DNA of 64,000 nucleotides from a virus. The stretch is taken from positions 1 to 64,000 of the IMG/VR virus record IMGVR_UViG_3300037247_001890, one strand, 5' to 3'. Shown piece after piece: positions 1 through 64,000 of the stretch (position 1 is its first letter; every line of letters begins with the position of its first letter). The notes beneath the pieces are model-generated. The model did no database searches, was not told the origin of the DNA, and saw only the letters and a list, made by a program, of their open reading frames with translations. The position numbers and the translations under genes were made by a program.

Positions 1-2
1 CT

Positions 3-236
3 ATGGAAGCTATTTCCAATTTCAAAAGCATGTTGGATAGAGATGAGGACGATATGGATACAGTTTTTGCTCTTGTAACAGCAGTTTTAGATCCGTTCGC
101 TGAAATTTGTGGGATGAAAATAGAACGAATTGGTCCTTGCGATGAAAATACAGGAAAAGTGGAGAAAACCCTTGATAAAATTCGAGGAACAATTGATTAT
201 AAGAGGGTAAAAAGAACTTCATTAGGAGTTAAATAA
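3..236 (+). CDS. Hypothetical protein, possibly cut by the window edge
   Basis: 77 codons, opening with an ATG at the third base of the window, so the true start and ribosome binding site may lie outside it. Predicted helical and mixed-charge, with a hydrophobic middle (VFALVTAVLDPF). No family recognised. The next genes follow on the same strand. Confidence 0.5.
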   Translation: MEAISNFKSMLDRDEDDMDTVFALVTAVLDPFAEICGMKIERIGPCDENTGKVEKTLDKIRGTIDYKRVKRTSLGVK

Positions 237-323
237 TTGTTTCTATTGGAGTTATGAGGTTTATAAGGCAGGTAAAAAATTCCAAAAAATCTACTATATA
301 CCTGCCTTTCTATAGGAGGAATA

Positions 324-410
324 ATGATAGACCTCCCTGTAGAGACCCGTTTTTGGATTTATGTAGTAGTACATATCTTGTTGCTATATATAGGAGGATA
401 TACAAGATGA
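324..410 (+). CDS. 28-aa predicted single-span membrane peptide
   Basis: Preceded by TAGGAGGA at good spacing. The peptide has one hydrophobic segment (FWIYVVVHILLLYIGGY) after a short N-terminus. Its TGA overlaps the ATG of the next membrane ORF, so the two are probably translationally coupled. Function unknown. Confidence 0.5.
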   Translation: MIDLPVETRFWIYVVVHILLLYIGGYTR

Positions 411-559
411 ATTTTAAAAATGCGATTAACATAGTTCATGACACAATTATTACACTCTTCATGGTATTTAGCGTATATATGCTATTTAACGCAGAGCCAC
501 TTGGCGCTGTTATAATGCTATTAGCTATGATTGAGGATAACGTATACAAAAGGAGATGA
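407..559 (+). CDS. 50-aa predicted small membrane protein
   Basis: The start is set by AGGAGG 8-10 bases upstream; a longer frame from 254 lacks such a site. Two hydrophobic stretches (TIITLFMVFSVYMLF and GAVIMLLAMI) predict one or two spans with a basic C-terminal YKRR. Coupled to the 28-aa membrane ORF by ATGA. Function unknown. Confidence 0.6.
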   Translation: MNFKNAINIVHDTIITLFMVFSVYMLFNAEPLGAVIMLLAMIEDNVYKRR

Positions 560-561
560 TT

Positions 562-762
562 ATGATTATACAAGTGAAAGTGCCTGCACGTGAAAAATCA
601 ATTAATGAAGGAGAGTGCTGTCGAGGTTGCACTATGTTTTTTGTGCGACCGCACGGTCACAAGGTCTGGTGCCGCCACTGTTGGCCGAGGTTGTCATATA
701 AGAAGAAGCAGTCAAACTGGCATCACTTGGCGACTCTCCCAACATTGGGTGAATTAAGATGA
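562..762 (+). CDS. 66-aa cysteine-rich, probable zinc-binding protein
   Basis: ATG at 562 sits 6 bases after AGGAG; the in-frame ATG at 556 would be too close. Clusters ECCRGC and CRHCW with intervening histidines look like a small zinc-binding knuckle. Last gene before a strong terminator at 770-798. Function unknown. Confidence 0.6.
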   Translation: MIIQVKVPAREKSINEGECCRGCTMFFVRPHGHKVWCRHCWPRLSYKKKQSNWHHLATLPTLGELR

Positions 763-769
763 TATAGGG

Positions 770-798
770 GAGGGTGACGTATGTTGCCCTCTTTTTTT
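770..798 (+). terminator. Rho-independent terminator
   Basis: Nine-pair stem (two G-T wobbles) with a GTAT loop, followed by seven T. It closes the small-gene unit 324-762. Confidence 0.85.
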
Positions 799-829
799 AG
801 CTATAAACCTTCGTTTTTTGTATGTAGCA

Positions 830-990
830 GTGTACCATACGGTACACTACACTCTAGATATAAAACCTACGAGGTTGTATGTGTAGTGTACATGCGTACA
901 CCACTTAAATACAACAAACATAGGGGTATGAGTATGACAATTTTGTCATACTCTCAGCCATTATGTCCCATAAGGTGACATACGTCGCCT
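830..990. repeat. Run of four hairpins in a gene-free stretch
   Basis: No convincing gene lies between 799 and 1060. Four inverted repeats occur: 830-847 (7 bp, loop ATAC), 886-901 (6 bp, loop ATGC), 930-953 (10 bp, loop ATTT) and 973-990 (7 bp with one wobble, loop ATAC). None has a T-run, so they are not ordinary terminators. They could be processing sites, protein-binding sites or transcript stabilisers. Confidence 0.6.
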
Positions 991-1060
991 ATTGTCATGC
1001 ATATGTAAAACAACAAACACAGGGTTGACGTGAACGCGCGAAAAACCCCGATATTTACTA

Positions 1061-1231
1061 CTACTGCTCCCTAATCCATACTTTACCAATATCGAATATA
1101 GCAGTTGGAGTATCAGTTATCGTCTTCTTAAACACAACCAACCCATTTTCCTCATACTTAATAACATCTGCCTCGATAACAACATCTATAGCAGCATTAC
1201 TATCATATGATTTTACGCTAAATTTCTTCAT
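1061..1231 (-). CDS. 56-aa hypothetical protein
   Basis: Good ribosome binding site (AAAGGAA) before the ATG at 1231. Opens MKKFSVKSYDSNAAID and reads as a small beta-rich domain. It is the distal gene of the minus-strand carbohydrate cluster. Function unknown. Confidence 0.6.
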   Translation of the reverse strand: MKKFSVKSYDSNAAIDVVIEADVIKYEENGLVVFKKTITDTPTAIFDIGKVWIREQ

Positions 1232-1265
1232 TTTATTTGTTCCTTTCTTTTAAATTTCATTTGCA

Positions 1266-1376
1266 CTATCGCTGTGCACACATATCACGGAAACCACATT
1301 CAAAGCAAAAGCCTTCCAGCCAACACTCTACTGTAATCTCTTCTATTTCGTCTATTTCTTCTAGTTCTAATTCCAT
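1266..1376 (-). CDS. 36-aa acidic, cysteine-containing peptide
   Basis: ATG overlaps the end of the GT-D gene by a few bases. The first half is almost all Glu/Asp/Ile, then come four cysteines including FCFEC. Too short to judge by homology; support is context and overlap only. Confidence 0.35.
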   Translation of the reverse strand: MELELEEIDEIEEITVECWLEGFCFECGFRDMCAQR

Positions 1377-2128
1377 ACACACTCATGATGTAACAACATA
1401 GATCTAACATTACTATCAGCAATACCTCTATGAAACCAACGTGAGCCCTCTGAAAACATGTATTCATCCAATGTAGAGCCAAAATCAATGTATGTATTCT
1501 TATTATTCACTCCATGCAACTGGTGTATAAGCATTTCAGACAATGGGCCACAACACACTAAAAACATGTACCCAATAGGATTAGTCTCCTTTAAATACTT
1601 TTTTACCGTGTCAATAACACCATATTGACTCTTCCATGCGTTATTGCCCCTAATTGAGAAAAATACCTCGGGCACAAAGGGTAAATTCTTTACATTTGCC
1701 TCTGAGTGTGCAATTAATATAATCTTATTGTCTTTCAACAGAGGTATTATCTCATTTTGTGCTCGTAAATAGTTCTTATTCATGAATACACTCGCAAAAG
1801 TAAGATTTGAATCAGATTGACCAGACAAATCACGCAATAACTCATGACCGCCATGTTTAAAATCTTTAAGACAATGACAATTCGTCATGATCCCTACATA
1901 ATAATTATCATCCTTATACTGCAAAGCATCAATAAAACAATCTCTCAAATAATTATCACCGACATTATCTGGATCATATTTCCACTCACCATGACACTTT
2001 TGACGGATATCTATGAATCTCTTGCTTATGATATACCATTCACCATCATGAAAGCGGACCAAAGAGAATGACTCGTGCTCCTTTATCTTATTTAAGAAGA
2101 AATCAAACTCTTCGTTAAAATGCTTCAC
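1367..2128 (-). CDS. GT-D fold glycosyltransferase-like protein
   Basis: 253 aa. The N-terminal motif FSLVRFHDGEW (residues 21-31) is the signature SLVRFGDGE-type loop of GT-D (DUF1792-like) glycosyltransferases, which add sugars to glycans or glycoproteins. A later DFGSTLDEY segment also fits that family. Inferred to act in the cytoplasm with the other transferases of this minus-strand cluster. Donor and acceptor are unknown. Confidence 0.65.
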   Translation of the reverse strand: MKHFNEEFDFFLNKIKEHESFSLVRFHDGEWYIISKRFIDIRQKCHGEWKYDPDNVGDNYLRDCFIDALQYKDDNYYVGIMTNCHCLKDFKHGGHELLRDLSGQSDSNLTFASVFMNKNYLRAQNEIIPLLKDNKIILIAHSEANVKNLPFVPEVFFSIRGNNAWKSQYGVIDTVKKYLKETNPIGYMFLVCCGPLSEMLIHQLHGVNNKNTYIDFGSTLDEYMFSEGSRWFHRGIADSNVRSMLLHHECVWN

Positions 2129-2130
2129 TC

Positions 2131-2514
2131 TTAAAATAACACTCTAATCAATGCCTCATTCTCTTGCAGTGATTTCAAAGATTCTGTATTTTTTCCTTTT
2201 TTATATTTGAATGACCAATCTATTTCCCAATCACGACTGCCACACCCTCCACCAGTATCAAATGTAATTCCAAATTCAAACAGCTTAGAAGCAGCATTAT
2301 GGACAAGGTCCACTTGCTCTTTAGTTGGAAATAGCTCCACATGTCTCCATTTTTCAACTGGTAAACACTTTGGTGGATGGTATTTTTCAACTGTGTCCTG
2401 ATATTCTCCTTTACTTACTCTTCTTGGGATAACCATTTCTACCTTCACCCCAGATTTTTTGAGCTCTTCCAGAACTCCCATAGCACAATCATATGCTTTT
2501 TCTACTTGTGTCAT
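2131..2514 (-). CDS. Hypothetical protein
   Basis: 127 aa, tightly packed between the GT-D gene and a secreted protein. Contains a conspicuous FDTGGGCGSRDWEIDWSF segment (about residues 84-101), which could be a ligand or active-site loop. No family recognised. Probably cotranscribed with the cluster. Confidence 0.65.
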   Translation of the reverse strand: MTQVEKAYDCAMGVLEELKKSGVKVEMVIPRRVSKGEYQDTVEKYHPPKCLPVEKWRHVELFPTKEQVDLVHNAASKLFEFGITFDTGGGCGSRDWEIDWSFKYKKGKNTESLKSLQENEALIRVLF

Positions 2515-2524
2515 CTTTTACTCC

Positions 2525-3013
2525 TCATTTTAAAAAACTCGCCACACTGACGAATTCAGTTGTTTCTAACCTATATACTGCCAAATCATAATGATTTCCA
2601 TGATTGAACAAGAAATAACTATTTCGCATCCCATCATCCTCTTGTCTACGCCAAGTAATGCTATCTTGCTTCCATAATGAATCGGCCCTGAGATACATGC
2701 GTCCAGGGCTTAAGTAAATCCACCTACCATAAGTCTCAGTGTATTCTAAAACCCATCTAACACCACCTAAAACACTTTTTTCTTTTTGATTGAACCAAAC
2801 ACATAATTTCCAAGGACACTCACTCATAGTCGTATCATCATAAAACAGATACTCTGGTGGATACAAACGAAGATCAAGTTCTACATAATGATTAGAATCA
2901 GGATCCATGTAGCCTTGTGTTTTATAAACTCTGTACCACTCAGACAAATCATAACGTTGAGAGCCTAGCGACCCGAGCAAAATCAATACAAACAGTATAA
3001 TTAGTTTTTTCAT
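2525..3013 (-). CDS. Predicted secreted or inner-membrane-anchored protein
   Basis: 162 aa with an N-terminal signal sequence (MKKLIILFVLILLGSLGSQ), then a Tyr/Trp-rich beta-type domain. No lipobox cysteine is visible. Placement inside the carbohydrate cluster suggests an envelope role, but no domain is recognised. Confidence 0.65.
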   Translation of the reverse strand: MKKLIILFVLILLGSLGSQRYDLSEWYRVYKTQGYMDPDSNHYVELDLRLYPPEYLFYDDTTMSECPWKLCVWFNQKEKSVLGGVRWVLEYTETYGRWIYLSPGRMYLRADSLWKQDSITWRRQEDDGMRNSYFLFNHGNHYDLAVYRLETTEFVSVASFLK

Positions 3014-3126
3014 TGTCTTTAATCACGTAATATATTTTTCCATCGCTTCTGATATTCTTTAAGATTCTTCTTACGTAATTTTTTTAATTGTTTTTTTGTC
3101 TGTGTGCCCTTCTTAAAATATTTCAT
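2983..3126 (-). CDS. 47-aa lysine-rich peptide opening MKYFKK
   Basis: Overlaps the start of the secreted-protein gene by about 30 bases. Strongly basic (KKQLKKLRKKN). Its first residues resemble the MKYFEK start of three virion-region genes at 32,962-34,209. Weak ribosome binding site; tentative. Confidence 0.35.
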
Positions 3127-3132
3127 TGCCAT

Positions 3133-3567
3133 TTACCTAGCCCGACCCATTATAGCACCTCTTTTGAGTATGGCGATTAAAGATATCATAATAGGAAGCA
3201 ATTTATACATATGCCCTAAAGCCCAATCTACATCTTCTTTAAAACCATCACCATTCTTAGGCTCTGTTTTGTCATCAGGTCTAGGCTGTGGTCTTTCTGA
3301 TGAAATAACTGGTGGTCTACTTCTCTCCAATCTACCAGGTACTCTACGTTCTTCTACAGCTGTAGTAGTAGCTTTCGTATCCACTTTAGCCTCATAAAGC
3401 AATGGTTCAGCAATTAACCACACTGATATTGCAATTGGCATAAGAACTAGTATCCACCAAACCCAAGACCTGTGTTTTCTCTTTTTAGTATTTGTTCTCC
3501 TGTTATAGATCGGAGTTCTAGTCTTGGTCTTCGGTCTAGGTTTAGGTGTTGTTGTCTTACTTGGCAT
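3133..3567 (-). CDS. Predicted two-span membrane protein
   Basis: 144 aa: a Lys/Arg/Thr/Pro-rich cytoplasmic N-terminus, a hydrophobic segment WVWWILVLMPIAISVWLI at about 35-52, a Pro/Arg-rich linker, and a second hydrophobic segment near the C-terminus (LLPIMISLIAIL). No family recognised. Sits between the GT9-like gene and a secreted protein. Confidence 0.65.
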   Translation of the reverse strand: MPSKTTTPKPRPKTKTRTPIYNRRTNTKKRKHRSWVWWILVLMPIAISVWLIAEPLLYEAKVDTKATTTAVEERRVPGRLERSRPPVISSERPQPRPDDKTEPKNGDGFKEDVDWALGHMYKLLPIMISLIAILKRGAIMGRAR

Positions 3568-3581
3568 TTCTTTTCCTTTAT

Positions 3582-4337
3582 TTATAAATTATCCATCACT
3601 ATTTGTAATATAATAGGACCACGAGCATTTGTCAAATTGATGGTCTCTGGAATGTATAATCCGTGAGATTCACCACCTGACCTCGAGCTAGTCAAAACTT
3701 TCAATAATCCTGGAAATCCATTCGCAATAGCCAACGATGCAGAATAAAACCCCACGTATGCTTTGGCCTTGCTAATAAGACTAGCAAGATCCAAGAAATC
3801 TATCCCTAATTGATCATGATCTCTGGCAAAAATTGCTCCATCATGTATTGAGCCTGCCTGAATAGTTTTTATAGGACAATTATTAATAAAATATGCGTAT
3901 GCCTCCCTTAAATCAGAACTTGTATGGTTACCGCAATGTGCGACCACTATGTATGGCTCATCACTATATGTTTTATCCGGAAATTCATATTGTGGATCTG
4001 GAATATCTTCTAATCCAATCTGTGCAGCTATATATTTATGCAGCGGTCCAGAGGGAAAATACTCAAATCCTAGTTGATATATCTTTTCATATTCTGTGGG
4101 TACATTCATATACCATGGCTGTACTCCTTGGTTATAATGCACCATTTTGTAACCTTTGGAGACTATGAAATCATTTACATATCTCTGATATCTGAATAGG
4201 TTTTCTGTTGATCTACATATTTCACTAGTATAAATATCAGCTACAGCATCATCACGCTCACATATAAATTTGACAGTTGGCAATATATAAAAGAGATCAC
4301 CAATTTTACCTGGATGTGCAAACGCATATTTAAGCAT
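3582..4337 (-). CDS. GT9 (heptosyltransferase-like) glycosyltransferase
   Basis: 251 aa from the ATG at 4337, chosen for its GGAGA site and 8-base overlap with the upstream gene; an ATG at 4367 is also open. HPGKIGDLFYILP near the N-terminus and VGFYSASLAIANGFPGLLKVL near the C-terminus match the two Rossmann halves of ADP-heptose:LPS heptosyltransferase-like enzymes. Probably transfers a sugar onto an envelope glycan. Confidence 0.7.
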   Translation of the reverse strand: MLKYAFAHPGKIGDLFYILPTVKFICERDDAVADIYTSEICRSTENLFRYQRYVNDFIVSKGYKMVHYNQGVQPWYMNVPTEYEKIYQLGFEYFPSGPLHKYIAAQIGLEDIPDPQYEFPDKTYSDEPYIVVAHCGNHTSSDLREAYAYFINNCPIKTIQAGSIHDGAIFARDHDQLGIDFLDLASLISKAKAYVGFYSASLAIANGFPGLLKVLTSSRSGGESHGLYIPETINLTNARGPIILQIVMDNL

Positions 4338-4560
4338 ATGTTTTCTCCAATGGTGTATTTGTCTCACCTAAACGTGCATCTATAGCTCGTATAAGTTCAT
4401 TTCTTCGTGCATTTGTTATTTGTGCCATTTTGGCAGCTTTTGCCACTTTGTCAGGGTCAATTTCTTTCATCACATCTTCCTGTGCATACCAGCATTTCAT
4501 ACTTGTTGTAATCAGCTCATCTATAAGCGTAGCTGTTGATTTTTTTGTTATATCACTCAT
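4330..4560 (-). CDS. Hypothetical helical protein of the glycan cluster
   Basis: 76 aa from MSDITKK; an upstream in-frame ATG at 4578 adds six residues. Sequence TLIDELITTSMKCWYAQEDVM recalls short helical proteins that accompany LPS glycosyltransferases, but I cannot name the family. Overlaps the GT9 start. Confidence 0.55.
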   Translation of the reverse strand: MSDITKKSTATLIDELITTSMKCWYAQEDVMKEIDPDKVAKAAKMAQITNARRNELIRAIDARLGETNTPLEKTYA

Positions 4561-4562
4561 AT

Positions 4563-5180
4563 TTATTTTTTTATCCAATATTCATTATATTCTATTGTAT
4601 TTACTAATTTATATCCTTTACTAATACAAAATTCTCTCAATTCTTTTATATATGGATTATGCCATACGTCATTCCAAGGCAGATTTTCTACAGACATAAC
4701 AGTTGGATCATATTTTTCAAAGTCTAATCCTTGCAATACTTTCAATTCTGAATATTCTACATCTATATCAAGTACGTCTATATGTTCTACCTCAGAATGA
4801 ATATCTGATAAAATTGTAGTTAGGGTATATGCTTTTACTTTTATTGGGGTTATTTCATAATTTATTCTGGATTGTGGATCCAAAACTTTAAATGCAGAAC
4901 CACCTAGTCCTCCCGCATAACCACAAACTTCAAAATCCACTTCACCTTCATCTTTATCCGAACAAGCATATTGTATAATTGGATATCCTTTAGCTCTAAA
5001 TGCATCACACATATTCGGCTGAGGCTCAATCGCTATTATCTTCCATCCCAAACTACGAAATTGAAAAGAATTTGAAAAACTCTCCGGATATCCGGCCCCA
5101 ACATCTACATAAACCCCTTTAAAATCACGAGGAAAGTGAGATGTCACAAATTTATAAAATACACCTTGTTGCTGTGGCAT
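4563..5180 (-). CDS. FkbM-family methyltransferase
   Basis: 205 aa. VDVGAGYPESFSNSF (SAM loop), IIAIEPQPNMCDAFR (acidic strand) and IDVLDIDVEYSELKVLQGL are typical of FkbM (Methyltransf_21) enzymes, which O-methylate sugars or other small groups. Stop and start of this and the next upstream gene share bases. Likely methylates a sugar made by this cluster. Confidence 0.8.
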   Translation of the reverse strand: MPQQQGVFYKFVTSHFPRDFKGVYVDVGAGYPESFSNSFQFRSLGWKIIAIEPQPNMCDAFRAKGYPIIQYACSDKDEGEVDFEVCGYAGGLGGSAFKVLDPQSRINYEITPIKVKAYTLTTILSDIHSEVEHIDVLDIDVEYSELKVLQGLDFEKYDPTVMSVENLPWNDVWHNPYIKELREFCISKGYKLVNTIEYNEYWIKK

Positions 5181-5806
5181 TATATGCTCCTCCTAAATGA
5201 CATTCCCACAAAACAGTAGTCTATGCCCTCCCATTGGAAGTCTAGATCCTCATCCGTTATATTCCATTGAGGTATTCCAACTAATTCACAATTATTAGCT
5301 TTTACTACTTCAGCTAACTGTTCTAGTCTTTTCTCTGTATAAAATCTAATACATGTAGCTGGCAAACGATCGCCGACCACATACCCTGGCTTAAAATCAC
5401 ACGTTATAAAAGCCTTTCCTCCAGGCTTCAACATATTACATATATCTTCTATAAATTGTTCATCATCTTGCACATGCTCAATGACTGATGTGGAAAATAT
5501 AACATCAAATCGTATACCAGGATGCATGCCTCTATACGCATTTAAGTCTACATTAACAACAGGGTCCACACCTGTTACATTATAACCCATATTCTGCAAT
5601 GCTTCCGTTGGCATATCATCATATGATCCGGCACTCAATATTAAACTATTTTTCGTTGCATATTTCATTATGTAATGCAATATTTGTGCACTCTGATGTA
5701 GAGAACTAAATATTTTTCTTTTCATCATTTCATTAGCATAGCCCTCCATATGTGCAAACTCTTTTTGATATATGTCGTTATCACTTGCTCTTATAAGTCT
5801 ATTCAT
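5180..5806 (-). CDS. Class I SAM-dependent methyltransferase
   Basis: 208 aa. Motif I region SLILSAGSYDDMPTEAL, then VTGVDPV, FDVIFSTSVIEHVQDDEQF and NMLKPGGKAFIT follow the Methyltransf_11 order. Substrate not deducible; by context a sugar or lipid-linked glycan. Confidence 0.75.
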   Translation of the reverse strand: MNRLIRASDNDIYQKEFAHMEGYANEMMKRKIFSSLHQSAQILHYIMKYATKNSLILSAGSYDDMPTEALQNMGYNVTGVDPVVNVDLNAYRGMHPGIRFDVIFSTSVIEHVQDDEQFIEDICNMLKPGGKAFITCDFKPGYVVGDRLPATCIRFYTEKRLEQLAEVVKANNCELVGIPQWNITDEDLDFQWEGIDYCFVGMSFRRSI

Positions 5807-5812
5807 TACTTC

Positions 5813-7138
5813 CTACATAAATTGGTGTGATATTTTAAAAAATTCTTCTATTGGAAGCTCAGTTAAAAGAGGTGCTCTTCTATAACTTTCAATATTAGGA
5901 TTGATGTCCATTAATATACGATCATACTCATCTACAGGTAATCCGCGTTCTTTGGCAATATCATAGTACTCAGTGCCTGGAAATACAGCTGCAATATATG
6001 TTAATGGAACAAATGCTGGGGATCCGTGATATTCCCTAATAAATGCTAAAGTTTCTTCTAAATCTTCTCGTGTTTCTGTCGGATTACCAATTAAAAAACT
6101 AGCCATTATAAGAATACCATATTTCTCTGCTAATGCTATCAAATTTCTATGATCTTGCACTGTAGTAGTATCTTTTTTTATATATTTGATCATCTTCTGG
6201 GATGCACTTTCAAATCCAGCACCAATAACTACAACATTCATGTCTTTCAATGCTTTCATAACCTCGTCATCCGTATTATCGCTTCTTGACAGCACCATTA
6301 ATTGTACGCGTTTGTTTAAACCCTTTTCTACCATGAGATCACGTATTTTAAACATTCTTTTCTTATTTGCAGTGAATAAATCATCAAATAATTCAACAAC
6401 CTCTGCACCATATGTGTCTACTAATAATTCTAGTTCTTCTACAACACGCTCTGCTGAATGTGCTCTAAATCTACTCCAATGGACTTTAGTACTACAAAAT
6501 CTACATGTAAATGGACAACCACGTGAAGATAACATTGACAACGTTCTCCCTGGATGTCCCGGTACTACCAATCTAGATGCAACATAATGGTCCAAATTCA
6601 AACTTTCTCTGTCTGGTATTGGAAACTCATCTAGATTCTTAACTAATAGCCGAGGTACTGTAAACTTTAGATTTCTGTTCTCATCTCTATAGCAAATTCC
6701 GGGAACTTTTTTTAACTCTTCAATAGAGAAATTAGGAAGCATCACTAACTCCAACATAGTGACCTCTCCCTCACCCACTACTCCTACATCGAATGGTTCA
6801 GGCATTTTGTGAGATGTGGACATGTGCACACCACCAAATACTAATAATGTATCTGGATGTCTTGCCTTCACAAATCTGGCAAAATTTGCTGCAGTCACAG
6901 AACTTTGTGTAACAGCCGTTACACCGACGATATCTGCATGTATGTATTTCTGATTAATATTTTCACAGTTAGAATCCAATGTTTCTATATTACTAACTCC
7001 ATGCAACTTCAAATAAGCAGACAGAGACGCTATTCCTAGTGGCATCATACCTGCAAAAAATGGATCAGGAGGATTAACAAGAGATATCTTCCGTTGCTTA
7101 TACTGAGTGTATTCAGATTTTAAATACTCTTTAAGCAT
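5813..7138 (-). CDS. B12-binding radical SAM enzyme
   Basis: 441 aa. An N-terminal cobalamin-binding-like Rossmann domain (SLVNPPDPFF, DIVGVTAVTQSS, LVFGGVHMS) is followed by the radical SAM motif at Cys208, Cys212 and Cys215 (RGCPFTCRFC). Such enzymes often methylate unactivated carbons or phosphinates, or rearrange sugars. Part of the carbohydrate cluster; substrate unknown. Confidence 0.85.
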   Translation of the reverse strand: MLKEYLKSEYTQYKQRKISLVNPPDPFFAGMMPLGIASLSAYLKLHGVSNIETLDSNCENINQKYIHADIVGVTAVTQSSVTAANFARFVKARHPDTLLVFGGVHMSTSHKMPEPFDVGVVGEGEVTMLELVMLPNFSIEELKKVPGICYRDENRNLKFTVPRLLVKNLDEFPIPDRESLNLDHYVASRLVVPGHPGRTLSMLSSRGCPFTCRFCSTKVHWSRFRAHSAERVVEELELLVDTYGAEVVELFDDLFTANKKRMFKIRDLMVEKGLNKRVQLMVLSRSDNTDDEVMKALKDMNVVVIGAGFESASQKMIKYIKKDTTTVQDHRNLIALAEKYGILIMASFLIGNPTETREDLEETLAFIREYHGSPAFVPLTYIAAVFPGTEYYDIAKERGLPVDEYDRILMDINPNIESYRRAPLLTELPIEEFFKISHQFM

Positions 7139-8077
7139 TTATATTATATTCGTTATAATGTCATCATATGTTTTTACTAACTGATCTTCTGACCATCTAT
7201 CATAATATTGCTGTAAAGGTACTAGTCCATTATTTATAATCTGTTTTAACGTCATGTCCCCTATAAATATAGAAGGATTAGCATCATGAAGGTGTCTAAA
7301 CATATAAGATTTCGTTAATGCTATAGGTCTACGAGCAGAAAGAGCATAATCAAGAACACCAGAATTTCCCCTTCCCGGGAACAAATCATGAAGAAAAGCA
7401 TTTAAAGTATTTTGAGCCAACCATTCAATAAGTTGATCAATATCCATGAAATCATGTCCAATTTCTAAGGTTACATTTGGTTTATATCTTAATTTCCTAC
7501 ATTCTTCTGCTATTCCTCTAGCCATTACTCCAGAAGCATCCCCAAAGGTAGCATATGATATGTGAAGTTTTATATGAGCAACGTCAAATTCTAATTGGAC
7601 TAATTCAATTAGTTTCTGGAAACCCTTCCCGGGTAATCCAAACCCAAAACTTCCTATCACTGGTATTTCATTCTCCTGATATATGTTTTGGTAGTCTAAA
7701 ATAAGCCTGCCGGAATTAAATAAAGTCTTTGTCTCTTGTATATTTGGATCTTGGCTGATCACTGCTGCCAAATTTGGGGGTAAAGGCTGACTAGGTTCAT
7801 GATGAATGGCTAGCTGTTTTACGCCCTGCAATTCAGAAGATACAGTAGATATCCATCCTAGTACAGTTGAATGATAATTATAAATTATGGCAATTGGGAT
7901 ATATTTCTCTATATAGTCATATAATTCCTGCTGATTAGAACATAGTGCATGTATAAATTTATATCTTTTTGATTTTTTAGATAAAACACTTATTATGTTA
8001 TATCCATGTTGATAAACTCCACACTGTTTATCTTTGTGTGTTACAAAAAGCACATTCGCTATAGTGGTACTGAACAT
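7139..8077 (-). CDS. GT4-like (GT-B fold) glycosyltransferase
   Basis: 312 aa. Opens with a Rossmann strand (NVLFVTHKDKQCGVYQHG), then GSFGFGLPGKGFQKLIEL and a C-terminal LHDLFPGRGNSGVLDYAL segment where GT4 enzymes bind the nucleotide sugar. Start overlaps the upstream C-methyltransferase end by 19 bases. Confidence 0.65.
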   Translation of the reverse strand: MFSTTIANVLFVTHKDKQCGVYQHGYNIISVLSKKSKRYKFIHALCSNQQELYDYIEKYIPIAIIYNYHSTVLGWISTVSSELQGVKQLAIHHEPSQPLPPNLAAVISQDPNIQETKTLFNSGRLILDYQNIYQENEIPVIGSFGFGLPGKGFQKLIELVQLEFDVAHIKLHISYATFGDASGVMARGIAEECRKLRYKPNVTLEIGHDFMDIDQLIEWLAQNTLNAFLHDLFPGRGNSGVLDYALSARRPIALTKSYMFRHLHDANPSIFIGDMTLKQIINNGLVPLQQYYDRWSEDQLVKTYDDIITNII

Positions 8078-9306
8078 AATTTATTATCCTTGTATCCATA
8101 GATGGTAGGAATAGGCATTGGAACTACAAGTTTTCCACCTTTTTTCATATACGGTTCATGTATTTTTAATAAAGTATCAATAAAATGCCATGGCAACACT
8201 ACAAAATAATCCGGATTCAGCATTAATGCCGAAGATTCACTAATAATAGGAATATTGGTCGCCACTGTTTTCTTGCCAAATTTGTCTCTATTTACCTCTG
8301 CAGCATAAGGAATGCGTTCATCCGTAATATTAAAATATTGTAACAATGTATTTCCTTTAGTTGATGCACCCATAGCAAAAATCTCTTTATTTTGAGCTTT
8401 TGCCTCATCAAAGAACTTCATTACCGTTTCTCTGATATGTTCTACTCTTTCAGCAAATGCCTCGAATGGGTCTTCAAAAGAGTTCATATAATCGCGTTCT
8501 TCTTTCTCTAAAGCATCAACTGCAGGAGAGATGTGACGCTGATCTTTCCATCCAATATACATACGAATGCTACCACCATTAACGCTGTTAGTAGACACAT
8601 CAAATACCTCCAAATCATGTTGCTCAAATAAATTACGTAACACTTTAAAGGAATAGTATTCTAGATGTTCATGACATATATTATCAAATGCATTTATTTT
8701 GAGCATCGAGAGAAGATCAGTAAATTGTACTACCCAAATACCATCTTTTAAAAGAGATTCCTTTATAAGCTCAATAAATGTATGGGGATCTTCTAAATCA
8801 TAAAACATCGCGATAGACGTAATTGCCTTTGCTTTCGGTGTTTTAATAGATATGTCTCCAAAGTACGTATTATGAAACAAAGTACAATATCTTTTTGCTT
8901 TGTTTGCTAAGTTGAGAGCAGGATCAAATCCTATTTTATATAGATCTGGTATATTGTATTGACCGAGCATCGTGCCATCATTGCATCCTATGTCTATTAC
9001 AACATCACCAGGGTGCAAATCTGCTCTTGCCTCAACGTTATCTACCACATCTTGAAGAGCTTTGACCATACTCTTATTAAGGCTAGACAAATACCAATAT
9101 TGTCTATATAGAAGGTCTAAATCTGGTGTATGCTTTAGTTGCACAAGTTCACAGCGTTTACACTTAACAAGTGTAAGAGGTGCTGATTTAATACTCTGAC
9201 CCTCATCCACAAAATCATTTAAGTAAATATCTCCTAAATCAAGTACTGTTTCTAATTCAGATCCACAAAGGCGACATGTTATTCTTTCTTTATATATTTT
9301 CTTCAT
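8059..9306 (-). CDS. Sugar C-methyltransferase (zinc-ribbon, SAM, C-terminal domains)
   Basis: 415 aa. N-terminal zinc site CRLC...CKRC (Cys11/14 and about Cys49/52), a SAM domain (VVIDIGCNDGTMLG), and a long C-terminal domain with IFAMGASTKGNTLLQYF are the three parts of TylC3/NovU-type NDP-sugar C-methyltransferases. These methylate a keto-sugar carbon. Fits next to Gmd, which makes a 4-keto sugar. Confidence 0.8.
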   Translation of the reverse strand: MKKIYKERITCRLCGSELETVLDLGDIYLNDFVDEGQSIKSAPLTLVKCKRCELVQLKHTPDLDLLYRQYWYLSSLNKSMVKALQDVVDNVEARADLHPGDVVIDIGCNDGTMLGQYNIPDLYKIGFDPALNLANKAKRYCTLFHNTYFGDISIKTPKAKAITSIAMFYDLEDPHTFIELIKESLLKDGIWVVQFTDLLSMLKINAFDNICHEHLEYYSFKVLRNLFEQHDLEVFDVSTNSVNGGSIRMYIGWKDQRHISPAVDALEKEERDYMNSFEDPFEAFAERVEHIRETVMKFFDEAKAQNKEIFAMGASTKGNTLLQYFNITDERIPYAAEVNRDKFGKKTVATNIPIISESSALMLNPDYFVVLPWHFIDTLLKIHEPYMKKGGKLVVPMPIPTIYGYKDNKLCSVPL

Positions 9307-9308
9307 AT

Positions 9309-10271
9309 TTATTTTTTTAGTAAGTTAATATCATTTTTAACCATCCGTTTAATAATTTCTGCAAATCTCACTTTTGGTTCCCAACCAAGTATTTTCTTAG
9401 CTTTGCTTGCATCTCCTCTTAGATGATCTACTTCAACAGGGCGTATGAATCTAGGATCCTCAATTATGTGATCTTGCCAACAATCTATACCGATGACCTC
9501 GAATGATTCTCTAACAAAATCCTCTACAGAATGTGATTCACCTGTCGCGAATATAAAATCCTCAGGGTTGTCCAACTGCAGCATTCCCCATATCCCCTCA
9601 ACAACATCCGGAGCATAAGACCAGTCACGACGAGGCTGTAAATTCCCAAGACGAATATTATCATCTAAATCCAAATGGATTTTTGCTACACCATTGGTTA
9701 TTTTTCTAGTTACAAATTGAATACCTCTACGTTCTGATTCATGATTAAATGAAATAGCACAACATGCAAACAGATCATATGATTCTCTATAATTCTGCAT
9801 AGTATGGTGTGCAAATATTTTTGCAACTGCGTATGGATTACGCGGATGAAACTGAGAATTCTCATTTGCAATATCGGTTTCCAGTTTACCAAACATTTCA
9901 CTTGAAGAAGCCTGAACTAGTTTTATTTTTGAATCAAACGTTCTAATTGCTTCTAATAGTCTTAGTACACCTAAGCCAGTTATATTTGCGGTATGCTCCG
10001 GCAATGTCCAGCTATCACCTACGAAGCTCTGAGCGGCAAAACTATAAACTTCATCAGGCTGAGAAATTTCTAGAGCCCTTTGAAGAGAATTAATGTCAGA
10101 TAAATCTCCTTTAATGAGTTCGATTTTGTCTACGATATGCTCTATATTCTTTCGATTGAGTTCGCTCCGGTGCCTCTCAAGCCCATACACTTCATAATTT
10201 TTTGACAAGAGTAAATCTGCCATATAAGACCCGTCTTGACCTAATATTCCTGTAATTAAAGCTCTTTTCAT
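9309..10271 (-). CDS. gmd: GDP-mannose 4,6-dehydratase
   Basis: 320 aa, usual family length. TGILGQDGSY (7-16) binds NADP; SSSEMFG (122-128) and NPYAVAK with Tyr147/Lys151 form the SDR catalytic site; RRDWSYAPD is also typical. Converts GDP-D-mannose to GDP-4-keto-6-deoxymannose, precursor of fucose, rhamnose and perosamine sugars. Feeds the cluster's transferases. Confidence 0.9.
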   Translation of the reverse strand: MKRALITGILGQDGSYMADLLLSKNYEVYGLERHRSELNRKNIEHIVDKIELIKGDLSDINSLQRALEISQPDEVYSFAAQSFVGDSWTLPEHTANITGLGVLRLLEAIRTFDSKIKLVQASSSEMFGKLETDIANENSQFHPRNPYAVAKIFAHHTMQNYRESYDLFACCAISFNHESERRGIQFVTRKITNGVAKIHLDLDDNIRLGNLQPRRDWSYAPDVVEGIWGMLQLDNPEDFIFATGESHSVEDFVRESFEVIGIDCWQDHIIEDPRFIRPVEVDHLRGDASKAKKILGWEPKVRFAEIIKRMVKNDINLLKK

Positions 10272-10296
10272 ATTTTTTTATTGGTTATAATTTGTT

Positions 10297-10932
10297 TTAC
10301 CATAATCCACCATTTATATCTATTGATGCACCCGTTACATAATCTGCTTCAATAAGAAATTTAATAGCTGTGGCTATATTCTCAATAGCTCCAAAAGTAT
10401 TCAAAGGTATTGAGATCTTAATTTTTTCTAACATATCATTATCAATTGTATCTTTCATTCCTGCATCCATGTATCCTAGTCTCAACGTATTAATTCTTAT
10501 ATTTTTTCTTGCATTCTCCATAGCCGCTACACGTACGAGAGTTTCTGTAAAAGCTTTCGTAGCGGAGTATATCCCTGTTCCCATAACTACATTCTTCGAT
10601 AACACTGATGACAGAAATATGATGTTGCCACGGTTATTGTTCCTCATTATGGGAATTGCTGCCTTCAGCAGATTTGCTGATCCTACAGCATTAATATGTA
10701 CTTGTTTTATCATCTCACCATAAGATATTTTATGTAAAAATCCATTTAAATTAATGCCTGCTGTATTAATAATTACATCTGGAATGCTCTCTGCTAAATA
10801 CGAAGACATCTGATGAGGACTATTTAAATTAAACACTTTAGATCCTACTGATTCCACTTCGTGTTCTTCGGACAACATTGGTACCAATTTGGTGCCAATA
10901 CCGCCTGTACCACCTACTACTAATATTTTCAT
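10297..10932 (-). CDS. Short-chain dehydrogenase/reductase
   Basis: 211 aa. Cofactor loop GGTGGIG (7-13), NTAGI (57-61), Ser109 and YSATK (Tyr122, Lys126) give the full SDR catalytic set. Probably reduces or epimerises the keto sugar made by Gmd. Its ATG overlaps the end of the PIG-L gene. Confidence 0.85.
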   Translation of the reverse strand: MKILVVGGTGGIGTKLVPMLSEEHEVESVGSKVFNLNSPHQMSSYLAESIPDVIINTAGINLNGFLHKISYGEMIKQVHINAVGSANLLKAAIPIMRNNNRGNIIFLSSVLSKNVVMGTGIYSATKAFTETLVRVAAMENARKNIRINTLRLGYMDAGMKDTIDNDMLEKIKISIPLNTFGAIENIATAIKFLIEADYVTGASIDINGGLW

Positions 10933-11543
10933 ATAGAATGCTCCAAAATTTTAAATTGCTCAACTGGACGAAAATTTCTTTTGAAACTTGGAAGATGTAT
11001 GTGAGAAGCGTTCAAATATTCTTCACTTGTATACTTCTTATTCTGCGATACTATAGCCTTCATACGCAAGGTTTTGTCTTTTTCAGTTTCTTTAATATCT
11101 ACAAACAAATTTGGATACCATGAACTCATGGTGCTTGGAGAACGATATTCTATAACGGATATCTTTCTGGCTCTTGCTAAAGCAAATCCTACCTTGTTTA
11201 TAATTAAGTGTTCTTGATGGGAATCAACAGATGTCGGAATAAAGACACCCTGGAAATCATCATCAAAAGTCTTTTCAATCACTGTAATCCACTCCCTAAT
11301 AGGTTGATCAGCAATATAAATCCCCAAGAGTCTTAAATCGACGTTACCAACACCTTTCCAGAAATTCTCACATTCCTTAAAACGGTTATGACTTGATGTA
11401 GGATTGCCTTTTGATCCTATGCTACACACTATGCTTGTAAATTGAGTACCTGAACAGCGTAGCATCGTTCCCGCCATAGATATTTCAATATCATCAGGAT
11501 GTGGTGACAAACATAATACTTTATTCATTTCTAAAAGCTTCAT
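10929..11543 (-). CDS. PIG-L family deacetylase
   Basis: 204 aa. Zinc motif HPDD at 15-18 and SHQEH at 108-112 match LmbE/PIG-L de-N-acetylases, which remove acetyl groups from N-acetylated sugars. An internal Met at residue 6 is an alternative start. With the adjacent acyltransferase it could swap the acyl group on an amino sugar. Confidence 0.85.
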   Translation of the reverse strand: MKLLEMNKVLCLSPHPDDIEISMAGTMLRCSGTQFTSIVCSIGSKGNPTSSHNRFKECENFWKGVGNVDLRLLGIYIADQPIREWITVIEKTFDDDFQGVFIPTSVDSHQEHLIINKVGFALARARKISVIEYRSPSTMSSWYPNLFVDIKETEKDKTLRMKAIVSQNKKYTSEEYLNASHIHLPSFKRNFRPVEQFKILEHSI

Positions 11544-11545
11544 AA

Positions 11546-12370
11546 TTAAAATCCCATGTCTGTATAAACACGAATTCCGTATCGTCGTAAATGGTCTCTA
11601 AATCTAATAGTGACCTCATCCTCTTCTCCAGAAAACTCACAAGTTAACAAATTAACTGTAAAATGATTGATTTCAACTACTGGAAATATGTAATCGAAGA
11701 AAGCCGGATAACTATTCTCTTCTGTAGCACGTTGTAAATATGTTTGTATAATATCTTCTGCTAAAACATGCTGTTCATCCTTGGTTGGTGGCACAATATT
11801 TCTTATGAATCGGGCTGGATTTCCTGCATATATCTTATTTGATTCCATTTTACAGCCCTTTGATACCACAGAGGCAGCTCCAATTACCACATTATCTGGT
11901 ATAGTTACTCCAGGAAGAAGCATAGCTCCTTGTCCAACAATAACATTATTTCCTAAAGAAACTGGTTTATATACTGTCGGATATCCCTCTAAACAAGAGC
12001 CCCAAAAACCATGTGTTATTATTTTTACATCAGGAGATAGGCCTACATCATCTCCCATATTCACAGGTCGTGCTGGATTTATATAATTATTATGCACAAC
12101 ACAGCGATCTCCGATTGTTACATTAGCATCTGTGAATTGACTTCCGCCCCCTCCAATCTTTAGGCCAGGAATACTGTGGAAAAAATGATCTCCTATTGTT
12201 AAATTCTCGACTGTTATCTCTACTCCATCTCCAAACCGGGCATTTTTACCAATTCTGCAATTCTTTCTTGCAATAATATGAACATCTTTCCCAACGGAAA
12301 AATTTTCTCCCAGTTCAATGTGCTCAGTCTCTATATAAGAGTTGTAAAGAATATTATAATATTGTCTCAT
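11546..12370 (-). CDS. Left-handed beta-helix (hexapeptide) acyltransferase
   Basis: 274 aa. Repeats such as IGKNARFGDGVEI, IGDRCVVHNN, LGNNVIVGQGAMLLPGVTIPDNVVIGAASVVSKGC, with GNPARFIR after the helix, are diagnostic. Likely O- or N-acetylates a sugar. The C-terminal roughly 80 residues form an extra domain. Start overlaps the preceding glycosyltransferase. Confidence 0.85.
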   Translation of the reverse strand: MRQYYNILYNSYIETEHIELGENFSVGKDVHIIARKNCRIGKNARFGDGVEITVENLTIGDHFFHSIPGLKIGGGGSQFTDANVTIGDRCVVHNNYINPARPVNMGDDVGLSPDVKIITHGFWGSCLEGYPTVYKPVSLGNNVIVGQGAMLLPGVTIPDNVVIGAASVVSKGCKMESNKIYAGNPARFIRNIVPPTKDEQHVLAEDIIQTYLQRATEENSYPAFFDYIFPVVEINHFTVNLLTCEFSGEEDEVTIRFRDHLRRYGIRVYTDMGF

Positions 12371-13083
12371 CCTTTTCTCCTATAGTATTCTTTTATCACG
12401 TCTGCCAACCAATATTTGAGACTAGATGGTGCAGTTGCGTTTTTGTGATAATGAGCAATCTCATCATCTATAATTATAGACAATTTAGTTGGATCTGCTG
12501 AAGGCTCCAGAACAAGATGAAAAGGCAAGTGTAGTCCCGTATATGGGCGTGTTCTCATATTCCCATTAACAGCAATAGGTACTCCTGGTTTATAAACCGC
12601 AAACGATGTAGCCACTGAATACTCCATATATTCACCTTCTGGCCCAACTTTGCCCCAAGTAACCATAAGTCCTTGTTCAGGATTATCTTTTGGGCATAAA
12701 CGCTCCACATGTGCATATGCATAATTTTCTTTAGGAACTCTAGATAGATCATAACTAAGTCCGCATTTAGGAAGTGTCGGCCATCGAACAAATCCTTCTA
12801 ATAAGGCTTCCGGCCAGTCATCCGGTACCATTGATAGATCATAATCTGAATCACTAAAAACAAAAGGTTCCTTTTCGTTTAGGCAGTGTTTCGCATAATT
12901 CACCCACGGTCCCTTATTTTCTAGTCGTCTGACTTCAAAAGGACAACTCGCATACCAATCTAAAAGCGGTTCCCATGTAGAAGCATTGTCCAAAAAGATG
13001 ACCTCATGCCCTTGATTAGACAAAACCTCCGCCATGGCGCTTGGCCAGGTTACATAGTCTCTATTATTTATAAATATTTTCAT
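12367..13083 (-). CDS. GT-A type glycosyltransferase-like protein
   Basis: 238 aa. A Rossmann-like start (MKIFINNRDYVTWPSAM), DNAST, and the acidic metal motif FSDSDYDL (DxD-like, near residue 76) point to a GT-A transferase; IIDDEIAHYHKNA resembles the late metal-binding His region. Substrate unknown. Confidence 0.65.
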   Translation of the reverse strand: MKIFINNRDYVTWPSAMAEVLSNQGHEVIFLDNASTWEPLLDWYASCPFEVRRLENKGPWVNYAKHCLNEKEPFVFSDSDYDLSMVPDDWPEALLEGFVRWPTLPKCGLSYDLSRVPKENYAYAHVERLCPKDNPEQGLMVTWGKVGPEGEYMEYSVATSFAVYKPGVPIAVNGNMRTRPYTGLHLPFHLVLEPSADPTKLSIIIDDEIAHYHKNATAPSSLKYWLADVIKEYYRRKG

Positions 13084-13090
13084 AGTCTCC

Positions 13091-13762
13091 TTAAGGCCAC
13101 ACTATACAGCCTTGTATTGAATTTTTGTGCCACCTATGCACGTTGGTTACCTTATCAGTTGCCTTATACATTGGCCAATATTTATTTATTTTGTTCCACA
13201 TCACTGCGTCAGCTGCTCCCCTGTGTGCAATGTCAGTTTCCCAATAGCCTACTTTATCAATCACTTCACGCCTGTGTGCCACTTGATTTTGATCCAGTTG
13301 ACACGCTGCTTGCAGGACTACATCCCCAGGTTTCCTTATAAACTCTACCCACTCCACTCCGTTATCATCATTATACTTAGTCTGTCTTTGTGGCGCATAT
13401 GCTGCCATCCAGTCAAGATGTTCTTCGAAGGCTCTCATAATTTCCGATATGTGTCCCTGCAAATAATAATCATCATCTACTAAATAGAATATAACATCCC
13501 CGGTGGACAACTTGATACACTCGTTTATATTCTCCGCGTACTCTGTGCATTTAAGCCTGTCCTCATCTTTGCGATCGGATTGATAATAAATAATACCATG
13601 CTCTTTCTCATATTTTTCACACAAATCTCTAGTTTCTTTATCAGAGCCATCATCACCTACCAGTATTTCTTTATCTTCGTAATCTTGCATTAATGCGGAT
13701 TCAATAGACTGCTCTAGCAATTTAGGCCTGTTGTAACTAGTTATAATCACGCTTGCTTTCAT
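13091..13762 (-). CDS. GT2 family glycosyltransferase
   Basis: 223 aa. ASVIITSYNRPKLLEQSIES, ILVGDDGSDKETRD and YLVDDDYYLQGH (DxD) are the GT2 fingerprint. First gene of the minus-strand carbohydrate operon, transcribed away from the 13,819 gene. Confidence 0.85.
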   Translation of the reverse strand: MKASVIITSYNRPKLLEQSIESALMQDYEDKEILVGDDGSDKETRDLCEKYEKEHGIIYYQSDRKDEDRLKCTEYAENINECIKLSTGDVIFYLVDDDYYLQGHISEIMRAFEEHLDWMAAYAPQRQTKYNDDNGVEWVEFIRKPGDVVLQAACQLDQNQVAHRREVIDKVGYWETDIAHRGAADAVMWNKINKYWPMYKATDKVTNVHRWHKNSIQGCIVWP

Positions 13763-13818
13763 GCATTAAATTTACGACAATTTTTGGAATAATACAAGTA
13801 TAACTTAGGAGATTTATT
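13763..13818. promoter_or_regulatory. Divergent promoter region
   Basis: A 56-base gap separates the minus-strand cluster from the plus-strand early-type genes. TTTTTGGAATAATACAAG at 13781-13798 resembles the GGCATAAGATA motif found before several other + strand genes, then TTAGGAG precedes the ATG at 13819. Confidence 0.5.
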
Positions 13819-14052
13819 ATGAAAATAAACATCTTAAAAATGCAATTTGTTGATAGGAGAACATGCTTTATGGATTCCTTAGTAGACCAAATATTTGATG
13901 GCAAACGTACACATGTTATAATAAACTATAGAGGAATAATGCCCGCAGATTTGACGTATCTTACCAGCAGAATACGAGACAAAAAACTTAAGCACAAGCA
14001 TCGTCCAATCCCAGTCATAATAAGGAATAAGAAGAATGTTAATCAACTTTAG
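13819..14052 (+). CDS. Hypothetical basic protein
   Basis: 77 aa, start fixed by TTAGGAG. Basic C-terminus (KKLKHKHRPIPVIIRNKK). First gene right of the divergent promoter; function unknown. Confidence 0.6.
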   Translation: MKINILKMQFVDRRTCFMDSLVDQIFDGKRTHVIINYRGIMPADLTYLTSRIRDKKLKHKHRPIPVIIRNKKNVNQL

Positions 14053-14061
14053 GAGGTCATC

Positions 14062-14370
14062 ATGAATAATATATTATTTTTACTCAAGTATTATTTCAAA
14101 CGGATGCTGCGTAGTATCATAAAAACAGATTTGTATCATAATACTGAAACGGTATGCCGTACACTTCGCTTTTGTTGGCAAAGATTTATTGTCATATGGA
14201 TTTTAACAATTTTTAAGTATCCAAAATTCAAAGCACGTATGATTAGGAGACGCTGGGAAAGTTTGAATAACTACCAGGTGAAATTAGAAATCAAAGATAT
14301 GGAAAATCTTCGAAAATTATTGGCCTTGCATCCTGAACCAATGCCGGGAATGAATTTTTCGAGAAATTAA
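14062..14370 (+). CDS. Hypothetical basic, membrane-associated protein
   Basis: 102 aa after a strong AGGAGGT. Very Arg/Lys-rich with hydrophobic stretches (NNILFLLKYYF, RFIVIWILTIF), so probably inner-membrane bound. Followed by a terminator at 14445. Function unknown. Confidence 0.6.
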   Translation: MNNILFLLKYYFKRMLRSIIKTDLYHNTETVCRTLRFCWQRFIVIWILTIFKYPKFKARMIRRRWESLNNYQVKLEIKDMENLRKLLALHPEPMPGMNFSRN

Positions 14371-14444
14371 ATAACCCCCTTAAACCTTCCTTAAACCCCT
14401 CGCAATTGCGCCTACCTTGAGTGAGTGTGTAGAAGTGAATAATG

Positions 14445-14473
14445 TACCCCGGGTTTACTCGGGGTATTTTTTA
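14445..14473 (+). terminator. Rho-independent terminator
   Basis: TACCCCG/CGGGGTA stem followed by six T, between the 14,370 stop and the 14,489 start. The region 14371-14444 holds nothing else recognisable. Confidence 0.8.
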
Positions 14474-14488
14474 TGAAAGGATTTAACT

Positions 14489-14683
14489 ATGAACAAAATT
14501 TTAGGTTGGTTAACATGCCATATCTTGCAAAGTCACGACTTGACATGCAAAGCCAATGAAGGAATTAAGCCTGATCCACCATTAGGAGAAGGCATGGATT
14601 TAATTATGGCAGATTTTCATGAATATACTAAAATGTATTGTAAACGATGGAGATGCACATATGTCTATCATGACAGAATATGA
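14489..14683 (+). CDS. 64-aa hypothetical protein with Cys/His pairs
   Basis: GAAAGGA precedes the ATG. CHILQSHDLTC suggests a small metal site near the N-terminus. First gene after the 14,445 terminator and head of a long plus-strand run. Confidence 0.55.
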   Translation: MNKILGWLTCHILQSHDLTCKANEGIKPDPPLGEGMDLIMADFHEYTKMYCKRWRCTYVYHDRI

Positions 14684-14885
14684 TAAGTTTAAACAATTCT
14701 TTAATAAATATGGCGTAGAATATGAGGCGGGAGAATGGTTTAAGTCTGACGATAAACAGTTGTCCAAAGAAAAACAGTTCATAGAAGTTCTCGGAATGAC
14801 ATTTGAATTCAGAGATGGAGTATTTTCACACCTTTATGAACCAGAATTTGACACAAAGATAGAAAGGTTACCTGATGGAAAATGA
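14661..14885 (+). CDS. Hypothetical protein
   Basis: 74 aa from the ATG at 14661, chosen for GGAGA upstream; an earlier in-frame ATG at 14619 lies deep in the previous gene. Overlaps both neighbours. Acidic, with EFRDGVFSHLYEPEF near the C-terminus. Confidence 0.55.
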   Translation: MSIMTEYDKFKQFFNKYGVEYEAGEWFKSDDKQLSKEKQFIEVLGMTFEFRDGVFSHLYEPEFDTKIERLPDGK

Positions 14886-15168
14886 TTTTGAAAAACTTTT
14901 AGAAATAGCTAAAAAAGCCGCTAATGAAGCGCGCAAAGAAGAAGGTTCCGAAGATGTTCTCCAAACTGCACGTCATGCCAGTCATATTCTAGATCTTTTA
15001 GAAAAAGAAGAGGAATTAGACATCATACTCGATTTTGATGAGTCTACACATGAACAGTTTGTGATATCCCGTGAAGCACAATATGCATGTGTGTCCGGTG
15101 GTGCTTTGAATCACCATTATTTATTCACCGAGGATTTTAAAGAATTTCAGGCTATTATAACGTCATGA
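14875..15168 (+). CDS. Hypothetical acidic helical protein
   Basis: 97 aa; first half strongly helical (FEKLLEIAKKAANEARKEE). Its stop shares ATGA with the first gene of the tandem short-gene array. Function unknown. Confidence 0.6.
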   Translation: MENDFEKLLEIAKKAANEARKEEGSEDVLQTARHASHILDLLEKEEELDIILDFDESTHEQFVISREAQYACVSGGALNHHYLFTEDFKEFQAIITS

Positions 15169-15320
15169 AAGTACACTTTATTGATTTATGGATATTAGAC
15201 ACACCAGAAAGTTTCATGAATTTAAACGCTGTAATACGTAGAAAAGAAGCCCTACTACTCACTGATTCTCTTCTATACACACTAATTTTAGTAAAAGATC
15301 CAAAGGTGGTCGCAGAATGA
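15165..15320 (+). CDS. Array gene 1 (51 aa)
   Basis: Opens MKVHFIDLWILD. ATG overlaps the previous stop and its own TGA overlaps gene 2. The family start is recognisable but lacks the QPYLLY part. No SD at the usual place, so translation is probably coupled. Confidence 0.6.
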   Translation: MKVHFIDLWILDTPESFMNLNAVIRRKEALLLTDSLLYTLILVKDPKVVAE

Positions 15321-15505
15321 AAGTAGATTTCATAACACAACCTTTTTTGGTGCATGTAGGTGATATTGACCTATTTAAAGGTAAAGCATTACTAGAACCT
15401 TTTACAACGCTGCATCGTGGACAATCAATTTTGACCAATATAATAGCAATTAACAAAATCACAGCTCTTTGTAAGGAAGGCGGTGCATATGTGGTGGAAT
15501 TATGA
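15317..15505 (+). CDS. Array gene 2 (62 aa)
   Basis: Opens MKVDFITQPFLVHVGDID, a full version of the family N-terminus; ends YVVEL. ATGA overlaps on both sides. Confidence 0.65.
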   Translation: MKVDFITQPFLVHVGDIDLFKGKALLEPFTTLHRGQSILTNIIAINKITALCKEGGAYVVEL

Positions 15506-15723
15506 AAGTTAAATTTATACATTATTATTTCTTATTAAATATCAATGATGTGCCTGCAATATTGGAAAAACTAACTCCTCCACCAATACCATTCACAATA
15601 TATAAATATGGGAAAAACTATATGGTATTGCATGCTATAAAAAAACGTCTTACGATAATATATCTAGACAATATTTTACATGTACCTCTCGTAGGTACAA
15701 AGTCAGGACAGGTGATAGTATAA
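15502..15723 (+). CDS. Array gene 3 (73 aa)
   Basis: Opens MKVKFIHYYFLLNINDV. Longest array member, with a Pro-rich stretch (KLTPPPIPFTIY). Shares a TAATG junction with gene 4. Confidence 0.65.
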   Translation: MKVKFIHYYFLLNINDVPAILEKLTPPPIPFTIYKYGKNYMVLHAIKKRLTIIYLDNILHVPLVGTKSGQVIV

Positions 15724-15905
15724 TGAAAGTAATATTCTTCGAACAACAGTATTTTTTGCTTGTTGCTAATGTTGTCCATGGTATTTCAAGTTTTCGATAT
15801 CTCAAAGTATTCTGTTCTAGGCCCGTACATGAAACGTCAATAGTAGCTGTGAGTAGAATTGTTGGTTATAATAACTGGTCTGATTCATACGAGGTTGGGA
15901 GATGA
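15723..15905 (+). CDS. Array gene 4 (60 aa)
   Basis: Opens MKVIFFEQQYFLLVANV, then a variable body with SIVAVSRIVGY, like the IIAVGRIT segment of gene 5. Ends in an ATGA overlap. Confidence 0.65.
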   Translation: MKVIFFEQQYFLLVANVVHGISSFRYLKVFCSRPVHETSIVAVSRIVGYNNWSDSYEVGR

Positions 15906-16114
15906 AGGTATATATCTTTAAACAACCATTCTTGATTTATGCAGGTGATCTGGTGCCATCTATATACAATGATAAAAAGCAAAGGAAGAATTTCAAGGAG
16001 TTGAATGGCAAAGACTGGGGTGCTTCTATAATAGCTGTGGGTAGAATTACACGCGCTGTGAATATAGTAGCACATATGGCACGACCACTAATGGAATATG
16101 GAGTAGAAAAATGA
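15902..16114 (+). CDS. Array gene 5 (70 aa)
   Basis: Opens MKVYIFKQPFLIYAGDL. Body contains ASIIAVGRITRA, related to gene 4, suggesting the two are recent relatives. ATGA overlaps at both ends. Confidence 0.65.
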   Translation: MKVYIFKQPFLIYAGDLVPSIYNDKKQRKNFKELNGKDWGASIIAVGRITRAVNIVAHMARPLMEYGVEK

Positions 16115-16287
16115 AAGTAAAATTGATTGATCTGCCTTATTTGTTAGATGCAAATAGTCTGTCTGAAAAATCTAAACAAAAGATGTATCCTGTTATATTA
16201 ATAAGTATGATGTCCCAAAAGCGTGCTCATGTGATGGTTAAAGGATACAGACTAGTAGCAAACAACAAATACGAGGTAACAACATGA
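16111..16287 (+). CDS. Array gene 6 (58 aa)
   Basis: Opens MKVKLIDLPYLLDANSL and ends NKYEVTT, the YEV tail seen in other members. ATGA overlaps. Confidence 0.6.
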   Translation: MKVKLIDLPYLLDANSLSEKSKQKMYPVILISMMSQKRAHVMVKGYRLVANNKYEVTT

Positions 16288-16442
16288 CAGTAAGATTCAC
16301 ATGCAATCAAATCATGGTACCATACATGCGAGTAAAAGTACAATATAGATATCTCTGCGATACATTATTTAATATTGGGGTTGGAAAAGGCCAAGAAATA
16401 TTTGTAATGATATCTCGTTACACACAAGCGGAGTACAATTAA
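16284..16442 (+). CDS. Array gene 7 (52 aa)
   Basis: Opens MTVRFTCNQIMVPYMRVKV. Similar along its length to gene 11 (MRVNFTNNQILIQYYKVKL), including the IFVMISRYTQAE / LVFVLIHQYTKKE tail: a clear paralogous pair. Confidence 0.6.
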   Translation: MTVRFTCNQIMVPYMRVKVQYRYLCDTLFNIGVGKGQEIFVMISRYTQAEYN

Positions 16443-16444
16443 TT

Positions 16445-16594
16445 ATGAAAAAAGTTCTTATAACAGCTTGTTGTATGTTTTGTCCAATAAATGAATTAAT
16501 CGAAAACCAAATGGCAGCATATAAACCATACCTTCTGTATGAATCTGATCACATAATTATAATAGCTGTAGAAAGGTTCACTCACAAACCATGA
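16445..16594 (+). CDS. Array gene 8 (49 aa)
   Basis: Opens MKKVLITACCMFCPINEL, a divergent member with three cysteines. Starts 2 bases after the previous stop and overlaps gene 9 by ATGA. Confidence 0.5.
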   Translation: MKKVLITACCMFCPINELIENQMAAYKPYLLYESDHIIIIAVERFTHKP

Positions 16595-16794
16595 AAGTAA
16601 GATTCTTTGATGCTCAATTCATGATTTACGACGGTGAAGTAGACATGATAATAGATACCGGGCAAACAAGTTCAACAAATTATCTGCGTATACCTATGAA
16701 GAAAAATGTACTTGACGCCAATAATTGGCTTGATATAGCATTTATACATTCGCTACGCCGTAATAACCGAGGTAATTATGAGGTGAAAACATGA
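16591..16794 (+). CDS. Array gene 9 (67 aa)
   Basis: Opens MKVRFFDAQFMIYDGEVD, a full family start, and ends YEVKT. ATGA overlaps at both ends. Confidence 0.65.
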   Translation: MKVRFFDAQFMIYDGEVDMIIDTGQTSSTNYLRIPMKKNVLDANNWLDIAFIHSLRRNNRGNYEVKT

Positions 16795-16958
16795 AAGTTC
16801 TATTTACTCCTGCACAGTACTTGTTATCTTTGGAGGATCTTCCTCCAGATTTCATTGATAAGAAGGTAACTGTTCTACGAAAAATAGGAAAACTTGCTAA
16901 AACAACTCAATACGGACTAGTTCTTATTAGTTTCCTGATGGAGTATCCATGCGAGTAA
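16791..16958 (+). CDS. Array gene 10 (55 aa)
   Basis: Opens MKVLFTPAQYLLSLEDL. Gene 11 starts 10 bases before its stop. Confidence 0.6.
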   Translation: MKVLFTPAQYLLSLEDLPPDFIDKKVTVLRKIGKLAKTTQYGLVLISFLMEYPCE

Positions 16959-17113
16959 ACTTTACAAATAATCAAATTTTAATACAATACTACAAAGTAA
17001 AACTTCATGAAAGGTGTAAAAATGTGGTATTCTTTAATGTAGGTGCTTTTGATGAAGATTTAGTATTTGTATTGATACATCAGTACACCAAGAAGGAGGC
17101 GAATGACCGATGA
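16949..17113 (+). CDS. Array gene 11 (54 aa)
   Basis: Paralog of gene 7 (see there). AAGGAGG inside its 3' end can serve as the ribosome binding site of gene 12. Confidence 0.6.
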   Translation: MRVNFTNNQILIQYYKVKLHERCKNVVFFNVGAFDEDLVFVLIHQYTKKEANDR

Positions 17114-17304
17114 AAACTAAATTTATTGATTTTCATTTCCTCTTGGATCCGGATGATGTGTCTAGGGTAGAACATGAATATTTGCATCGTTATACTTTTG
17201 ACGATGGTATGAGATGTCGTATATTTCATATTGAATATCCAAAAGAAGACCTCTTGGAATATATAATATATGCTCCCCGAGCAGAAAGGAACTGTGACAG
17301 TTAA
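17110..17304 (+). CDS. Array gene 12 (64 aa)
   Basis: Opens MKTKFIDFHFLLDPDDVS; acidic. Preceded by AAGGAGG. Overlaps gene 13 by 11 bases. Confidence 0.6.
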   Translation: MKTKFIDFHFLLDPDDVSRVEHEYLHRYTFDDGMRCRIFHIEYPKEDLLEYIIYAPRAERNCDS

Positions 17305-17497
17305 ATTCTTTAGTCAACCTTTTTTGACATCCGAAAATGACATAGACTATTATGGATGTGATAATGGTGAATTTCTCCATTTAGAAAATTATGAATGGGA
17401 TAACTCTTTAAAACTCATGAAAGTCCCCATAATGTATGTGTTTATTAGTGGTTTTGAAAAATTTGGTAGTATGATTGGAGGCTTGCATGAAAGTTAA
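17294..17497 (+). CDS. Array gene 13 (67 aa, GTG start)
   Basis: GTG at 17294 is chosen because the family motif (M)TVKFFSQPFLT starts exactly there and AAAGGA lies 3 bases upstream; the ATG at 17270 would add eight non-family residues. Confidence 0.6.
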   Translation: MTVKFFSQPFLTSENDIDYYGCDNGEFLHLENYEWDNSLKLMKVPIMYVFISGFEKFGSMIGGLHES

Positions 17498-17681
17498 ATT
17501 CTTTAATCAACCCTATCTGTTGTATGTATATGAAATTGAAAAAGTACACGGATCACGTGATGACTACCTGTTATTAATCTATGATACTCCGAAGACAATA
17601 GAAGAGATGGTAATGGTAGGCAAGATAAAAAAAGAAAATTATAACCTTATCACATATACGGAGGTATTCCTTGAAAGTTAA
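17487..17681 (+). CDS. Array gene 14 (64 aa)
   Basis: Opens MKVKFFNQPYLLYVYEIEKVHGS, close to the family consensus; ends TEVFLES, as does gene 18. GGAGG precedes the ATG at 17487, so the in-frame ATG at 17475 was rejected. Confidence 0.65.
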   Translation: MKVKFFNQPYLLYVYEIEKVHGSRDDYLLLIYDTPKTIEEMVMVGKIKKENYNLITYTEVFLES

Positions 17682-17847
17682 AATAATAACACAACCCTAT
17701 TTGTTGTTTGTAGGCAATATTAACAGCATATCAGGATCACTAGATGATTATCCTCTAGTGAAAGAAGCAACCGAGACACATAGATTTGATGACATAATGG
17801 TAGGAACAATATGGAATTTCAATGGTGAATGTAAGGTATACCCATGA
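17671..17847 (+). CDS. Array gene 15 (58 aa, TTG start)
   Basis: TTG at 17671 follows GGAGG by 6 bases and gives the family start (M)KVKIITQPYLLFVGNINSI. Same TTG arrangement as gene 19. Overlaps gene 16 by ATGA. Confidence 0.55.
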   Translation: MKVKIITQPYLLFVGNINSISGSLDDYPLVKEATETHRFDDIMVGTIWNFNGECKVYP

Positions 17848-18029
17848 AAGTTAATTTCCTTAAGCAATCTTTTTTGATGGGTGCATACTCAATAAATAGT
17901 CCATTGCAACAAATAACTTCTGGGAAGGTAAAAATGATCAATGATGGTGGACCCACACTGATACTAGTAGAAAAATTTAAAAAAAAACCAAGCGACAATC
18001 CATCACTAACTGAATATGAGGTAATATGA
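17844..18029 (+). CDS. Array gene 16 (61 aa)
   Basis: Opens MKVNFLKQSFLMGAYSI. Full-length paralog of gene 19: both have SGKVKM, a GPT segment, and end NEYEVI or TEYEVI. Confidence 0.65.
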   Translation: MKVNFLKQSFLMGAYSINSPLQQITSGKVKMINDGGPTLILVEKFKKKPSDNPSLTEYEVI

Positions 18030-18187
18030 AAGTTAAATTCTTTAGTGAATCCTTCGTGTCGTACATTTTCCATCATGGATTTGTCGTCGCAGGAGGAAAC
18101 AAATACAAACTGTTGTATACTCCTAAAGGACACGAAGTATTTGGAAGAACTATAATAGCAATAGATAAGGTACCAAAATGCAAGTAA
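18026..18187 (+). CDS. Array gene 17 (53 aa)
   Basis: Opens MKVKFFSESFVSYIFHHG. Overlaps gene 18 by 10 bases. Middle contains GRTIIAIDKVPK. Confidence 0.6.
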   Translation: MKVKFFSESFVSYIFHHGFVVAGGNKYKLLYTPKGHEVFGRTIIAIDKVPKCK

Positions 18188-18372
18188 ATTTCTTCAGCGA
18201 ACCCTATTTGTTGTATGTGAATTCAATTAACAGAGTTCATGGATTCTCGCAGGGCTATAGAACAATGAAGGAGCATACTAAAACTGGGTGGTGGCAAGTA
18301 GTATTTGTAGGTAAAATTAAAAGAATACCATACGGCCCTATAATAAAAATGGAGGTATTTCTTGAAAGTTAA
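18178..18372 (+). CDS. Array gene 18 (64 aa)
   Basis: Opens MQVNFFSEPYLLYVNSINRVHG; ends MEVFLES, like gene 14 (both also share VGKIK). Paralog of gene 14. Confidence 0.65.
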   Translation: MQVNFFSEPYLLYVNSINRVHGFSQGYRTMKEHTKTGWWQVVFVGKIKRIPYGPIIKMEVFLES

Positions 18373-18556
18373 TTTCTTTAAACAATCTTTTTTGTTATAT
18401 GCGTTCTCAATATTAAAACCACAGATACACATAAAATCTGGGAAAGTAAAAATGGTTGGTATGAGTGGTATGAGTGGACCTACAATGGTACTAGCAGAAA
18501 AACTTAGAACAACACCAGAATATAATACAGCATTAAATGAATATGAGGTAATATGA
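18362..18556 (+). CDS. Array gene 19 (64 aa, TTG start)
   Basis: TTG at 18362 after GGAGG gives (M)KVNFFKQSFLLYAFSI. Paralog of gene 16, including a repeated GMSGMSGP insertion. The 14-15 and 18-19 pairs look like one duplicated two-gene block. Confidence 0.6.
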   Translation: MKVNFFKQSFLLYAFSILKPQIHIKSGKVKMVGMSGMSGPTMVLAEKLRTTPEYNTALNEYEVI

Positions 18557-18726
18557 AAGTTAATTTCTTTAGTGAACCCTATTTGTTGTATGAAGGCAGT
18601 TTAAAGACAAACGCACTCATCATAATGGAAACCTGCATAGGATTTGTGTATAGTGACAGACATAGTCTGTCATTCCCTGTATTCATCTATGATTGCCTGC
18701 ATGAATATGATAAGGATTGGATATGA
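18553..18726 (+). CDS. Array gene 20 (57 aa)
   Basis: Opens MKVNFFSEPYLLYEGSL with DNA almost identical to neighbours for the first 13 codons, then diverges. ATGA overlaps. Confidence 0.6.
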   Translation: MKVNFFSEPYLLYEGSLKTNALIIMETCIGFVYSDRHSLSFPVFIYDCLHEYDKDWI

Positions 18727-18866
18727 CAGTAAAATTCTTTGATCAACCCTATTTGTTGTATGCAAGCGAGATATCTTTTACTGGCAGACCTTACTACCTT
18801 CACATAGTAGAACGAAAGAAATGGGTATGGAAAAAAGCAATAGTAATACTAGGATGGAACCATTGA
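18723..18866 (+). CDS. Array gene 21 (47 aa)
   Basis: Opens MTVKFFDQPYLLYASEI; the first 13 codons are the same as gene 22, the rest differs. Tryptophan-rich tail. Confidence 0.55.
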   Translation: MTVKFFDQPYLLYASEISFTGRPYYLHIVERKKWVWKKAIVILGWNH

Positions 18867-18867
18867 T

Positions 18868-19059
18868 ATGACAGTAAAATTCTTTGATCAACCCTATTTG
18901 TTGTATTATAATGAATACAGACTTGGAGGAGACATATTCAAAAATGACTTTTATGTAATACAACGTACCGTAGGATGGCCTAAATTTTCAAGTGAATCAG
19001 TGGTCATAATATATACAAGAATACAAACGGAGATGTTAAATGGAGGTAAATTTCTTTAA
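18868..19059 (+). CDS. Array gene 22 (63 aa)
   Basis: Opens MTVKFFDQPYLLYYNEY. Overlaps gene 23 by 20 bases. Confidence 0.6.
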   Translation: MTVKFFDQPYLLYYNEYRLGGDIFKNDFYVIQRTVGWPKFSSESVVIIYTRIQTEMLNGGKFL

Positions 19060-19183
19060 GGATCCCTATGTGTTGTTTGCAATAGACGCGAACACTAGTT
19101 ACAAATTAATAGGATTCGCCAGAGACAACTCGAACCATCCTGGAAATCATGCATTTATGAATCCGGTGGTTATACTATGCTAA
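19040..19183 (+). CDS. Array gene 23 (47 aa)
   Basis: Opens MEVNFFKDPYVLFAIDAN and ends PVVILC. Paralog of gene 24, which ends TVVILC. Confidence 0.55.
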   Translation: MEVNFFKDPYVLFAIDANTSYKLIGFARDNSNHPGNHAFMNPVVILC

Positions 19184-19326
19184 AAGTTAACTTCTTTAGT
19201 AAACCCTACGTGTTGTTTGAAGGTGATGCGATTGGAAGAAGTGGTTACAAAGTAATAGGAGTTGCCAGAAATTCATCATATTCTAAATATCATCACCAAA
19301 TATATACGGTGGTTATATTATGCTAA
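19177..19326 (+). CDS. Array gene 24 (49 aa)
   Basis: Opens MLKVNFFSKPYVLFEGD; GYKVIGVAR parallels SYKLIGFAR of gene 23. The junction CTATGCTAA provides both stop and start. Confidence 0.55.
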   Translation: MLKVNFFSKPYVLFEGDAIGRSGYKVIGVARNSSYSKYHHQIYTVVILC

Positions 19327-19481
19327 AGGTTAGATTCTTCAGTGAACCACATGTGGTTCATTTATATGATTTTCCCAGCACAAAAATAATAAAAGCACAT
19401 ATCATATTTAAACCTACAAAACGCGGTCAAAATCCTAATCCTATAGTTATACTGGATACAATTAAACCGGAGGATAAGTAA
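19320..19481 (+). CDS. Array gene 25 (53 aa)
   Basis: Opens MLKVRFFSEPHVVHLYD. Ends 15 bases before gene 26, the first real gap in the array. Confidence 0.55.
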   Translation: MLKVRFFSEPHVVHLYDFPSTKIIKAHIIFKPTKRGQNPNPIVILDTIKPEDK

Positions 19482-19496
19482 ATCGGAGATTCACTT

Positions 19497-19694
19497 ATGA
19501 TGAAAGTTAAATATCACAAGAGAATGGTTAATATACACAACACATCGTACGTCGTAAATATTTACAACGTGCATCTGATAAAGCCACGCATATTTGCGTC
19601 AAAGACACATGTCATACACACTTCCCGCAAACCTTTGGGGAGTACTCAGGGAATCGACGATATCGTACTGGTAAATAACTCATGGAAAAAGTAA
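19497..19694 (+). CDS. Array gene 26 (65 aa)
   Basis: Opens MMKVKYHKRMVNIHNTSYVV; CGGAGAT upstream. Ends VLVNNSWKK, matching gene 28 (ALVNNSWKE): a second sub-family within the array. Confidence 0.6.
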   Translation: MMKVKYHKRMVNIHNTSYVVNIYNVHLIKPRIFASKTHVIHTSRKPLGSTQGIDDIVLVNNSWKK

Positions 19695-19831
19695 ACATTA
19701 TAGAAGCAAATAGTCTGGTTAGGCAAGGAGAACCTATAGATGGGGAATATTGGTCACCTTATGATCCGGCACACGTAGTATGCCAAGATGGGGGTTTTCG
19801 ATATTTGCTCGTTGTATGGAGGTTCACATAA
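19682..19831 (+). CDS. Array gene 27 (49 aa)
   Basis: Opens MEKVNIIEANSLVRQGEPID. Paralog of gene 30 (EVNALVSRGNPID). Starts inside the conserved NNSWK tail of gene 26. Confidence 0.55.
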   Translation: MEKVNIIEANSLVRQGEPIDGEYWSPYDPAHVVCQDGGFRYLLVVWRFT

Positions 19832-19833
19832 TA

Positions 19834-19998
19834 ATGGAAAAAGTAAATATCAGTAATTTAACATACATAGTACATTTAAAAAATATCGAGTCGGTAGAAT
19901 CTATACGAGAACTCGAAGAGCAAACACAAGTGTTTGCAACGCAAGGGCATATCATAGGGAAACACATTGCATTGGTAAATAACTCATGGAAAGAGTAA
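19834..19998 (+). CDS. Array gene 28 (54 aa)
   Basis: Opens MEKVNISNLTYIVHLKNIE; ATG at 19834 is preferred over an upstream frame from 19780 because it matches gene 26/27 starts. Paralog of gene 26. Confidence 0.55.
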   Translation: MEKVNISNLTYIVHLKNIESVESIRELEEQTQVFATQGHIIGKHIALVNNSWKE

Positions 19999-20144
19999 GA
20001 TTCACGAATCTCTGTTTCCTTTTCCCTATATCTGATCCAGATGTAAAATGGTCACTAGACTCAAATATAGAATATCATATAATTTATACTGGAGATATGT
20101 GTTATCAAGTAATTTTATTTACAAACGGTTTGGAGTACTTATAA
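19986..20144 (+). CDS. Array gene 29 (52 aa)
   Basis: Opens MERVRFTNLCFLFPISDPD; begins inside the NNSWKE tail of gene 28, as gene 27 does in gene 26. Ends TAATG into gene 30. Confidence 0.55.
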   Translation: MERVRFTNLCFLFPISDPDVKWSLDSNIEYHIIYTGDMCYQVILFTNGLEYL

Positions 20145-20305
20145 TGAAAGTTAGATTTATAGAAGTAAATGCTCTGGTTTCACGAGGAAACCCTATAGAT
20201 GAGACGTACGTCACATATGATTTCTTCCCTGTATACGTAGTATACAAAGACGAAGATTTCCAATATATACTCGTTTCACGCGGTTTTACATATAATGAAA
20301 GTTAA
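20144..20305 (+). CDS. Array gene 30 (53 aa)
   Basis: Opens MKVRFIEVNALVSRGNPID. Paralog of gene 27. Overlaps gene 31 by 11 bases. Confidence 0.6.
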   Translation: MKVRFIEVNALVSRGNPIDETYVTYDFFPVYVVYKDEDFQYILVSRGFTYNES

Positions 20306-20411
20306 ATTCTTTAATCAACCCTATTTGTTGTGTGTATATTGCATAAATGATGGAACTCATAAATTCGTCTTCGTAGATACCTTTTATGCGTTGTATGTAG
20401 ATGGTAGTTAG
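20295..20411 (+). CDS. Array gene 31 (38 aa)
   Basis: Opens MKVKFFNQPYLLCVYCIND: returns to the core family. Shortest array member; may be a truncated copy. Confidence 0.5.
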   Translation: MKVKFFNQPYLLCVYCINDGTHKFVFVDTFYALYVDGS

Positions 20412-20532
20412 ATTCCTCAGCAAACCCTTCCTGATGGAGATATTTTTCTATAGGGATGATGACGGAGTCATCATAATTAAAGGGGCTATCTTTGTAGATA
20501 AGCCCTCTGAATATGCAAAAGAATATACATAG
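20401..20532 (+). CDS. Array gene 32 (43 aa)
   Basis: Opens MVVRFLSKPFLMEIFFY. Last array gene; followed by the AT-rich gap. Confidence 0.5.
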   Translation: MVVRFLSKPFLMEIFFYRDDDGVIIIKGAIFVDKPSEYAKEYT

Positions 20533-20871
20533 CAAATTACAATGAATGAGTATATATATATATATTTATACTAATACTATAAAAATATATCTTTATAGAA
20601 CCCTGTGTAGGGAAAAAGTAGGGCTCAAACTACGTTTGAGTCCTTAAAAACTTGTTTTACATACTCTTACACCCAGGAAACCTCAAACCAATAAAAACAA
20701 TGACTTACGAGAAATACCTAAAAAAGGTCATATAATTTCAATTTAATATTATAATAATATATTAATACACCTCCATTATATAATTTGGAGTTAATAGTTG
20801 AATAATATAGTTTAGGGTATGCATAAATATACAAGATATTGCATAATTATGCATTATATTAGGAGGTGAGA
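20533..20871. other. AT-rich gene-free gap with hairpins
   Basis: About 340 bases without a supportable ORF, containing (TA)n runs. An imperfect stem at 20621-20643 (GGGCTCAAA/TTTGAGTCC) lacks a T-run. A promoter for the following genes is likely here, but no single site stands out. AGGAGGTGAG precedes the next ATG. Confidence 0.5.
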
Positions 20872-21018
20872 ATGAAAGTCAAAGTTATTATGGGGGACCA
20901 TGATGTAATTGTCCAAATGTCAAAGGGCGAATACTATGACATTAAACGCGCTCTTAGGCATTATAATAATGCCTACACACTCGATTTACTTAAAAAGTTA
21001 GAGAAGGAGGAGAAATGA
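20872..21018 (+). CDS. 48-aa hypothetical protein
   Basis: Starts after AGGAGGTGAGA. Opens MKVKVIMGDHDVIVQM, loosely like the array family; basic/acidic helical C-terminus. First gene of a new overlapping run. Confidence 0.6.
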   Translation: MKVKVIMGDHDVIVQMSKGEYYDIKRALRHYNNAYTLDLLKKLEKEEK

Positions 21019-21161
21019 TAATAAACATATTCACAGAACCATACATAATAGATACACTCAAAGAAGAGGAGTGTCTTCCTCACTGTCTAAGACGAGACAT
21101 TGGTACCAATCCTAAAAATTGGAACCTTATATTCATTTTTTCGAAAGAGAGGTTGAAATGA
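21015..21161 (+). CDS. 48-aa array-like protein
   Basis: Opens MIINIFTEPYIIDTLK, a divergent member of the MKVKFF-QPYLLY family outside the main array. ATGA overlaps at both ends; GGAGG precedes it. Confidence 0.55.
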   Translation: MIINIFTEPYIIDTLKEEECLPHCLRRDIGTNPKNWNLIFIFSKERLK

Positions 21162-21508
21162 AACTAAAAGCTAAAGCTAATGAAGGTTGGGAAGACGGTA
21201 AATTGATAACAATACTACAAATAGAGGGGGATCCTCTAAACCTGGAAGGCTCGGGAGCCTTTGACTTGGACATCGTTGTCCAAATCACCAATGATCAAAT
21301 TCAAAAATCACTGGAGCCTGATACCAGAACCGATGCCGAGCGAAAACACGCACATGCAGCTAAACACAACATAAAGTGGGCTCTTCTTACATGTATGAAG
21401 GATCTGGCACCCTGTCTCGGTCCAGATTGTGTAACCTGGCTGGGGTTGACGTACGTCGACTGCCCGCATGTAAAGAGTTCTATTCCAAAACAAAAGGGGG
21501 CAATATGA
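21158..21508 (+). CDS. Hypothetical protein
   Basis: 116 aa from MKLKAKANEGWEDGK, the ATGA-coupled start; a frame from 21119 is longer but crosses the previous gene. Contains paired cysteines (LAPCLGPDC, DCPH). Function unknown. Confidence 0.6.
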   Translation: MKLKAKANEGWEDGKLITILQIEGDPLNLEGSGAFDLDIVVQITNDQIQKSLEPDTRTDAERKHAHAAKHNIKWALLTCMKDLAPCLGPDCVTWLGLTYVDCPHVKSSIPKQKGAI

Positions 21509-21777
21509 AAAAATGGATTCAAACCTGGGCTAACTATTACAGCCATCTTACCCGTAATTTGTCCGCGGAGCAGACACACAAGCTATTGAGCGAGGAACGC
21601 GTTGCAAATGAGAACATCATAACCCGGGCGAAAGAGCGTATACAAGGCGTAGCCTTGTATTATGATCAAAGCCATTTGAGCGATCCAACCCCTCCGGGTA
21701 AAAAAGTAAGGGACACCAGTGCCCCTTCCAACGACATAAAAATGCACACCAGAGAAATCTCAGATCGGGAGATATAA
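21505..21777 (+). CDS. Hypothetical protein
   Basis: 90 aa from MKKWIQTWANYYSHL, ATGA-coupled; helical, Thr/Asp-rich C-terminus. Function unknown. Confidence 0.6.
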   Translation: MKKWIQTWANYYSHLTRNLSAEQTHKLLSEERVANENIITRAKERIQGVALYYDQSHLSDPTPPGKKVRDTSAPSNDIKMHTREISDREI

Positions 21778-21984
21778 ATGAAAACAATACTTTCTAATCC
21801 TGTTAAACAAAGATTTAGTACATGGGAGAAGGCACTTAGAGCCGCAGAAATACATTATATGTCGTATGGCTGGTTTATGAGGGCATTTGGCGTTGTTATA
21901 ATTAGGCACTGGGTAGATCATAACTATTTCAGTGTAATAAACGCTAAGTCAACAGTTAGAGAAAGGCAGTTCTACTATGACTGA
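21778..21984 (+). CDS. Hypothetical basic protein
   Basis: 68 aa; starts directly after the previous stop. Basic with aromatic residues (YMSYGWFMRAFGVV). Overlaps the next gene by 8 bases. Confidence 0.55.
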   Translation: MKTILSNPVKQRFSTWEKALRAAEIHYMSYGWFMRAFGVVIIRHWVDHNYFSVINAKSTVRERQFYYD

Positions 21985-22201
21985 TGGAGAATTGATTATG
22001 GACCACATATCTACGTACGTAGATAAGAAATTTGAATTAAACGAGCTTGAATTAAGGCCACCCAAGGATTTTCTTGATCCTGTTGTAATTCCATCTTATT
22101 TTATTGATCGAGCCATAGAAAAGAAGAAAGCAGCCTTAAGAAAAATTATTGAAGTTGAAAGAAACTTCATTGCAGGTTTCTTCGATGACATGCAAGAATA
22201 A
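21977..22201 (+). CDS. Hypothetical helical protein
   Basis: 74 aa; C-terminal half predicted helical (RAIEKKKAALRKIIEVERNF). Last gene before hairpins at 22201-22257. Confidence 0.55.
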   Translation: MTDGELIMDHISTYVDKKFELNELELRPPKDFLDPVVIPSYFIDRAIEKKKAALRKIIEVERNFIAGFFDDMQE

Positions 22202-22257
22202 GGGGGCGTACGCCTCCTTAGACGGCCGTGGTGAGACGATCGACATACGTCGATCTC
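22201..22257 (+). promoter_or_regulatory. Two intergenic hairpins
   Basis: A palindromic stem around GGGGGCGTACGCCTCC and, at 22238-22255, GATCGAC-ATAC-GTCGATC. No T-run follows, so attenuation or RNA processing is as likely as termination. Confidence 0.5.
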
Positions 22258-22288
22258 AGAACACCCTCAATTCAACCAAGGAGGTCTC

Positions 22289-22447
22289 ATGAAAGCACAA
22301 ATTACCAAAAAAGAATATCATACCGCTATAAGGGATTTAAGGGCGTCATATAAACATGGGGAATTATCAGAACGTACATTCAAAAAATTAGTCAAAACAG
22401 TGGCTTCCGTATATTATGGCCAAAAACTGGACAAAATACTAAAATGA
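22289..22447 (+). CDS. 52-aa hypothetical protein
   Basis: AGGAGGTCTC upstream. Basic helical sequence (KKEYHTAIRDLRASYKHGEL), SHOCT-like in feel (short, GELSERTFKKL) but not assignable with confidence. Confidence 0.6.
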   Translation: MKAQITKKEYHTAIRDLRASYKHGELSERTFKKLVKTVASVYYGQKLDKILK

Positions 22448-22635
22448 AAAAATTTAAATATAAACGAAAATGCCCAAGATGTAGTCAAAGAAATGTCTTG
22501 AATACATTTGTTAAAAAAGGCAGCATTTACCTTGCCGGCCACCTAGACGGCAATACGAGTGGAATAAAGGCAAAAAGAAATTTGATGTATCGAAGCTGCA
22601 ATACTTGCGGCTATGGTTGGAGAGAGAAGGTTTAA
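22444..22635 (+). CDS. Zinc-ribbon protein
   Basis: 63 aa; CPRC at 10-13 and CNTC at 52-55 with basic flanks form a small zinc ribbon. ATGA-coupled to the upstream gene. Confidence 0.65.
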   Translation: MKKFKYKRKCPRCSQRNVLNTFVKKGSIYLAGHLDGNTSGIKAKRNLMYRSCNTCGYGWREKV

Positions 22636-22636
22636 A

Positions 22637-22981
22637 ATGAGCGTACGTGTATGGACATTAGAATATGTGCCATTTGTTATGGGTGGATCGGTTTGGCAAC
22701 CAATATCGACGGACGTCGAGCACCATGGTGAATATGACCTGGGCAAGGGCTACAAAGGACATTTGATTTATGCGCCAAGTGGCAGGACGTACGTCGCGGA
22801 AAGCAGATCCGGCGCGTTCGTTGGACCTACGATAGCCGACGTGCGTCTTGACATCACAAACTGTGAGGACATAAGTCTAATGGAGAAGCAAGTAACAGAT
22901 GCTATTGAAAAATCTAAACAAGCAAGAAGAGTAAAAGCAAAAGAATTTTGGAGGTTATTAAAACAAAATGAAAATACTTAG
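22637..22981 (+). CDS. Hypothetical protein
   Basis: 114 aa from MSVRVWTLEYVPF, with GAGAGAAGG upstream; an in-frame ATG at 22613 lies inside the zinc-ribbon gene. Beta-rich N-terminus, helical C-terminus. Function unknown. Confidence 0.6.
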   Translation: MSVRVWTLEYVPFVMGGSVWQPISTDVEHHGEYDLGKGYKGHLIYAPSGRTYVAESRSGAFVGPTIADVRLDITNCEDISLMEKQVTDAIEKSKQARRVKAKEFWRLLKQNENT

Positions 22982-23168
22982 ATCTGGTTTAACCAAGAAA
23001 AGCCGCGTGTGCATGTGGCTGAGTGGCATTGGTGGTGCCATCGGTGGTGCCATTATACTATTCATGTTTATAAATGGGTATAATCGCACTCATGAAGGCA
23101 TATGGCTAATTACAGTTGGTGTGACGGCTTGCATTTTAGCTTATGACTATTCTACGAGAAAAAAATGA
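22968..23168 (+). CDS. Two-span membrane protein
   Basis: 66 aa with a glycine-rich hydrophobic segment (GGAIGGAIILFMFI) and a second one (LITVGVTACILAY). Overlaps neighbours. Function unknown. Confidence 0.6.
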   Translation: MKILRSGLTKKSRVCMWLSGIGGAIGGAIILFMFINGYNRTHEGIWLITVGVTACILAYDYSTRKK

Positions 23169-23305
23169 AAGAAAAATACCGTAAAATGTTAGAGGACGCT
23201 GAAGAAAAACAATTTAGTTATGGCAGTGCCTGGGTTGCACATCAAGAAGCTGTATGGAATGAAGTTCAACGATTGATAAAAGAGGATGAAGAAAATGAAC
23301 GATAA
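23165..23305 (+). CDS. 46-aa hypothetical protein
   Basis: Opens MKEKYRKMLEDAEEKQF; acidic amphipathic helix. ATGA-coupled to the membrane gene and overlapping the next. Confidence 0.5.
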   Translation: MKEKYRKMLEDAEEKQFSYGSAWVAHQEAVWNEVQRLIKEDEENER

Positions 23306-23516
23306 ACCTTATACGATTACCGATAAACGTGGCATGAGTAAAGGGCAAGAACACCCTAAGGAAGTATGTCGCGTATGTGGGTCAAAAGAAGTCCATAGTA
23401 AAAAATACGGAAAACCTACTATGGATTGCATAACATATTTAAAGAATCAAGTCAGCGAATTACAAAAGTATGTTACAGTGGACGAAGCTTATCACGACGA
23501 GACTGGACCAATGTAA
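23295..23516 (+). CDS. Hypothetical protein with CxxC
   Basis: 73 aa from MNDKPYTIT, chosen because GAGG is 8 bases upstream; ATG at 23286 would be too close. CRVC at 25-28 and one later Cys may bind zinc. Confidence 0.55.
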   Translation: MNDKPYTITDKRGMSKGQEHPKEVCRVCGSKEVHSKKYGKPTMDCITYLKNQVSELQKYVTVDEAYHDETGPM

Positions 23517-23776
23517 TGAAGTTAATTGATTACCTGGCAAAACGCCAGCGACACAAAGAACTTCGTCAACAACTGAAAGATGTAAAATACGATATAGGCT
23601 TAAATTGTCAAGTGTATTCTGAAGCGTCGAATAAAAAAATGAAAGAAAGCTGTATTAGAGAATCTATTAAATTAAAAAAACAGCAGCTTTCTTTAGAAGA
23701 AGAACTCAGAGAAGTTTTTAAGGATCAAATTGGTGGGCCAGATTTGAACAGTGGACGCGGTGGACCAGATGACTAA
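23516..23776 (+). CDS. Hypothetical coiled-coil-like protein
   Basis: 86 aa from MKLIDYLAKRQRHKEL; heptad-like Leu/Lys/Glu pattern throughout, Gly/Pro-rich tail. TAATG junction with the previous gene. Confidence 0.55.
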   Translation: MKLIDYLAKRQRHKELRQQLKDVKYDIGLNCQVYSEASNKKMKESCIRESIKLKKQQLSLEEELREVFKDQIGGPDLNSGRGGPDD

Positions 23777-24011
23777 TGATTCTTTAATAAGCTTAACTAA
23801 AATGACATTGGCACAGCAGGAGACCATAGAGAAACTATCTCGCCGTTTCCCAATGCTGGACGGGCCTGATATCGACTGGATAACAGCTGAAAAGATCTAT
23901 AAAATATACAGCCAGCTACACGGTACCAGTCAAAGTTTGCAAAGAATAGCAGAAAGAGGCGGATTTGGGTGGGGAGAAGTAAAACTTATGACAGAAAAGG
24001 GTAAAAAATGA
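23769..24011 (+). CDS. Hypothetical protein
   Basis: 80 aa from MTNDSLISLTKM at 23769; a GTG at 23751 is also open. Helical with RRFPMLDGPDIDWITAEKIYKIY. Function unknown. Confidence 0.5.
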   Translation: MTNDSLISLTKMTLAQQETIEKLSRRFPMLDGPDIDWITAEKIYKIYSQLHGTSQSLQRIAERGGFGWGEVKLMTEKGKK

Positions 24012-24247
24012 GTGATAGCATAGAACTTTTTGAGATCTTAGGAAAGGGAAAGATCTTTAGCATACGCCTATCGAAGCCTTTCTATGAATTATGGTATGTT
24101 GGGTCAGACAAGGAAAAAGATGTAAAGATTAGTCAATTTATTGGCCTTAATTATGTCAAAACTGAACATACAAACGGGATCCAAATGATAATTTGGGGCC
24201 TTAACATCATGTTTGCATGGGGGAAAGAACGAAATGGACGCAGTTGA
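24008..24247 (+). CDS. Hypothetical protein
   Basis: 79 aa, beta-rich (KIFSIRLSKPFYELWYVG). ATGA-coupled. Function unknown. Confidence 0.55.
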   Translation: MSDSIELFEILGKGKIFSIRLSKPFYELWYVGSDKEKDVKISQFIGLNYVKTEHTNGIQMIIWGLNIMFAWGKERNGRS

Positions 24248-24434
24248 TAGAAAATATCTATTAGATAGGATAAAAGAACTCATTATAGAGCATGGTCGCG
24301 TTGCTAGGTGGGGATTGTACGTCATGGTTTCTGCTACACTGATTAAAACTTGTATCATGCAGAAAGATATACATCACATTGAACATCAACTCGACAGGAT
24401 AGAAAATCAACTACAACAGGAGGAGACAAAATGA
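24234..24434 (+). CDS. Small membrane-anchored helical protein
   Basis: 66 aa from MDAVDRKYLLDRI; a hydrophobic middle (WGLYVMVSATLI) then a coiled-coil tail (HIEHQLDRIENQLQQEE). Overlaps both neighbours. Confidence 0.5.
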   Translation: MDAVDRKYLLDRIKELIIEHGRVARWGLYVMVSATLIKTCIMQKDIHHIEHQLDRIENQLQQEETK

Positions 24435-24967
24435 AAATTCATATATCAACTCTTGCGTTATTCTTCTGGGGTTTTATAATACTATTTGCAGGATTAAGTA
24501 ATGATTTTCTTATGACATGTCTTGCTATGGTTGGACTTTGTTTTGCATTGTATTGGCATATCTGGCATTTAAAATCGGAAAAAGAATTTGAAGAGGACCC
24601 TATAGATGTAATGCAGACGTACTATCTGAGGGACGGAACCAAAATACGAGCAGTGCCTGAGAAAGATTTTCATATAATTAGCAAAAGCTTATTTGCCACA
24701 CTTGAACAAGTCGAGAAACTGCAGAAAGAAAAAGCAAGTTCAATAGCCAAGTGGTTCAAAAAAGGCCAGAATTCCGCAAAACGGAAAAACAAAAGCGGAT
24801 GCTGCTGTATTATAAACGACGACGATGAAATTGTAAGTATGTGTGGTGCACATGAAGACCATGTAGAAGAATTAAAAAGTCTAATGCGTGAAGTTTCATC
24901 GGCTGACTGGTTTATCCGATACAACGATGAATTCAACGAACGTTGGAAGAAAGCGTTAGAAAGTTAG
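24431..24967 (+). CDS. Membrane protein with cytoplasmic domain
   Basis: 178 aa. Two N-terminal spans (about residues 5-45, LALFFWGFIILFAGL and CLAMVGLCFALYW), then a soluble domain with KSGCCCIINDDDEIVSMCGAH, a Cys cluster that could bind metal. Function unknown. Confidence 0.65.
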   Translation: MKIHISTLALFFWGFIILFAGLSNDFLMTCLAMVGLCFALYWHIWHLKSEKEFEEDPIDVMQTYYLRDGTKIRAVPEKDFHIISKSLFATLEQVEKLQKEKASSIAKWFKKGQNSAKRKNKSGCCCIINDDDEIVSMCGAHEDHVEELKSLMREVSSADWFIRYNDEFNERWKKALES

Positions 24968-24979
24968 TAGGGAGATTAG

Positions 24980-25180
24980 ATGGAAAAACCAACAGAAGGC
25001 TGGAAATGGCTAATGAATGCTGAAAAGTGGCATTATTTCGTTGATAATAAGTCACTGTGTAGTAGATGGGGCACATTCAGTATGAATGCTCTTGAGAAAG
25101 GAATGGACGACTCACCTGATAATTGCAAAATGTGCAGAAGGAAACTTAAATCAAGACAGGCGAAAGGAGAAGTATCATGA
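24980..25180 (+). CDS. Small Cys-containing protein
   Basis: 66 aa; HYF...CSRWG...CKMCRRK suggests a His/Cys zinc site. GGGAG upstream; overlaps the next gene by ATGA. Confidence 0.6.
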   Translation: MEKPTEGWKWLMNAEKWHYFVDNKSLCSRWGTFSMNALEKGMDDSPDNCKMCRRKLKSRQAKGEVS

Positions 25181-25410
25181 GTAACAAAAGAGAAGTGAAA
25201 GTAGCAGTTAAAAAACATGGACGTAATTGGATTAATCATGAACGACCGCCCTATTGTCCGGAGTGCGAAGGAAAGAACATTAAACATTCCATCAGCATGA
25301 TTTATTCAGGAAAAGAAAGGAAATACGCTGCAGAGTGTTTATGCTTAGACTGCGGATGTGAATTTACGCTTGTGCGTATTGAGGAGGAGGAAGATGAAAC
25401 TGACAACTGA
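25177..25410 (+). CDS. Zinc-ribbon protein
   Basis: 77 aa; CPEC at about 27-30 and CLDCGC at about 58-63 form a zinc ribbon; very acidic C-terminus (EEEEDETDN). Confidence 0.65.
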   Translation: MSNKREVKVAVKKHGRNWINHERPPYCPECEGKNIKHSISMIYSGKERKYAAECLCLDCGCEFTLVRIEEEEDETDN

Positions 25411-25597
25411 GCAGAAGACAGAATTGAGAAAAATTTATGGCCTTACACATAGAGGCATGGCCCATAAGTGGAGATTTACATCAACGGGCCATCCGTGGTT
25501 TGACTCAACACAGCCCTACTTCAGGCACTTTGAACGTAGATTTAAGAAATTGGGTGGAATGACTCCTGAAATAAGCAAATCTATAGGATGGGAGTGA
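25394..25597 (+). CDS. Hypothetical basic protein
   Basis: 67 aa from MKLTTEQKTELRKIYG after GAGGAGGAGG; upstream frame from 25358 rejected. Rich in His/Arg/Trp. Function unknown. Confidence 0.55.
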   Translation: MKLTTEQKTELRKIYGLTHRGMAHKWRFTSTGHPWFDSTQPYFRHFERRFKKLGGMTPEISKSIGWE

Positions 25598-25599
25598 AC

Positions 25600-25773
25600 A
25601 TGAAGCTTAAAAAATTAAAAAAGAAACTTGAGGAAATGTCCCAAGAAGCATGGGACAAAATGGGCTATCCAGGTACGCCGGGCTGGGAAAAACGTGCTAC
25701 AGACGATGAGAAACACCATTGTGGCAGATATCGTGCTTTAGAGGATGTGTTAGATCTTTTAGAGAAAAAGTAA
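25600..25773 (+). CDS. 57-aa hypothetical protein
   Basis: From MKLKKLKKKLEEM with GGGAGTG upstream; N-terminal amphipathic helix, then GYPGTPGWEKRATDDEKHHCG. Function unknown. Confidence 0.55.
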   Translation: MKLKKLKKKLEEMSQEAWDKMGYPGTPGWEKRATDDEKHHCGRYRALEDVLDLLEKK

Positions 25774-25791
25774 ATAAATAAAGGAGGTATT

Positions 25792-26010
25792 ATGTATTTT
25801 TCAATAACAGTGGCAGTATGGGTAATAATCACTACCATACTAACCGTAACACTGATAAGACGAAGCAAGTGGAAACTCTACAATCCCGACTGGGCTGAAA
25901 TAGCAGCGAATAAACATGTTGAAGAAAAACGTCTTAAACGTGACAGACGCAAGAAATTTGATATGGAAATTCATCCGGATAGACGAAAAACATACAGATC
26001 AAAAGTTTAG
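25792..26010 (+). CDS. Single-span membrane protein, basic tail
   Basis: 72 aa after AAGGAGGT. N-terminal span (FSITVAVWVIITTILTVTLI), then a Lys/Arg-rich cytoplasmic tail. Function unknown. Confidence 0.65.
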   Translation: MYFSITVAVWVIITTILTVTLIRRSKWKLYNPDWAEIAANKHVEEKRLKRDRRKKFDMEIHPDRRKTYRSKV

Positions 26011-26018
26011 GGGAACTT

Positions 26019-26405
26019 ATGTTTAATGAAAAAGATGATAAACAGCGAATCAAGAGGATTACTACCATCGAAGGTACTACTGATGATCAGTTTTTAAAAG
26101 AATGCTACGGGCTTGGTGCTTTGGCAGCTAGTCTTGCAGAAATGGAAGAAGCAATCAGTGGTTGTAAATGCGAGGGTGTTGATCTCTCAGATATGAAAAG
26201 GCAATTTCCTGCGGATTACAAAAGGATGATTAAATCTATGAAAAGAGGGGAACTGGATAAAGTTTATGATGAAGTTAAAGCTTATCTGGTAGCATATAAA
26301 ACTGCACACTTGTTAGTTCTGGACGGAGACGATGATGATAGATTGGCATCTGTTTTGAACGGTCCTCTATGTGGGGTTCCTTCCGAAGAAAAGTTATTAC
26401 ACTGA
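26019..26405 (+). CDS. Hypothetical acidic helical protein
   Basis: 128 aa; last gene of the long 20,872-26,405 run, ending just before a terminator. GCKCEG and an Asp-rich GDDDDR stretch stand out. No family recognised. Confidence 0.65.
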   Translation: MFNEKDDKQRIKRITTIEGTTDDQFLKECYGLGALAASLAEMEEAISGCKCEGVDLSDMKRQFPADYKRMIKSMKRGELDKVYDEVKAYLVAYKTAHLLVLDGDDDDRLASVLNGPLCGVPSEEKLLH

Positions 26406-26410
26406 TTACA

Positions 26411-26433
26411 AGGCGACATGTGTCGCCTTTTTA
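26411..26433 (+). terminator. Rho-independent terminator
   Basis: AGGCGAC-ATGT-GTCGCCT stem followed by T-rich sequence; ends the small-gene operon. Confidence 0.85.
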
Positions 26434-26437
26434 TCTT

Positions 26438-26454
26438 AAAATGGAATAAGATAA
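26438..26454 (+). promoter_or_regulatory. Promoter-like motif (GG[CA]ATAAGATA class)
   Basis: AAATGGAATAAGATAAG lies directly after a terminator, its GG 44 bases before the ATG at 26487. The same motif at the same distance precedes four other genes, which argues for a phage promoter. Confidence 0.65.
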
Positions 26455-26486
26455 GTGTAGAACATTTAACCTTTAGGAGGAATATT

Positions 26487-26951
26487 ATGTTTAATAAATC
26501 ATTGAAATACTCAATCATCATTTTATGTATTGCATTACTCAGTTGTAAACCGGTAGACATAACTAGTCCCATGCCAATGATGCGAACATTGAATGTGACG
26601 TACTATGCCAGCGATGAATTTTATTTTGGATCAACCGGGATTCAGACAGCCATTCCAATGCTAAGGGAAAAGGGCGTCAAGGATGGTGATCTCATTAATA
26701 TTGCTGAAACATCTTTCTTTATTGAAAGACAAGGAATTGACATGAACGATGCTTACATAATCCGTGTAGGTGGGGACTCTGATAGAAATTATATTTTCAG
26801 CGACATAATCGAGATCAAAGAAGATGATATTATTACGTCGTCTACTTATGAGAAGCAAAACATATCCTGCCATGATCCGGTATGGGTTGTTGAATCTCTA
26901 CACCCAGTAAAAATAACAGTGGAGATGAAGATTTACATCGTTAGTAATTAG
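26487..26951 (+). CDS. Predicted lipoprotein
   Basis: 154 aa from the ATG after TTAGGAGGAA. Signal peptide SIIILCIALLSC gives a lipobox Cys near residue 20, so it is probably an envelope lipoprotein. No domain recognised. A single-gene unit with its own promoter motif and terminator. Confidence 0.75.
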   Translation: MFNKSLKYSIIILCIALLSCKPVDITSPMPMMRTLNVTYYASDEFYFGSTGIQTAIPMLREKGVKDGDLINIAETSFFIERQGIDMNDAYIIRVGGDSDRNYIFSDIIEIKEDDIITSSTYEKQNISCHDPVWVVESLHPVKITVEMKIYIVSN

Positions 26952-26957
26952 GTCATA

Positions 26958-26984
26958 AGACGCAGACTAGTCTGCGTCTTTTTT
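26958..26984 (+). terminator. Rho-independent terminator
   Basis: Nine-pair perfect stem (AGACGCAGA/TCTGCGTCT, loop CTAG) plus T-run. Confidence 0.9.
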
Positions 26985-27001
26985 AGATAAGGATTATGAA
27001 A

Positions 27002-27391
27002 ATGAACCAACTTAAAAAAACTCAAATAATTTTAACCGAGAAGGATTATTCTATAATGGAGAAAGAAATAAGTAGAACAACGGACGCTCTGAAAGAACGT
27101 AAGAAAGGCACACACTCACAAGAAATAGAACTTGCACTGACACAATTGCAAGAAGCCATACTAAAAGTAGATAAAAATTTTAGTACATTAATATCGGATT
27201 TAACCGGGGATCCCCCAGAAGACCAGATACGCACAGAAAACCAAGACATTATCAAAGAAACTGTTCAAGTACCATTGTTAGTAGTACTACGAGAAACACC
27301 AGACCAATTAATATTCATGACACAAAAACTGATGGAAATAGATAAACGGATAGAATATGTCCGTGGGATGTTGATAGGGAATCTTTGCTAG
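27002..27391 (+). CDS. Hypothetical coiled-coil protein
   Basis: 129 aa from MNQLKKTQ; ATG at 26996 is possible but sits only 3 bases after AAGG. Long helical heptads (EIELALTQLQEAILKVDK). Flanked by terminators. Function unknown. Confidence 0.65.
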   Translation: MNQLKKTQIILTEKDYSIMEKEISRTTDALKERKKGTHSQEIELALTQLQEAILKVDKNFSTLISDLTGDPPEDQIRTENQDIIKETVQVPLLVVLRETPDQLIFMTQKLMEIDKRIEYVRGMLIGNLC

Positions 27392-27396
27392 AAGAT

Positions 27397-27423
27397 AAAA
27401 GCGACATGCGTCGCTTTTTTTAC
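27397..27423 (+). terminator. Rho-independent terminator
   Basis: AAGCGAC-ATGC-GTCGCTT stem plus seven T, same GAC-ATRY-GTC core as the terminator at 26411. Confidence 0.9.
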
Positions 27424-27426
27424 CTT

Positions 27427-27442
27427 AAAGTGGCATAAGATA
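27427..27442 (+). promoter_or_regulatory. Promoter-like motif (GGCATAAGATA)
   Basis: AAAGTGGCATAAGATA right after a terminator; GG is 42 bases before the ATG at 27474. Confidence 0.65.
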
Positions 27443-27473
27443 GATAATGTACATTATCTAAGGAGAAATTATT

Positions 27474-28178
27474 ATGAGTATTTTCAAGAAGTGGTTTGGT
27501 CGTAGGAAAAGGGATGACTACTACAATGTGCCAGTACAATCCCCTGGACTTGATGATAATTACCTAATTGATTTTCATGTGGGTTTCATGGGACCCGACA
27601 GCCCAATGATCGCAACAGGTAGGGTTGATTCAAAGCCGAAGAAAGTTAAAGTGAAGCCTAAGGATGTCCTTGATGAACTGGGACGTATTCCTTCCATGTG
27701 GTCCCTCGAGCATATCGATGAGAAGATTGATATAATGAAAGACAAGGTGGAACTTCTAAATCAAGAATATGCACAAAAAGAACTCGAGGATTTTATCTCT
27801 CGACTTGAGAATCGAAAGAAACTCCATGATAAAGATAAGGATAAAAGAACCTTCCTGTCGTATTTTCAGCAGTTCGATACAACGACCGATGAAAAAGTCA
27901 AAGTTCTCACAGATAAATATTCCCTTGTGATGAAGGACGCTGACATCTTTGTTCCTGAGTTTCCAATAGAGGCGGTAGAAATAATGAAACTCTTTACCAG
28001 TAAAGTAAAGAAAGTAACAGGAAAAAAACCTATTTACTATGTGATTGCTGAAGAGGGCATGTTTAAAGAAAAATATGCGCGTCGTGATCCTATTTTATTG
28101 GCACAGTCCCCGTTTGGCTTTTATTATCATATCCTCGGAGCATGGGATACAGAGATGGTATACTTGCCAGAATTATAA
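27474..28178 (+). CDS. Hypothetical phage protein
   Basis: 234 aa. Basic N-terminus (FKKWFGRRKR), a charged coiled-coil-like middle (residues 80-120), and a globular C-terminal half. AAGGAG upstream; converges on the 28,190 minus-strand gene at a shared terminator. No family recognised. Confidence 0.7.
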   Translation: MSIFKKWFGRRKRDDYYNVPVQSPGLDDNYLIDFHVGFMGPDSPMIATGRVDSKPKKVKVKPKDVLDELGRIPSMWSLEHIDEKIDIMKDKVELLNQEYAQKELEDFISRLENRKKLHDKDKDKRTFLSYFQQFDTTTDEKVKVLTDKYSLVMKDADIFVPEFPIEAVEIMKLFTSKVKKVTGKKPIYYVIAEEGMFKEKYARRDPILLAQSPFGFYYHILGAWDTEMVYLPEL

Positions 28179-28183
28179 AAGAA

Positions 28184-28207
28184 AAAGCCCTAAATGTTTA
28201 GGGCTTT
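28184..28207. terminator. Bidirectional terminator
   Basis: GCCCTAAA/TTTAGGGC stem with A-run before and T-run after, between converging genes 27,474 (+) and 28,190 (-). Confidence 0.9.
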
Positions 28208-28858
28208 TTTAAGTTCTTTCATGGTGAGGTGTTTTACATTAACCTCAAATATGTATGCGTCTTTGGGTATTAACCATCTTTCAAATAGTTGCATATATTT
28301 TGGATTCCATTTAAATTTCCAATAATCTGTGCCCTTTAATTTACCTTGGAGTCCTACTTTTTGATCGTCAGTCCACGCCCAAGTAAAATTATCCTCCTCG
28401 TAACGATCGATACTTTTTTCAAAGTATGCAAATTTAGTTAAGCAATCAGATTTAACCAATACACTAATTTTTCTAGTTTTAATACCAAGTAGGTCAGCAT
28501 GATTTTCTACCTTGTCATTCCAGAAGCGAATCAACGCGTTTCCAATATACTGTGGATGATCATTAGCACTAAGGTCGGCATAACCTAGTTCATTGGCTTT
28601 ACCGAATACATCAGCACGAGCAATGATTGGTTCGACCCGGGCTCCAATAGCCACAGAACCTCTAATAGTTTTAACAGATCTGCCAATGCCACTTTCCAAA
28701 TCTACTACGTCATAAAGTAGCTTTGTCGGTATATGAAATATATCATAAGCATCAGATACTAGATATTCCCAGTTGTCTCCATTGAGCTTGCCTGCGAAGG
28801 GCATACTTAGTATAACTTCTACATTTTCTTTTATAACCTTTTTAAATTTATCTGTCAT
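28190..28858 (-). CDS. Hypothetical protein
   Basis: 222 aa; the last codons lie inside the bidirectional terminator. Segments such as FHIPTKLLYDVVDLESGIGRS and RWLIPKDAYIFEVNV recall nuclease-like alpha/beta domains of restriction enzymes, but I cannot identify catalytic residues. Treat function as unknown. Confidence 0.65.
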   Translation of the reverse strand: MTDKFKKVIKENVEVILSMPFAGKLNGDNWEYLVSDAYDIFHIPTKLLYDVVDLESGIGRSVKTIRGSVAIGARVEPIIARADVFGKANELGYADLSANDHPQYIGNALIRFWNDKVENHADLLGIKTRKISVLVKSDCLTKFAYFEKSIDRYEEDNFTWAWTDDQKVGLQGKLKGTDYWKFKWNPKYMQLFERWLIPKDAYIFEVNVKHLTMKELKKALNI

Positions 28859-28894
28859 GTTCTAATTTACAAAAAAATATGGACTTATGCAAGT

Positions 28895-29899
28895 TTAAAT
28901 ACGATAACTAGAGTGAATTTCTCTCAATTTTTCGAGAGGTATTTGCATAAATACATTGAGGATTTCAGAATCGAATTGGCCCTCTTCATTTTTCATAAGC
29001 TGTAGTGCTGGGCCAAATTTCATTTCACTGCGATATTGACGATGGCTCGTCAAGGCATCGAACACATCACAAATAGCCAACATTCTTGATTCGTAAGGGA
29101 TTTCGTCTCCTTTTAAATTATAAGGATAACCGGAGCCATCCATTCGTTCGTGATGTGAAAGCACAATATCAGGTATGTCTTTGAATTCTTTTGGTAGTTT
29201 TGTTTTTTCTAATATTTGTTTGCCAATTATTGTATGTTTTTTAACCTCTACAAACTGCATTTCGTCTAAACGTCCATTTTTTTGTAGTAATCTTTCTGAT
29301 ATACCAATTTTACCTATATCGTGTAAGAGGGATGCATATTTTATTCTCTCACATGTAACACTATCCAAATTTAATAAATGGCATAATTCTAATGCATATA
29401 AGGCAGTTCGTTTAGAGTGGCCACTTGTTACGAAGTCTCGGGAATCTATAGCAGCACTGAGTGTATCTACAAAAGATTCAAAAGTTTCTTTCATTGCCAG
29501 GTGAACTTTAGCATTTTGATATATTGATGCTATGACTTTAGCAGCCTCTCTAAAAATATTTTTTTCTCTCAAAGTTAATTTTTTATTGCGTGTTGTTTGT
29601 ATGACGCCTAAAGTTTCACCGCGATTGGAAGTAAAAGGTAGATACGTTGAACTATTTTTACAAATTTCTTTTTTAAATCTAAAAGCATCATAAAACAGTC
29701 CTAGTCCTCGTGGGATTTCTATGGTTGGTGTTTCACAGCCAACAGAAAAACTGTCAGTTTCTTCATCGTAAATATAAATTATTACATCAGAAGCTTCTCC
29801 AAAAAGTATTTTGAGTTCTTTTACAGATTGCTCTATAACTAAGCAAGGATCTAAAAGATCCATGATATTGTACATTAAAATCCCTATTTCATTCCTCAT
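28895..29899 (-). CDS. GAF-HD-GYP domain phosphodiesterase
   Basis: 334 aa. GAF-like N-terminus (residues 1-125), then HD-GYP: GHSKR (His161), LLHDIGK (His193/Asp194), His222, HHER (249-252) and DGSGYP (254-259) are all present. HD-GYP enzymes cleave cyclic di-GMP and related cyclic dinucleotides. In a phage it could reset host second messengers or blunt cyclic-nucleotide-based defence. Monocistronic, divergent from the 29,991 gene. Confidence 0.85.
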   Translation of the reverse strand: MRNEIGILMYNIMDLLDPCLVIEQSVKELKILFGEASDVIIYIYDEETDSFSVGCETPTIEIPRGLGLFYDAFRFKKEICKNSSTYLPFTSNRGETLGVIQTTRNKKLTLREKNIFREAAKVIASIYQNAKVHLAMKETFESFVDTLSAAIDSRDFVTSGHSKRTALYALELCHLLNLDSVTCERIKYASLLHDIGKIGISERLLQKNGRLDEMQFVEVKKHTIIGKQILEKTKLPKEFKDIPDIVLSHHERMDGSGYPYNLKGDEIPYESRMLAICDVFDALTSHRQYRSEMKFGPALQLMKNEEGQFDSEILNVFMQIPLEKLREIHSSYRI

Positions 29900-29942
29900 G
29901 AGTAAATATAATTGTCTTTAAATAGAATGTCAACTGTAGATT

Positions 29943-29960
29943 AAAATAGGCATAAGAAAC
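29943..29960 (+). promoter_or_regulatory. Promoter-like motif (GGCATAAGAAAC)
   Basis: AAAATAGGCATAAGAAAC; GG is 42 bases before the ATG at 29991. TTTAGGAGA follows as ribosome binding site. Confidence 0.65.
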
Positions 29961-29990
29961 ATGTTAACCATATAAATTTAGGAGATTATT

Positions 29991-30860
29991 ATGGATTCAT
30001 CAAAATTACACGAAGCAGCTTCTCTAATGCACAATACTTTTGGGGAAGCATCTCCGATAGCTATGAGGTTATTCGCAATGCGAATAAACAATGAATCGGA
30101 GAAGAGTTTAAATGAATTTTTGGGAACTTCTGTTGCTAGTGGACGATTTCCATTATCGCATCTCGCTGATATTGCAGCACTTTTACAACTAACGGATCAT
30201 AAAAAATCGGCGCAAGACCGTGAACTTAACATGAATACAGAACGCAAACGGGCTACCATTGAGAAAATATTACGTGATCCTGCAATAAGTAGAAAATCGA
30301 ACAATACGATTGCAAAGATGATTCAGGTTGCGCCTGCCACAGTTGCTAAAGTAAGAAAAGAGATGCAAAAGTCTGGAGAATTGCCACGGATGGAAAAAAT
30401 TGAAGTTGAACGTGAGGGAAAAATTTACAAAATGAAGGCAAAACGAAAAAATCCGGAAGAGGAACAACTGGATAGAGCAGTCGAAATAGTAGAAGCCAAG
30501 ATTGAATTCAAACCTTACGGCGCCGGCATGGTACGGATAGAGGGTATTCCTGACAATGGTATTCACCGAGGTCCTATAGTAATAAATGAACATGTGACAT
30601 CCAGAAAGAATAATATAGGACCAAAGCCATCACCTAAATATGAAGTCATTCCTATATTAAATTGTATATTCCATAACAAGGATGTTCATGGTATAGCAAA
30701 TCGAAGCAGATTACAGGAATTTTCTGGATCAATATCAGAATTAAAATTCTTTTCTTCCGATATTAGACACGGAATGGCCAGAAAAAAAATCACAGAGAGA
30801 ATTTTAAGAGTAGCTTACATACTTAATGGGGAATGTGTGGTGGGATTGGCAACCCAGTAA
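29991..30860 (+). CDS. HTH DNA-binding protein, possible regulator
   Basis: 289 aa. SNNTIAKMIQVAPATVAKVRKEM (about residues 103-125) is a ParB/MerR-like helix-turn-helix of the kind that reads out DNA; an extra C-terminal domain is unassigned. Stand-alone with its own promoter motif and terminator, fitting a regulator. Confidence 0.65.
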   Translation: MDSSKLHEAASLMHNTFGEASPIAMRLFAMRINNESEKSLNEFLGTSVASGRFPLSHLADIAALLQLTDHKKSAQDRELNMNTERKRATIEKILRDPAISRKSNNTIAKMIQVAPATVAKVRKEMQKSGELPRMEKIEVEREGKIYKMKAKRKNPEEEQLDRAVEIVEAKIEFKPYGAGMVRIEGIPDNGIHRGPIVINEHVTSRKNNIGPKPSPKYEVIPILNCIFHNKDVHGIANRSRLQEFSGSISELKFFSSDIRHGMARKKITERILRVAYILNGECVVGLATQ

Positions 30861-30865
30861 AAATA

Positions 30866-30894
30866 AAAAAGGGCTGACTAAGTCGGCCCTCTTT
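30866..30894 (+). terminator. Rho-independent terminator
   Basis: AGGGCTGAC/GTCGGCCCT stem with T-rich 3' side. The 130 bases to 31026 hold no gene; a GTCCC/GGGAC inverted repeat there may end the opposing virion operon. Confidence 0.85.
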
Positions 30895-31025
30895 TGTAAG
30901 ATGCGTACGTTATATCCCTTTTAAAATTTTTTTGAATTGTTTGCAATGCTTGCAAGGAGCTTGGATATACAATATAATTTACAAAATTCTGTCCCAAAAA
31001 TCAAATAAAAAAGGGACAAAAGTAT

Positions 31026-32942
31026 CTAGTTTTTCGTTTTTTTCGAGAGTGTCTGTAGTTCGTAAAGCTTTGCTGTCACGATTGTCAGGTTTTCCATTGC
31101 CTCTCTTACGGCCTCTTCAGGCACCGAGTCTAAACCTAGACGTACACTCATTAGAAGCCTAGACAAACCCATAATCACTTCTTCATAAAGTGGGATGGCT
31201 TCGAAAAATTCAGTGACATTTTTTTTATTTAAAAAACGTAAAGAAAGAACAGAGTCAACTGTCAAGTTATCTGTTAATACCGCAGCATGTTTTACCATGT
31301 CTAGCAAACTATCGTCTACTATGTTTGTTGCATCTGCGAGTTTCTCATTCCATTCTTCGACGTATGTCGAAAAAGGTTGAGGACAGGACAATTTAGAAGA
31401 AAAATAATGTTTTTCACCCTCTTTTAAGGCTATTTTTTCCATTTCTGCAGGAGTAACTCCCATTTGAACCATATTCCATCTTGTATCGGCATGACTAAGA
31501 TCGTTCAAACTGTGGCCTAATTTTGCATATTTGTCGAAAGTTATTCCGCCAAATGCATAAACATTGCCATCGATATTCATGACCCAGTCACCGGACGGTG
31601 TATTTTCTGGGAAACTAACTAAATTTTCTTTAATGTGGCCAAGTTTTACAAAATCTGTATCTTTTGGCAAGTAATAAGTACTTATTTCTTCATCATATGT
31701 TGGTTTTTTTATGCCATTCCACATAGAAATGTTAACAACATTCAAGCCATCAAAAGCCTCTATGTCTACAGCACCATTAATATTTGATACTTTTTCCAGA
31801 AAAACAGGCTTAGTGACGCCATTTTCCAACAAAAATACGCCAAAGTCTGCTTTTTTGTATATTTTTTTCTTTTTACTATGTTTACTGTATTTACCATGCT
31901 TCTTATCACACTTAGCTATTTTAATTGAACCATCCGCAGGTGGCTTGGTATTGATTGTATCAACTTTGGTTGTTGTAGATGGCATTTTTGGGGGCATCTT
32001 TATTGCGAATTTACCCGTTGAGGTAGTAATTGTAGTTATCCCGCCTGCCGCCTCTTTTATATTGTAATTATCTTTGTCATCGGAGAACAAAGAGAGACCA
32101 GTCTCTCCACCATCAAAATTAACGATAGGCGCTTCAGAAGTGACCTCGCTTGGTAATGTAAATTCTTTGTATTCTTTCACTGCGGCACTTTTTTCTAATG
32201 TTGTATAAGCTTCCTTTACATTTCCTTCTTCTAATACAACAGAAACTTTATTATCTACATCTGAATTCCCGAGAAATGCAGTATACTCAAATTTACCAGT
32301 CTTTTCTATGGTAAAAATATTTCTTGGCAACATTTTTTCTGCTAACTTTTTATCTGCAACAGCATCATCGCATTTTAATTCAGCGATTTTTTCTATAACG
32401 GAATAAGTTCCATTATTTATGAAACCTTCTTTCAATTCAGGAGTGGATTCTACCTCATCAAGAAAATCCTGTTGGGCTTTTTTGGTTATTCCTCCTGCTA
32501 TAGTTTCTAACACGCTGGAATATTTATCTATACTCCAAGGCACGTGTAAATCTCTGCTGAATAAACGAACAGTTGGATCAACATCATCAAGGGGTACAGC
32601 CCTGGAAAAGGCCGATTCCCGTGTAAAAAGTGCTCCGACAGATTGATCTGTTAATGGTACCAGATTTCCACCTGCAACTGCAACATCCATATTTTTCAGA
32701 TAAAAATCTTGCACGACAACTGGAACAGAAATACCGTTATTTCCAACAGCTATTCCACCTATCGCGTAGCCTTTAGTATCATCTTTCTGCGTAAATGTTA
32801 ACCGTGTTGGTAAATGTGAGAGTTGAGGAAATTCTTCGTGGAAGTAGGAAATAATTTCCTTCGTCCATTGCGTTGTATCTTTACTTAGCGTTTGTGAAGA
32901 AATTTTTTCAAACTCTGGTTGTTTAACAAACAAATTTTCCAT
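31026..32942 (-). CDS. Putative virion structural protein
   Basis: 638 aa, largest ORF in the window. Repeated GGI/GGNLVPL-type beta segments and a Lys/His-rich insert (KKHGKYSKHSKKKK, about residues 347-360). Distal gene of the minus-strand virion-like operon. No specific family recognised; the virion role is inferred from neighbours. Confidence 0.6.
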   Translation of the reverse strand: MENLFVKQPEFEKISSQTLSKDTTQWTKEIISYFHEEFPQLSHLPTRLTFTQKDDTKGYAIGGIAVGNNGISVPVVVQDFYLKNMDVAVAGGNLVPLTDQSVGALFTRESAFSRAVPLDDVDPTVRLFSRDLHVPWSIDKYSSVLETIAGGITKKAQQDFLDEVESTPELKEGFINNGTYSVIEKIAELKCDDAVADKKLAEKMLPRNIFTIEKTGKFEYTAFLGNSDVDNKVSVVLEEGNVKEAYTTLEKSAAVKEYKEFTLPSEVTSEAPIVNFDGGETGLSLFSDDKDNYNIKEAAGGITTITTSTGKFAIKMPPKMPSTTTKVDTINTKPPADGSIKIAKCDKKHGKYSKHSKKKKIYKKADFGVFLLENGVTKPVFLEKVSNINGAVDIEAFDGLNVVNISMWNGIKKPTYDEEISTYYLPKDTDFVKLGHIKENLVSFPENTPSGDWVMNIDGNVYAFGGITFDKYAKLGHSLNDLSHADTRWNMVQMGVTPAEMEKIALKEGEKHYFSSKLSCPQPFSTYVEEWNEKLADATNIVDDSLLDMVKHAAVLTDNLTVDSVLSLRFLNKKNVTEFFEAIPLYEEVIMGLSRLLMSVRLGLDSVPEEAVREAMENLTIVTAKLYELQTLSKKTKN

Positions 32943-32961
32943 TTTTAATTTATCCTATTTT

Positions 32962-33165
32962 TTATTTTTTTGGGAATCTTTTTTGTAAATTTTTTATGAG
33001 GATTTTACCTTCAGGATTAAATCTCAATTGCTTGTCCATATTTTTTAAAATACTATTAGTGGTATCTTCAAAAATCCATGAAGGATCAGATGTATTTCTT
33101 AATCTATTTTTAATGGCGGAAAAAACTTTTTTTTGACTAATTGCCAACTTCTCAAAGTATTTCAT
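32962..33165 (-). CDS. 67-aa basic protein opening MKYFEK
   Basis: Shares only its first six residues with 33,718 and 33,940 genes; remaining sequence is basic and helical. Function unknown; probably virion-associated by context. Confidence 0.6.
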   Translation of the reverse strand: MKYFEKLAISQKKVFSAIKNRLRNTSDPSWIFEDTTNSILKNMDKQLRFNPEGKILIKNLQKRFPKK

Positions 33166-33171
33166 TTTGCC

Positions 33172-33714
33172 TTATGTTATTGCCGCCGTTATTGGTGGCG
33201 CCGGCACTGGACCGCTCGGCCCAGGCATCATTCCTGTTATTGTTACCTGTACTGTTTTTGTAAATTTATCCATAGCGTTTGCCCACACGCCTGCGGCCAC
33301 ACTCAAATTTCTTGTTGGTATCAGTGATGCTATTGCTGCGGCTGTTGGTATTCCTGGCGTACTGACAGTTGCTAAAATCTCAGAAATCATTGGAGCTGCT
33401 GGAACAGATGTTTTGAATGTTACCCCAGTCCAAAATACTACTAATGCACTGCCCAATGCATTTCCTAGTTGTATTGCCGCGGTTGCCTCTGTGATTCCTT
33501 TTGTATTTACGCCATCCATGGCGGCTGATAATATTGGCACTGCTGCATTCTTTGCAGGAAATCCTGAAGCTGTATCTGTGCTTATATCTTGTCCTGCACT
33601 GGCATATGTTTCATATACATCAAACAAGTCAGTCGCAAAAGTATTTGCAGAATCTGCGTCATTGCCCAAAAAACTTACTATGTCCGATTTTAAACCTGAT
33701 TTGATCAAAGGCAT
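33172..33714 (-). CDS. Putative virion protein, Ala/Thr/Pro-rich
   Basis: 180 aa. Low-complexity Ala/Thr content with C-terminal TITGMMPGPSGPVPAPPI. The opposite strand is also open here (184 aa), but the minus strand fits the operon. Probably structural. Confidence 0.55.
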   Translation of the reverse strand: MPLIKSGLKSDIVSFLGNDADSANTFATDLFDVYETYASAGQDISTDTASGFPAKNAAVPILSAAMDGVNTKGITEATAAIQLGNALGSALVVFWTGVTFKTSVPAAPMISEILATVSTPGIPTAAAIASLIPTRNLSVAAGVWANAMDKFTKTVQVTITGMMPGPSGPVPAPPITAAIT

Positions 33715-33717
33715 TAT

Positions 33718-33936
33718 TTAAAATAGCCCCTTGGATTTGGCTTTACCAAACATCCTTCGAGAGCTGGCAGTGGCAACATAATGTTTTTCATGGATTACTG
33801 CCGCTTTGTCTTCAGGAACTACTTTGACAGGAGCATTAATCACTTTTTTAATTTTTTTATTTTTTTTAGCAATAGCGGCAGCAACTCTTTTTAGTTCTAT
33901 TAATTCTGCTGCAGCTGTTTTCTCAAAGTATTTCAT
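33718..33936 (-). CDS. 72-aa basic protein opening MKYFEK
   Basis: Ala/Lys-rich helix (AAAELIELKRVAAAIAKKNKK). Shares the MKYFEK start with neighbours. Function unknown. Confidence 0.6.
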   Translation of the reverse strand: MKYFEKTAAAELIELKRVAAAIAKKNKKIKKVINAPVKVVPEDKAAVIHEKHYVATASSRRMFGKAKSKGLF

Positions 33937-33939
33937 TTA

Positions 33940-34209
33940 TTATTTTAACACAAGAGCGCCGCCACCAATAGCTGCAGTAGCGCCAGCTCCCAGCAGTGAA
34001 GCTCGAGCTGCATACTGTGCCTTTTCAGCTTTACCTTCTATCTCCCACGCTTTCATATATCTTTTAGGATTTTTAACTATATCTATTTTACTCCTAGCAC
34101 CTTTTACCTTTTCTAGAGTTTTACCTGTAGCAGCCCCGCCAAATCTGGATACACCTTTAATTGCTTTTTGAAAAATGTTCACATTAGATTGTTTCTCAAA
34201 ATATTTCAT
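33940..34209 (-). CDS. 89-aa basic protein opening MKYFEK, hydrophobic tail
   Basis: Basic body, then a Gly/Ala-rich hydrophobic C-terminus (LLGAGATAAIGGGALVL). Could be a virion-packaged or membrane-active protein. Function unknown. Confidence 0.6.
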   Translation of the reverse strand: MKYFEKQSNVNIFQKAIKGVSRFGGAATGKTLEKVKGARSKIDIVKNPKRYMKAWEIEGKAEKAQYAARASLLGAGATAAIGGGALVLK

Positions 34210-34222
34210 AATTGTCCCTCTG

Positions 34223-35386
34223 TTAAAATTCTTTTATTGTAAAACTTACTTCCGAAAGAAAATCGGTTTTTACGTAACTTGTGAATGGCGCTGTTGGTGC
34301 ACTACTTGGTCCAGCCGGAGTTGGGTGAAAATGCTGATTGAATGCATCAATCAATTCATTTAATTTAGTTCTCAAGCTTTCACCAAGTGCTAAAGGCTCG
34401 GTATTATCTTCTTTGCCTATATAAATTTTAGGACTTTCGAAAAGCATTTGCTTTTCAGAAAAGATCTTAAAAATACCATCATCTTTTGCAGTTACAGTAA
34501 CAGACCCATTCAGATCTAATTTTAAATTTGTTGAGCCATCATCATGCATTATATCCATGATAACATTTCTAGTGCCATCGGATATTGTCCAGTTATGATA
34601 ATAGCCTTTGTTTATAATATAAGATGATGATCCCGCATTGTCAACATCATTTATTTCCAGCTTAAGTAAATTGTCATCATCATCTCTGGAAAGAGATAAA
34701 TATGTTGTTGCAGACTCAACATCACTGCCTTCTGTATATTGTACTGTATTTATATCGAATACGCACGTATCTGTTTCTGCTTTTTCATTTTCTTTTATTG
34801 TACCAGATCTAATTAGGGTATAATCACTTGGAGTCAAATCTTTGAATTGCTCAAAATTCTTTTGTATTTTCCACTCGAATGAAGAAGGTGTGTCAATATC
34901 CGGAGCATCACCTACCGTTTTCCAAGAGAAGTTACCAGCGGAGTTATTCATGTTTATATGCAAAGCATATAAGTTAAATGTATTTTCAGTCTTACCAATC
35001 AAGGACATTCGCGCTGATATTCCTGCCCAAATTCGCAACTCACCGTCTGTTTGCAGAAGAAAATTTCCGGACGTATGTCTTAATATTGCATCATTGTCTC
35101 CCATCTTAGGTCGTGGATATTTATCATCCAGTATCCACCCATTCACTGAACCTGGATGGGTTACATTGTAGTAACCTAATATCCAGAAATCATTAGAGAC
35201 ATCTTCCATGACCAGGCAAGGTGTGCCAACTGGAGCCAGTGAATGTAATCCACCACCTAGTGGATCACATGCTACTGCACTAAGAAATTTAGCTGTCTCG
35301 TCACTTCTTCCAGAATTGTCGAAGTTTACTAAAACTTCGTATGTTTTTTCATTTCTATCAGCTACTGTACACTTGTGAAATTTCAT
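34223..35386 (-). CDS. Baseplate spike / gpV-like protein
   Basis: 387 aa from MKFHKCTVADRNEKTYEV at 35386; a longer frame to 35494 adds a hydrophobic leader also opening MKYL. N-terminal OB-fold-like part with LVMEDVSNDFWILGYYN, beta-helix-type middle, and C-terminal LNELIDAFNQHFHPTPAG, a metal-binding HxH tip as in phage central spikes. Pierces the host envelope as part of the tail baseplate. Confidence 0.7.
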   Translation of the reverse strand: MKFHKCTVADRNEKTYEVLVNFDNSGRSDETAKFLSAVACDPLGGGLHSLAPVGTPCLVMEDVSNDFWILGYYNVTHPGSVNGWILDDKYPRPKMGDNDAILRHTSGNFLLQTDGELRIWAGISARMSLIGKTENTFNLYALHINMNNSAGNFSWKTVGDAPDIDTPSSFEWKIQKNFEQFKDLTPSDYTLIRSGTIKENEKAETDTCVFDINTVQYTEGSDVESATTYLSLSRDDDDNLLKLEINDVDNAGSSSYIINKGYYHNWTISDGTRNVIMDIMHDDGSTNLKLDLNGSVTVTAKDDGIFKIFSEKQMLFESPKIYIGKEDNTEPLALGESLRTKLNELIDAFNQHFHPTPAGPSSAPTAPFTSYVKTDFLSEVSFTIKEF

Positions 35387-35504
35387 AAGTACTTTAAATA
35401 TACAAAAAACTATTATGCAAGTCAACGAAATTTCGGGAATAAGAAAATTGTATATGTCAAGAGATTTATCTTGATTAATAACCAAATATTTCATAAATTA
35501 CAGT

Positions 35505-36089
35505 ATGAATAAAGTTTGTACTAAATGTGGAAAGAGTAACCCTTTAGAAGATTATTATAAGCATTCATTAGCAAAAGATGGTAGAGCATCAAAATGTAAA
35601 AGTTGCCATAAATTAGCACAAGCTAAATATGCTAAATCTGATAAAGGTAGATTAGTAAATGTCAAAGCACATGTTAAATATGATAAAACTGAAAAAGGTA
35701 AAGCAACAACAGCTAAATATTTTAAAACTGATAAAGGTAAATTAGCAATAGCTAAATATAATAAAACCAGTAGAGGTAAACTAACAAAAGCTAGGACAAA
35801 TCACAATAGAAGAATTAATATAGCAAACACAAAAAATAATTTTACAATCAAAGAAAGCAAATTAATCCTATTCCTGCAAAACTATCAATGTGCAAATCCG
35901 AATTGCGAGTGTGGTAGATTCTTTGATATGGTAGAACCCACACTTGACCATATTGTTCCTGTAGAATTAAGCGGGGATTTAATTAAAGAAAACGTACAAT
36001 ATCTATGTCAGTCGTGCAACAGTTCAAAAGGCATAAAATACATAGATTATAGATCAGAAACTCACAAACAAATGATAGAAAGGATATAA
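35505..36089 (+). CDS. HNH endonuclease with internal KYxKTDKGK repeats
   Basis: 194 aa. N-terminal zinc pairs (CTKCGK, CKSC), then at least four copies of a (A)KYxKTDKGKL-type repeat (residues 39-98), then the HNH core LDHIVPVELSG with CANPNC and CQSCNSSKG. Likely a homing-type or free-standing nuclease; placed next to the tmRNA. Confidence 0.85.
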   Translation: MNKVCTKCGKSNPLEDYYKHSLAKDGRASKCKSCHKLAQAKYAKSDKGRLVNVKAHVKYDKTEKGKATTAKYFKTDKGKLAIAKYNKTSRGKLTKARTNHNRRINIANTKNNFTIKESKLILFLQNYQCANPNCECGRFFDMVEPTLDHIVPVELSGDLIKENVQYLCQSCNSSKGIKYIDYRSETHKQMIERI

Positions 36090-36245
36090 ATGTTACATCC
36101 ACGTTTTGCATTAATTGGTGTGATAGCGTTACCAGCTATTGTTGCCTTTTCAACGCAAGAACCAATAGCACCTGTGATTACGCTATTAGTTTCAGTAGCA
36201 ATTTTTATTTTCTACGGAAAATATTACGATAAGAATAAAAATTAA
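36090..36245 (+). CDS. 51-aa two-span membrane protein
   Basis: Hydrophobic segments FALIGVIALPAIVAF and ITLLVSVAIFIFY; AAAGGAT upstream, starts immediately after the HNH gene. Function unknown. Confidence 0.55.
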   Translation: MLHPRFALIGVIALPAIVAFSTQEPIAPVITLLVSVAIFIFYGKYYDKNKN

Positions 36246-36250
36246 TTTAT

Positions 36251-36593
36251 GGGGCTGAATGATTCGACGGATATTCAAAGTTAATATACTTCACTCCGGC
36301 ACTATAGTAGTATGGCCGTAAAGCAAACTGCAAGCTAATTAATAATTGGCAATAGTTATAGACTAGCTGCATAAGCAGCTCGACTCGCATATCAGCCACG
36401 ATATGCAAGAGTCGTTAATGCAGGCTCGGCAATCTGATTTGGCCAATCAGTGCGCCTAAAACTAGGCCAGGCGAGCATGCAGGCCTTATTCGTTTGCAAA
36501 GCATGCCAACGCTAGTGATACCTAAACGAATAAGAGTGTAAAAAAGAATATTAATTAGATTGTTCGGACCCGGTTTCGATACCGGCAGCTCCA
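36251..36593 (+). ncRNA. ssrA: tmRNA
   Basis: 343 bases. 5' end GGGGCTGAATGATTCGACGG pairs with 3' CAGCTCC in a seven-base acceptor stem, after a T-arm with CCGG stems; both ends match the tmRNA tRNA-like domain. Releases ribosomes from stopless mRNAs together with SmpB. No CCA is encoded (ACTA follows). The tag reading frame is uncertain: after GCCGTAAAGCAAACTGC, one frame ends at TAA within seven codons, another runs ten. Confidence 0.85.
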
Positions 36594-36599
36594 CTAGAG

Positions 36600-36632
36600 G
36601 CAGGGTGAAGAACTCACCCTGCTTTTGTTGTA
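36600..36632 (+). terminator. Rho-independent terminator of tmRNA
   Basis: GCAGGGTGA/TCACCCTGC stem followed by a T-rich tract. Confidence 0.85.
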
Positions 36633-36653
36633 TTTTTATCGAAGGAGAAAATT

Positions 36654-37265
36654 ATGAATATTAAACTATTGTTTTTTATCGTGGCAAGCCTAGTCTTATC
36701 TTCGTGTCACGTTCGTTATGTTTACGTCTATACTGACGAACCCGTCGATGAAGTTTACGTTTATGATGTTAGCTATGTTTACGCTAGTCTCTGGTATGAC
36801 GATTTTTACTGGAGATATAATACTAATTACTATTATACATTTGGTTTATTTTATCACACGCCAAGGTACTCAGGGTATTCTTACTACCATAATTATAAAC
36901 CATACTACAGACATCACCGCAAACCAAAATTTAAAAGACACTGGTTTGATAGACGCCAACATAATATTGTCAAAAAACATCGTAGTAGACGTTCAACAAT
37001 GGATAGGCCCAACATTGAGTATAGAAAAAAATCTAAACTAGGACTAAAATACGAACAGCGTGTCCCAACAAAATTTAAAAATCGACGCAAGCTCAATAGG
37101 GGGACCAAAAGCAGAGACCAAAAGGTGACTAAGCAGAAAAGGAATACCTCAAAAAAAAGAACTATTACTCGTCAAAAACAACGAAACAATAGTTCAAAAA
37201 AGTCAACTCGAAGTTCAAAACATTCCAAAAAAGTAAAACGTTCCACGAAAAAACCAAAAAAATAA
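36654..37265 (+). CDS. Predicted lipoprotein with Tyr-rich and very basic parts
   Basis: 203 aa after GAAGGAGA. Signal LLFFIVASLVLSSC gives a lipobox; residues 20-80 are Tyr/Asp-rich, the C-terminal 100 residues are Lys/Arg/Ser-rich. Unusual composition; could bind nucleic acid, peptidoglycan or anionic glycan outside the inner membrane. Confidence 0.6.
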   Translation: MNIKLLFFIVASLVLSSCHVRYVYVYTDEPVDEVYVYDVSYVYASLWYDDFYWRYNTNYYYTFGLFYHTPRYSGYSYYHNYKPYYRHHRKPKFKRHWFDRRQHNIVKKHRSRRSTMDRPNIEYRKKSKLGLKYEQRVPTKFKNRRKLNRGTKSRDQKVTKQKRNTSKKRTITRQKQRNNSSKKSTRSSKHSKKVKRSTKKPKK

Positions 37266-37270
37266 AAATA

Positions 37271-37299
37271 TTGCAATTTTAATAAAAAAGTGTTATATT
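37271..37299 (+). promoter_or_regulatory. Sigma70-type promoter
   Basis: TTGCAA and TATATT separated by exactly 17 bases, placing +1 at about 37305, i.e. at the next ATG. One of two sites here with both -35 and -10 boxes. Confidence 0.7.
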
Positions 37300-37305
37300 A
37301 GAGCT

Positions 37306-37392
37306 ATGAAACGTACTACTATAAATATGTGGTCCTCATTATGTGATGGACAAGTACATCCAAGATTTAATGGTGGGAGTCCCATTATGTAA
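37306..37392 (+). CDS. 28-codon leaderless ORF or small RNA
   Basis: ATG coincides with the predicted +1, and a terminator lies at 37436-37475, so the transcript is about 170 bases. The product opens MKRTTINMWSS. Without a leader or SD it could equally be a small regulatory RNA. Confidence 0.35.
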   Translation: MKRTTINMWSSLCDGQVHPRFNGGSPIM

Positions 37393-37435
37393 TAAGCGGT
37401 TTCATTTCTCGCTTTCATTTTCTCTTTTTCTCTAT

Positions 37436-37475
37436 AGAGGGAACCGCCATTAAAAAGCAGTTTCCTCTTTTTTTA
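37436..37475 (+). terminator. Rho-independent terminator
   Basis: GAGGGAAC.GC / GC.GTTTCCTC stem plus eight T, ending the short transcript from 37305. Confidence 0.8.
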
Positions 37476-37478
37476 TTT

Positions 37479-37716
37479 AGTATGTAAATCACAGATTTGC
37501 ATACTGATCTTTGACAGTTAGGAGTTTGTGGGGCATCGCGATAGTGACGAGCTAGCGTTTACGCCTTATACATTCAGATTTGGAAGGATAGTTGTGACGT
37601 GGTAGTCAGATATAGGCAAGATACTCTCTGCTGGATACGCGTTCTGGTGGAAGGGAACAAAAGCTGAATCCCGATGCAGGGGCGTTGCATGATACTAAAT
37701 GCCGACTATCTTTCCA
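37479..37716 (+). ncRNA. Structured RNA of unknown class next to tRNA-Asn
   Basis: No gene. A 12-pair hairpin at 37479-37505, then a 134-base element at 37582-37715 closed by a 13-pair stem (GGAAGGATAGTTG/CGACTATCTTTCC, wobbles allowed). It ends 7 bases before tRNA-Asn. Similar stem-closed RNAs lie beside other tRNAs here. Confidence 0.5.
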
Positions 37717-37722
37717 TAATAC

Positions 37723-37797
37723 TCACGAGTAACTCAGCCTGGCCAGAGTTTCCGGCCGTTAACCGGACAGTCGAAGGTTCGAATCCTTCCTCGTGAG
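37723..37797 (+). tRNA. tRNA-Asn(GTT), C33
   Basis: Acceptor TCACGAG/CTCGTGA, T-arm GAAGG-TTCGAAT-CCTTC, anticodon stem TCCGG/CCGGA with loop CCGTTAA. Position 33 is C rather than T. Discriminator G; no CCA. Confidence 0.85.
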
Positions 37798-37818
37798 CAA
37801 TAAATAGGAGAAATAAAT

Positions 37819-38355
37819 ATGAAATTATTTTATATATTTATTTTATCATTATTTATTGGATGCGTCTTAGAACCAGATGTAAAAACTGTATATAAAGACA
37901 GAATAGTAAATGTTGGCATCATTATAGGAGATGTGCCATTAGAATATTCTTATACTAATATGTGGGAAGCTCAATCTTATTGGAAGGATGACTATGGTAT
38001 GTTACTTTGGGTAGTGGCACAAAATTTATCAGATACGAATTGGTATGGTCATCCTGAACTGCGAATTTATACTACTGATGAACCGATGGACGAAGATAGT
38101 TATTTAACTGAATATGATTTAATATCAACAGGGATTGGTGTACTTACTACCGAAATTGGCTACAATTATGTGCCAGTAGATACTGCTGATTTTATTCCGA
38201 GTCCAGGATTCAGGCATTCCCTGACTTTTGCAAGAATCGATTATAGTGCTTTAAAACAATATTATTATGGTTTATGGAGATTTGTACCTGCCAATACCCC
38301 TACTCTATCAAAGATTGCCCCATTAAGTTATGATCAAATAAAATGGCAAGAATAA
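37819..38355 (+). CDS. Predicted lipoprotein
   Basis: 178 aa after AGGAGA. Signal FYIFILSLFIGC with a lipobox Cys at 15. Soluble part Tyr/Trp/Asp-rich. No domain recognised; envelope location inferred. Confidence 0.7.
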   Translation: MKLFYIFILSLFIGCVLEPDVKTVYKDRIVNVGIIIGDVPLEYSYTNMWEAQSYWKDDYGMLLWVVAQNLSDTNWYGHPELRIYTTDEPMDEDSYLTEYDLISTGIGVLTTEIGYNYVPVDTADFIPSPGFRHSLTFARIDYSALKQYYYGLWRFVPANTPTLSKIAPLSYDQIKWQE

Positions 38356-38362
38356 TAACCCT

Positions 38363-38842
38363 ATAAATAAGAAAGCACGCTGCAGTCGGCTAGACTGCGT
38401 AACCCGTTGTAACTTATTTATTATGGGTAGAAAAGCACGTTGTGACCGTACTCTAGGAAATGTAATCCGTTGTAATCTATCCATCCTACAGACAGAAAGC
38501 ACGCTGTGATCCAATAACAATCCATTGGATTGTTAATAACCGGGTTCACCCGGGTGATTGCGTAACCCGTTGTAACTGTTTGTAGAAAATAGTAGAGAAG
38601 CACGCTGTAACTCGAGGTCTGTTAGGGCCGCGAGGTCCATAAGGGCCGCGAGGTCCATAGGGGCCGAGTTGGGTTATGTAACCCGTTGTAATCTACCAGG
38701 GTGGAAAGCACGTTGTAATGCCCTTTAGAAGACATACGCGTAATCCGTGTACTCCACCCATTTAAGTTGTGCGGGAAAGCTCGTTATGATCTACGCGAAT
38801 GATTGTACATTCTAGAACATGTAATCCGAGTGACTACCGCAA
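38363..38842 (+). ncRNA. Six tandem copies of an unnamed structured RNA element
   Basis: Units at 38363-38421, 38423-38484, 38486-38585, 38592-38696, 38699-38759 and 38767-38842. Each is an outer stem unique to the unit, a 5' strand like AAAGCACGYTGTRA, a variable hairpin, and a 3' strand like GTAAYCCGTTGTAA. Outer stems change compensatorily (ATAAATAAG/CTTATTTAT, GGGTGGA/TCCACCC). The fourth unit's hairpin carries three GAGGTCCATAGGGGCC-like repeats. Confidence 0.75.
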
Positions 38843-39078
38843 TTAAAGTAAGGAGATTTAATATAGCATCAATAATGTGGGAAGCTGGTGGATTTGGAAA
38901 ACCAAAAATTCGCAGATTTCTGCAAGAGTGCAAATATGAAAATTTTATAACAGAATGGTCAGAGACAAAAATTAGCATTTTCACAAGCACTTTTGAGATT
39001 AATGGAGAAGAAGAAAAATTAGAATTTATGAGTGAATATTTGAGGAAGCAATGCAATCCAGAAAACCAGGCAAAATAG
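38842..39078 (+). CDS. Array-type protein, possible ATT start
   Basis: About 78 aa. The family opening (M)KVRRFNIASIMW begins at an ATT at 38842, immediately after the last RNA unit; the nearest ATG (38875) would lose it. AAGGAGA lies too far from 38875. Start therefore uncertain; body RRFLQECKYENFITEW. Function unknown. Confidence 0.45.
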   Translation: MKVRRFNIASIMWEAGGFGKPKIRRFLQECKYENFITEWSETKISIFTSTFEINGEEEKLEFMSEYLRKQCNPENQAK

Positions 39079-39500
39079 TAAGGAATAATCTCTATATACA
39101 CAGGGATTATCTTGACACAACAGAAATTCCGGAATATCTTTACACTACTCGATATGATCGAATGATAGGAAAAAATATGCCAGGAGTAGATATTTTAAAA
39201 CATGATCGAACTCACGGTACAGTATCTTTAATTAAATGCTTTGACTTCGATGGAGAAGATGAACCAATCATACAAATGGTATCGACAAGACTAAAAGAAA
39301 TAAATTACACTCGGCCAACAGGTCCAATATATCATCATAAATGGATGATGGTAGGAGATGACTATATGGGATTCAACATTGACGCCAGTAAGCAGCGTAG
39401 TGAACGAATTAAGCAAATAATGCGGGAAAATCCCGGCATTGCACCATATCTAATAGGTAATCAAGTCTATTGGAAAGCTAGAGTTTTACCCTTACTGTAA
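39051..39500 (+). CDS. Hypothetical protein
   Basis: 149 aa, overlapping the previous gene by 28 bases. Mixed alpha/beta with YTRPTGPIYHHKWMMVGDDYMG. Followed by tRNA-Gln. No family recognised. Confidence 0.6.
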   Translation: MQSRKPGKIVRNNLYIHRDYLDTTEIPEYLYTTRYDRMIGKNMPGVDILKHDRTHGTVSLIKCFDFDGEDEPIIQMVSTRLKEINYTRPTGPIYHHKWMMVGDDYMGFNIDASKQRSERIKQIMRENPGIAPYLIGNQVYWKARVLPLL

Positions 39501-39504
39501 TAAC

Positions 39505-39580
39505 TGGCCGGTGGTGAAGCTTGGTCAAACACAGCGGGCCTTGGACCCGTTATTCGTAGGTTCAAATCCTACCCGGCTAA
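39505..39580 (+). tRNA. tRNA-Gln(TTG), C33
   Basis: Acceptor TGGCCGG/CCGGCTA, T-arm GTAGG-TTCAAAT-CCTAC, anticodon stem GCGGG/CCCGT with loop CCTTGGA (C at 33, G at 37). Confidence 0.8.
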
Positions 39581-39623
39581 CGCAAGACCTAATAAAATTA
39601 ACCAAGAAACAGAGGAAAGAAAG

Positions 39624-40013
39624 ATGAAAAGGATTTATTATTTATACGATGAGGGCAATCAGCCTATCGTCACTGTGGGTATTTTTAAAGATGAAAAAGG
39701 ATTTTCTTTTGCACGCACACTGTCTATTTATGGAGAAGGCGAAACCCTCCCACTGAATAAAGGACAAGCACGTAATATCGTAGATTCTCGTTTTGAGAAT
39801 GCTGCAAGTATTCTGGATAGATCAACATATACCAATGAAATCTATCCTCGACGTGTAAAAAATTTATTTTGTCGTTTAATATCTATAAAAAACAACAATA
39901 GATGCGTCAATGATCTCTTTGGGAATGCTGAAAAATCACTCCTTAAGATTGATTTAAACGCCGAACCAACTGATTTCGAAAAATATCTGCTTAGGATTGA
40001 TGCAAAAAAGTAA
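39624..40013 (+). CDS. Hypothetical protein
   Basis: 129 aa after GAGGAAAGA. Opens MKRIYYLYDEGNQPIVTVG; basic middle (RRVKNLFCRL). No family recognised. Confidence 0.65.
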   Translation: MKRIYYLYDEGNQPIVTVGIFKDEKGFSFARTLSIYGEGETLPLNKGQARNIVDSRFENAASILDRSTYTNEIYPRRVKNLFCRLISIKNNNRCVNDLFGNAEKSLLKIDLNAEPTDFEKYLLRIDAKK

Positions 40014-40017
40014 TCAA

Positions 40018-40049
40018 GTAGCCTTGTGGTGAAAATTACAGGGCTACTT
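40018..40049 (+). other. Hairpin without T-run
   Basis: AAGTAGCCTTGT pairs with ACAGGGCTACTT (12 pairs, one wobble), just before the Ile-like tRNA; likely a processing or stability element. Confidence 0.5.
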
Positions 40050-40056
40050 ATATTCT

Positions 40057-40134
40057 TCCGCCCGTATCTCCTCCGTCTGATAAGCGGTAGAAAGAGTAGT
40101 CGGTTACAGATTGGTTCAATTCCAATAGGGCGGA
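40057..40134 (+). tRNA. tRNA-like RNA with Ile(GAT) loop and no clear D-arm
   Basis: TCCGCCC/GGGCGGA ends, T-arm ATTGG-TTCAATT-CCAAT, and loop CTGATAA in a four-pair stem (CCGT/GCGG). Only about seven bases separate the acceptor from the anticodon stem where a D-arm should be, and the variable region is about 20 bases. An AC then ATG follows, like genuine tRNAs here. A degraded or unusual tRNA-Ile. Confidence 0.45.
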
Positions 40135-40135
40135 C

Positions 40136-40357
40136 ATGAAAGCAAAATTTATACAAGAAAACGTAATATTGAGTGAACATGAGGGCCCTTATGGATTGGA
40201 TCCTCACGATGACTGGACGGACACAGTAATAGAAGAATATCGTAAAAAATATTCAAATGGAAGAATATTTACTTCTACCAAAGAAAGCAGAATTCGCAAG
40301 GTGGGTGATTGGGCTCAATATTATTATATAATAGGCAAGGCAAAAGATGCGAGTTAA
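40136..40357 (+). CDS. Array-type protein behind a tRNA
   Basis: 73 aa, opening MKAKFIQENVILSEHEG, the MKV+F start seen in the 15-20 kb array. ATG comes 1 base after the tRNA-like element, with no room for an SD. Confidence 0.6.
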   Translation: MKAKFIQENVILSEHEGPYGLDPHDDWTDTVIEEYRKKYSNGRIFTSTKESRIRKVGDWAQYYYIIGKAKDAS

Positions 40358-40574
40358 AATTACTAATTTTACGACATTGATGCAAAATGACAAGACATAT
40401 AATATTCAACAAAGATATTTCTTTAAGGCAACTTTAAGGTATGATGGCGGTTATGTTTATCGTTGTAAAGACGGCCACAGGTTTTATTTGTTTGCCTTAG
40501 ATCAAGCAGATTTAATTCATATAGGAATTTTAGGAAAGTTATATGGTACGGAAGAAAACAAGGTGGCATTATGA
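40347..40574 (+). CDS. Array-type protein
   Basis: 75 aa, opening MRVKITNFTTLMQNDKTY; overlaps the gene before by 11 bases and the next by ATGA. Function unknown. Confidence 0.6.
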   Translation: MRVKITNFTTLMQNDKTYNIQQRYFFKATLRYDGGYVYRCKDGHRFYLFALDQADLIHIGILGKLYGTEENKVAL

Positions 40575-40807
40575 TAAAAATTTATAAAATATGGATGGAA
40601 GGATATGCAGCTACCGGTGAAAAGAGTACCGCACAGTATGTTGGATCTGTAAAAGCTAAATCCTTCAAAGAAGCTTGCATAAAATTTTCCAAAACAAAAG
40701 AGGGAATAGAGAAACAATGGGATGAATTTTTTGAACCACAAAATCTTTCGTTCTGGGGATGCAAACTATTTGATAACGAAATAGATGCTCGTAGAGCATT
40801 TGGATAA
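40571..40807 (+). CDS. Hypothetical protein
   Basis: 78 aa; opens MIKIYKIWMEGYAATG, with KSFKEACIKFSKTK typical of small phage proteins that modulate host enzymes, but no family is assignable. Ends before tRNA-Met. Confidence 0.6.
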   Translation: MIKIYKIWMEGYAATGEKSTAQYVGSVKAKSFKEACIKFSKTKEGIEKQWDEFFEPQNLSFWGCKLFDNEIDARRAFG

Positions 40808-40814
40808 TGTTTAA

Positions 40815-40888
40815 TGGCCCGTAGTTCAGCCTGGTAGAACGGCACACTCATAATGTGAGAATCGATGGTTCAAATCCATTCGGGCCAA
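40815..40888 (+). tRNA. tRNA-Met(CAT), elongator-type
   Basis: Acceptor TGGCCCG/CGGGCCA fully paired, D-arm GTTC/GAAC, loop CTCATAA, T-arm GATGG-TTCAAAT-CCATT. Could be Ile2 if C34 is lysidinylated. Followed by CT and an ATG. Confidence 0.85.
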
Positions 40889-40890
40889 CT

Positions 40891-41118
40891 ATGAAAGTTA
40901 GAATATTACCATCGGTGTTAGGCACTACTTGGAGGGGCGATTTTGATTCGTTTGGACTTCCAAAACGAATACTCAACACATCAAACAAATACTGGAAACA
41001 TATAGGATTGTATGATTTAACCATAGAAAAACTTGCCGAATTGGCGAACAGCAGTGACAAGAAAAAAGGTTTCAAGACCTACAGAGATTTTAAACAATCT
41101 GGGTTTACTAAAAAATAA
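40891..41118 (+). CDS. Array-type protein behind tRNA-Met
   Basis: 75 aa, opening MKVRILPSVLGTTWRG. ATG is 3 bases after the tRNA body (A73-CT-ATG) with no SD. A start at 40855 would lie inside the tRNA and is rejected. Confidence 0.6.
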   Translation: MKVRILPSVLGTTWRGDFDSFGLPKRILNTSNKYWKHIGLYDLTIEKLAELANSSDKKKGFKTYRDFKQSGFTKK

Positions 41119-41458
41119 ATCAATATTGGATTATGGCTGTGGAAAATCCATAGACTATATTCACATAGCAGATATGGATCGATTTGATCCTTATTTCTAT
41201 CCGGAAATAAAAAATAAAAAATATGAAGTTATTCTTTGTCATTATGTTATAAATGTAGTTAGCAAAGAAGAACAAAAACAAATAATAGAACATATTAAGA
41301 GCCTTCTGGCACCAGGAGGAAAAGCTTACTTCACAGTAAGGAGAGACATAAAAGAAGACATCCATTATAAAGACTATTCTCAAAGAGTTGTATATCTACC
41401 TTTTAAAACAATAAAAAAACACGCGGACTTTGAAATTTATGAATGGAGTGAGAGATGA
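41033..41458 (+). CDS. SAM-dependent methyltransferase-like protein
   Basis: About 141 aa. WRTAVTRKKVSRPTEIL, SILDYGCGKS, VILCHYVINVV and LLAPGGKAYFTVRRD match a methyltransferase group found near DNA-modification systems and in phages. TTG at 41033 keeps the conserved WRTAVTRKK; GTG at 41054 is the alternative. Overlaps the previous gene by 86 bases; shorter than typical relatives. Confidence 0.65.
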   Translation: MPNWRTAVTRKKVSRPTEILNNLGLLKNKSILDYGCGKSIDYIHIADMDRFDPYFYPEIKNKKYEVILCHYVINVVSKEEQKQIIEHIKSLLAPGGKAYFTVRRDIKEDIHYKDYSQRVVYLPFKTIKKHADFEIYEWSER

Positions 41459-41643
41459 ACAAAATTAAAGAACTTTGTATGAAGTTTAATAGGTTTTGGG
41501 ATGCTATTCCGGAACCTAAGCGTTTTATATATTTTGTAATAGCCGCTGCTTTTTGGTCCTGGGCACTATTATTAGAACCATTTGTGGCCATATTTATCGC
41601 AGCAATAGCATTATACATACGTTTCCAACGTTACGATACATAA
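41455..41643 (+). CDS. Small membrane protein
   Basis: 62 aa with one long hydrophobic region (FIYFVIAAAFWSWALLLEPFVAIF split by a Pro). ATGA-coupled. Function unknown. Confidence 0.6.
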   Translation: MNKIKELCMKFNRFWDAIPEPKRFIYFVIAAAFWSWALLLEPFVAIFIAAIALYIRFQRYDT

Positions 41644-41652
41644 TGAATCAAC

Positions 41653-41728
41653 GGGGTATTAGAATAGTCCGGTTCAATTCGCCACCCTGTCAAGGTGGAA
41701 AACATGGGTTCAAATCCCGTATGCCCCG
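41653..41728 (+). tRNA. tRNA-Asp(GTC)
   Basis: GGGGTAT/ATGCCCC, D-stem GAAT/ATTC, anticodon CCACC-CTGTCAA-GGTGG, T-arm ATGGG-TTCAAAT-CCCGT, discriminator G, then CT and ATG. Confidence 0.9.
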
Positions 41729-41730
41729 CT

Positions 41731-41946
41731 ATGAAAACAACATTTATAAAAGAAAACATTTTATGTACTCTAACAAGAGCAGAGATAGGATATCTAAATT
41801 ATCTTCTAAAAACCTATGACGAAACAGATCTTGAAAAAGGTGAGTATATTTTACAAGTAATGAAAGAAAATAATTATTTTTATAAAATTGATGGTATACA
41901 TTATCAAGTATTAAAAATCAAAGGAGACTTAGAAGAAAAATTATGA
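41731..41946 (+). CDS. Array-type protein behind tRNA-Asp
   Basis: 71 aa, opening MKTTFIKENILCTLTRAEIG. G73-CT-ATG junction, no SD. Overlaps the next gene by ATGA. Confidence 0.6.
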   Translation: MKTTFIKENILCTLTRAEIGYLNYLLKTYDETDLEKGEYILQVMKENNYFYKIDGIHYQVLKIKGDLEEKL

Positions 41947-42107
41947 AAGTAGTATGTATTGATGTTAGCATCGATTCAACAAATGATAGAAAAGAAACCT
42001 TGGACGAAATAAAACGCCGGCTCCAGGAATGCTTGAAAGACATGAAGGGGGCTAAATTAATTAAGAGATATAAAAATGTTTACATTAGTATGTGGGAATT
42101 AATATGA
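41943..42107 (+). CDS. 54-aa hypothetical protein
   Basis: Opens MKVVCIDVSIDSTNDRK; helical middle. ATGA overlaps at both ends. Confidence 0.55.
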   Translation: MKVVCIDVSIDSTNDRKETLDEIKRRLQECLKDMKGAKLIKRYKNVYISMWELI

Positions 42108-42304
42108 AACAAAAAAAAGCAAAAATAGTTTGTGGGAATGTATTAGCAGACATTTCAAAAGAAAAATTAGGAAAAATAATCGAGGAAGTAGTGCAAGAAG
42201 GTATGGATTCTTTAGACAAAACTTTAGAAAAATTTAATACCTTGGTATTTTTAGATTATGCCGGTAAACATGAATCTCGATATGTAGAAATTAGGAGGGT
42301 CTGA
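42104..42304 (+). CDS. Hypothetical protein ending inside tRNA-Ser
   Basis: 66 aa from MKQKKAKIVCGNVLAD. Its stop (42302-42304) lies 8 bases inside tRNA-Ser, so 5' processing of the tRNA should remove the stop codon. Confidence 0.55.
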   Translation: MKQKKAKIVCGNVLADISKEKLGKIIEEVVQEGMDSLDKTLEKFNTLVFLDYAGKHESRYVEIRRV

Positions 42305-42383
42305 CCTCATCGGCTGCGGGGCCTGGTCCTGAAAACCAGTGGCCGTCGCAAGGCGGTTTCAGAGTTCGAATCTCTGACCCTCT
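42295..42383 (+). tRNA. tRNA-Ser(TGA), C33
   Basis: Class II. GAGGGTC/GACCCTC, anticodon stem CTGGT/ACCAG with loop CCTGAAA (C33), long variable arm, T-arm AGAG-TTCGAAT-CTCT. Discriminator T is unusual for Ser. Confidence 0.85.
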
Positions 42384-42386
42384 TCA

Positions 42387-42566
42387 ATGAAAGTACAAAT
42401 AAAAACAACAATGTGGATTATCGAAAGAAATCCAAATATATCAAATGCAAGTTATGAGCTTCCAATAACATTAATTTTTAGAAGACATGAAAATCATTTA
42501 GGGTGGATCGACATAACCAATTTGATGGATGCAAAAGAAATATTTTTAACAGAAGGGCATAAATGA
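42387..42566 (+). CDS. Array-type protein behind tRNA-Ser
   Basis: 59 aa, opening MKVQIKTTMWIIERNP. ATG is 3 bases past the tRNA body; no SD. Confidence 0.55.
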   Translation: MKVQIKTTMWIIERNPNISNASYELPITLIFRRHENHLGWIDITNLMDAKEIFLTEGHK

Positions 42567-43087
42567 AAGCAACTGGATACCAGTTAAGAGAAGCACTACG
42601 CCACTGGCGTAGTGTATTAGAAGGTCTTGCTATTGACCTAAAAGGATCTTTATATTACTTTGATCAGAAAGAAAAAATTAATCCTTTAACAGTAGCAGAA
42701 GACTACAGGGCAGCAGAAGATGCTGTATCAAGGATTGAAGAAGCACAACAAAAATATAATCTGCGTATAAATTTAACAATCGCAGATGAACCACAAACTC
42801 TGACTTATGCAATCAAAGCATTAGGAATGGCCGGTCGCTATGCTGCGATTTGGAAAGCAGTGGCAAGTGATAAACAAAGTGCTCGCGGATGGGGCGGCGA
42901 TAGATTAGAACGTGTAAGAAATAAAGATGATGTTCATGCGAAAAGATCTATCAGTAAAGAAGCGGCATCAAAGATGCGTACTGCTGCAAACAAGCATGCA
43001 TCTGATTTGAGACAAGCAATTGCATTAGCCAATGCAAGTAAACTAGAAATAGACATTCCTGAAAACCTGATTAATTTCGGGCGATAG
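42563..43087 (+). CDS. Conserved-looking hypothetical protein
   Basis: 174 aa, entirely helical by composition. Opens MKATGYQLREALRHW; contains ARGWGGDRLERVRNKDD. Long coiled helices suggest a small bundle. No function known to me. Confidence 0.65.
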   Translation: MKATGYQLREALRHWRSVLEGLAIDLKGSLYYFDQKEKINPLTVAEDYRAAEDAVSRIEEAQQKYNLRINLTIADEPQTLTYAIKALGMAGRYAAIWKAVASDKQSARGWGGDRLERVRNKDDVHAKRSISKEAASKMRTAANKHASDLRQAIALANASKLEIDIPENLINFGR

Positions 43088-43096
43088 GGAATGCCG

Positions 43097-43259
43097 AAGA
43101 GGCGGTGACCGTATCTGTTTGGTATTACAACCTGGCAGGGGAACTATGAAGGCTGGAAATTGCTAGAAGCTTAAAGCCTATACCAATACTTACCATAGGC
43201 AAGTACTCAAATCCACTTCAAGTATAACCATAGCTATTAGCTGTATACTGCCTCTTTTT
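43097..43259 (+). ncRNA. Structured RNA ending in a T-run
   Basis: AAGAGGC at 43097 pairs with GCCTCTT at 43250, followed by five T; inside are further stems (CCTAT/ATAGG). Looks like a roughly 165-base independent RNA with a terminator-like end. Class unknown. Confidence 0.45.
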
Positions 43260-43264
43260 AACTT

Positions 43265-43472
43265 AATTAACGCCGGCATAAACGTAACTCCGTGGTGAAG
43301 CTTCCTGAGGCGGGGTGTAGTGAGCTCCTCCAAGATACCGTCGAGGGTCAAATCTGGGATCTACACAGTCCCCAGCTAAGTCCCCTAAAGAGGTTTGTAT
43401 TCTAGAGGTGAGAGCTGTCTGTGATGAATACAAGCGTGAAATATCGGAAAAAGGAATACTCCGGCGTTAATT
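43265..43472 (+). ncRNA. Stem-closed structured RNA
   Basis: 208 bases closed by a perfect 12-pair stem (AATTAACGCCGG/CCGGCGTTAATT). A long internal stem pairs GGGGTGTAG with CTACACAGTCCCC. Ends 4 bases before tRNA-Leu. Class unknown. Confidence 0.55.
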
Positions 43473-43476
43473 TTAT

Positions 43477-43559
43477 GGGGATATGGTGAAATGGCAGACA
43501 CATGGGACTTAAGATCCCATGGGGGAGACCCCGTGAAGGTTCAAGTCCTTCTATCCCCA
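43477..43559 (+). tRNA. tRNA-Leu(TAA)
   Basis: GGGGATA/TATCCCC, loop CTTAAGA, class II variable arm (GGGG.AGA.CCCC), T-arm GAAGG-TTCAAGT-CCTTC. CCA is encoded, and its final A is the A of the next ATG. Confidence 0.9.
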
Positions 43560-43561
43560 CC

Positions 43562-43786
43562 ATGAAAAGCGTAAAATTTGTAAAACAATCAGTTCTCGTA
43601 AAAAAGAACAAAATAGAAGATGCTATGAATACTATAGCCCATGCACTGAAAACCGATCCTAGCTATAGAATAGGATGGTATGCGAATTTAACATTTAATA
43701 TATATGATAACAGCAAAGGTAGAATAAGCCAAGATACAGCGGGTAACATAGCAGACGTAATATTAAGAAACTTTTTTAAAGCTTAG
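43562..43786 (+). CDS. Array-type protein behind tRNA-Leu
   Basis: 74 aa, opening MKSVKFVKQSVLVKKNK. A73-CC-ATG junction; its stop touches the next tRNA-Leu. Confidence 0.6.
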   Translation: MKSVKFVKQSVLVKKNKIEDAMNTIAHALKTDPSYRIGWYANLTFNIYDNSKGRISQDTAGNIADVILRNFFKA

Positions 43787-43870
43787 GGCAAGTGGCGAAA
43801 GTGGCAAACGCGTTGTCTTCAAAAGGCAATCCTACAAAATAGGGTGTAGGTTCAAGTCCTACCTTGCCTA
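43786..43870 (+). tRNA. tRNA-Leu(CAA)
   Basis: GGGCAAG/CTTGCCT, anticodon TTGTC-TTCAAAA-GGCAA, class II variable arm, T-arm GTAGG-TTCAAGT-CCTAC. Then CT-ATG. Confidence 0.85.
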
Positions 43871-43872
43871 CT

Positions 43873-44085
43873 ATGAAAAAAAGAACTGTCAACATGTCAG
43901 AAGAAGTTGTGTTTGACGACATAACAGAAAAAGTCGAGACAGAAAAAATAATTGGAGATCTCACAAAAAAGTGGAAAAATAAAGACTTTTCGATAAAAGT
44001 TTATTTTAATAAAAGAATTACTAAAATACAGAACGCGGCTAGTCAAGGTACAATAGACTTTATCAGAGCTTACAAACCAAAATAA
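43873..44085 (+). CDS. Protein behind tRNA-Leu(CAA)
   Basis: 70 aa, opening MKKRTVNMSEEVVFDD; charged, alpha/beta. A73-CT-ATG junction. Ends just before a permuted tRNA-like RNA. Confidence 0.55.
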   Translation: MKKRTVNMSEEVVFDDITEKVETEKIIGDLTKKWKNKDFSIKVYFNKRITKIQNAASQGTIDFIRAYKPK

Positions 44086-44086
44086 A

Positions 44087-44154
44087 CGGGCTGCTCAGGA
44101 CAAGCAAGGTTCGATTCCTTCTCCAAGACGTTGGAGCCTCGGTGGGGGCAGCCG
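44087..44154 (+). ncRNA. Compact circularly permuted tRNA-like RNA
   Basis: The parts of a tRNA occur in the wrong order: GGGCTGC (anticodon-stem 3' strand), T-arm AAGG-TTCGATT-CCTT, acceptor CTCCAA closed by a GACG loop on TTGGAG, D-arm GCCT.CGGTGG.GGGC, then GCAGCC. The ends pair (GGCTGC/GCAGCC). This order matches the tRNA-mimic module of YrlA-type Y RNAs. Confidence 0.6.
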
Positions 44155-44158
44155 GTAT

Positions 44159-44242
44159 GCGAGTGTGGCGAAGTTGGTAGACGCGCTAGATTTAGGATCT
44201 AGTGGGGGAAACCCCGGGAAGGTTCAAATCCTTTCACTCGTA
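44159..44242 (+). tRNA. tRNA-Leu(TAG)
   Basis: GCGAGTG/CACTCGT, anticodon CTAGA-TTTAGGA-TCTAG, class II variable arm, T-arm GAAGG-TTCAAAT-CCTTT. Confidence 0.9.
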
Positions 44243-44256
44243 CTATTAGGAGGATT

Positions 44257-44466
44257 ATGAAAGTAAAATTTACAAGCAACCCATACATTAAAGCATCTTG
44301 GCACGAAGCAACTGCCAAGTTAACAAAATTAACTAATGAATATTTGGATGAGGCAGGGAGTAGTGGTGATTTATTAAAAAAAGCAGAAGACGTTCTATAT
44401 AGACTAGGATGGACTTTAGAAGAATATCAAGAATTAAATAGACCGCCAACAAAGCGACATAAATAA
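44257..44466 (+). CDS. Array-type protein
   Basis: 69 aa, opening MKVKFTSNPYIKASWHEA, the array motif. Unlike most tRNA-linked ORFs it has its own AGGAGG. Helical C-terminus. Ends 1 base before tRNA-Phe. Confidence 0.6.
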   Translation: MKVKFTSNPYIKASWHEATAKLTKLTNEYLDEAGSSGDLLKKAEDVLYRLGWTLEEYQELNRPPTKRHK

Positions 44467-44467
44467 T

Positions 44468-44540
44468 GGGCCTGTAGCTCAGACGGTAGAGCGATGGACT
44501 GAAAATCCATGCGCCGGTGATTCAACTTCACCTGGGCCCA
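44468..44540 (+). tRNA. tRNA-Phe(GAA)
   Basis: GGGCCTG/TGGGCCC (wobbles), D-arm GCTC/GAGC, anticodon ATGGA-CTGAAAA-TCCAT, T-arm GGTGA-TTCAACT-TCACC. Confidence 0.9.
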
Positions 44541-44558
44541 CAAATCATAGGAGATATT

Positions 44559-44792
44559 ATGACAGTAAATTTTATTGAACATAACACATTAAATTGGATA
44601 TTAATCAGAGAAGAAAGAATAGCTAAAAAAAGTGGTAGTTTTAGTGGTACTACTTACACAGATCCGCACGTTATTCTTAAAAGATCAATAACTCTTGATG
44701 AGTCCACAACTGCTATGGATGGAGCCGAAACAAAGAGATATTCACCTGGAATATATCGAGCAACAAAAAAGGAAGGATGGCAGAGAGGCTAA
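44559..44792 (+). CDS. Array-type protein ending inside tRNA-Ser
   Basis: 77 aa from MTVNFIEHNTLNWILI after AGGAGA. The last seven codons and stop lie in tRNA-Ser(GCT). Confidence 0.6.
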   Translation: MTVNFIEHNTLNWILIREERIAKKSGSFSGTTYTDPHVILKRSITLDESTTAMDGAETKRYSPGIYRATKKEGWQRG

Positions 44793-44854
44793 TTGCAACG
44801 GTTTGCTAAATCGTCGTCCTCCGGGACACGTGGGTTCGAATCCCACTCCTTCCT
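44771..44854 (+). tRNA. tRNA-Ser(GCT)
   Basis: GGAAGGA/TCCTTCC, anticodon ACGGT-TTGCTAA-ATCGT, long variable arm, T-arm GTGGG-TTCGAAT-CCCAC. Confidence 0.9.
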
Positions 44855-44859
44855 CACTA

Positions 44860-44877
44860 AAAATGGCATAAGATAAA
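44860..44877 (+). promoter_or_regulatory. Promoter-like motif (GGCATAAGATAAA)
   Basis: AAAATGGCATAAGATAAA, a very good match to the motif before 26,487, 27,474, 29,991, 57,300 and 59,998. Here it sits directly against the next ATG, so it may instead drive the RNase P-like RNA downstream. Confidence 0.55.
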
Positions 44878-44878
44878 T

Positions 44879-45073
44879 ATGATAACGTTAAAGGAATACT
44901 TTAAAGAATTAAAGATCATAGAAAAAAGTCTCAATAAATCAAAAGATCCGGCTAATACATATGCCTGGGTCTGTGCTTTGGAGTCAAAACTTCATTCACT
45001 TGACAGTTTTTTAGATAACCAAAAAAATATTTACTACAAAGCAATGGTAAGAAACAAATTAGATAAAACATAA
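44879..45073 (+). CDS. 64-aa hypothetical helical protein
   Basis: Opens MITLKEYFKELKIIEK; wholly helical. No SD (ATG abuts the promoter-like motif), so it may be leaderless or untranslated. Stop falls at the 5' end of the RNase P-like RNA. Confidence 0.45.
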   Translation: MITLKEYFKELKIIEKSLNKSKDPANTYAWVCALESKLHSLDSFLDNQKNIYYKAMVRNKLDKT

Positions 45074-45418
45074 TCTTCGATTCGTGGCTCATAGTTTCTG
45101 TGGTAGTAATTAGATACGATCCATAAATTAACTACACTCGGGAGCGTCCAGTTCTATGGTGAAAACCCCATAACCAATGAATAGCTGTGGGTCATTGAAA
45201 CGAGAATGCGGGTGGAGAATCGGGAGTCCCGCCAGAACATGAGAGGAAACTCAGGACATCACTGCTAACGGTGGGAGAATTAAGTGTTGCAGCACTTAAA
45301 TCCAATACCACTTAGGATGCGACTCAAAATAGCTTAGAGGGAAAGCAGCTCTATAATAGCAAGGTAGAGGCCAATAGACAGATCACGAAATAATACAGAA
45401 TCCTGGTTATAAGAAGAT
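45072..45418 (+). ncRNA. rnpB: Probable RNase P RNA
   Basis: About 350 bases. GAGGAAACTCAGGACATC near 45253 resembles conserved region I, and ACAGAATCCTGGTTATAAG near 45394 resembles region V; CAGGA/TCCTG would form P4 with bases different from E. coli, i.e. a compensatory change. AGCAAGG, GGCCAATAG and a terminal ATCTTC/GAAGAT (P1-like) are also in order. RNase P RNA matures tRNA 5' ends. Divergent, so a structure search is needed. Confidence 0.55.
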
Positions 45419-45428
45419 AAACGCGCGA

Positions 45429-45532
45429 CACGTCGTTCAGGGGACTAGGCATGTGTTGTTGGGCAGGCCATATGTTTGAATTTTCCGGATAGACCAACAG
45501 CCGGAAAAAGAGAGACTGTCCCCCGACGTGTA
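45429..45532 (+). ncRNA. Stem-closed RNA with predicted pseudoknot
   Basis: Outer stem ACACGTCG.GGGGAC/GTCCCC.CGACGTGT. Inside, TGTTGG pairs with CCAACA, and TTTTCCGG with CCGGAAAA, in interleaved order, an H-type pseudoknot. Lies directly after the RNase P-like RNA. Class unknown. Confidence 0.5.
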
Positions 45533-45542
45533 CTTAAAAATA

Positions 45543-45571
45543 TTGACAAACAGCAGTAGATGTTGTAAATT
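45543..45571 (+). promoter_or_regulatory. Sigma70-type promoter
   Basis: TTGACA, 17 bases, TAAATT; AGGAGGT follows before the ATG at 45597. Confidence 0.65.
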
Positions 45572-45596
45572 ACATAATATTTTAGGAGGTATTGAA

Positions 45597-46214
45597 ATGA
45601 AGAACGTAATTATATATTGTTTAGTAATGGCATGGCTTATTACCGCTGGTTGGTACACGGGGTATGTGATAAAAATAGAAGGCCAGTTGAAGTTTGCCGA
45701 ACGAAAATCCTTGTACCATGAAAAAATGCATGAAACCTATGAAAATGAATCAAAGGAACTTTATACTAAAGTAACCAAAATCAAATCATACATTGATGAT
45801 CTTTACCATGGGCAATCGTATTTGGTGACTTTGACAGGATATCATCCGGTAGTGGAACAATGTGACAGTACTCCCGACATTACAGCAGATGGGACTAAAA
45901 TTATCGTTGATCGAGCACGTAATTATCGTATAGCAGCATTAAGCAGAGATATGCTAAAACGATGGGGAGGCCCATTTAAATATGGGGATCTGATCCTAGT
46001 AAAAGGCACAAGAGACGGAGTGTACGATGGCATTTATCAAATTAGAGATACAATGCATCAAAGACATGAAAATTGGATAGATGTATTACTAACGCCTGGA
46101 GACAAGTCAACAAAACAGGATAACATTTTAATCTACAAACTCGAAGATGATTATCAGGGTATTTTCACCTTTTATAAAAATTATTCGGATGAATTTTATA
46201 GTTTATTAAATTAA
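45597..46214 (+). CDS. Membrane-anchored 3D-domain protein
   Basis: 205 aa from MKNVIIYCLVMAWLITAGW (signal anchor, residues 3-24), then a coiled helix and a double-psi barrel 3D domain from about 80: LTGYHPV, DITADGTKI, IAALSRDML, GDLILVKGT, GIYQIRDTM, NWIDVLL. 3D domains resemble lytic transglycosylases and often act on peptidoglycan, suggesting a role in cell-wall access or lysis. Confidence 0.8.
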   Translation: MKNVIIYCLVMAWLITAGWYTGYVIKIEGQLKFAERKSLYHEKMHETYENESKELYTKVTKIKSYIDDLYHGQSYLVTLTGYHPVVEQCDSTPDITADGTKIIVDRARNYRIAALSRDMLKRWGGPFKYGDLILVKGTRDGVYDGIYQIRDTMHQRHENWIDVLLTPGDKSTKQDNILIYKLEDDYQGIFTFYKNYSDEFYSLLN

Positions 46215-46222
46215 ACTCATAA

Positions 46223-46295
46223 CGCGGGGTGGTAGCAGTGGTAGCTCGCCTGGCTCATAACCAGGAGGTCGCCGGTTCAAATCCGGCCCCCGCTA
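46223..46295 (+). tRNA. Initiator tRNA-fMet(CAT)
   Basis: CGCGGGG at the 5' end against CCCCGCT leaves the first pair unpaired (C1-T72), the initiator hallmark; body closely matches E. coli fMet. Loop CTCATAA; anticodon stem CCTGG/CCAGG lacks the usual three G-C pairs. Confidence 0.85.
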
Positions 46296-46304
46296 CAATT
46301 ATAT

Positions 46305-46376
46305 CGCGCGGTAGGGCAGTGGTAGCCCGGGAGACTCATAACCTCCAGGTCGCCGGTTCAAATCCGGCCCGCGCTA
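46305..46376 (+). tRNA. Second initiator-like tRNA-Met(CAT)
   Basis: CGCGCGG/CCGCGCT again leaves C1-T72 unpaired. Loop CTCATAA, T-arm GCCGG-TTCAAAT-CCGGC identical to the first. Anticodon stem GGAGA/CCTCC has an A-C mismatch beside the loop. Nine bases after the first copy. Confidence 0.8.
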
Positions 46377-46382
46377 CTACAT

Positions 46383-46437
46383 AGAAAGGAGGAGACAGGA
46401 CGCCTAGCGACCTGTGTAGTGCACCTCTTCCTTTCTT
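46383..46437 (+). ncRNA. 55-base hairpin RNA
   Basis: AGAAAGGAGGAG pairs with CTCTTCCTTTCT (one bulge), with inner ACAGG/CCTGT; no T-run. Possibly an RNase III-type processing site after the two initiator tRNAs. Confidence 0.45.
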
Positions 46438-46472
46438 AGATTTCACATTTCACATTTAACCAATAAAAAATT

Positions 46473-46712
46473 ATGGGCTTTGCAACATGTGAATACACTG
46501 GAGACACCGCTACAAGTGGATCCGTAAGAATTCATATTCCAGAAACAATTAATGCAACTACAGAGTCAGACGATAGTACATGGCTTAAACCAAAAGGGGT
46601 ATTCGAAAGGGTCTGTAAAAAATGCGGATCACCTTTTGATTCACTAAAAAGAAAAGCACAGGTATGTCTAGAGTGCAAACAAGAGAAAAAGCAAGTAGCA
46701 ACGGGTCGGTAG
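46473..46712 (+). CDS. Zinc-finger protein ending inside tRNA-His
   Basis: 79 aa; CKKC (about 48-51) and CLEC (about 67-70) form a C-terminal zinc finger. No clear SD. Its TAG lies inside tRNA-His. Confidence 0.55.
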   Translation: MGFATCEYTGDTATSGSVRIHIPETINATTESDDSTWLKPKGVFERVCKKCGSPFDSLKRKAQVCLECKQEKKQVATGR

Positions 46713-46775
46713 TGTTAGTGGTAGCACGCGAGATTGTGGCTCTCGTAGGGCGGGATTCGAATTCCTCACGACCCT
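46703..46775 (+). tRNA. tRNA-His(GTG)
   Basis: GGGTCGG/ACGACCC with one mismatch, loop TTGTGGC in stem CGAGA/TCTCG, T-arm with TTCGAAT. No obvious extra G-1, which His tRNA normally carries. Confidence 0.8.
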
Positions 46776-46792
46776 CAACGGAGGTTTAAGAG

Positions 46793-47041
46793 ATGAAGAT
46801 CCATATTTCAAAAGGCACCGGCATTAATAGATTAAGTAGAAGAATTAAACTAAAACCGGATACAAAAGAAGTGATCAGAGGACAATTAAGAGAAAATAAG
46901 ATCTTAAGAATGGATATTCAAGAAAATGGTAAATATGCTGCCGATGCTAATGACTTCTACGCAGATGTATTTTTTATATTTAATTTTCCACAAAGAAAAA
47001 TTCATAAAGCGTTAAAAGATTTTATAGGTCCCTTCGTCTAG
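46793..47041 (+). CDS. Hypothetical protein ending inside tRNA-Glu
   Basis: 82 aa, opening MKIHISKGTGINRLSRRIKL; GGAGGTT upstream. Last five codons and stop lie in tRNA-Glu. Confidence 0.6.
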   Translation: MKIHISKGTGINRLSRRIKLKPDTKEVIRGQLRENKILRMDIQENGKYAADANDFYADVFFIFNFPQRKIHKALKDFIGPFV

Positions 47042-47101
47042 CTTGGTTAGGACCCCGGCCCTTCAAGCCGATAACGGTGGGTTCGAATCCCCCAGGGATC
47101 A
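47027..47101 (+). tRNA. tRNA-Glu(TTC), C33
   Basis: GGTCCCT/AGGGATC, D-arm like E. coli Glu, stem CCGGC/GCCGA (outer pair open) with loop CCTTCAA (C33), T-arm GTGGG-TTCGAAT-CCCCC. Then CT-ATG. Confidence 0.85.
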
Positions 47102-47103
47102 CT

Positions 47104-47289
47104 ATGAAAACACGTATAGTAAACAAGAATGCTTTAAGAGAAGAAGGCGATGATCACGCCTGGACAGATGATCATCCTATAGTCATAGGAAAAATAGGAA
47201 CGGGCGCTTATTTTCCAATTACTTCTGGATCAGCTTTTATTACGCTTGAAGTATATTTATTCTATAAGGATTTTAAAAATGCAAGCTAA
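47104..47289 (+). CDS. Array-type protein behind tRNA-Glu
   Basis: 61 aa, opening MKTRIVNKNALREEGDDHAW. A73-CT-ATG junction. Its DDHAWTDD segment recurs as GIGHAWTDD in the 47,454 gene. Confidence 0.6.
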   Translation: MKTRIVNKNALREEGDDHAWTDDHPIVIGKIGTGAYFPITSGSAFITLEVYLFYKDFKNAS

Positions 47290-47497
47290 TATTTTTCCAG
47301 GCTCAATAATATCAACAACAATAATGTGGGTGAGTATTACTCAAGCTGAAACAAGATTTTGGCCAGAGCACAGAAAACGCATAGGAGATATTATAGTAAC
47401 ATTTTCTAAGGATCATGCCACGACTACTTATAATGCAGAGGTAATAATAACAGATGAAACATGTGAATATTATTCGGGCAGCCAGATTAGTCCTTAA
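47279..47497 (+). CDS. Hypothetical protein
   Basis: 72 aa from MQANIFPGSIISTTIMW; overlaps neighbours on both sides. Beta-rich. Function unknown. Confidence 0.55.
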   Translation: MQANIFPGSIISTTIMWVSITQAETRFWPEHRKRIGDIIVTFSKDHATTTYNAEVIITDETCEYYSGSQISP

Positions 47498-47672
47498 AGG
47501 CGGCCTTGATGTAACGCCAGAAGAAGAATTATATGGCATAATGATAGGCAAAGGGCTATACTATGAAGAAACTTTTGATGAAGATGGTATAGGCCATGCC
47601 TGGACAGATGACATCTACTTAGTTGATGATGAATATGAACCAGACTTTAACGCGCCCATAGCCAAGTGGTAA
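47454..47672 (+). CDS. Hypothetical acidic protein ending inside tRNA-Trp
   Basis: 72 aa, opening MKHVNIIRAARLVLKGGLD; shares HAWTDD with the 47,104 gene. Final codons and TAA lie in tRNA-Trp. Confidence 0.6.
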   Translation: MKHVNIIRAARLVLKGGLDVTPEEELYGIMIGKGLYYEETFDEDGIGHAWTDDIYLVDDEYEPDFNAPIAKW

Positions 47673-47723
47673 GGCACTGGCCTCCAAAACCAGCATTCCA
47701 AAGTTCGAATCTTTGTGGGCGTG
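47652..47723 (+). tRNA. tRNA-Trp(CCA)
   Basis: GCGCCCA/TGGGCGT, loop CTCCAAA with a C-A mismatch next to the loop, T-arm with TTCGAAT, discriminator G. Confidence 0.85.
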
Positions 47724-47741
47724 CAAAAAGGAGAGGATATT

Positions 47742-48017
47742 ATGAAAGTCAAGTTTAGAGATAACCACTTAATATTCAGAACCTCAGTAGAAAAATTGAT
47801 ATACATCATCATGTCAGTAGCAACAAGAGATGGCGATGAGGAAGAAGCCATAGAAATACTACAAACTATGGGATGGACCGGCGAAGAACTTACAAGATTT
47901 GATAATGAATGGGCTGAATATTCGGAAAATTTAGAAATAGAAATAGGAAATGAGGCTGAATTATATAAAGAAGTAAAAAAGCGTATAAATCTTGAACAAT
48001 ATTGGTGTATGAAATAA
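47742..48017 (+). CDS. Array-type protein
   Basis: 91 aa from MKVKFRDNHLIFRTSVEKL with GAGAGGA upstream. Acidic helical body. Ends 2 bases before tRNA-Arg. Confidence 0.6.
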   Translation: MKVKFRDNHLIFRTSVEKLIYIIMSVATRDGDEEEAIEILQTMGWTGEELTRFDNEWAEYSENLEIEIGNEAELYKEVKKRINLEQYWCMK

Positions 48018-48019
48018 AA

Positions 48020-48093
48020 GCCCCGGTAGCTCAACTGGATAGAGCAACGCCCTTCTAAGGCGTAGGTTTGGGATTCAAATTCCTGGCGGGGTA
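48020..48093 (+). tRNA. tRNA-Arg(TCT)
   Basis: GCCCCGG/GCGGGGT (last pair open), D-arm GCTC/GAGC, anticodon ACGCC-CTTCTAA-GGCGT, T-arm TGGGA-TTCAAAT-TCCTG. Confidence 0.85.
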
Positions 48094-48111
48094 CTAGAAA
48101 GGAGAAAAAAA

Positions 48112-48399
48112 ATGGAAGACGAATATTTATCAATAGAACAATGTGAGCATAATAGTTTATATAAAATAGATGGCCGCAATTTTTCCCTTGGGGTATACAA
48201 TAAAAGAGAACAAGGTTTTGTAGGAATTCGCTTAAAATTCACAACGGAATTTCTTGATCTTGAGTATCATTGGGATACAGGACCTCCTAATGGAACAGTG
48301 AAACCTATTGAACTTCTTGAAAAATGTCCTATGGATGCGAACGATGAGAGCAAGGAATTATTTAAGTGGTTAAAAGAAAGACGCGAATATTATTTATGA
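48112..48399 (+). CDS. Hypothetical protein
   Basis: 95 aa after AAAGGAGA. Acidic; DTGPPNGTVKPIELLEKC stands out. Overlaps the next gene by ATGA. Function unknown. Confidence 0.6.
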   Translation: MEDEYLSIEQCEHNSLYKIDGRNFSLGVYNKREQGFVGIRLKFTTEFLDLEYHWDTGPPNGTVKPIELLEKCPMDANDESKELFKWLKERREYYL

Positions 48400-48581
48400 A
48401 AGTTAAAATCGTAACAGGCACAAAAATAGACGAGATCAAACATGAGATTGGCGCAATCAAAAGGATGGATCAAGAAGGAATTATTTGGACACCCGCAGCA
48501 AGGATTCTGAGAAATTGGAAGCTTGCACAAGATATAAAATTCTCTTACTATAGGATATCAAAATGGAACAAGCCCCGTTAG
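48396..48581 (+). CDS. Array-type protein ending inside tRNA-Arg
   Basis: 61 aa from MKVKIVTGTKIDEIKHEIG; basic. The TAG at its end is the conserved TAGCTC of tRNA-Arg(ACG). Confidence 0.6.
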   Translation: MKVKIVTGTKIDEIKHEIGAIKRMDQEGIIWTPAARILRNWKLAQDIKFSYYRISKWNKPR

Positions 48582-48645
48582 CTCAGTGGATTAGAGCATC
48601 ACGCTACGGACGTGAGGGTCAAAGGTTCAAATCCTTTACGGGGTT
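48572..48645 (+). tRNA. tRNA-Arg(ACG)
   Basis: GCCCCGT/ACGGGGT, anticodon TCACG-CTACGGA-CGTGA, T-arm AAAGG-TTCAAAT-CCTTT. Needs a tRNA adenosine deaminase to read all CGN. Confidence 0.9.
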
Positions 48646-48670
48646 CTATAAAAAATAGATAGAAGAAATT

Positions 48671-49123
48671 ATGAAAAAATTAACATACATATTGGCATTC
48701 TTTATTACAAGTTGTATTTTTTGGCCGCCACCAACACAAAAATATTACACTAAAGATGTATGGAAATTTTTTAAGGATGATGCTGTAAATAATGTTGTTG
48801 TACATAAGATGCTCAAATATGATGAGGAAAAAGATGTATCTACTATTAAGTTAAAGTTTATAAACAACAATGATTCATTATATGTATTTATAAAATATCG
48901 ATTGTATATTATTTTTTATGAAGATAAGGAAAGTGAGTTTTATCGTAGAAAAAAAGGGGCTGTCTTGGGAAGTACGGAGAGAGAAGACAAAAATTTTCAC
49001 ATTAAACTTCGGCCTTACGGTTTTGCTATATCAACTGCTACTATGGATAGTATGCGAATAAGAAAAATATCTTTTTATTCGTATGAAGCAAAAAAATGGT
49101 TCAACACATTGCTTATTGAGTGA
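48671..49123 (+). CDS. Predicted lipoprotein
   Basis: 150 aa. Signal LTYILAFFITSC with lipobox Cys at 15, then Pro-rich PPPTQK and a beta-rich basic domain. No family recognised. Confidence 0.7.
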   Translation: MKKLTYILAFFITSCIFWPPPTQKYYTKDVWKFFKDDAVNNVVVHKMLKYDEEKDVSTIKLKFINNNDSLYVFIKYRLYIIFYEDKESEFYRRKKGAVLGSTEREDKNFHIKLRPYGFAISTATMDSMRIRKISFYSYEAKKWFNTLLIE

Positions 49124-49133
49124 AATCATTAAA

Positions 49134-49205
49134 ACCCCTATAGTCTAGCGATAAGGCGTCCGGCTTACATCCGGAAGATCGGTGGTTCGAATCCATCTGG
49201 GGGTA
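49134..49205 (+). tRNA. tRNA-Val(TAC), copy 1
   Basis: ACCCCTA/TGGGGGT, anticodon TCCGG-CTTACAT-CCGGA, T-arm GGTGG-TTCGAAT-CCATC. Then CT-ATG. Confidence 0.9.
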
Positions 49206-49207
49206 CT

Positions 49208-49387
49208 ATGAAGACAAAGATAGTAGAAGCAGAAACTGTAGTTGTAGTAGAGTATCCATATGGTTTAAGAGAAAGAATCGCTATAGAAGATGTTATTTAC
49301 AAAAGATATTTTCAGGATTTTAGAAATAATCAAGAAATGACGCTGCTATATAAATTAGTAGGTTTTGAACAAAGAGAAGATTGGTAA
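49208..49387 (+). CDS. Array-type protein behind tRNA-Val
   Basis: 59 aa, opening MKTKIVEAETVVVVEYPYG. A73-CT-ATG junction. Ends shortly before the second tRNA-Val. Confidence 0.6.
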   Translation: MKTKIVEAETVVVVEYPYGLRERIAIEDVIYKRYFQDFRNNQEMTLLYKLVGFEQREDW

Positions 49388-49392
49388 TAAAT

Positions 49393-49464
49393 GCCCCCTT
49401 GGTCTAGCGACATGGCGCCCGGGTTACATCCGGGAGAGCGGTGGTTTGAATCCATCAGGGGGCA
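49393..49464 (+). tRNA. tRNA-Val(TAC), copy 2
   Basis: GCCCCCT/AGGGGGC, anticodon CCCGG-GTTACAT-CCGGG. Same anticodon as copy 1 but a different acceptor stem and G32. Confidence 0.85.
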
Positions 49465-49477
49465 CACATGGGCTGTG

Positions 49478-49549
49478 GGACTGCTTTGGGGTGGTCACCT
49501 CGCTTGCACCGAGGACATCAGCAGGGTTCGAATCCCTGACGGTCCACCA
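49478..49549 (+). tRNA. tRNA-Ala(TGC), degenerate D-arm
   Basis: GGACTGC/ACGGTCC (one mismatch), anticodon CCTCG-CTTGCAC-CGAGG, T-arm CAGGG-TTCGAAT-CCCTG, encoded CCA. The D-arm is weakly paired and not canonical. Confidence 0.75.
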
Positions 49550-49644
49550 CACGTGGTAGATTAACGAGAACTGGATGATGCCAGTAATGAGATCGCTGTA
49601 ACCTTCAGGGGTGCAGAAATGAGGTTCGAGTCCTCTCCGCGTGG
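49550..49644 (+). tRNA. 95-base tRNA-like RNA, no readable anticodon
   Basis: CACGTGG/CCGCGTG acceptor (7 pairs), T8 A9, T-arm GAGG-TTCGAGT-CCTC, but the middle 50 bases do not fold as D and anticodon arms. Could be a tRNA relic, a Y-like RNA, or an intron-bearing tRNA. Confidence 0.4.
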
Positions 49645-49661
49645 CCTTATAAAACAAAATA

Positions 49662-49781
49662 TGGACTCTTGTGATCAGTGTTGGTTCGACCCCAACCTCT
49701 CGGCTTATAAACCAGTGTAAAAGGATGGCATGAAGCGTAAGAGTGATCTTATAGTGACGGATGTTCTGTAACAAGAGTCCA
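49662..49781 (+). ncRNA. Stem-closed RNA with a T-arm on its 5' side
   Basis: 120 bases between a perfect 11-pair stem TGGACTCTTGT/ACAAGAGTCCA. Just inside the 5' strand is a canonical T-arm GTTGG-TTCGACC-CCAAC, i.e. in the order of a permuted tRNA mimic, as in YrlA-type Y RNAs. The rest is less clear. Confidence 0.5.
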
Positions 49782-49805
49782 CTTTTCATAGAAAAAGGAA
49801 AATTT

Positions 49806-50081
49806 ATGCTAGATGGTAATTATTATTTTGAATGTATTTGTGGCTGTGATGAGCACACTATAAGATTTACACTAGATAAAGAAGAAAAAGAAATTTACAC
49901 TTCGATATTCTTGGCTAGCCATCGGAACTTTTTCATACGAATTTGGCTGGGAATCAAGTATATTTTCGGTGGAAAAAGTCGGTATGGGCAATTTGGTAAT
50001 TGGTCATTAAATGTGCATGATGCCAATAGATTGGAAGACATGTTAAATATGCTAAAGGAGTTTAAAGATGGGACCTCATAA
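49806..50081 (+). CDS. Hypothetical protein
   Basis: 91 aa from MLDGNYYFECICGC, with AAAAGGAAA upstream. CICGCDEH could bind metal; RIWLGIKYIFGG is hydrophobic. Overlaps the RtcB start. Confidence 0.55.
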   Translation: MLDGNYYFECICGCDEHTIRFTLDKEEKEIYTSIFLASHRNFFIRIWLGIKYIFGGKSRYGQFGNWSLNVHDANRLEDMLNMLKEFKDGTS

Positions 50082-51174
50082 AATATATGCAGAATATGCA
50101 GAAGGCGCTGCTTTAGATCAATTTTATGAAGCAATGAAACATGATACCGTTGTGCAAGGTGCTTTAATGCCTGACGCGCACAAAGGTTATTCATTGCCAA
50201 TAGGGGCTGTGATAGCAATGAAGGATGTTATATGGCCTGCCGCAGTAGGATACGATATTGGATGCGGTATGTGTGCTATGCCTACTTCATTTGAGAAAGC
50301 CCATGTGGAAGCACAAAAAGATCTTATTTTTGATAGGATATATGAACAAATTCCTGTTGGATTTAACTGGAACAAAAAGCGTGTTAATTTTCATGTGACA
50401 GGTGAACTAGAAAAAGAACCAATTACTCCCCATTTTAAAAAAATCTATAATGAAAGAGGAGTATTACAAATCGGTTCTCTTGGTGGAGGTAATCACTTCA
50501 TCGAAATAGGTTATGATGAAACAGATAAGGTCTGGATTATAATTCATTCCGGATCCAGAAATCTTGGACATAATATTGCCACTTATTACATGAAACTTGC
50601 ATCTGGTGATGGCAAAGCACGAGAAGGTTATTATGTATTGGATTTTCAAGGTATAGATGGCGCGAATTATGTGACAGATCTTAATTTTGCATTAGAATTT
50701 GCCTTGTTAAATCGTGGTGAAATAATAAAAAGAGTAGAAAAAATATTAAGTAAAGTTGCTAAAGGCCATGGTAACTGGGATGGGTTAATCAATCGCAATC
50801 ATAATCATGCTGAATTGAAAGATGGGCTATGGATACATCGCAAAGGTGCAACACATGCCGAAAAAGGTATGGAGGGAGTTATTCCTGGAAATATGCGTGA
50901 TGGTTCTTTTATTGTGAAAGGTAAAGGAGATCCTGAATCATTAAATTCCTCGGCACATGGTGCTGGTCGAGTATTAGGACGTCGTGCCGCTAAAGAAACC
51001 TTAAAGATGGAAGATTTTAAAAAATCCATGAAGGGAATTAAGGCAAAAGTAGGCACAGATACTATAGATGAATCTCCAGGTGCATATAAAAATATTTTTG
51101 ATGTGATGGAACAACAGAAAGATTTAGTCGAAGTCATGCATCATGTTAAACCTATTATTAATATAAAAGGATAA
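50068..51174 (+). CDS. rtcB: RtcB RNA ligase
   Basis: 368 aa, a little shorter than E. coli RtcB. PDAHKGYSLPIG (35-46), VGYDIGCGM with Asp63/Cys66, GGGNHF (His143), IHSGSRNLGH (His160), NRNHNH and SSAHGAGR with the guanylated His at 297 are all present. RtcB joins 2',3'-cyclic-phosphate RNA ends to 5'-OH ends using GTP and Mn, repairing cut tRNAs. Set within the tRNA cluster. Confidence 0.95.
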   Translation: MGPHKIYAEYAEGAALDQFYEAMKHDTVVQGALMPDAHKGYSLPIGAVIAMKDVIWPAAVGYDIGCGMCAMPTSFEKAHVEAQKDLIFDRIYEQIPVGFNWNKKRVNFHVTGELEKEPITPHFKKIYNERGVLQIGSLGGGNHFIEIGYDETDKVWIIIHSGSRNLGHNIATYYMKLASGDGKAREGYYVLDFQGIDGANYVTDLNFALEFALLNRGEIIKRVEKILSKVAKGHGNWDGLINRNHNHAELKDGLWIHRKGATHAEKGMEGVIPGNMRDGSFIVKGKGDPESLNSSAHGAGRVLGRRAAKETLKMEDFKKSMKGIKAKVGTDTIDESPGAYKNIFDVMEQQKDLVEVMHHVKPIINIKG

Positions 51175-51176
51175 TA

Positions 51177-51479
51177 ATGAGTAACTTTAAAAAACCGGAT
51201 TTTGATCCATTCGGTAAAAAGAAAGAAGACTATATTCGTGATTATGGTCGTTTTTCAATAGCAAAAATCCATAGCGTTCATGAAGATTTAGGTTTAGTTA
51301 TTGGTGAATTAGATGAAAATGTTATGGGTGCCATTCCCATTAATTGGTTTACGAAAGTTAAAAAAAATACTTGGAGACCAAACGGACTAGCATGTCCTTA
51401 TATCTATATGGATGATTTTCGTCAGCTAGCAATTGATACGTATAATACAATTAAAGATCAAATAAAGGATCGCGTATGA
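51177..51479 (+). CDS. Hypothetical protein
   Basis: 100 aa between rtcB and thyX, overlapping thyX by ATGA. AKIHSVHEDLGLVIGELDENVMG suggests a small beta domain. No family recognised. Confidence 0.6.
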   Translation: MSNFKKPDFDPFGKKKEDYIRDYGRFSIAKIHSVHEDLGLVIGELDENVMGAIPINWFTKVKKNTWRPNGLACPYIYMDDFRQLAIDTYNTIKDQIKDRV

Positions 51480-52390
51480 TAGACAAAGAATTTAAAGTCT
51501 TAGACAAAGGATTTATACGTCTTGTGGACTATATGGGTTCTGACCAGGCTATAGTTCAAGCGGCCCGTGTTTCATATGGCAAGGGTACAAAAACGAAACG
51601 TGAAGACGAAGGACTTATTCGGTATCTCATGAGACATAGACACACGACACCCTTTGAGCAATGTGAACTAAAATTCCATGTTAAAGTACCCATGGATTGC
51701 TGGCGACAATGGATACGGCATCGCACAGCCAGTGTAAATGAATATTCTACTAGGTATTCAGAAGCTATTGACGACAAACAAGAAACCAGTGAATTTGACT
51801 GGCGCAAACAAGATACAACAAAAAATACACAGGGCAGTAGTGGCCTTTATCTTCCTGCTGAAGAAATAGGCGATGATGGACATCCCAGTGCAATTGGTAA
51901 GTGGCACACTATTCAGGAAAGAGCATTGCATAAAACAGCAGAAACAGTCTATAAAAATAGATTAAAAGCTGGTATCGCTCGCGAACAAGCACGTAAAGAT
52001 TTACCTTTGTCGACGTATACTATGGCCTACTGGAAAATTGATTTGCACAATCTGTTTCATTTCTTAGGATTGAGAATGGACAGTCATGCTCAATTAGAAA
52101 TTAGAAAATACGCCAATATCATTGGTTACGAGATTGTGGCAAAGATATTTCCTTTGGCATGGGGCGCATTTCTAGATTATCGATTGAATGCGATGACGTT
52201 GTCAGCAAGAGATATCCATATTATACAGCAAAAAATTATATATGGAGATAAATATCTAGAAAATTCAGATGATTATAATCCTTTTAATTGGTTGGAAAAG
52301 CGTGACGACGGAACATTAAAAGACAATCTCGAGCGGAAGGAATTCGAAGAAAAAGCAAAAGTGTTAGGAATAAAAGTTCCTTGGATATAA
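51476..52390 (+). CDS. thyX: Flavin-dependent thymidylate synthase
   Basis: 304 aa. ThyX signature RHRTASVNEYSTRYSE at 81-96 plus RVSYGKG and LSTYTMAYWKIDLHNLFHFL. Makes dTMP from dUMP using FAD, NADPH and methylene-folate, supplying phage DNA synthesis. Followed at once by tRNA-Lys. Confidence 0.95.
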   Translation: MIDKEFKVLDKGFIRLVDYMGSDQAIVQAARVSYGKGTKTKREDEGLIRYLMRHRHTTPFEQCELKFHVKVPMDCWRQWIRHRTASVNEYSTRYSEAIDDKQETSEFDWRKQDTTKNTQGSSGLYLPAEEIGDDGHPSAIGKWHTIQERALHKTAETVYKNRLKAGIAREQARKDLPLSTYTMAYWKIDLHNLFHFLGLRMDSHAQLEIRKYANIIGYEIVAKIFPLAWGAFLDYRLNAMTLSARDIHIIQQKIIYGDKYLENSDDYNPFNWLEKRDDGTLKDNLERKEFEEKAKVLGIKVPWI

Positions 52391-52394
52391 CTTC

Positions 52395-52468
52395 GGGTCC
52401 GTAGCTTAGCTGGTGAAGCATCCGCCTTTTAAGCGGAAGAGTGGCAGGTTCAAGTCCTCCCGGGCCTA
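52395..52468 (+). tRNA. tRNA-Lys(TTT)
   Basis: GGGTCCG/CGGGCCT, D-arm GCTT/AAGC, anticodon TCCGC-CTTTTAA-GCGGA, T-arm GCAGG-TTCAAGT-CCTCC. T33 is normal. Confidence 0.9.
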
Positions 52469-52475
52469 CAAACAA

Positions 52476-52579
52476 TAGTGTGGTTGGTTGAGCATAAAAC
52501 TTGAGCCTGTAATCCCGAACGAAAATAGACGAGAATGATCAATCTAAAAGATGACATGCCTCTATTTTTGGCCACACTA
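52476..52579 (+). ncRNA. Stem-closed structured RNA
   Basis: 104 bases closed by TAGTGTGG/CCACACTA; inner AAAATAGA.GAG pairs with CTCTATTTT. Starts 7 bases after tRNA-Lys. Class unknown. Confidence 0.5.
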
Positions 52580-52606
52580 TAAATAATTAAATACAGGAGG
52601 TTTATA

Positions 52607-52849
52607 ATGGCAGCAGCAAAGAAATGCATTATAACTGGCAGAAACCGACTTACCGGTATTTTTTATATGTTGAATAAAAATACCAACACCATGAAAACAA
52701 TTTGGTGGACTTCTGGCAAGGAACCAAAAGTACGCAAAGAAACTGAACGTAAGATCTTTGGGTCTGGTTCGGAAGCAAAAACATTCCTAAGGTATTTAAG
52801 ACGCGAGCCAAGTGTTTTTGATATCAGATGGTTTTTGGAATACATTTAA
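52607..52849 (+). CDS. Hypothetical basic protein
   Basis: 80 aa after AGGAGGT. Opens MAAAKKCIITGRNRLTGIFYML; basic. Function unknown. Confidence 0.6.
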   Translation: MAAAKKCIITGRNRLTGIFYMLNKNTNTMKTIWWTSGKEPKVRKETERKIFGSGSEAKTFLRYLRREPSVFDIRWFLEYI

Positions 52850-52865
52850 TAACCAATAGAAATAA

Positions 52866-53123
52866 ATGGCAGATAAACAAAAGATCTTTGACGATGTCAA
52901 AGAAGAAAGAAAATATCAAGACAAAAAATGGGGATTAGAATTCGACAAGAATAATACAGCGAATGATTGGTCCTCATATATCATGACATATTTGGCAAAT
53001 GCTATAGCAATGCCAACTGGTTCTGACGAATACAGGCGATTGATGATCAAAGTAGCAGCCTTATCGTTTGCAGCAATAGAACTGCATGATGATAAATTAA
53101 TGCCAAACCGACATTACGAATAA
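52866..53123 (+). CDS. MazG-like / small nucleotide-hydrolase-like protein
   Basis: 85 aa. FDDVKEERKYQDKKWG and the following helices resemble the first helical region of MazG-type nucleotide pyrophosphohydrolases, but the ExxE metal motifs are not clear. Weak assignment. Confidence 0.5.
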   Translation: MADKQKIFDDVKEERKYQDKKWGLEFDKNNTANDWSSYIMTYLANAIAMPTGSDEYRRLMIKVAALSFAAIELHDDKLMPNRHYE

Positions 53124-53128
53124 AAAAA

Positions 53129-53144
53129 GGGACAGCGATGTCCC
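53129..53144 (+). terminator. Hairpin after the 52,866 gene
   Basis: GGGACA-GCGA-TGTCCC, a stable stem with a GNRA loop and an A-run before it. No T-run, so possibly a processing or stability element. Confidence 0.45.
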
Positions 53145-53147
53145 TAA

Positions 53148-53235
53148 GCTGGGTTCGCATAGTGGCCGATTGCACGGGGTTTGTAACCCTGAGAGTAGCA
53201 ATACTCCGCGTGAGTTCGAATCTCACACCCCAGCT
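53148..53235 (+). tRNA. Class II tRNA with TGT anticodon (Thr by position)
   Basis: GCTGGGT/CCCCAGC (one mismatch), Ser/Leu/Tyr-type D-arm GCA.TAGTGGCCGAT.TGC, long variable arm GAGTA-GCAA-TACTC, T-arm GTGAG-TTCGAAT-CTCAC. Stem CGGGG/CCCTG gives loop TTTGTAA, anticodon TGT (Thr). Bacterial Thr tRNAs lack long variable arms; a one-base shift would read GTA (Tyr). Confidence 0.7.
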
Positions 53236-53237
53236 CT

Positions 53238-53519
53238 ATGAATATAAAAACAATAATAGGAAAGAAAGTTGTAGCAATAAAAGGTTACAACTCGAGATGG
53301 AACGATAAGAGAGTAAAGCACCATAATACAGAACCAGAATATATATTATTTGATGATGGAAAAACTTTTATAGAATTGGAAGAACAAGATCACTATTCAT
53401 ATCATGATTGTAGTCTTACCGCCAGAGAAATATTAATCCAAAAAGACAAAGACAAATGGGATTCTATAATGACGAGCAAAATGTATAGTGATGCAACACA
53501 TAATTTATCAATGTACTAA
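53238..53519 (+). CDS. Protein behind the class II tRNA
   Basis: 93 aa, opening MNIKTIIGKKVVAIKGYNS. T73-CT-ATG junction, no SD. Acidic, His-rich. Function unknown. Confidence 0.6.
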   Translation: MNIKTIIGKKVVAIKGYNSRWNDKRVKHHNTEPEYILFDDGKTFIELEEQDHYSYHDCSLTAREILIQKDKDKWDSIMTSKMYSDATHNLSMY

Positions 53520-53527
53520 GGTAAAAA

Positions 53528-54229
53528 ATGTTTAATAAATATGAAAAAACATATAGAATACAGACTCCTAATTTGAAAATATCCGGAAAGATGAACATGT
53601 CTAAAAAAGATGTTCAACGGTTATTGACAGGGAAAGTTACTATTGAAGAAAAGATTGACGGAGCTAATGTAGCTATTATAGGCATGGCATCAAACGTATC
53701 TTATTTTCGTCCGCCACGGCCATTTAGATTACAAAAGCGTGGATCATTGATTGATTTTTCTGAACATGAACAATATAATCGATTTAAGGCATGGTCAATG
53801 AAACAATGGAATAATTTGTCTAAGATAGAATACGGAATTTATGTATATGGTGAATTTATGTGGGCTACCCATCATATCTTTTATGATAATTTAACTGATT
53901 GGTTTGTATGTTTTGATATATGGGATGGTCGGAAATTTTACGACAGGCGAGAAAAAGAAAAATATTGTAATGATTTAAACTTCCAAATAATTCCATTGGT
54001 ATATGAAGGTTATATTGACGATATTATACACTTAGAAAGTTTTGTGCATGGCAAATCAGAATATAGTACAGATCATGATCGGGAAGGTATTGTAGTAAAA
54101 AATTACAGAAAACAAATGCGAGGAAAAATAGTAGTACCAGAATTTGTTAAAGAATTAAATGAAGATGGCACTCATTGGATGACTCGCTGGGATCCACGAA
54201 AAGTAAATAAATTAAAAAAGGAAATCTGA
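53528..54229 (+). CDS. RNA ligase (Rnl-type nucleotidyltransferase)
   Basis: 233 aa. Lys42 in EKIDGAN (motif I), VYGEFMW (about 106-112), VCFDIWD, EGIVVK (186-191) and MRGKIVV (198-203) follow the RNA ligase motif order. Seals 3'-OH/5'-phosphate RNA ends with ATP. Complements RtcB, which seals the other end chemistry. Only 8 bases after the previous gene. Confidence 0.85.
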   Translation: MFNKYEKTYRIQTPNLKISGKMNMSKKDVQRLLTGKVTIEEKIDGANVAIIGMASNVSYFRPPRPFRLQKRGSLIDFSEHEQYNRFKAWSMKQWNNLSKIEYGIYVYGEFMWATHHIFYDNLTDWFVCFDIWDGRKFYDRREKEKYCNDLNFQIIPLVYEGYIDDIIHLESFVHGKSEYSTDHDREGIVVKNYRKQMRGKIVVPEFVKELNEDGTHWMTRWDPRKVNKLKKEI

Positions 54230-54468
54230 TGGTACAACAAAAGGTCTATCGGAATATAAAAATGAGAGAAAAAAATTTCTTTATTAAAGCATTGGATTGC
54301 CTATTTTATTCTTGGGGAGGAGACACTCCTTCAGAGGTATTTTGGGGATGCAATGATTTACTTGAGTGGTTCGAACAGGAATATAAAGTCAAATTAAATA
54401 TAAGATTTGATGAAGGAAATCCTAATAGTAATTATGATGATGTTATAAAAGCAATAAGGAATGCCTAA
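54229..54468 (+). CDS. Hypothetical protein
   Basis: 79 aa, start sharing bases with the ligase stop (TGATG). ALDCLFYSWGGDTPSEVFWG and acidic end. Possible ligase partner by coupling only. Confidence 0.55.
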   Translation: MVQQKVYRNIKMREKNFFIKALDCLFYSWGGDTPSEVFWGCNDLLEWFEQEYKVKLNIRFDEGNPNSNYDDVIKAIRNA

Positions 54469-54470
54469 TT

Positions 54471-54578
54471 ATGAGAATGCTGTGGGTATGGATAAAAGTA
54501 TATTGTATACTTTTAATATTATTTCCCTATTTTTGGTTTAGAGGAATGATAGAAGTAAGGAAAAAGAAGCATCATTAG
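54471..54578 (+). CDS. 35-aa single-span membrane peptide ending in tRNA-Gly
   Basis: Hydrophobic MLWVWIKVYCILLILFPYFW and basic tail KKKHH; its TAG is inside tRNA-Gly(TCC). Starts 2 bases after the previous stop. Confidence 0.5.
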   Translation: MRMLWVWIKVYCILLILFPYFWFRGMIEVRKKKHH

Positions 54579-54642
54579 CTCATCGTGGTAGAGCGTCAGA
54601 CTTCCAATCTGAAGGTGGTCAGTTCAAGCCTGACATGGTGCT
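54569..54642 (+). tRNA. tRNA-Gly(TCC)
   Basis: GCATCAT/ATGGTGC, D-arm GCTC/GAGC, anticodon TCAGA-CTTCCAA-TCTGA, T-arm GTCAG-TTCAAGC-CTGAC. Confidence 0.9.
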
Positions 54643-54656
54643 CATGAAAACATAAA

Positions 54657-54728
54657 GCGGGCATAATTCAGTGGTAGAATTTTTCGTTGCCAACGAAATC
54701 GCCGTGAGTTCGAATCTCACTGTCCGCT
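54657..54728 (+). tRNA. tRNA-Gly(GCC)
   Basis: GCGGGCA/TGTCCGC, D-arm ATTC/GAAT, anticodon TTTCG-TTGCCAA-CGAAA, T-arm GTGAG-TTCGAAT-CTCAC. Confidence 0.9.
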
Positions 54729-54751
54729 CTCATTAAAACAAAAGGAAAATA

Positions 54752-54955
54752 ATGAAAATAGAAGTTGATGAAAATAGGGACATTATATTGAAAGATGTTT
54801 TTAATGGTGTCGGATTTATATCTCCCGACGGCGAAAAATTTAATATATGCATGCGTGATGGCGGCTATGAATTTAGTTATCAAGGAACATGGTTTCGTGC
54901 AGTTGGTGGAATAATGGAAATAATAAATTTAAATCCTATAAAGGACAAAAAATGA
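54752..54955 (+). CDS. Hypothetical protein
   Basis: 67 aa, AAAAGGAAA upstream; beta-rich (IILKDVFNGVGFISPDGEKF). ATGA overlap with the next gene. Function unknown. Confidence 0.6.
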   Translation: MKIEVDENRDIILKDVFNGVGFISPDGEKFNICMRDGGYEFSYQGTWFRAVGGIMEIINLNPIKDKK

Positions 54956-55392
54956 TATTTTGGATAGCACTAATTTTATTACTTTGGATTATCTCCATAG
55001 TATTTAATGACATAGAAGACTCGCTGGCGCATCATTATAAAAGCACAGTCTTTGACTGGCTGCCGAAGCATACATGGCTATCCTGGTATATGAAGGATCC
55101 GGATACGACTTGGAAAAGAAAGTATATTTGGTTGCCGGCCGGCCGTGATGGTGAAACAAAAGCAGGCAGGAAAAAATTTCTTGGCATAATAATACCAGCA
55201 TTTTTCTTTGATGGTTGGCATGGAGCAAAAATTATAAGACAATTTTTCCAGTATTTAACAATTTACGTGGGCATAAATAGCGGAATAGCAATTCCATTTA
55301 TATTAGGCTTGTTACTATTTATGATCAGTAACCAAATCACTCATTCCCACTTGTTTTATGGTGGAATGTTTCTAAAAAAATGGTGGGAATAA
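54952..55392 (+). CDS. Multi-span membrane protein
   Basis: 146 aa from MIFWIALILLLWIISIVF. Span at 2-18, a soluble part with SLAHHYKS and DGWHGAKII, and a C-terminal span (IAIPFILGLLLFMI). Paired His suggest metal binding. Function unknown. Confidence 0.65.
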   Translation: MIFWIALILLLWIISIVFNDIEDSLAHHYKSTVFDWLPKHTWLSWYMKDPDTTWKRKYIWLPAGRDGETKAGRKKFLGIIIPAFFFDGWHGAKIIRQFFQYLTIYVGINSGIAIPFILGLLLFMISNQITHSHLFYGGMFLKKWWE

Positions 55393-55420
55393 TTCCCACT
55401 TTACAGAGAACGGAGGAATA

Positions 55421-55645
55421 ATGGGCAACAGATATTTTTTAACGATCAAATGTCCTAGTTGTGGTTATTTCGACGAGGATGTTTATTATGCTCCCACTTG
55501 TGGTTTTGTAGATTGGAGATGTCCTAAATGCGGTAAGGTTGTAGATTTAGAGGAAGAGACTGGTATTAGTTATGAGGACGCATCTAATCTTGGAGCCATT
55601 AAGAAGCTGTGTTCTAAGTTTGAAAAGAAAGGGGATAAGTCTTAA
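55421..55645 (+). CDS. Zinc-ribbon protein ending in tRNA-Pro
   Basis: 74 aa; CPSC (about 11-14) and CPKC (about 34-37) form a zinc ribbon. Last codons and stop lie in tRNA-Pro. Confidence 0.65.
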   Translation: MGNRYFLTIKCPSCGYFDEDVYYAPTCGFVDWRCPKCGKVVDLEEETGISYEDASNLGAIKKLCSKFEKKGDKS

Positions 55646-55702
55646 CGGTGAGACGGGTGCTTTGGGAGCATCAGGCGGTCGGTTCGATCCCGGCATCCCC
55701 TA
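55630..55702 (+). tRNA. tRNA-Pro(TGG)
   Basis: AGGGGAT/ATCCCCT, D-arm GTCT/AGAC, anticodon GGTGC-TTTGGGA-GCATC, T-arm GTCGG-TTCGATC-CCGGC. Position 8 is A, not T. Confidence 0.85.
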
Positions 55703-55704
55703 CA

Positions 55705-56007
55705 AAAATCGATGGGCTTTCCTCGGAAACACAATGCGTAGTATTGTGGTCAAAACCTGGAATATTATGTAGTGCGATTTGAAGCAGTCCGGAGCGCGTA
55801 TCAAACAGTAAATAGTCGGACCTTGGGACAGCAGTCCGGTAAGGATGTCTTGAATCTCGAACCCCTGCTGTGGTAGCTTTTGTAAATCTTAATGGAGCCT
55901 ACGTGAACGTTTGTAACGTAACCCGTCGTCGACAGTCCCATACGTGGGGCGACTGGCACGCCGTAAGTTCATTTATCCAGTAACGTGAATAATCCCCCAT
56001 CGATTTT
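55705..56007 (+). ncRNA. 303-base stem-closed structured RNA
   Basis: Perfect 12-pair closing stem AAAATCGATGGG/CCCATCGATTTT, filling the gap between tRNA-Pro and tRNA-Cys. Near its 3' side GTAACCCG (55918) and GGCACGCCGTAA (55955) are the two conserved strands of the 38 kb tandem RNA element in swapped order. No ORF fits. Class unknown. Confidence 0.6.
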
Positions 56008-56012
56008 TTAAT

Positions 56013-56083
56013 GATTCCGTGGCCGAGTGGCTAGGCGAGAGACTGCAAATCTTTTTACGTCAGTTCAAATCTGACCGGAATCT
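56013..56083 (+). tRNA. tRNA-Cys(GCA)
   Basis: GATTCCG/CGGAATC, anticodon AGAGA-CTGCAAA-TCTTT, T-arm GTCAG-TTCAAAT-CTGAC. T73-CT-ATG follows, opening a five-codon ORF (MRRKK) just before the 56,100 start. Confidence 0.9.
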
Positions 56084-56099
56084 CTATGAGAAGGAAAAA

Positions 56100-64000: not shown

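What the first reader, a model, noticed from the sequence alone, without database searches (positions are those of the whole stretch)
44087..44154. Second, very compact permuted tRNA-like RNA
In 68 bases: closing stem, T-arm, acceptor hairpin with a GACG loop, D-arm, closing stem. This is a minimal tRNA mimic with the acceptor end sealed by a tetraloop, lying between tRNA-Leu genes and away from the Ro60-like gene. It may be a Y-like RNA in trans, a permuted tRNA, or a decoy.
Basis: partly seen in the sequence, partly recalled or inferred. Interest (0 to 1): 0.7.

Follow-up and report, generated by a model that had tools for sequence, protein, structure and literature searches.

The report
Compact tRNA-like element in phage tRNA array
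A 68-base, GC-rich, tRNA-like RNA element, with its parts in permuted order, is wedged between a small gene and a leucine tRNA gene of a phage-like virus; it looks tRNA-derived and better than chance, but no other held genome has it and no function is shown.

Summary
The string described is present at 44087-44154. It has an 8-bp closing stem, a canonical T-arm (AAGG-TTCGATT-CCTT), a 6-bp hairpin with a GACG loop stacked on it, and a D-like loop. The 'D-arm' has only 2 bp. It fills the gap between a small conserved gene (stop at 44085) and tRNA-Leu(TAG) (44159). Its GC is 63% in a 36% GC window. Given a T-arm, this architecture arises in about 0.06-0.3% of random or shuffled flanks, so tRNA ancestry is likely and pure chance unlikely. 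Shuffled-sequence stability is unremarkable (z -0.7), and the T-arm is only about 36% populated in the predicted ensemble. No linear tRNA fold exists. Rfam YrlA does not match it, although a YrlA-like RNA lies beside the Ro60-like gene 14 kb away. The only close relative found is syntenic but lacks the element, and pattern scans of viral and genome collections found no homologue. Best reading: a lineage-specific, tRNA-derived, permuted tRNA-like element co-transcribed with tRNA-Leu and cut free by RNase P. It resembles the effector module of YrlA but is not a YrlA member. A functionless remnant is nearly as likely. Permuted tRNA gene: rejected.

The parts
44089..44096 (+). 5' strand of closing stem (GGCTGCTC)
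   Evidence: fold, pairing probability 0.93-1.0
44097..44105 (+). single-stranded linker AGGACAAGC, similar to the variable region of tRNA-Ala of the same genome (AGGACATCAGC)
   Evidence: local alignment
44106..44120 (+). T-arm AAGG-TTCGATT-CCTT
   Evidence: exact tRNA T-loop consensus; in the MFE fold, ensemble probability 0.28-0.36
44121..44136 (+). acceptor-like hairpin CTCCAA-GACG-TTGGAG stacked on the T-stem
   Evidence: fold, pairing probability 0.70-0.80
44137..44145 (+). D-like loop CCTCGGTGG (2-bp stem, contains GG)
   Evidence: fold, pairing probability 0.6
44146..44153 (+). 3' strand of closing stem (GGGCAGCC)
44159..44243 (+). tRNA-Leu(TAG); its RNase P site would set the 3' end of the element
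   Evidence: ARAGORN, Rfam tRNA 54.7 bits; processing is inferred
43873..44085 (+). small gene (about 70 aa) ending 1 base before the element; 48% identical orthologue in relative G001

Best explanation
The element is a lineage-specific, tRNA-derived structured RNA inside the phage's polycistronic tRNA transcript. A tRNA 3'-half-like segment (variable region plus T-arm) is followed by a short sealed hairpin and a D-like loop, and the whole is closed by an 8-bp stem, giving the permuted order seen in the tRNA-like module of YrlA RNAs. Inferred working: it is transcribed with the small gene and tRNA-Leu(TAG); RNase P cleavage at the tRNA-Leu 5' end (44158/44159) frees its 3' side; the closing stem protects it; the T-arm/D-loop elbow could bind enzymes that recognise the tRNA elbow (for example the pseudouridine synthase TruB), so it could act as a small tRNA mimic without a Ro60-binding part. 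Shown: sequence, position, predicted fold, low chance probability, absence from the relative. Inferred: transcription, processing, protein binding, function.
For: The whole gap between stop codon and tRNA is taken up by the element. GC is 63% in a 36% GC window. The 70 nt before tRNA-Leu(TAG) fold at -25.2 kcal/mol, against -3.7 to -14.3 for other tRNA leaders in the window that do not contain a tRNA. The T-loop consensus is exact and the 5' 40 nt align to tRNA 3' halves above shuffled controls. Chance of the architecture given a T-arm is about 0.0006-0.003. The same genome holds related architectures: a YrlA-like RNA beside the Ro60-like gene and another permuted tRNA-like RNA in L129.
Against: No homologue was found in the nearest relative, in phage or plasmid records or by exact-pattern scans of IMG/VR and GTDB contigs. 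There is therefore no covariation evidence. The z-score is -0.69. The D-stem is nearly missing and the T-stem is marginal. The 3' 28 nt show no similarity to tRNAs of the genome.
Confidence: 0.42

Rival explanations
1. Functionless tRNA remnant: a tRNA 3'-half left by recombination or homing in the tRNA array, with a GC-rich flank that happens to pair.
For: Orphan or odd T-arm segments also occur at window 40114, 49624 and 49684. At the second permuted site (L129 8532) the relative keeps a T-arm/3'-acceptor stretch without the downstream partner half. The relative has an extra tRNA-Phe 5' half beside an inserted reading frame. The element is absent from the relative.
Against: Chance of such a complete closed fold given a T-arm is about 0.0006-0.003. 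The sequence from stop codon to tRNA is tightly packed with no decayed spacer, and GC is high.
Confidence: 0.33
2. A leader structure of tRNA-Leu(TAG): a stable stem just 5' of the tRNA that aids folding, processing or stability of the tRNA precursor; the tRNA likeness is incidental.
For: The relative has an uninterrupted hairpin of about 10 bp 2 nt before the same tRNA-Leu(TAG), at the orthologous position; a few other tRNAs of both genomes have a hairpin a few nt upstream (Thr in G000; Pro and Ile in G001).
Against: A simple hairpin would do; the exact T-loop consensus and sealed junction are then unexplained. Most tRNAs in both genomes lack such hairpins.
Confidence: 0.15
3. A Y-like (YrlA-type) RNA acting in trans with the Ro60-like protein.
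For: Same permuted order as YrlA; the virus encodes a Ro60-like protein (phrog_850) and RtcB.
Against: No RF02553 match even at permissive thresholds; no outer Ro60-binding stem; almost no D-stem; the virus already has a YrlA-like RNA beside that gene, conserved in the relative.
Confidence: 0.07
4. A circularly permuted tRNA gene matured through a circular intermediate.
For: 3'-half before 5'-half order; RNA ligases RtcB and an RNA_ligase-family protein are encoded.
Against: 6-bp acceptor-like stem, 4-bp T-stem, 2-bp D-stem, no encoded CCA; the left flank pairs with the right flank by at most two further pairs, so no bulge-helix-bulge at the ends; known permuted tRNA genes are from algae and one archaeon (PMC3978253).
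Confidence: 0.03

Closest known systems
YrlA bacterial Y RNA (RF02553), tRNA-like effector module
   Same: Permuted order T-arm, sealed acceptor-like hairpin, D region, enclosed by a stem; Ro60-like gene in the same genome.
   Different: No covariance-model match, no Ro60-binding outer stem, D-stem of 2 bp, tetraloop-capped 6-bp hairpin, sits in the tRNA array and not beside the Ro60-like gene; 68 nt against the 90-150 nt quoted for YrlA (PMC8394870).
Circularly permuted tRNA genes (algae, archaea)
   Same: 3'-half precedes 5'-half; short intervening sequence.
   Different: No BHB-type ends, no complete D-arm, acceptor too short, no CCA.
tmRNA tRNA-like domain
   Same: T-arm with a D-loop that has almost no stem (established knowledge of tmRNA).
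   Different: No acceptor end, no tag reading frame; an ordinary tmRNA is present at 36251-36596.

Membership tests
YrlA (RF02553) | match to the Rfam covariance model | tested here: not met
   no match at E<=5, at E<=1 in 36000-64000 or at E<=1 in whole-genome search, while 58784-58911 matches with 34 bits (below the gathering score of 69)
YrlA (RF02553) | T-arm, acceptor-like hairpin and D-arm in permuted order | tested here: inconclusive
   T-arm and hairpin present; D-stem only 2 bp
YrlA (RF02553) | basal stem that binds Rsr/Ro60 | tested here: not met
   outside the closing stem only a 2-bp extension after a one-base mismatch is predicted
YrlA (RF02553) | binding to Rsr/Ro60 and PNPase | not testable with these tools
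   needs biochemistry
Circularly permuted tRNA | complete tRNA (7-bp acceptor, 5-bp T-stem, D-stem, anticodon loop) after rejoining the halves | tested here: not met
   6 bp, 4 bp, 2 bp
Circularly permuted tRNA | BHB motif or paired termini for circularisation | tested here: not met
   read from the sequence and folds
Linear tRNA | cloverleaf with 5' acceptor strand upstream | tested here: not met
   ARAGORN and Rfam negative; no upstream partner

The most novel reading that the evidence does not exclude
A stand-alone minimal permuted tRNA mimic, without Ro60-binding module, encoded in a phage tRNA operon and released by RNase P at the neighbouring tRNA, which titrates or diverts a tRNA-elbow-binding host factor.
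Probability: 0.2. Interest if true: 0.65.

Novelty: new variant of a known kind. Interest (0 to 1): 0.3.

Why it matters
If expressed, it would show that the tRNA-like module of Y RNAs can exist without its Ro60 tether, inside a viral tRNA operon, and would give a small mimic with which to find elbow-binding targets. If it is a remnant, it shows how tRNA halves in phage arrays can produce permuted-looking structures that a reader can mistake for genes.

Tried and rejected
Linear tRNA: rejected. Junction of two adjacent tRNAs, which elsewhere mimics the permuted order and even scores about 20-29 bits with the YrlA model (46267-46328; G001 9721-9785): rejected here because no tRNA lies directly upstream. 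Intrinsic terminator: none called on the + strand. Homologues by blastn in phages and plasmids, exact patterns in IMG/VR and GTDB, a covariance model of the single sequence over about 1.2 Mb of held loci, relatives through neighbouring proteins: none holds the element. Scan for the YrlA loop motif GGTATGAACANGTCACA: only chance-looking matches outside this genome.

Full report
Observation. The window belongs to a 169,274-base IMG/VR virus record. It carries 27 ARAGORN tRNAs, a tmRNA (Rfam), RtcB, an RNA_ligase-family protein and a Ro60-like protein. At 44087-44154 the described parts are present in the described order. The closing stem is 44089-44096/44146-44153, the T-arm 44106-44120, the GACG-capped hairpin 44121-44136, and the D-like loop 44137-44145. 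The 'D-arm' label is generous: it has 2 bp.

Is it more than chance? By shuffled folding energy no: MFE -25.1 kcal/mol, z -0.69, 46 of 200 shuffles at least as stable. In the predicted ensemble the closing stem is firm (0.93-1.0), the hairpin 0.70-0.80, the D-like stem 0.6 and the T-stem only 0.28-0.36. By three other measures yes. First, GC is 63% where non-tRNA DNA of the window averages 36%; 0.04% of non-tRNA 68-base windows reach it. Second, its 70-nt leader position folds at -25.2 kcal/mol, well beyond the other tRNA leaders that contain no tRNA. Third, keeping the T-arm and randomising its surroundings reproduces the whole architecture in 31 of 50,000 insertions and 81 of 25,000 local shuffles; none of 457 other T-arms in the held loci had it. 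The descriptor was written after seeing the candidate, so these rates are optimistic. The several orphan T-arms in the window also raise the chance of one such case to roughly a percent.

What it is not. No linear tRNA: ARAGORN and Rfam are silent, and no 6-7 base acceptor partner lies upstream. No permuted tRNA gene in the algal/archaeal sense (PMC3978253): the stems are short, CCA is missing and the termini do not pair. No YrlA member: RF02553 finds the YrlA-like RNA beside the Ro60-like gene at 58784-58911 (34 bits, below the curated 69) and its counterpart in the relative, but not this element. YrlA is described as a 90-150 nt RNA with a Rsr-binding basal stem and a tRNA-like domain modified by DusA and TruB (PMC8394870); the basal stem is absent here.

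Comparison with the relative. The only close relative found, G001 (IMGVR_UViG_3300027917_000021, RtcB 79% identical), is syntenic through the whole tRNA array. The small gene before the element is conserved (48%) and so is tRNA-Leu(TAG). Between them G001 has a Pyr_excise-type DNA glycosylase gene, a second small reading frame and a stable hairpin directly before the tRNA, and no trace of the element. The element is therefore gained in one lineage or lost in the other.

Origin and likely working. The 5' 40 bases match tRNA 3' halves of the same genome above shuffled controls (Asn T-arm; Ala variable region plus T-arm), whereas the 3' 28 bases match nothing in particular. This suggests a tRNA 3'-half remnant whose downstream part evolved or happened to close it. 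Because it ends 5 nt before tRNA-Leu, RNase P would define its 3' side. A TruB-type enzyme could accept its T-arm. These steps are inference. Two readings remain close in weight: a small tRNA mimic, and a functionless remnant. A leader structure for tRNA-Leu is third, helped by the unrelated hairpin at the same position in G001.

Literature. Jumbo phages are known to carry tRNAs, RtcB and ATP-grasp RNA ligases, and a few carry a TROVE/Ro protein with a tRNA-like partner in cellular organisms (PMC7824862). A suggestion that the YrlA tRNA-like domain may inhibit an anticodon nuclease exists (PMC7790460); the present element has no anticodon loop, so a decoy would have to act through the elbow. 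The main YrlA survey (Chen et al. 2014) was not held, so YrlA size and variant range rest on the review.

Noticed in passing
window 58784-58911: YrlA-like RNA (RF02553, 34 bits, E 1.3e-5 in a 651-base search) just downstream of the Ro60-like gene 57300-58682; conserved at the same place in G001 (L123 9-119, minus strand).
   Followed up: partly
L129 about 8498-8640 (G000 C1 about 152498-152640): Another permuted tRNA-like RNA: T-arm, CCGCGCC-TCCA, loop GGTATGAACACGTCACATAC, GGCGCGG, D-arm; upstream of a VWA-domain gene. It shares the loop motif GGTATGAACAyGTCACA with the YrlA at 58784. In G001 the T-arm and CCGCGCC stretch is kept next to the orthologous VWA gene but the GGCGCGG half is not seen.
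   Followed up: partly
window 38371-38790: Six copies of GAAAGCACGYTGTRAY alternating with GTAACCCGTTGTAAY-type units, spaced 60-108 bases, plus three 18-base tandem copies CGAGGTCCATAAGGGCCG; a related segment near 55910-55970; no Rfam match.
   Followed up: partly
window 49550-49645 and 40060-40135: Degenerate linear tRNA-like segments with canonical T-arms not called by ARAGORN (49550 has a 7-bp acceptor-like pairing; 40114 T-arm GGTTCAATTCC followed by GGGCGGA).
   Followed up: partly
window 43090-43470 and 45075-45500: Two long non-coding-looking, structured-looking stretches in the tRNA array without Rfam match.
   Followed up: no
L123 13043-13690 (minus strand): In G001 a tRNA-Phe 5' half precedes an inserted reading frame (looks like a homing endonuclease, not searched) followed by a complete tRNA-Phe.
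   Followed up: no
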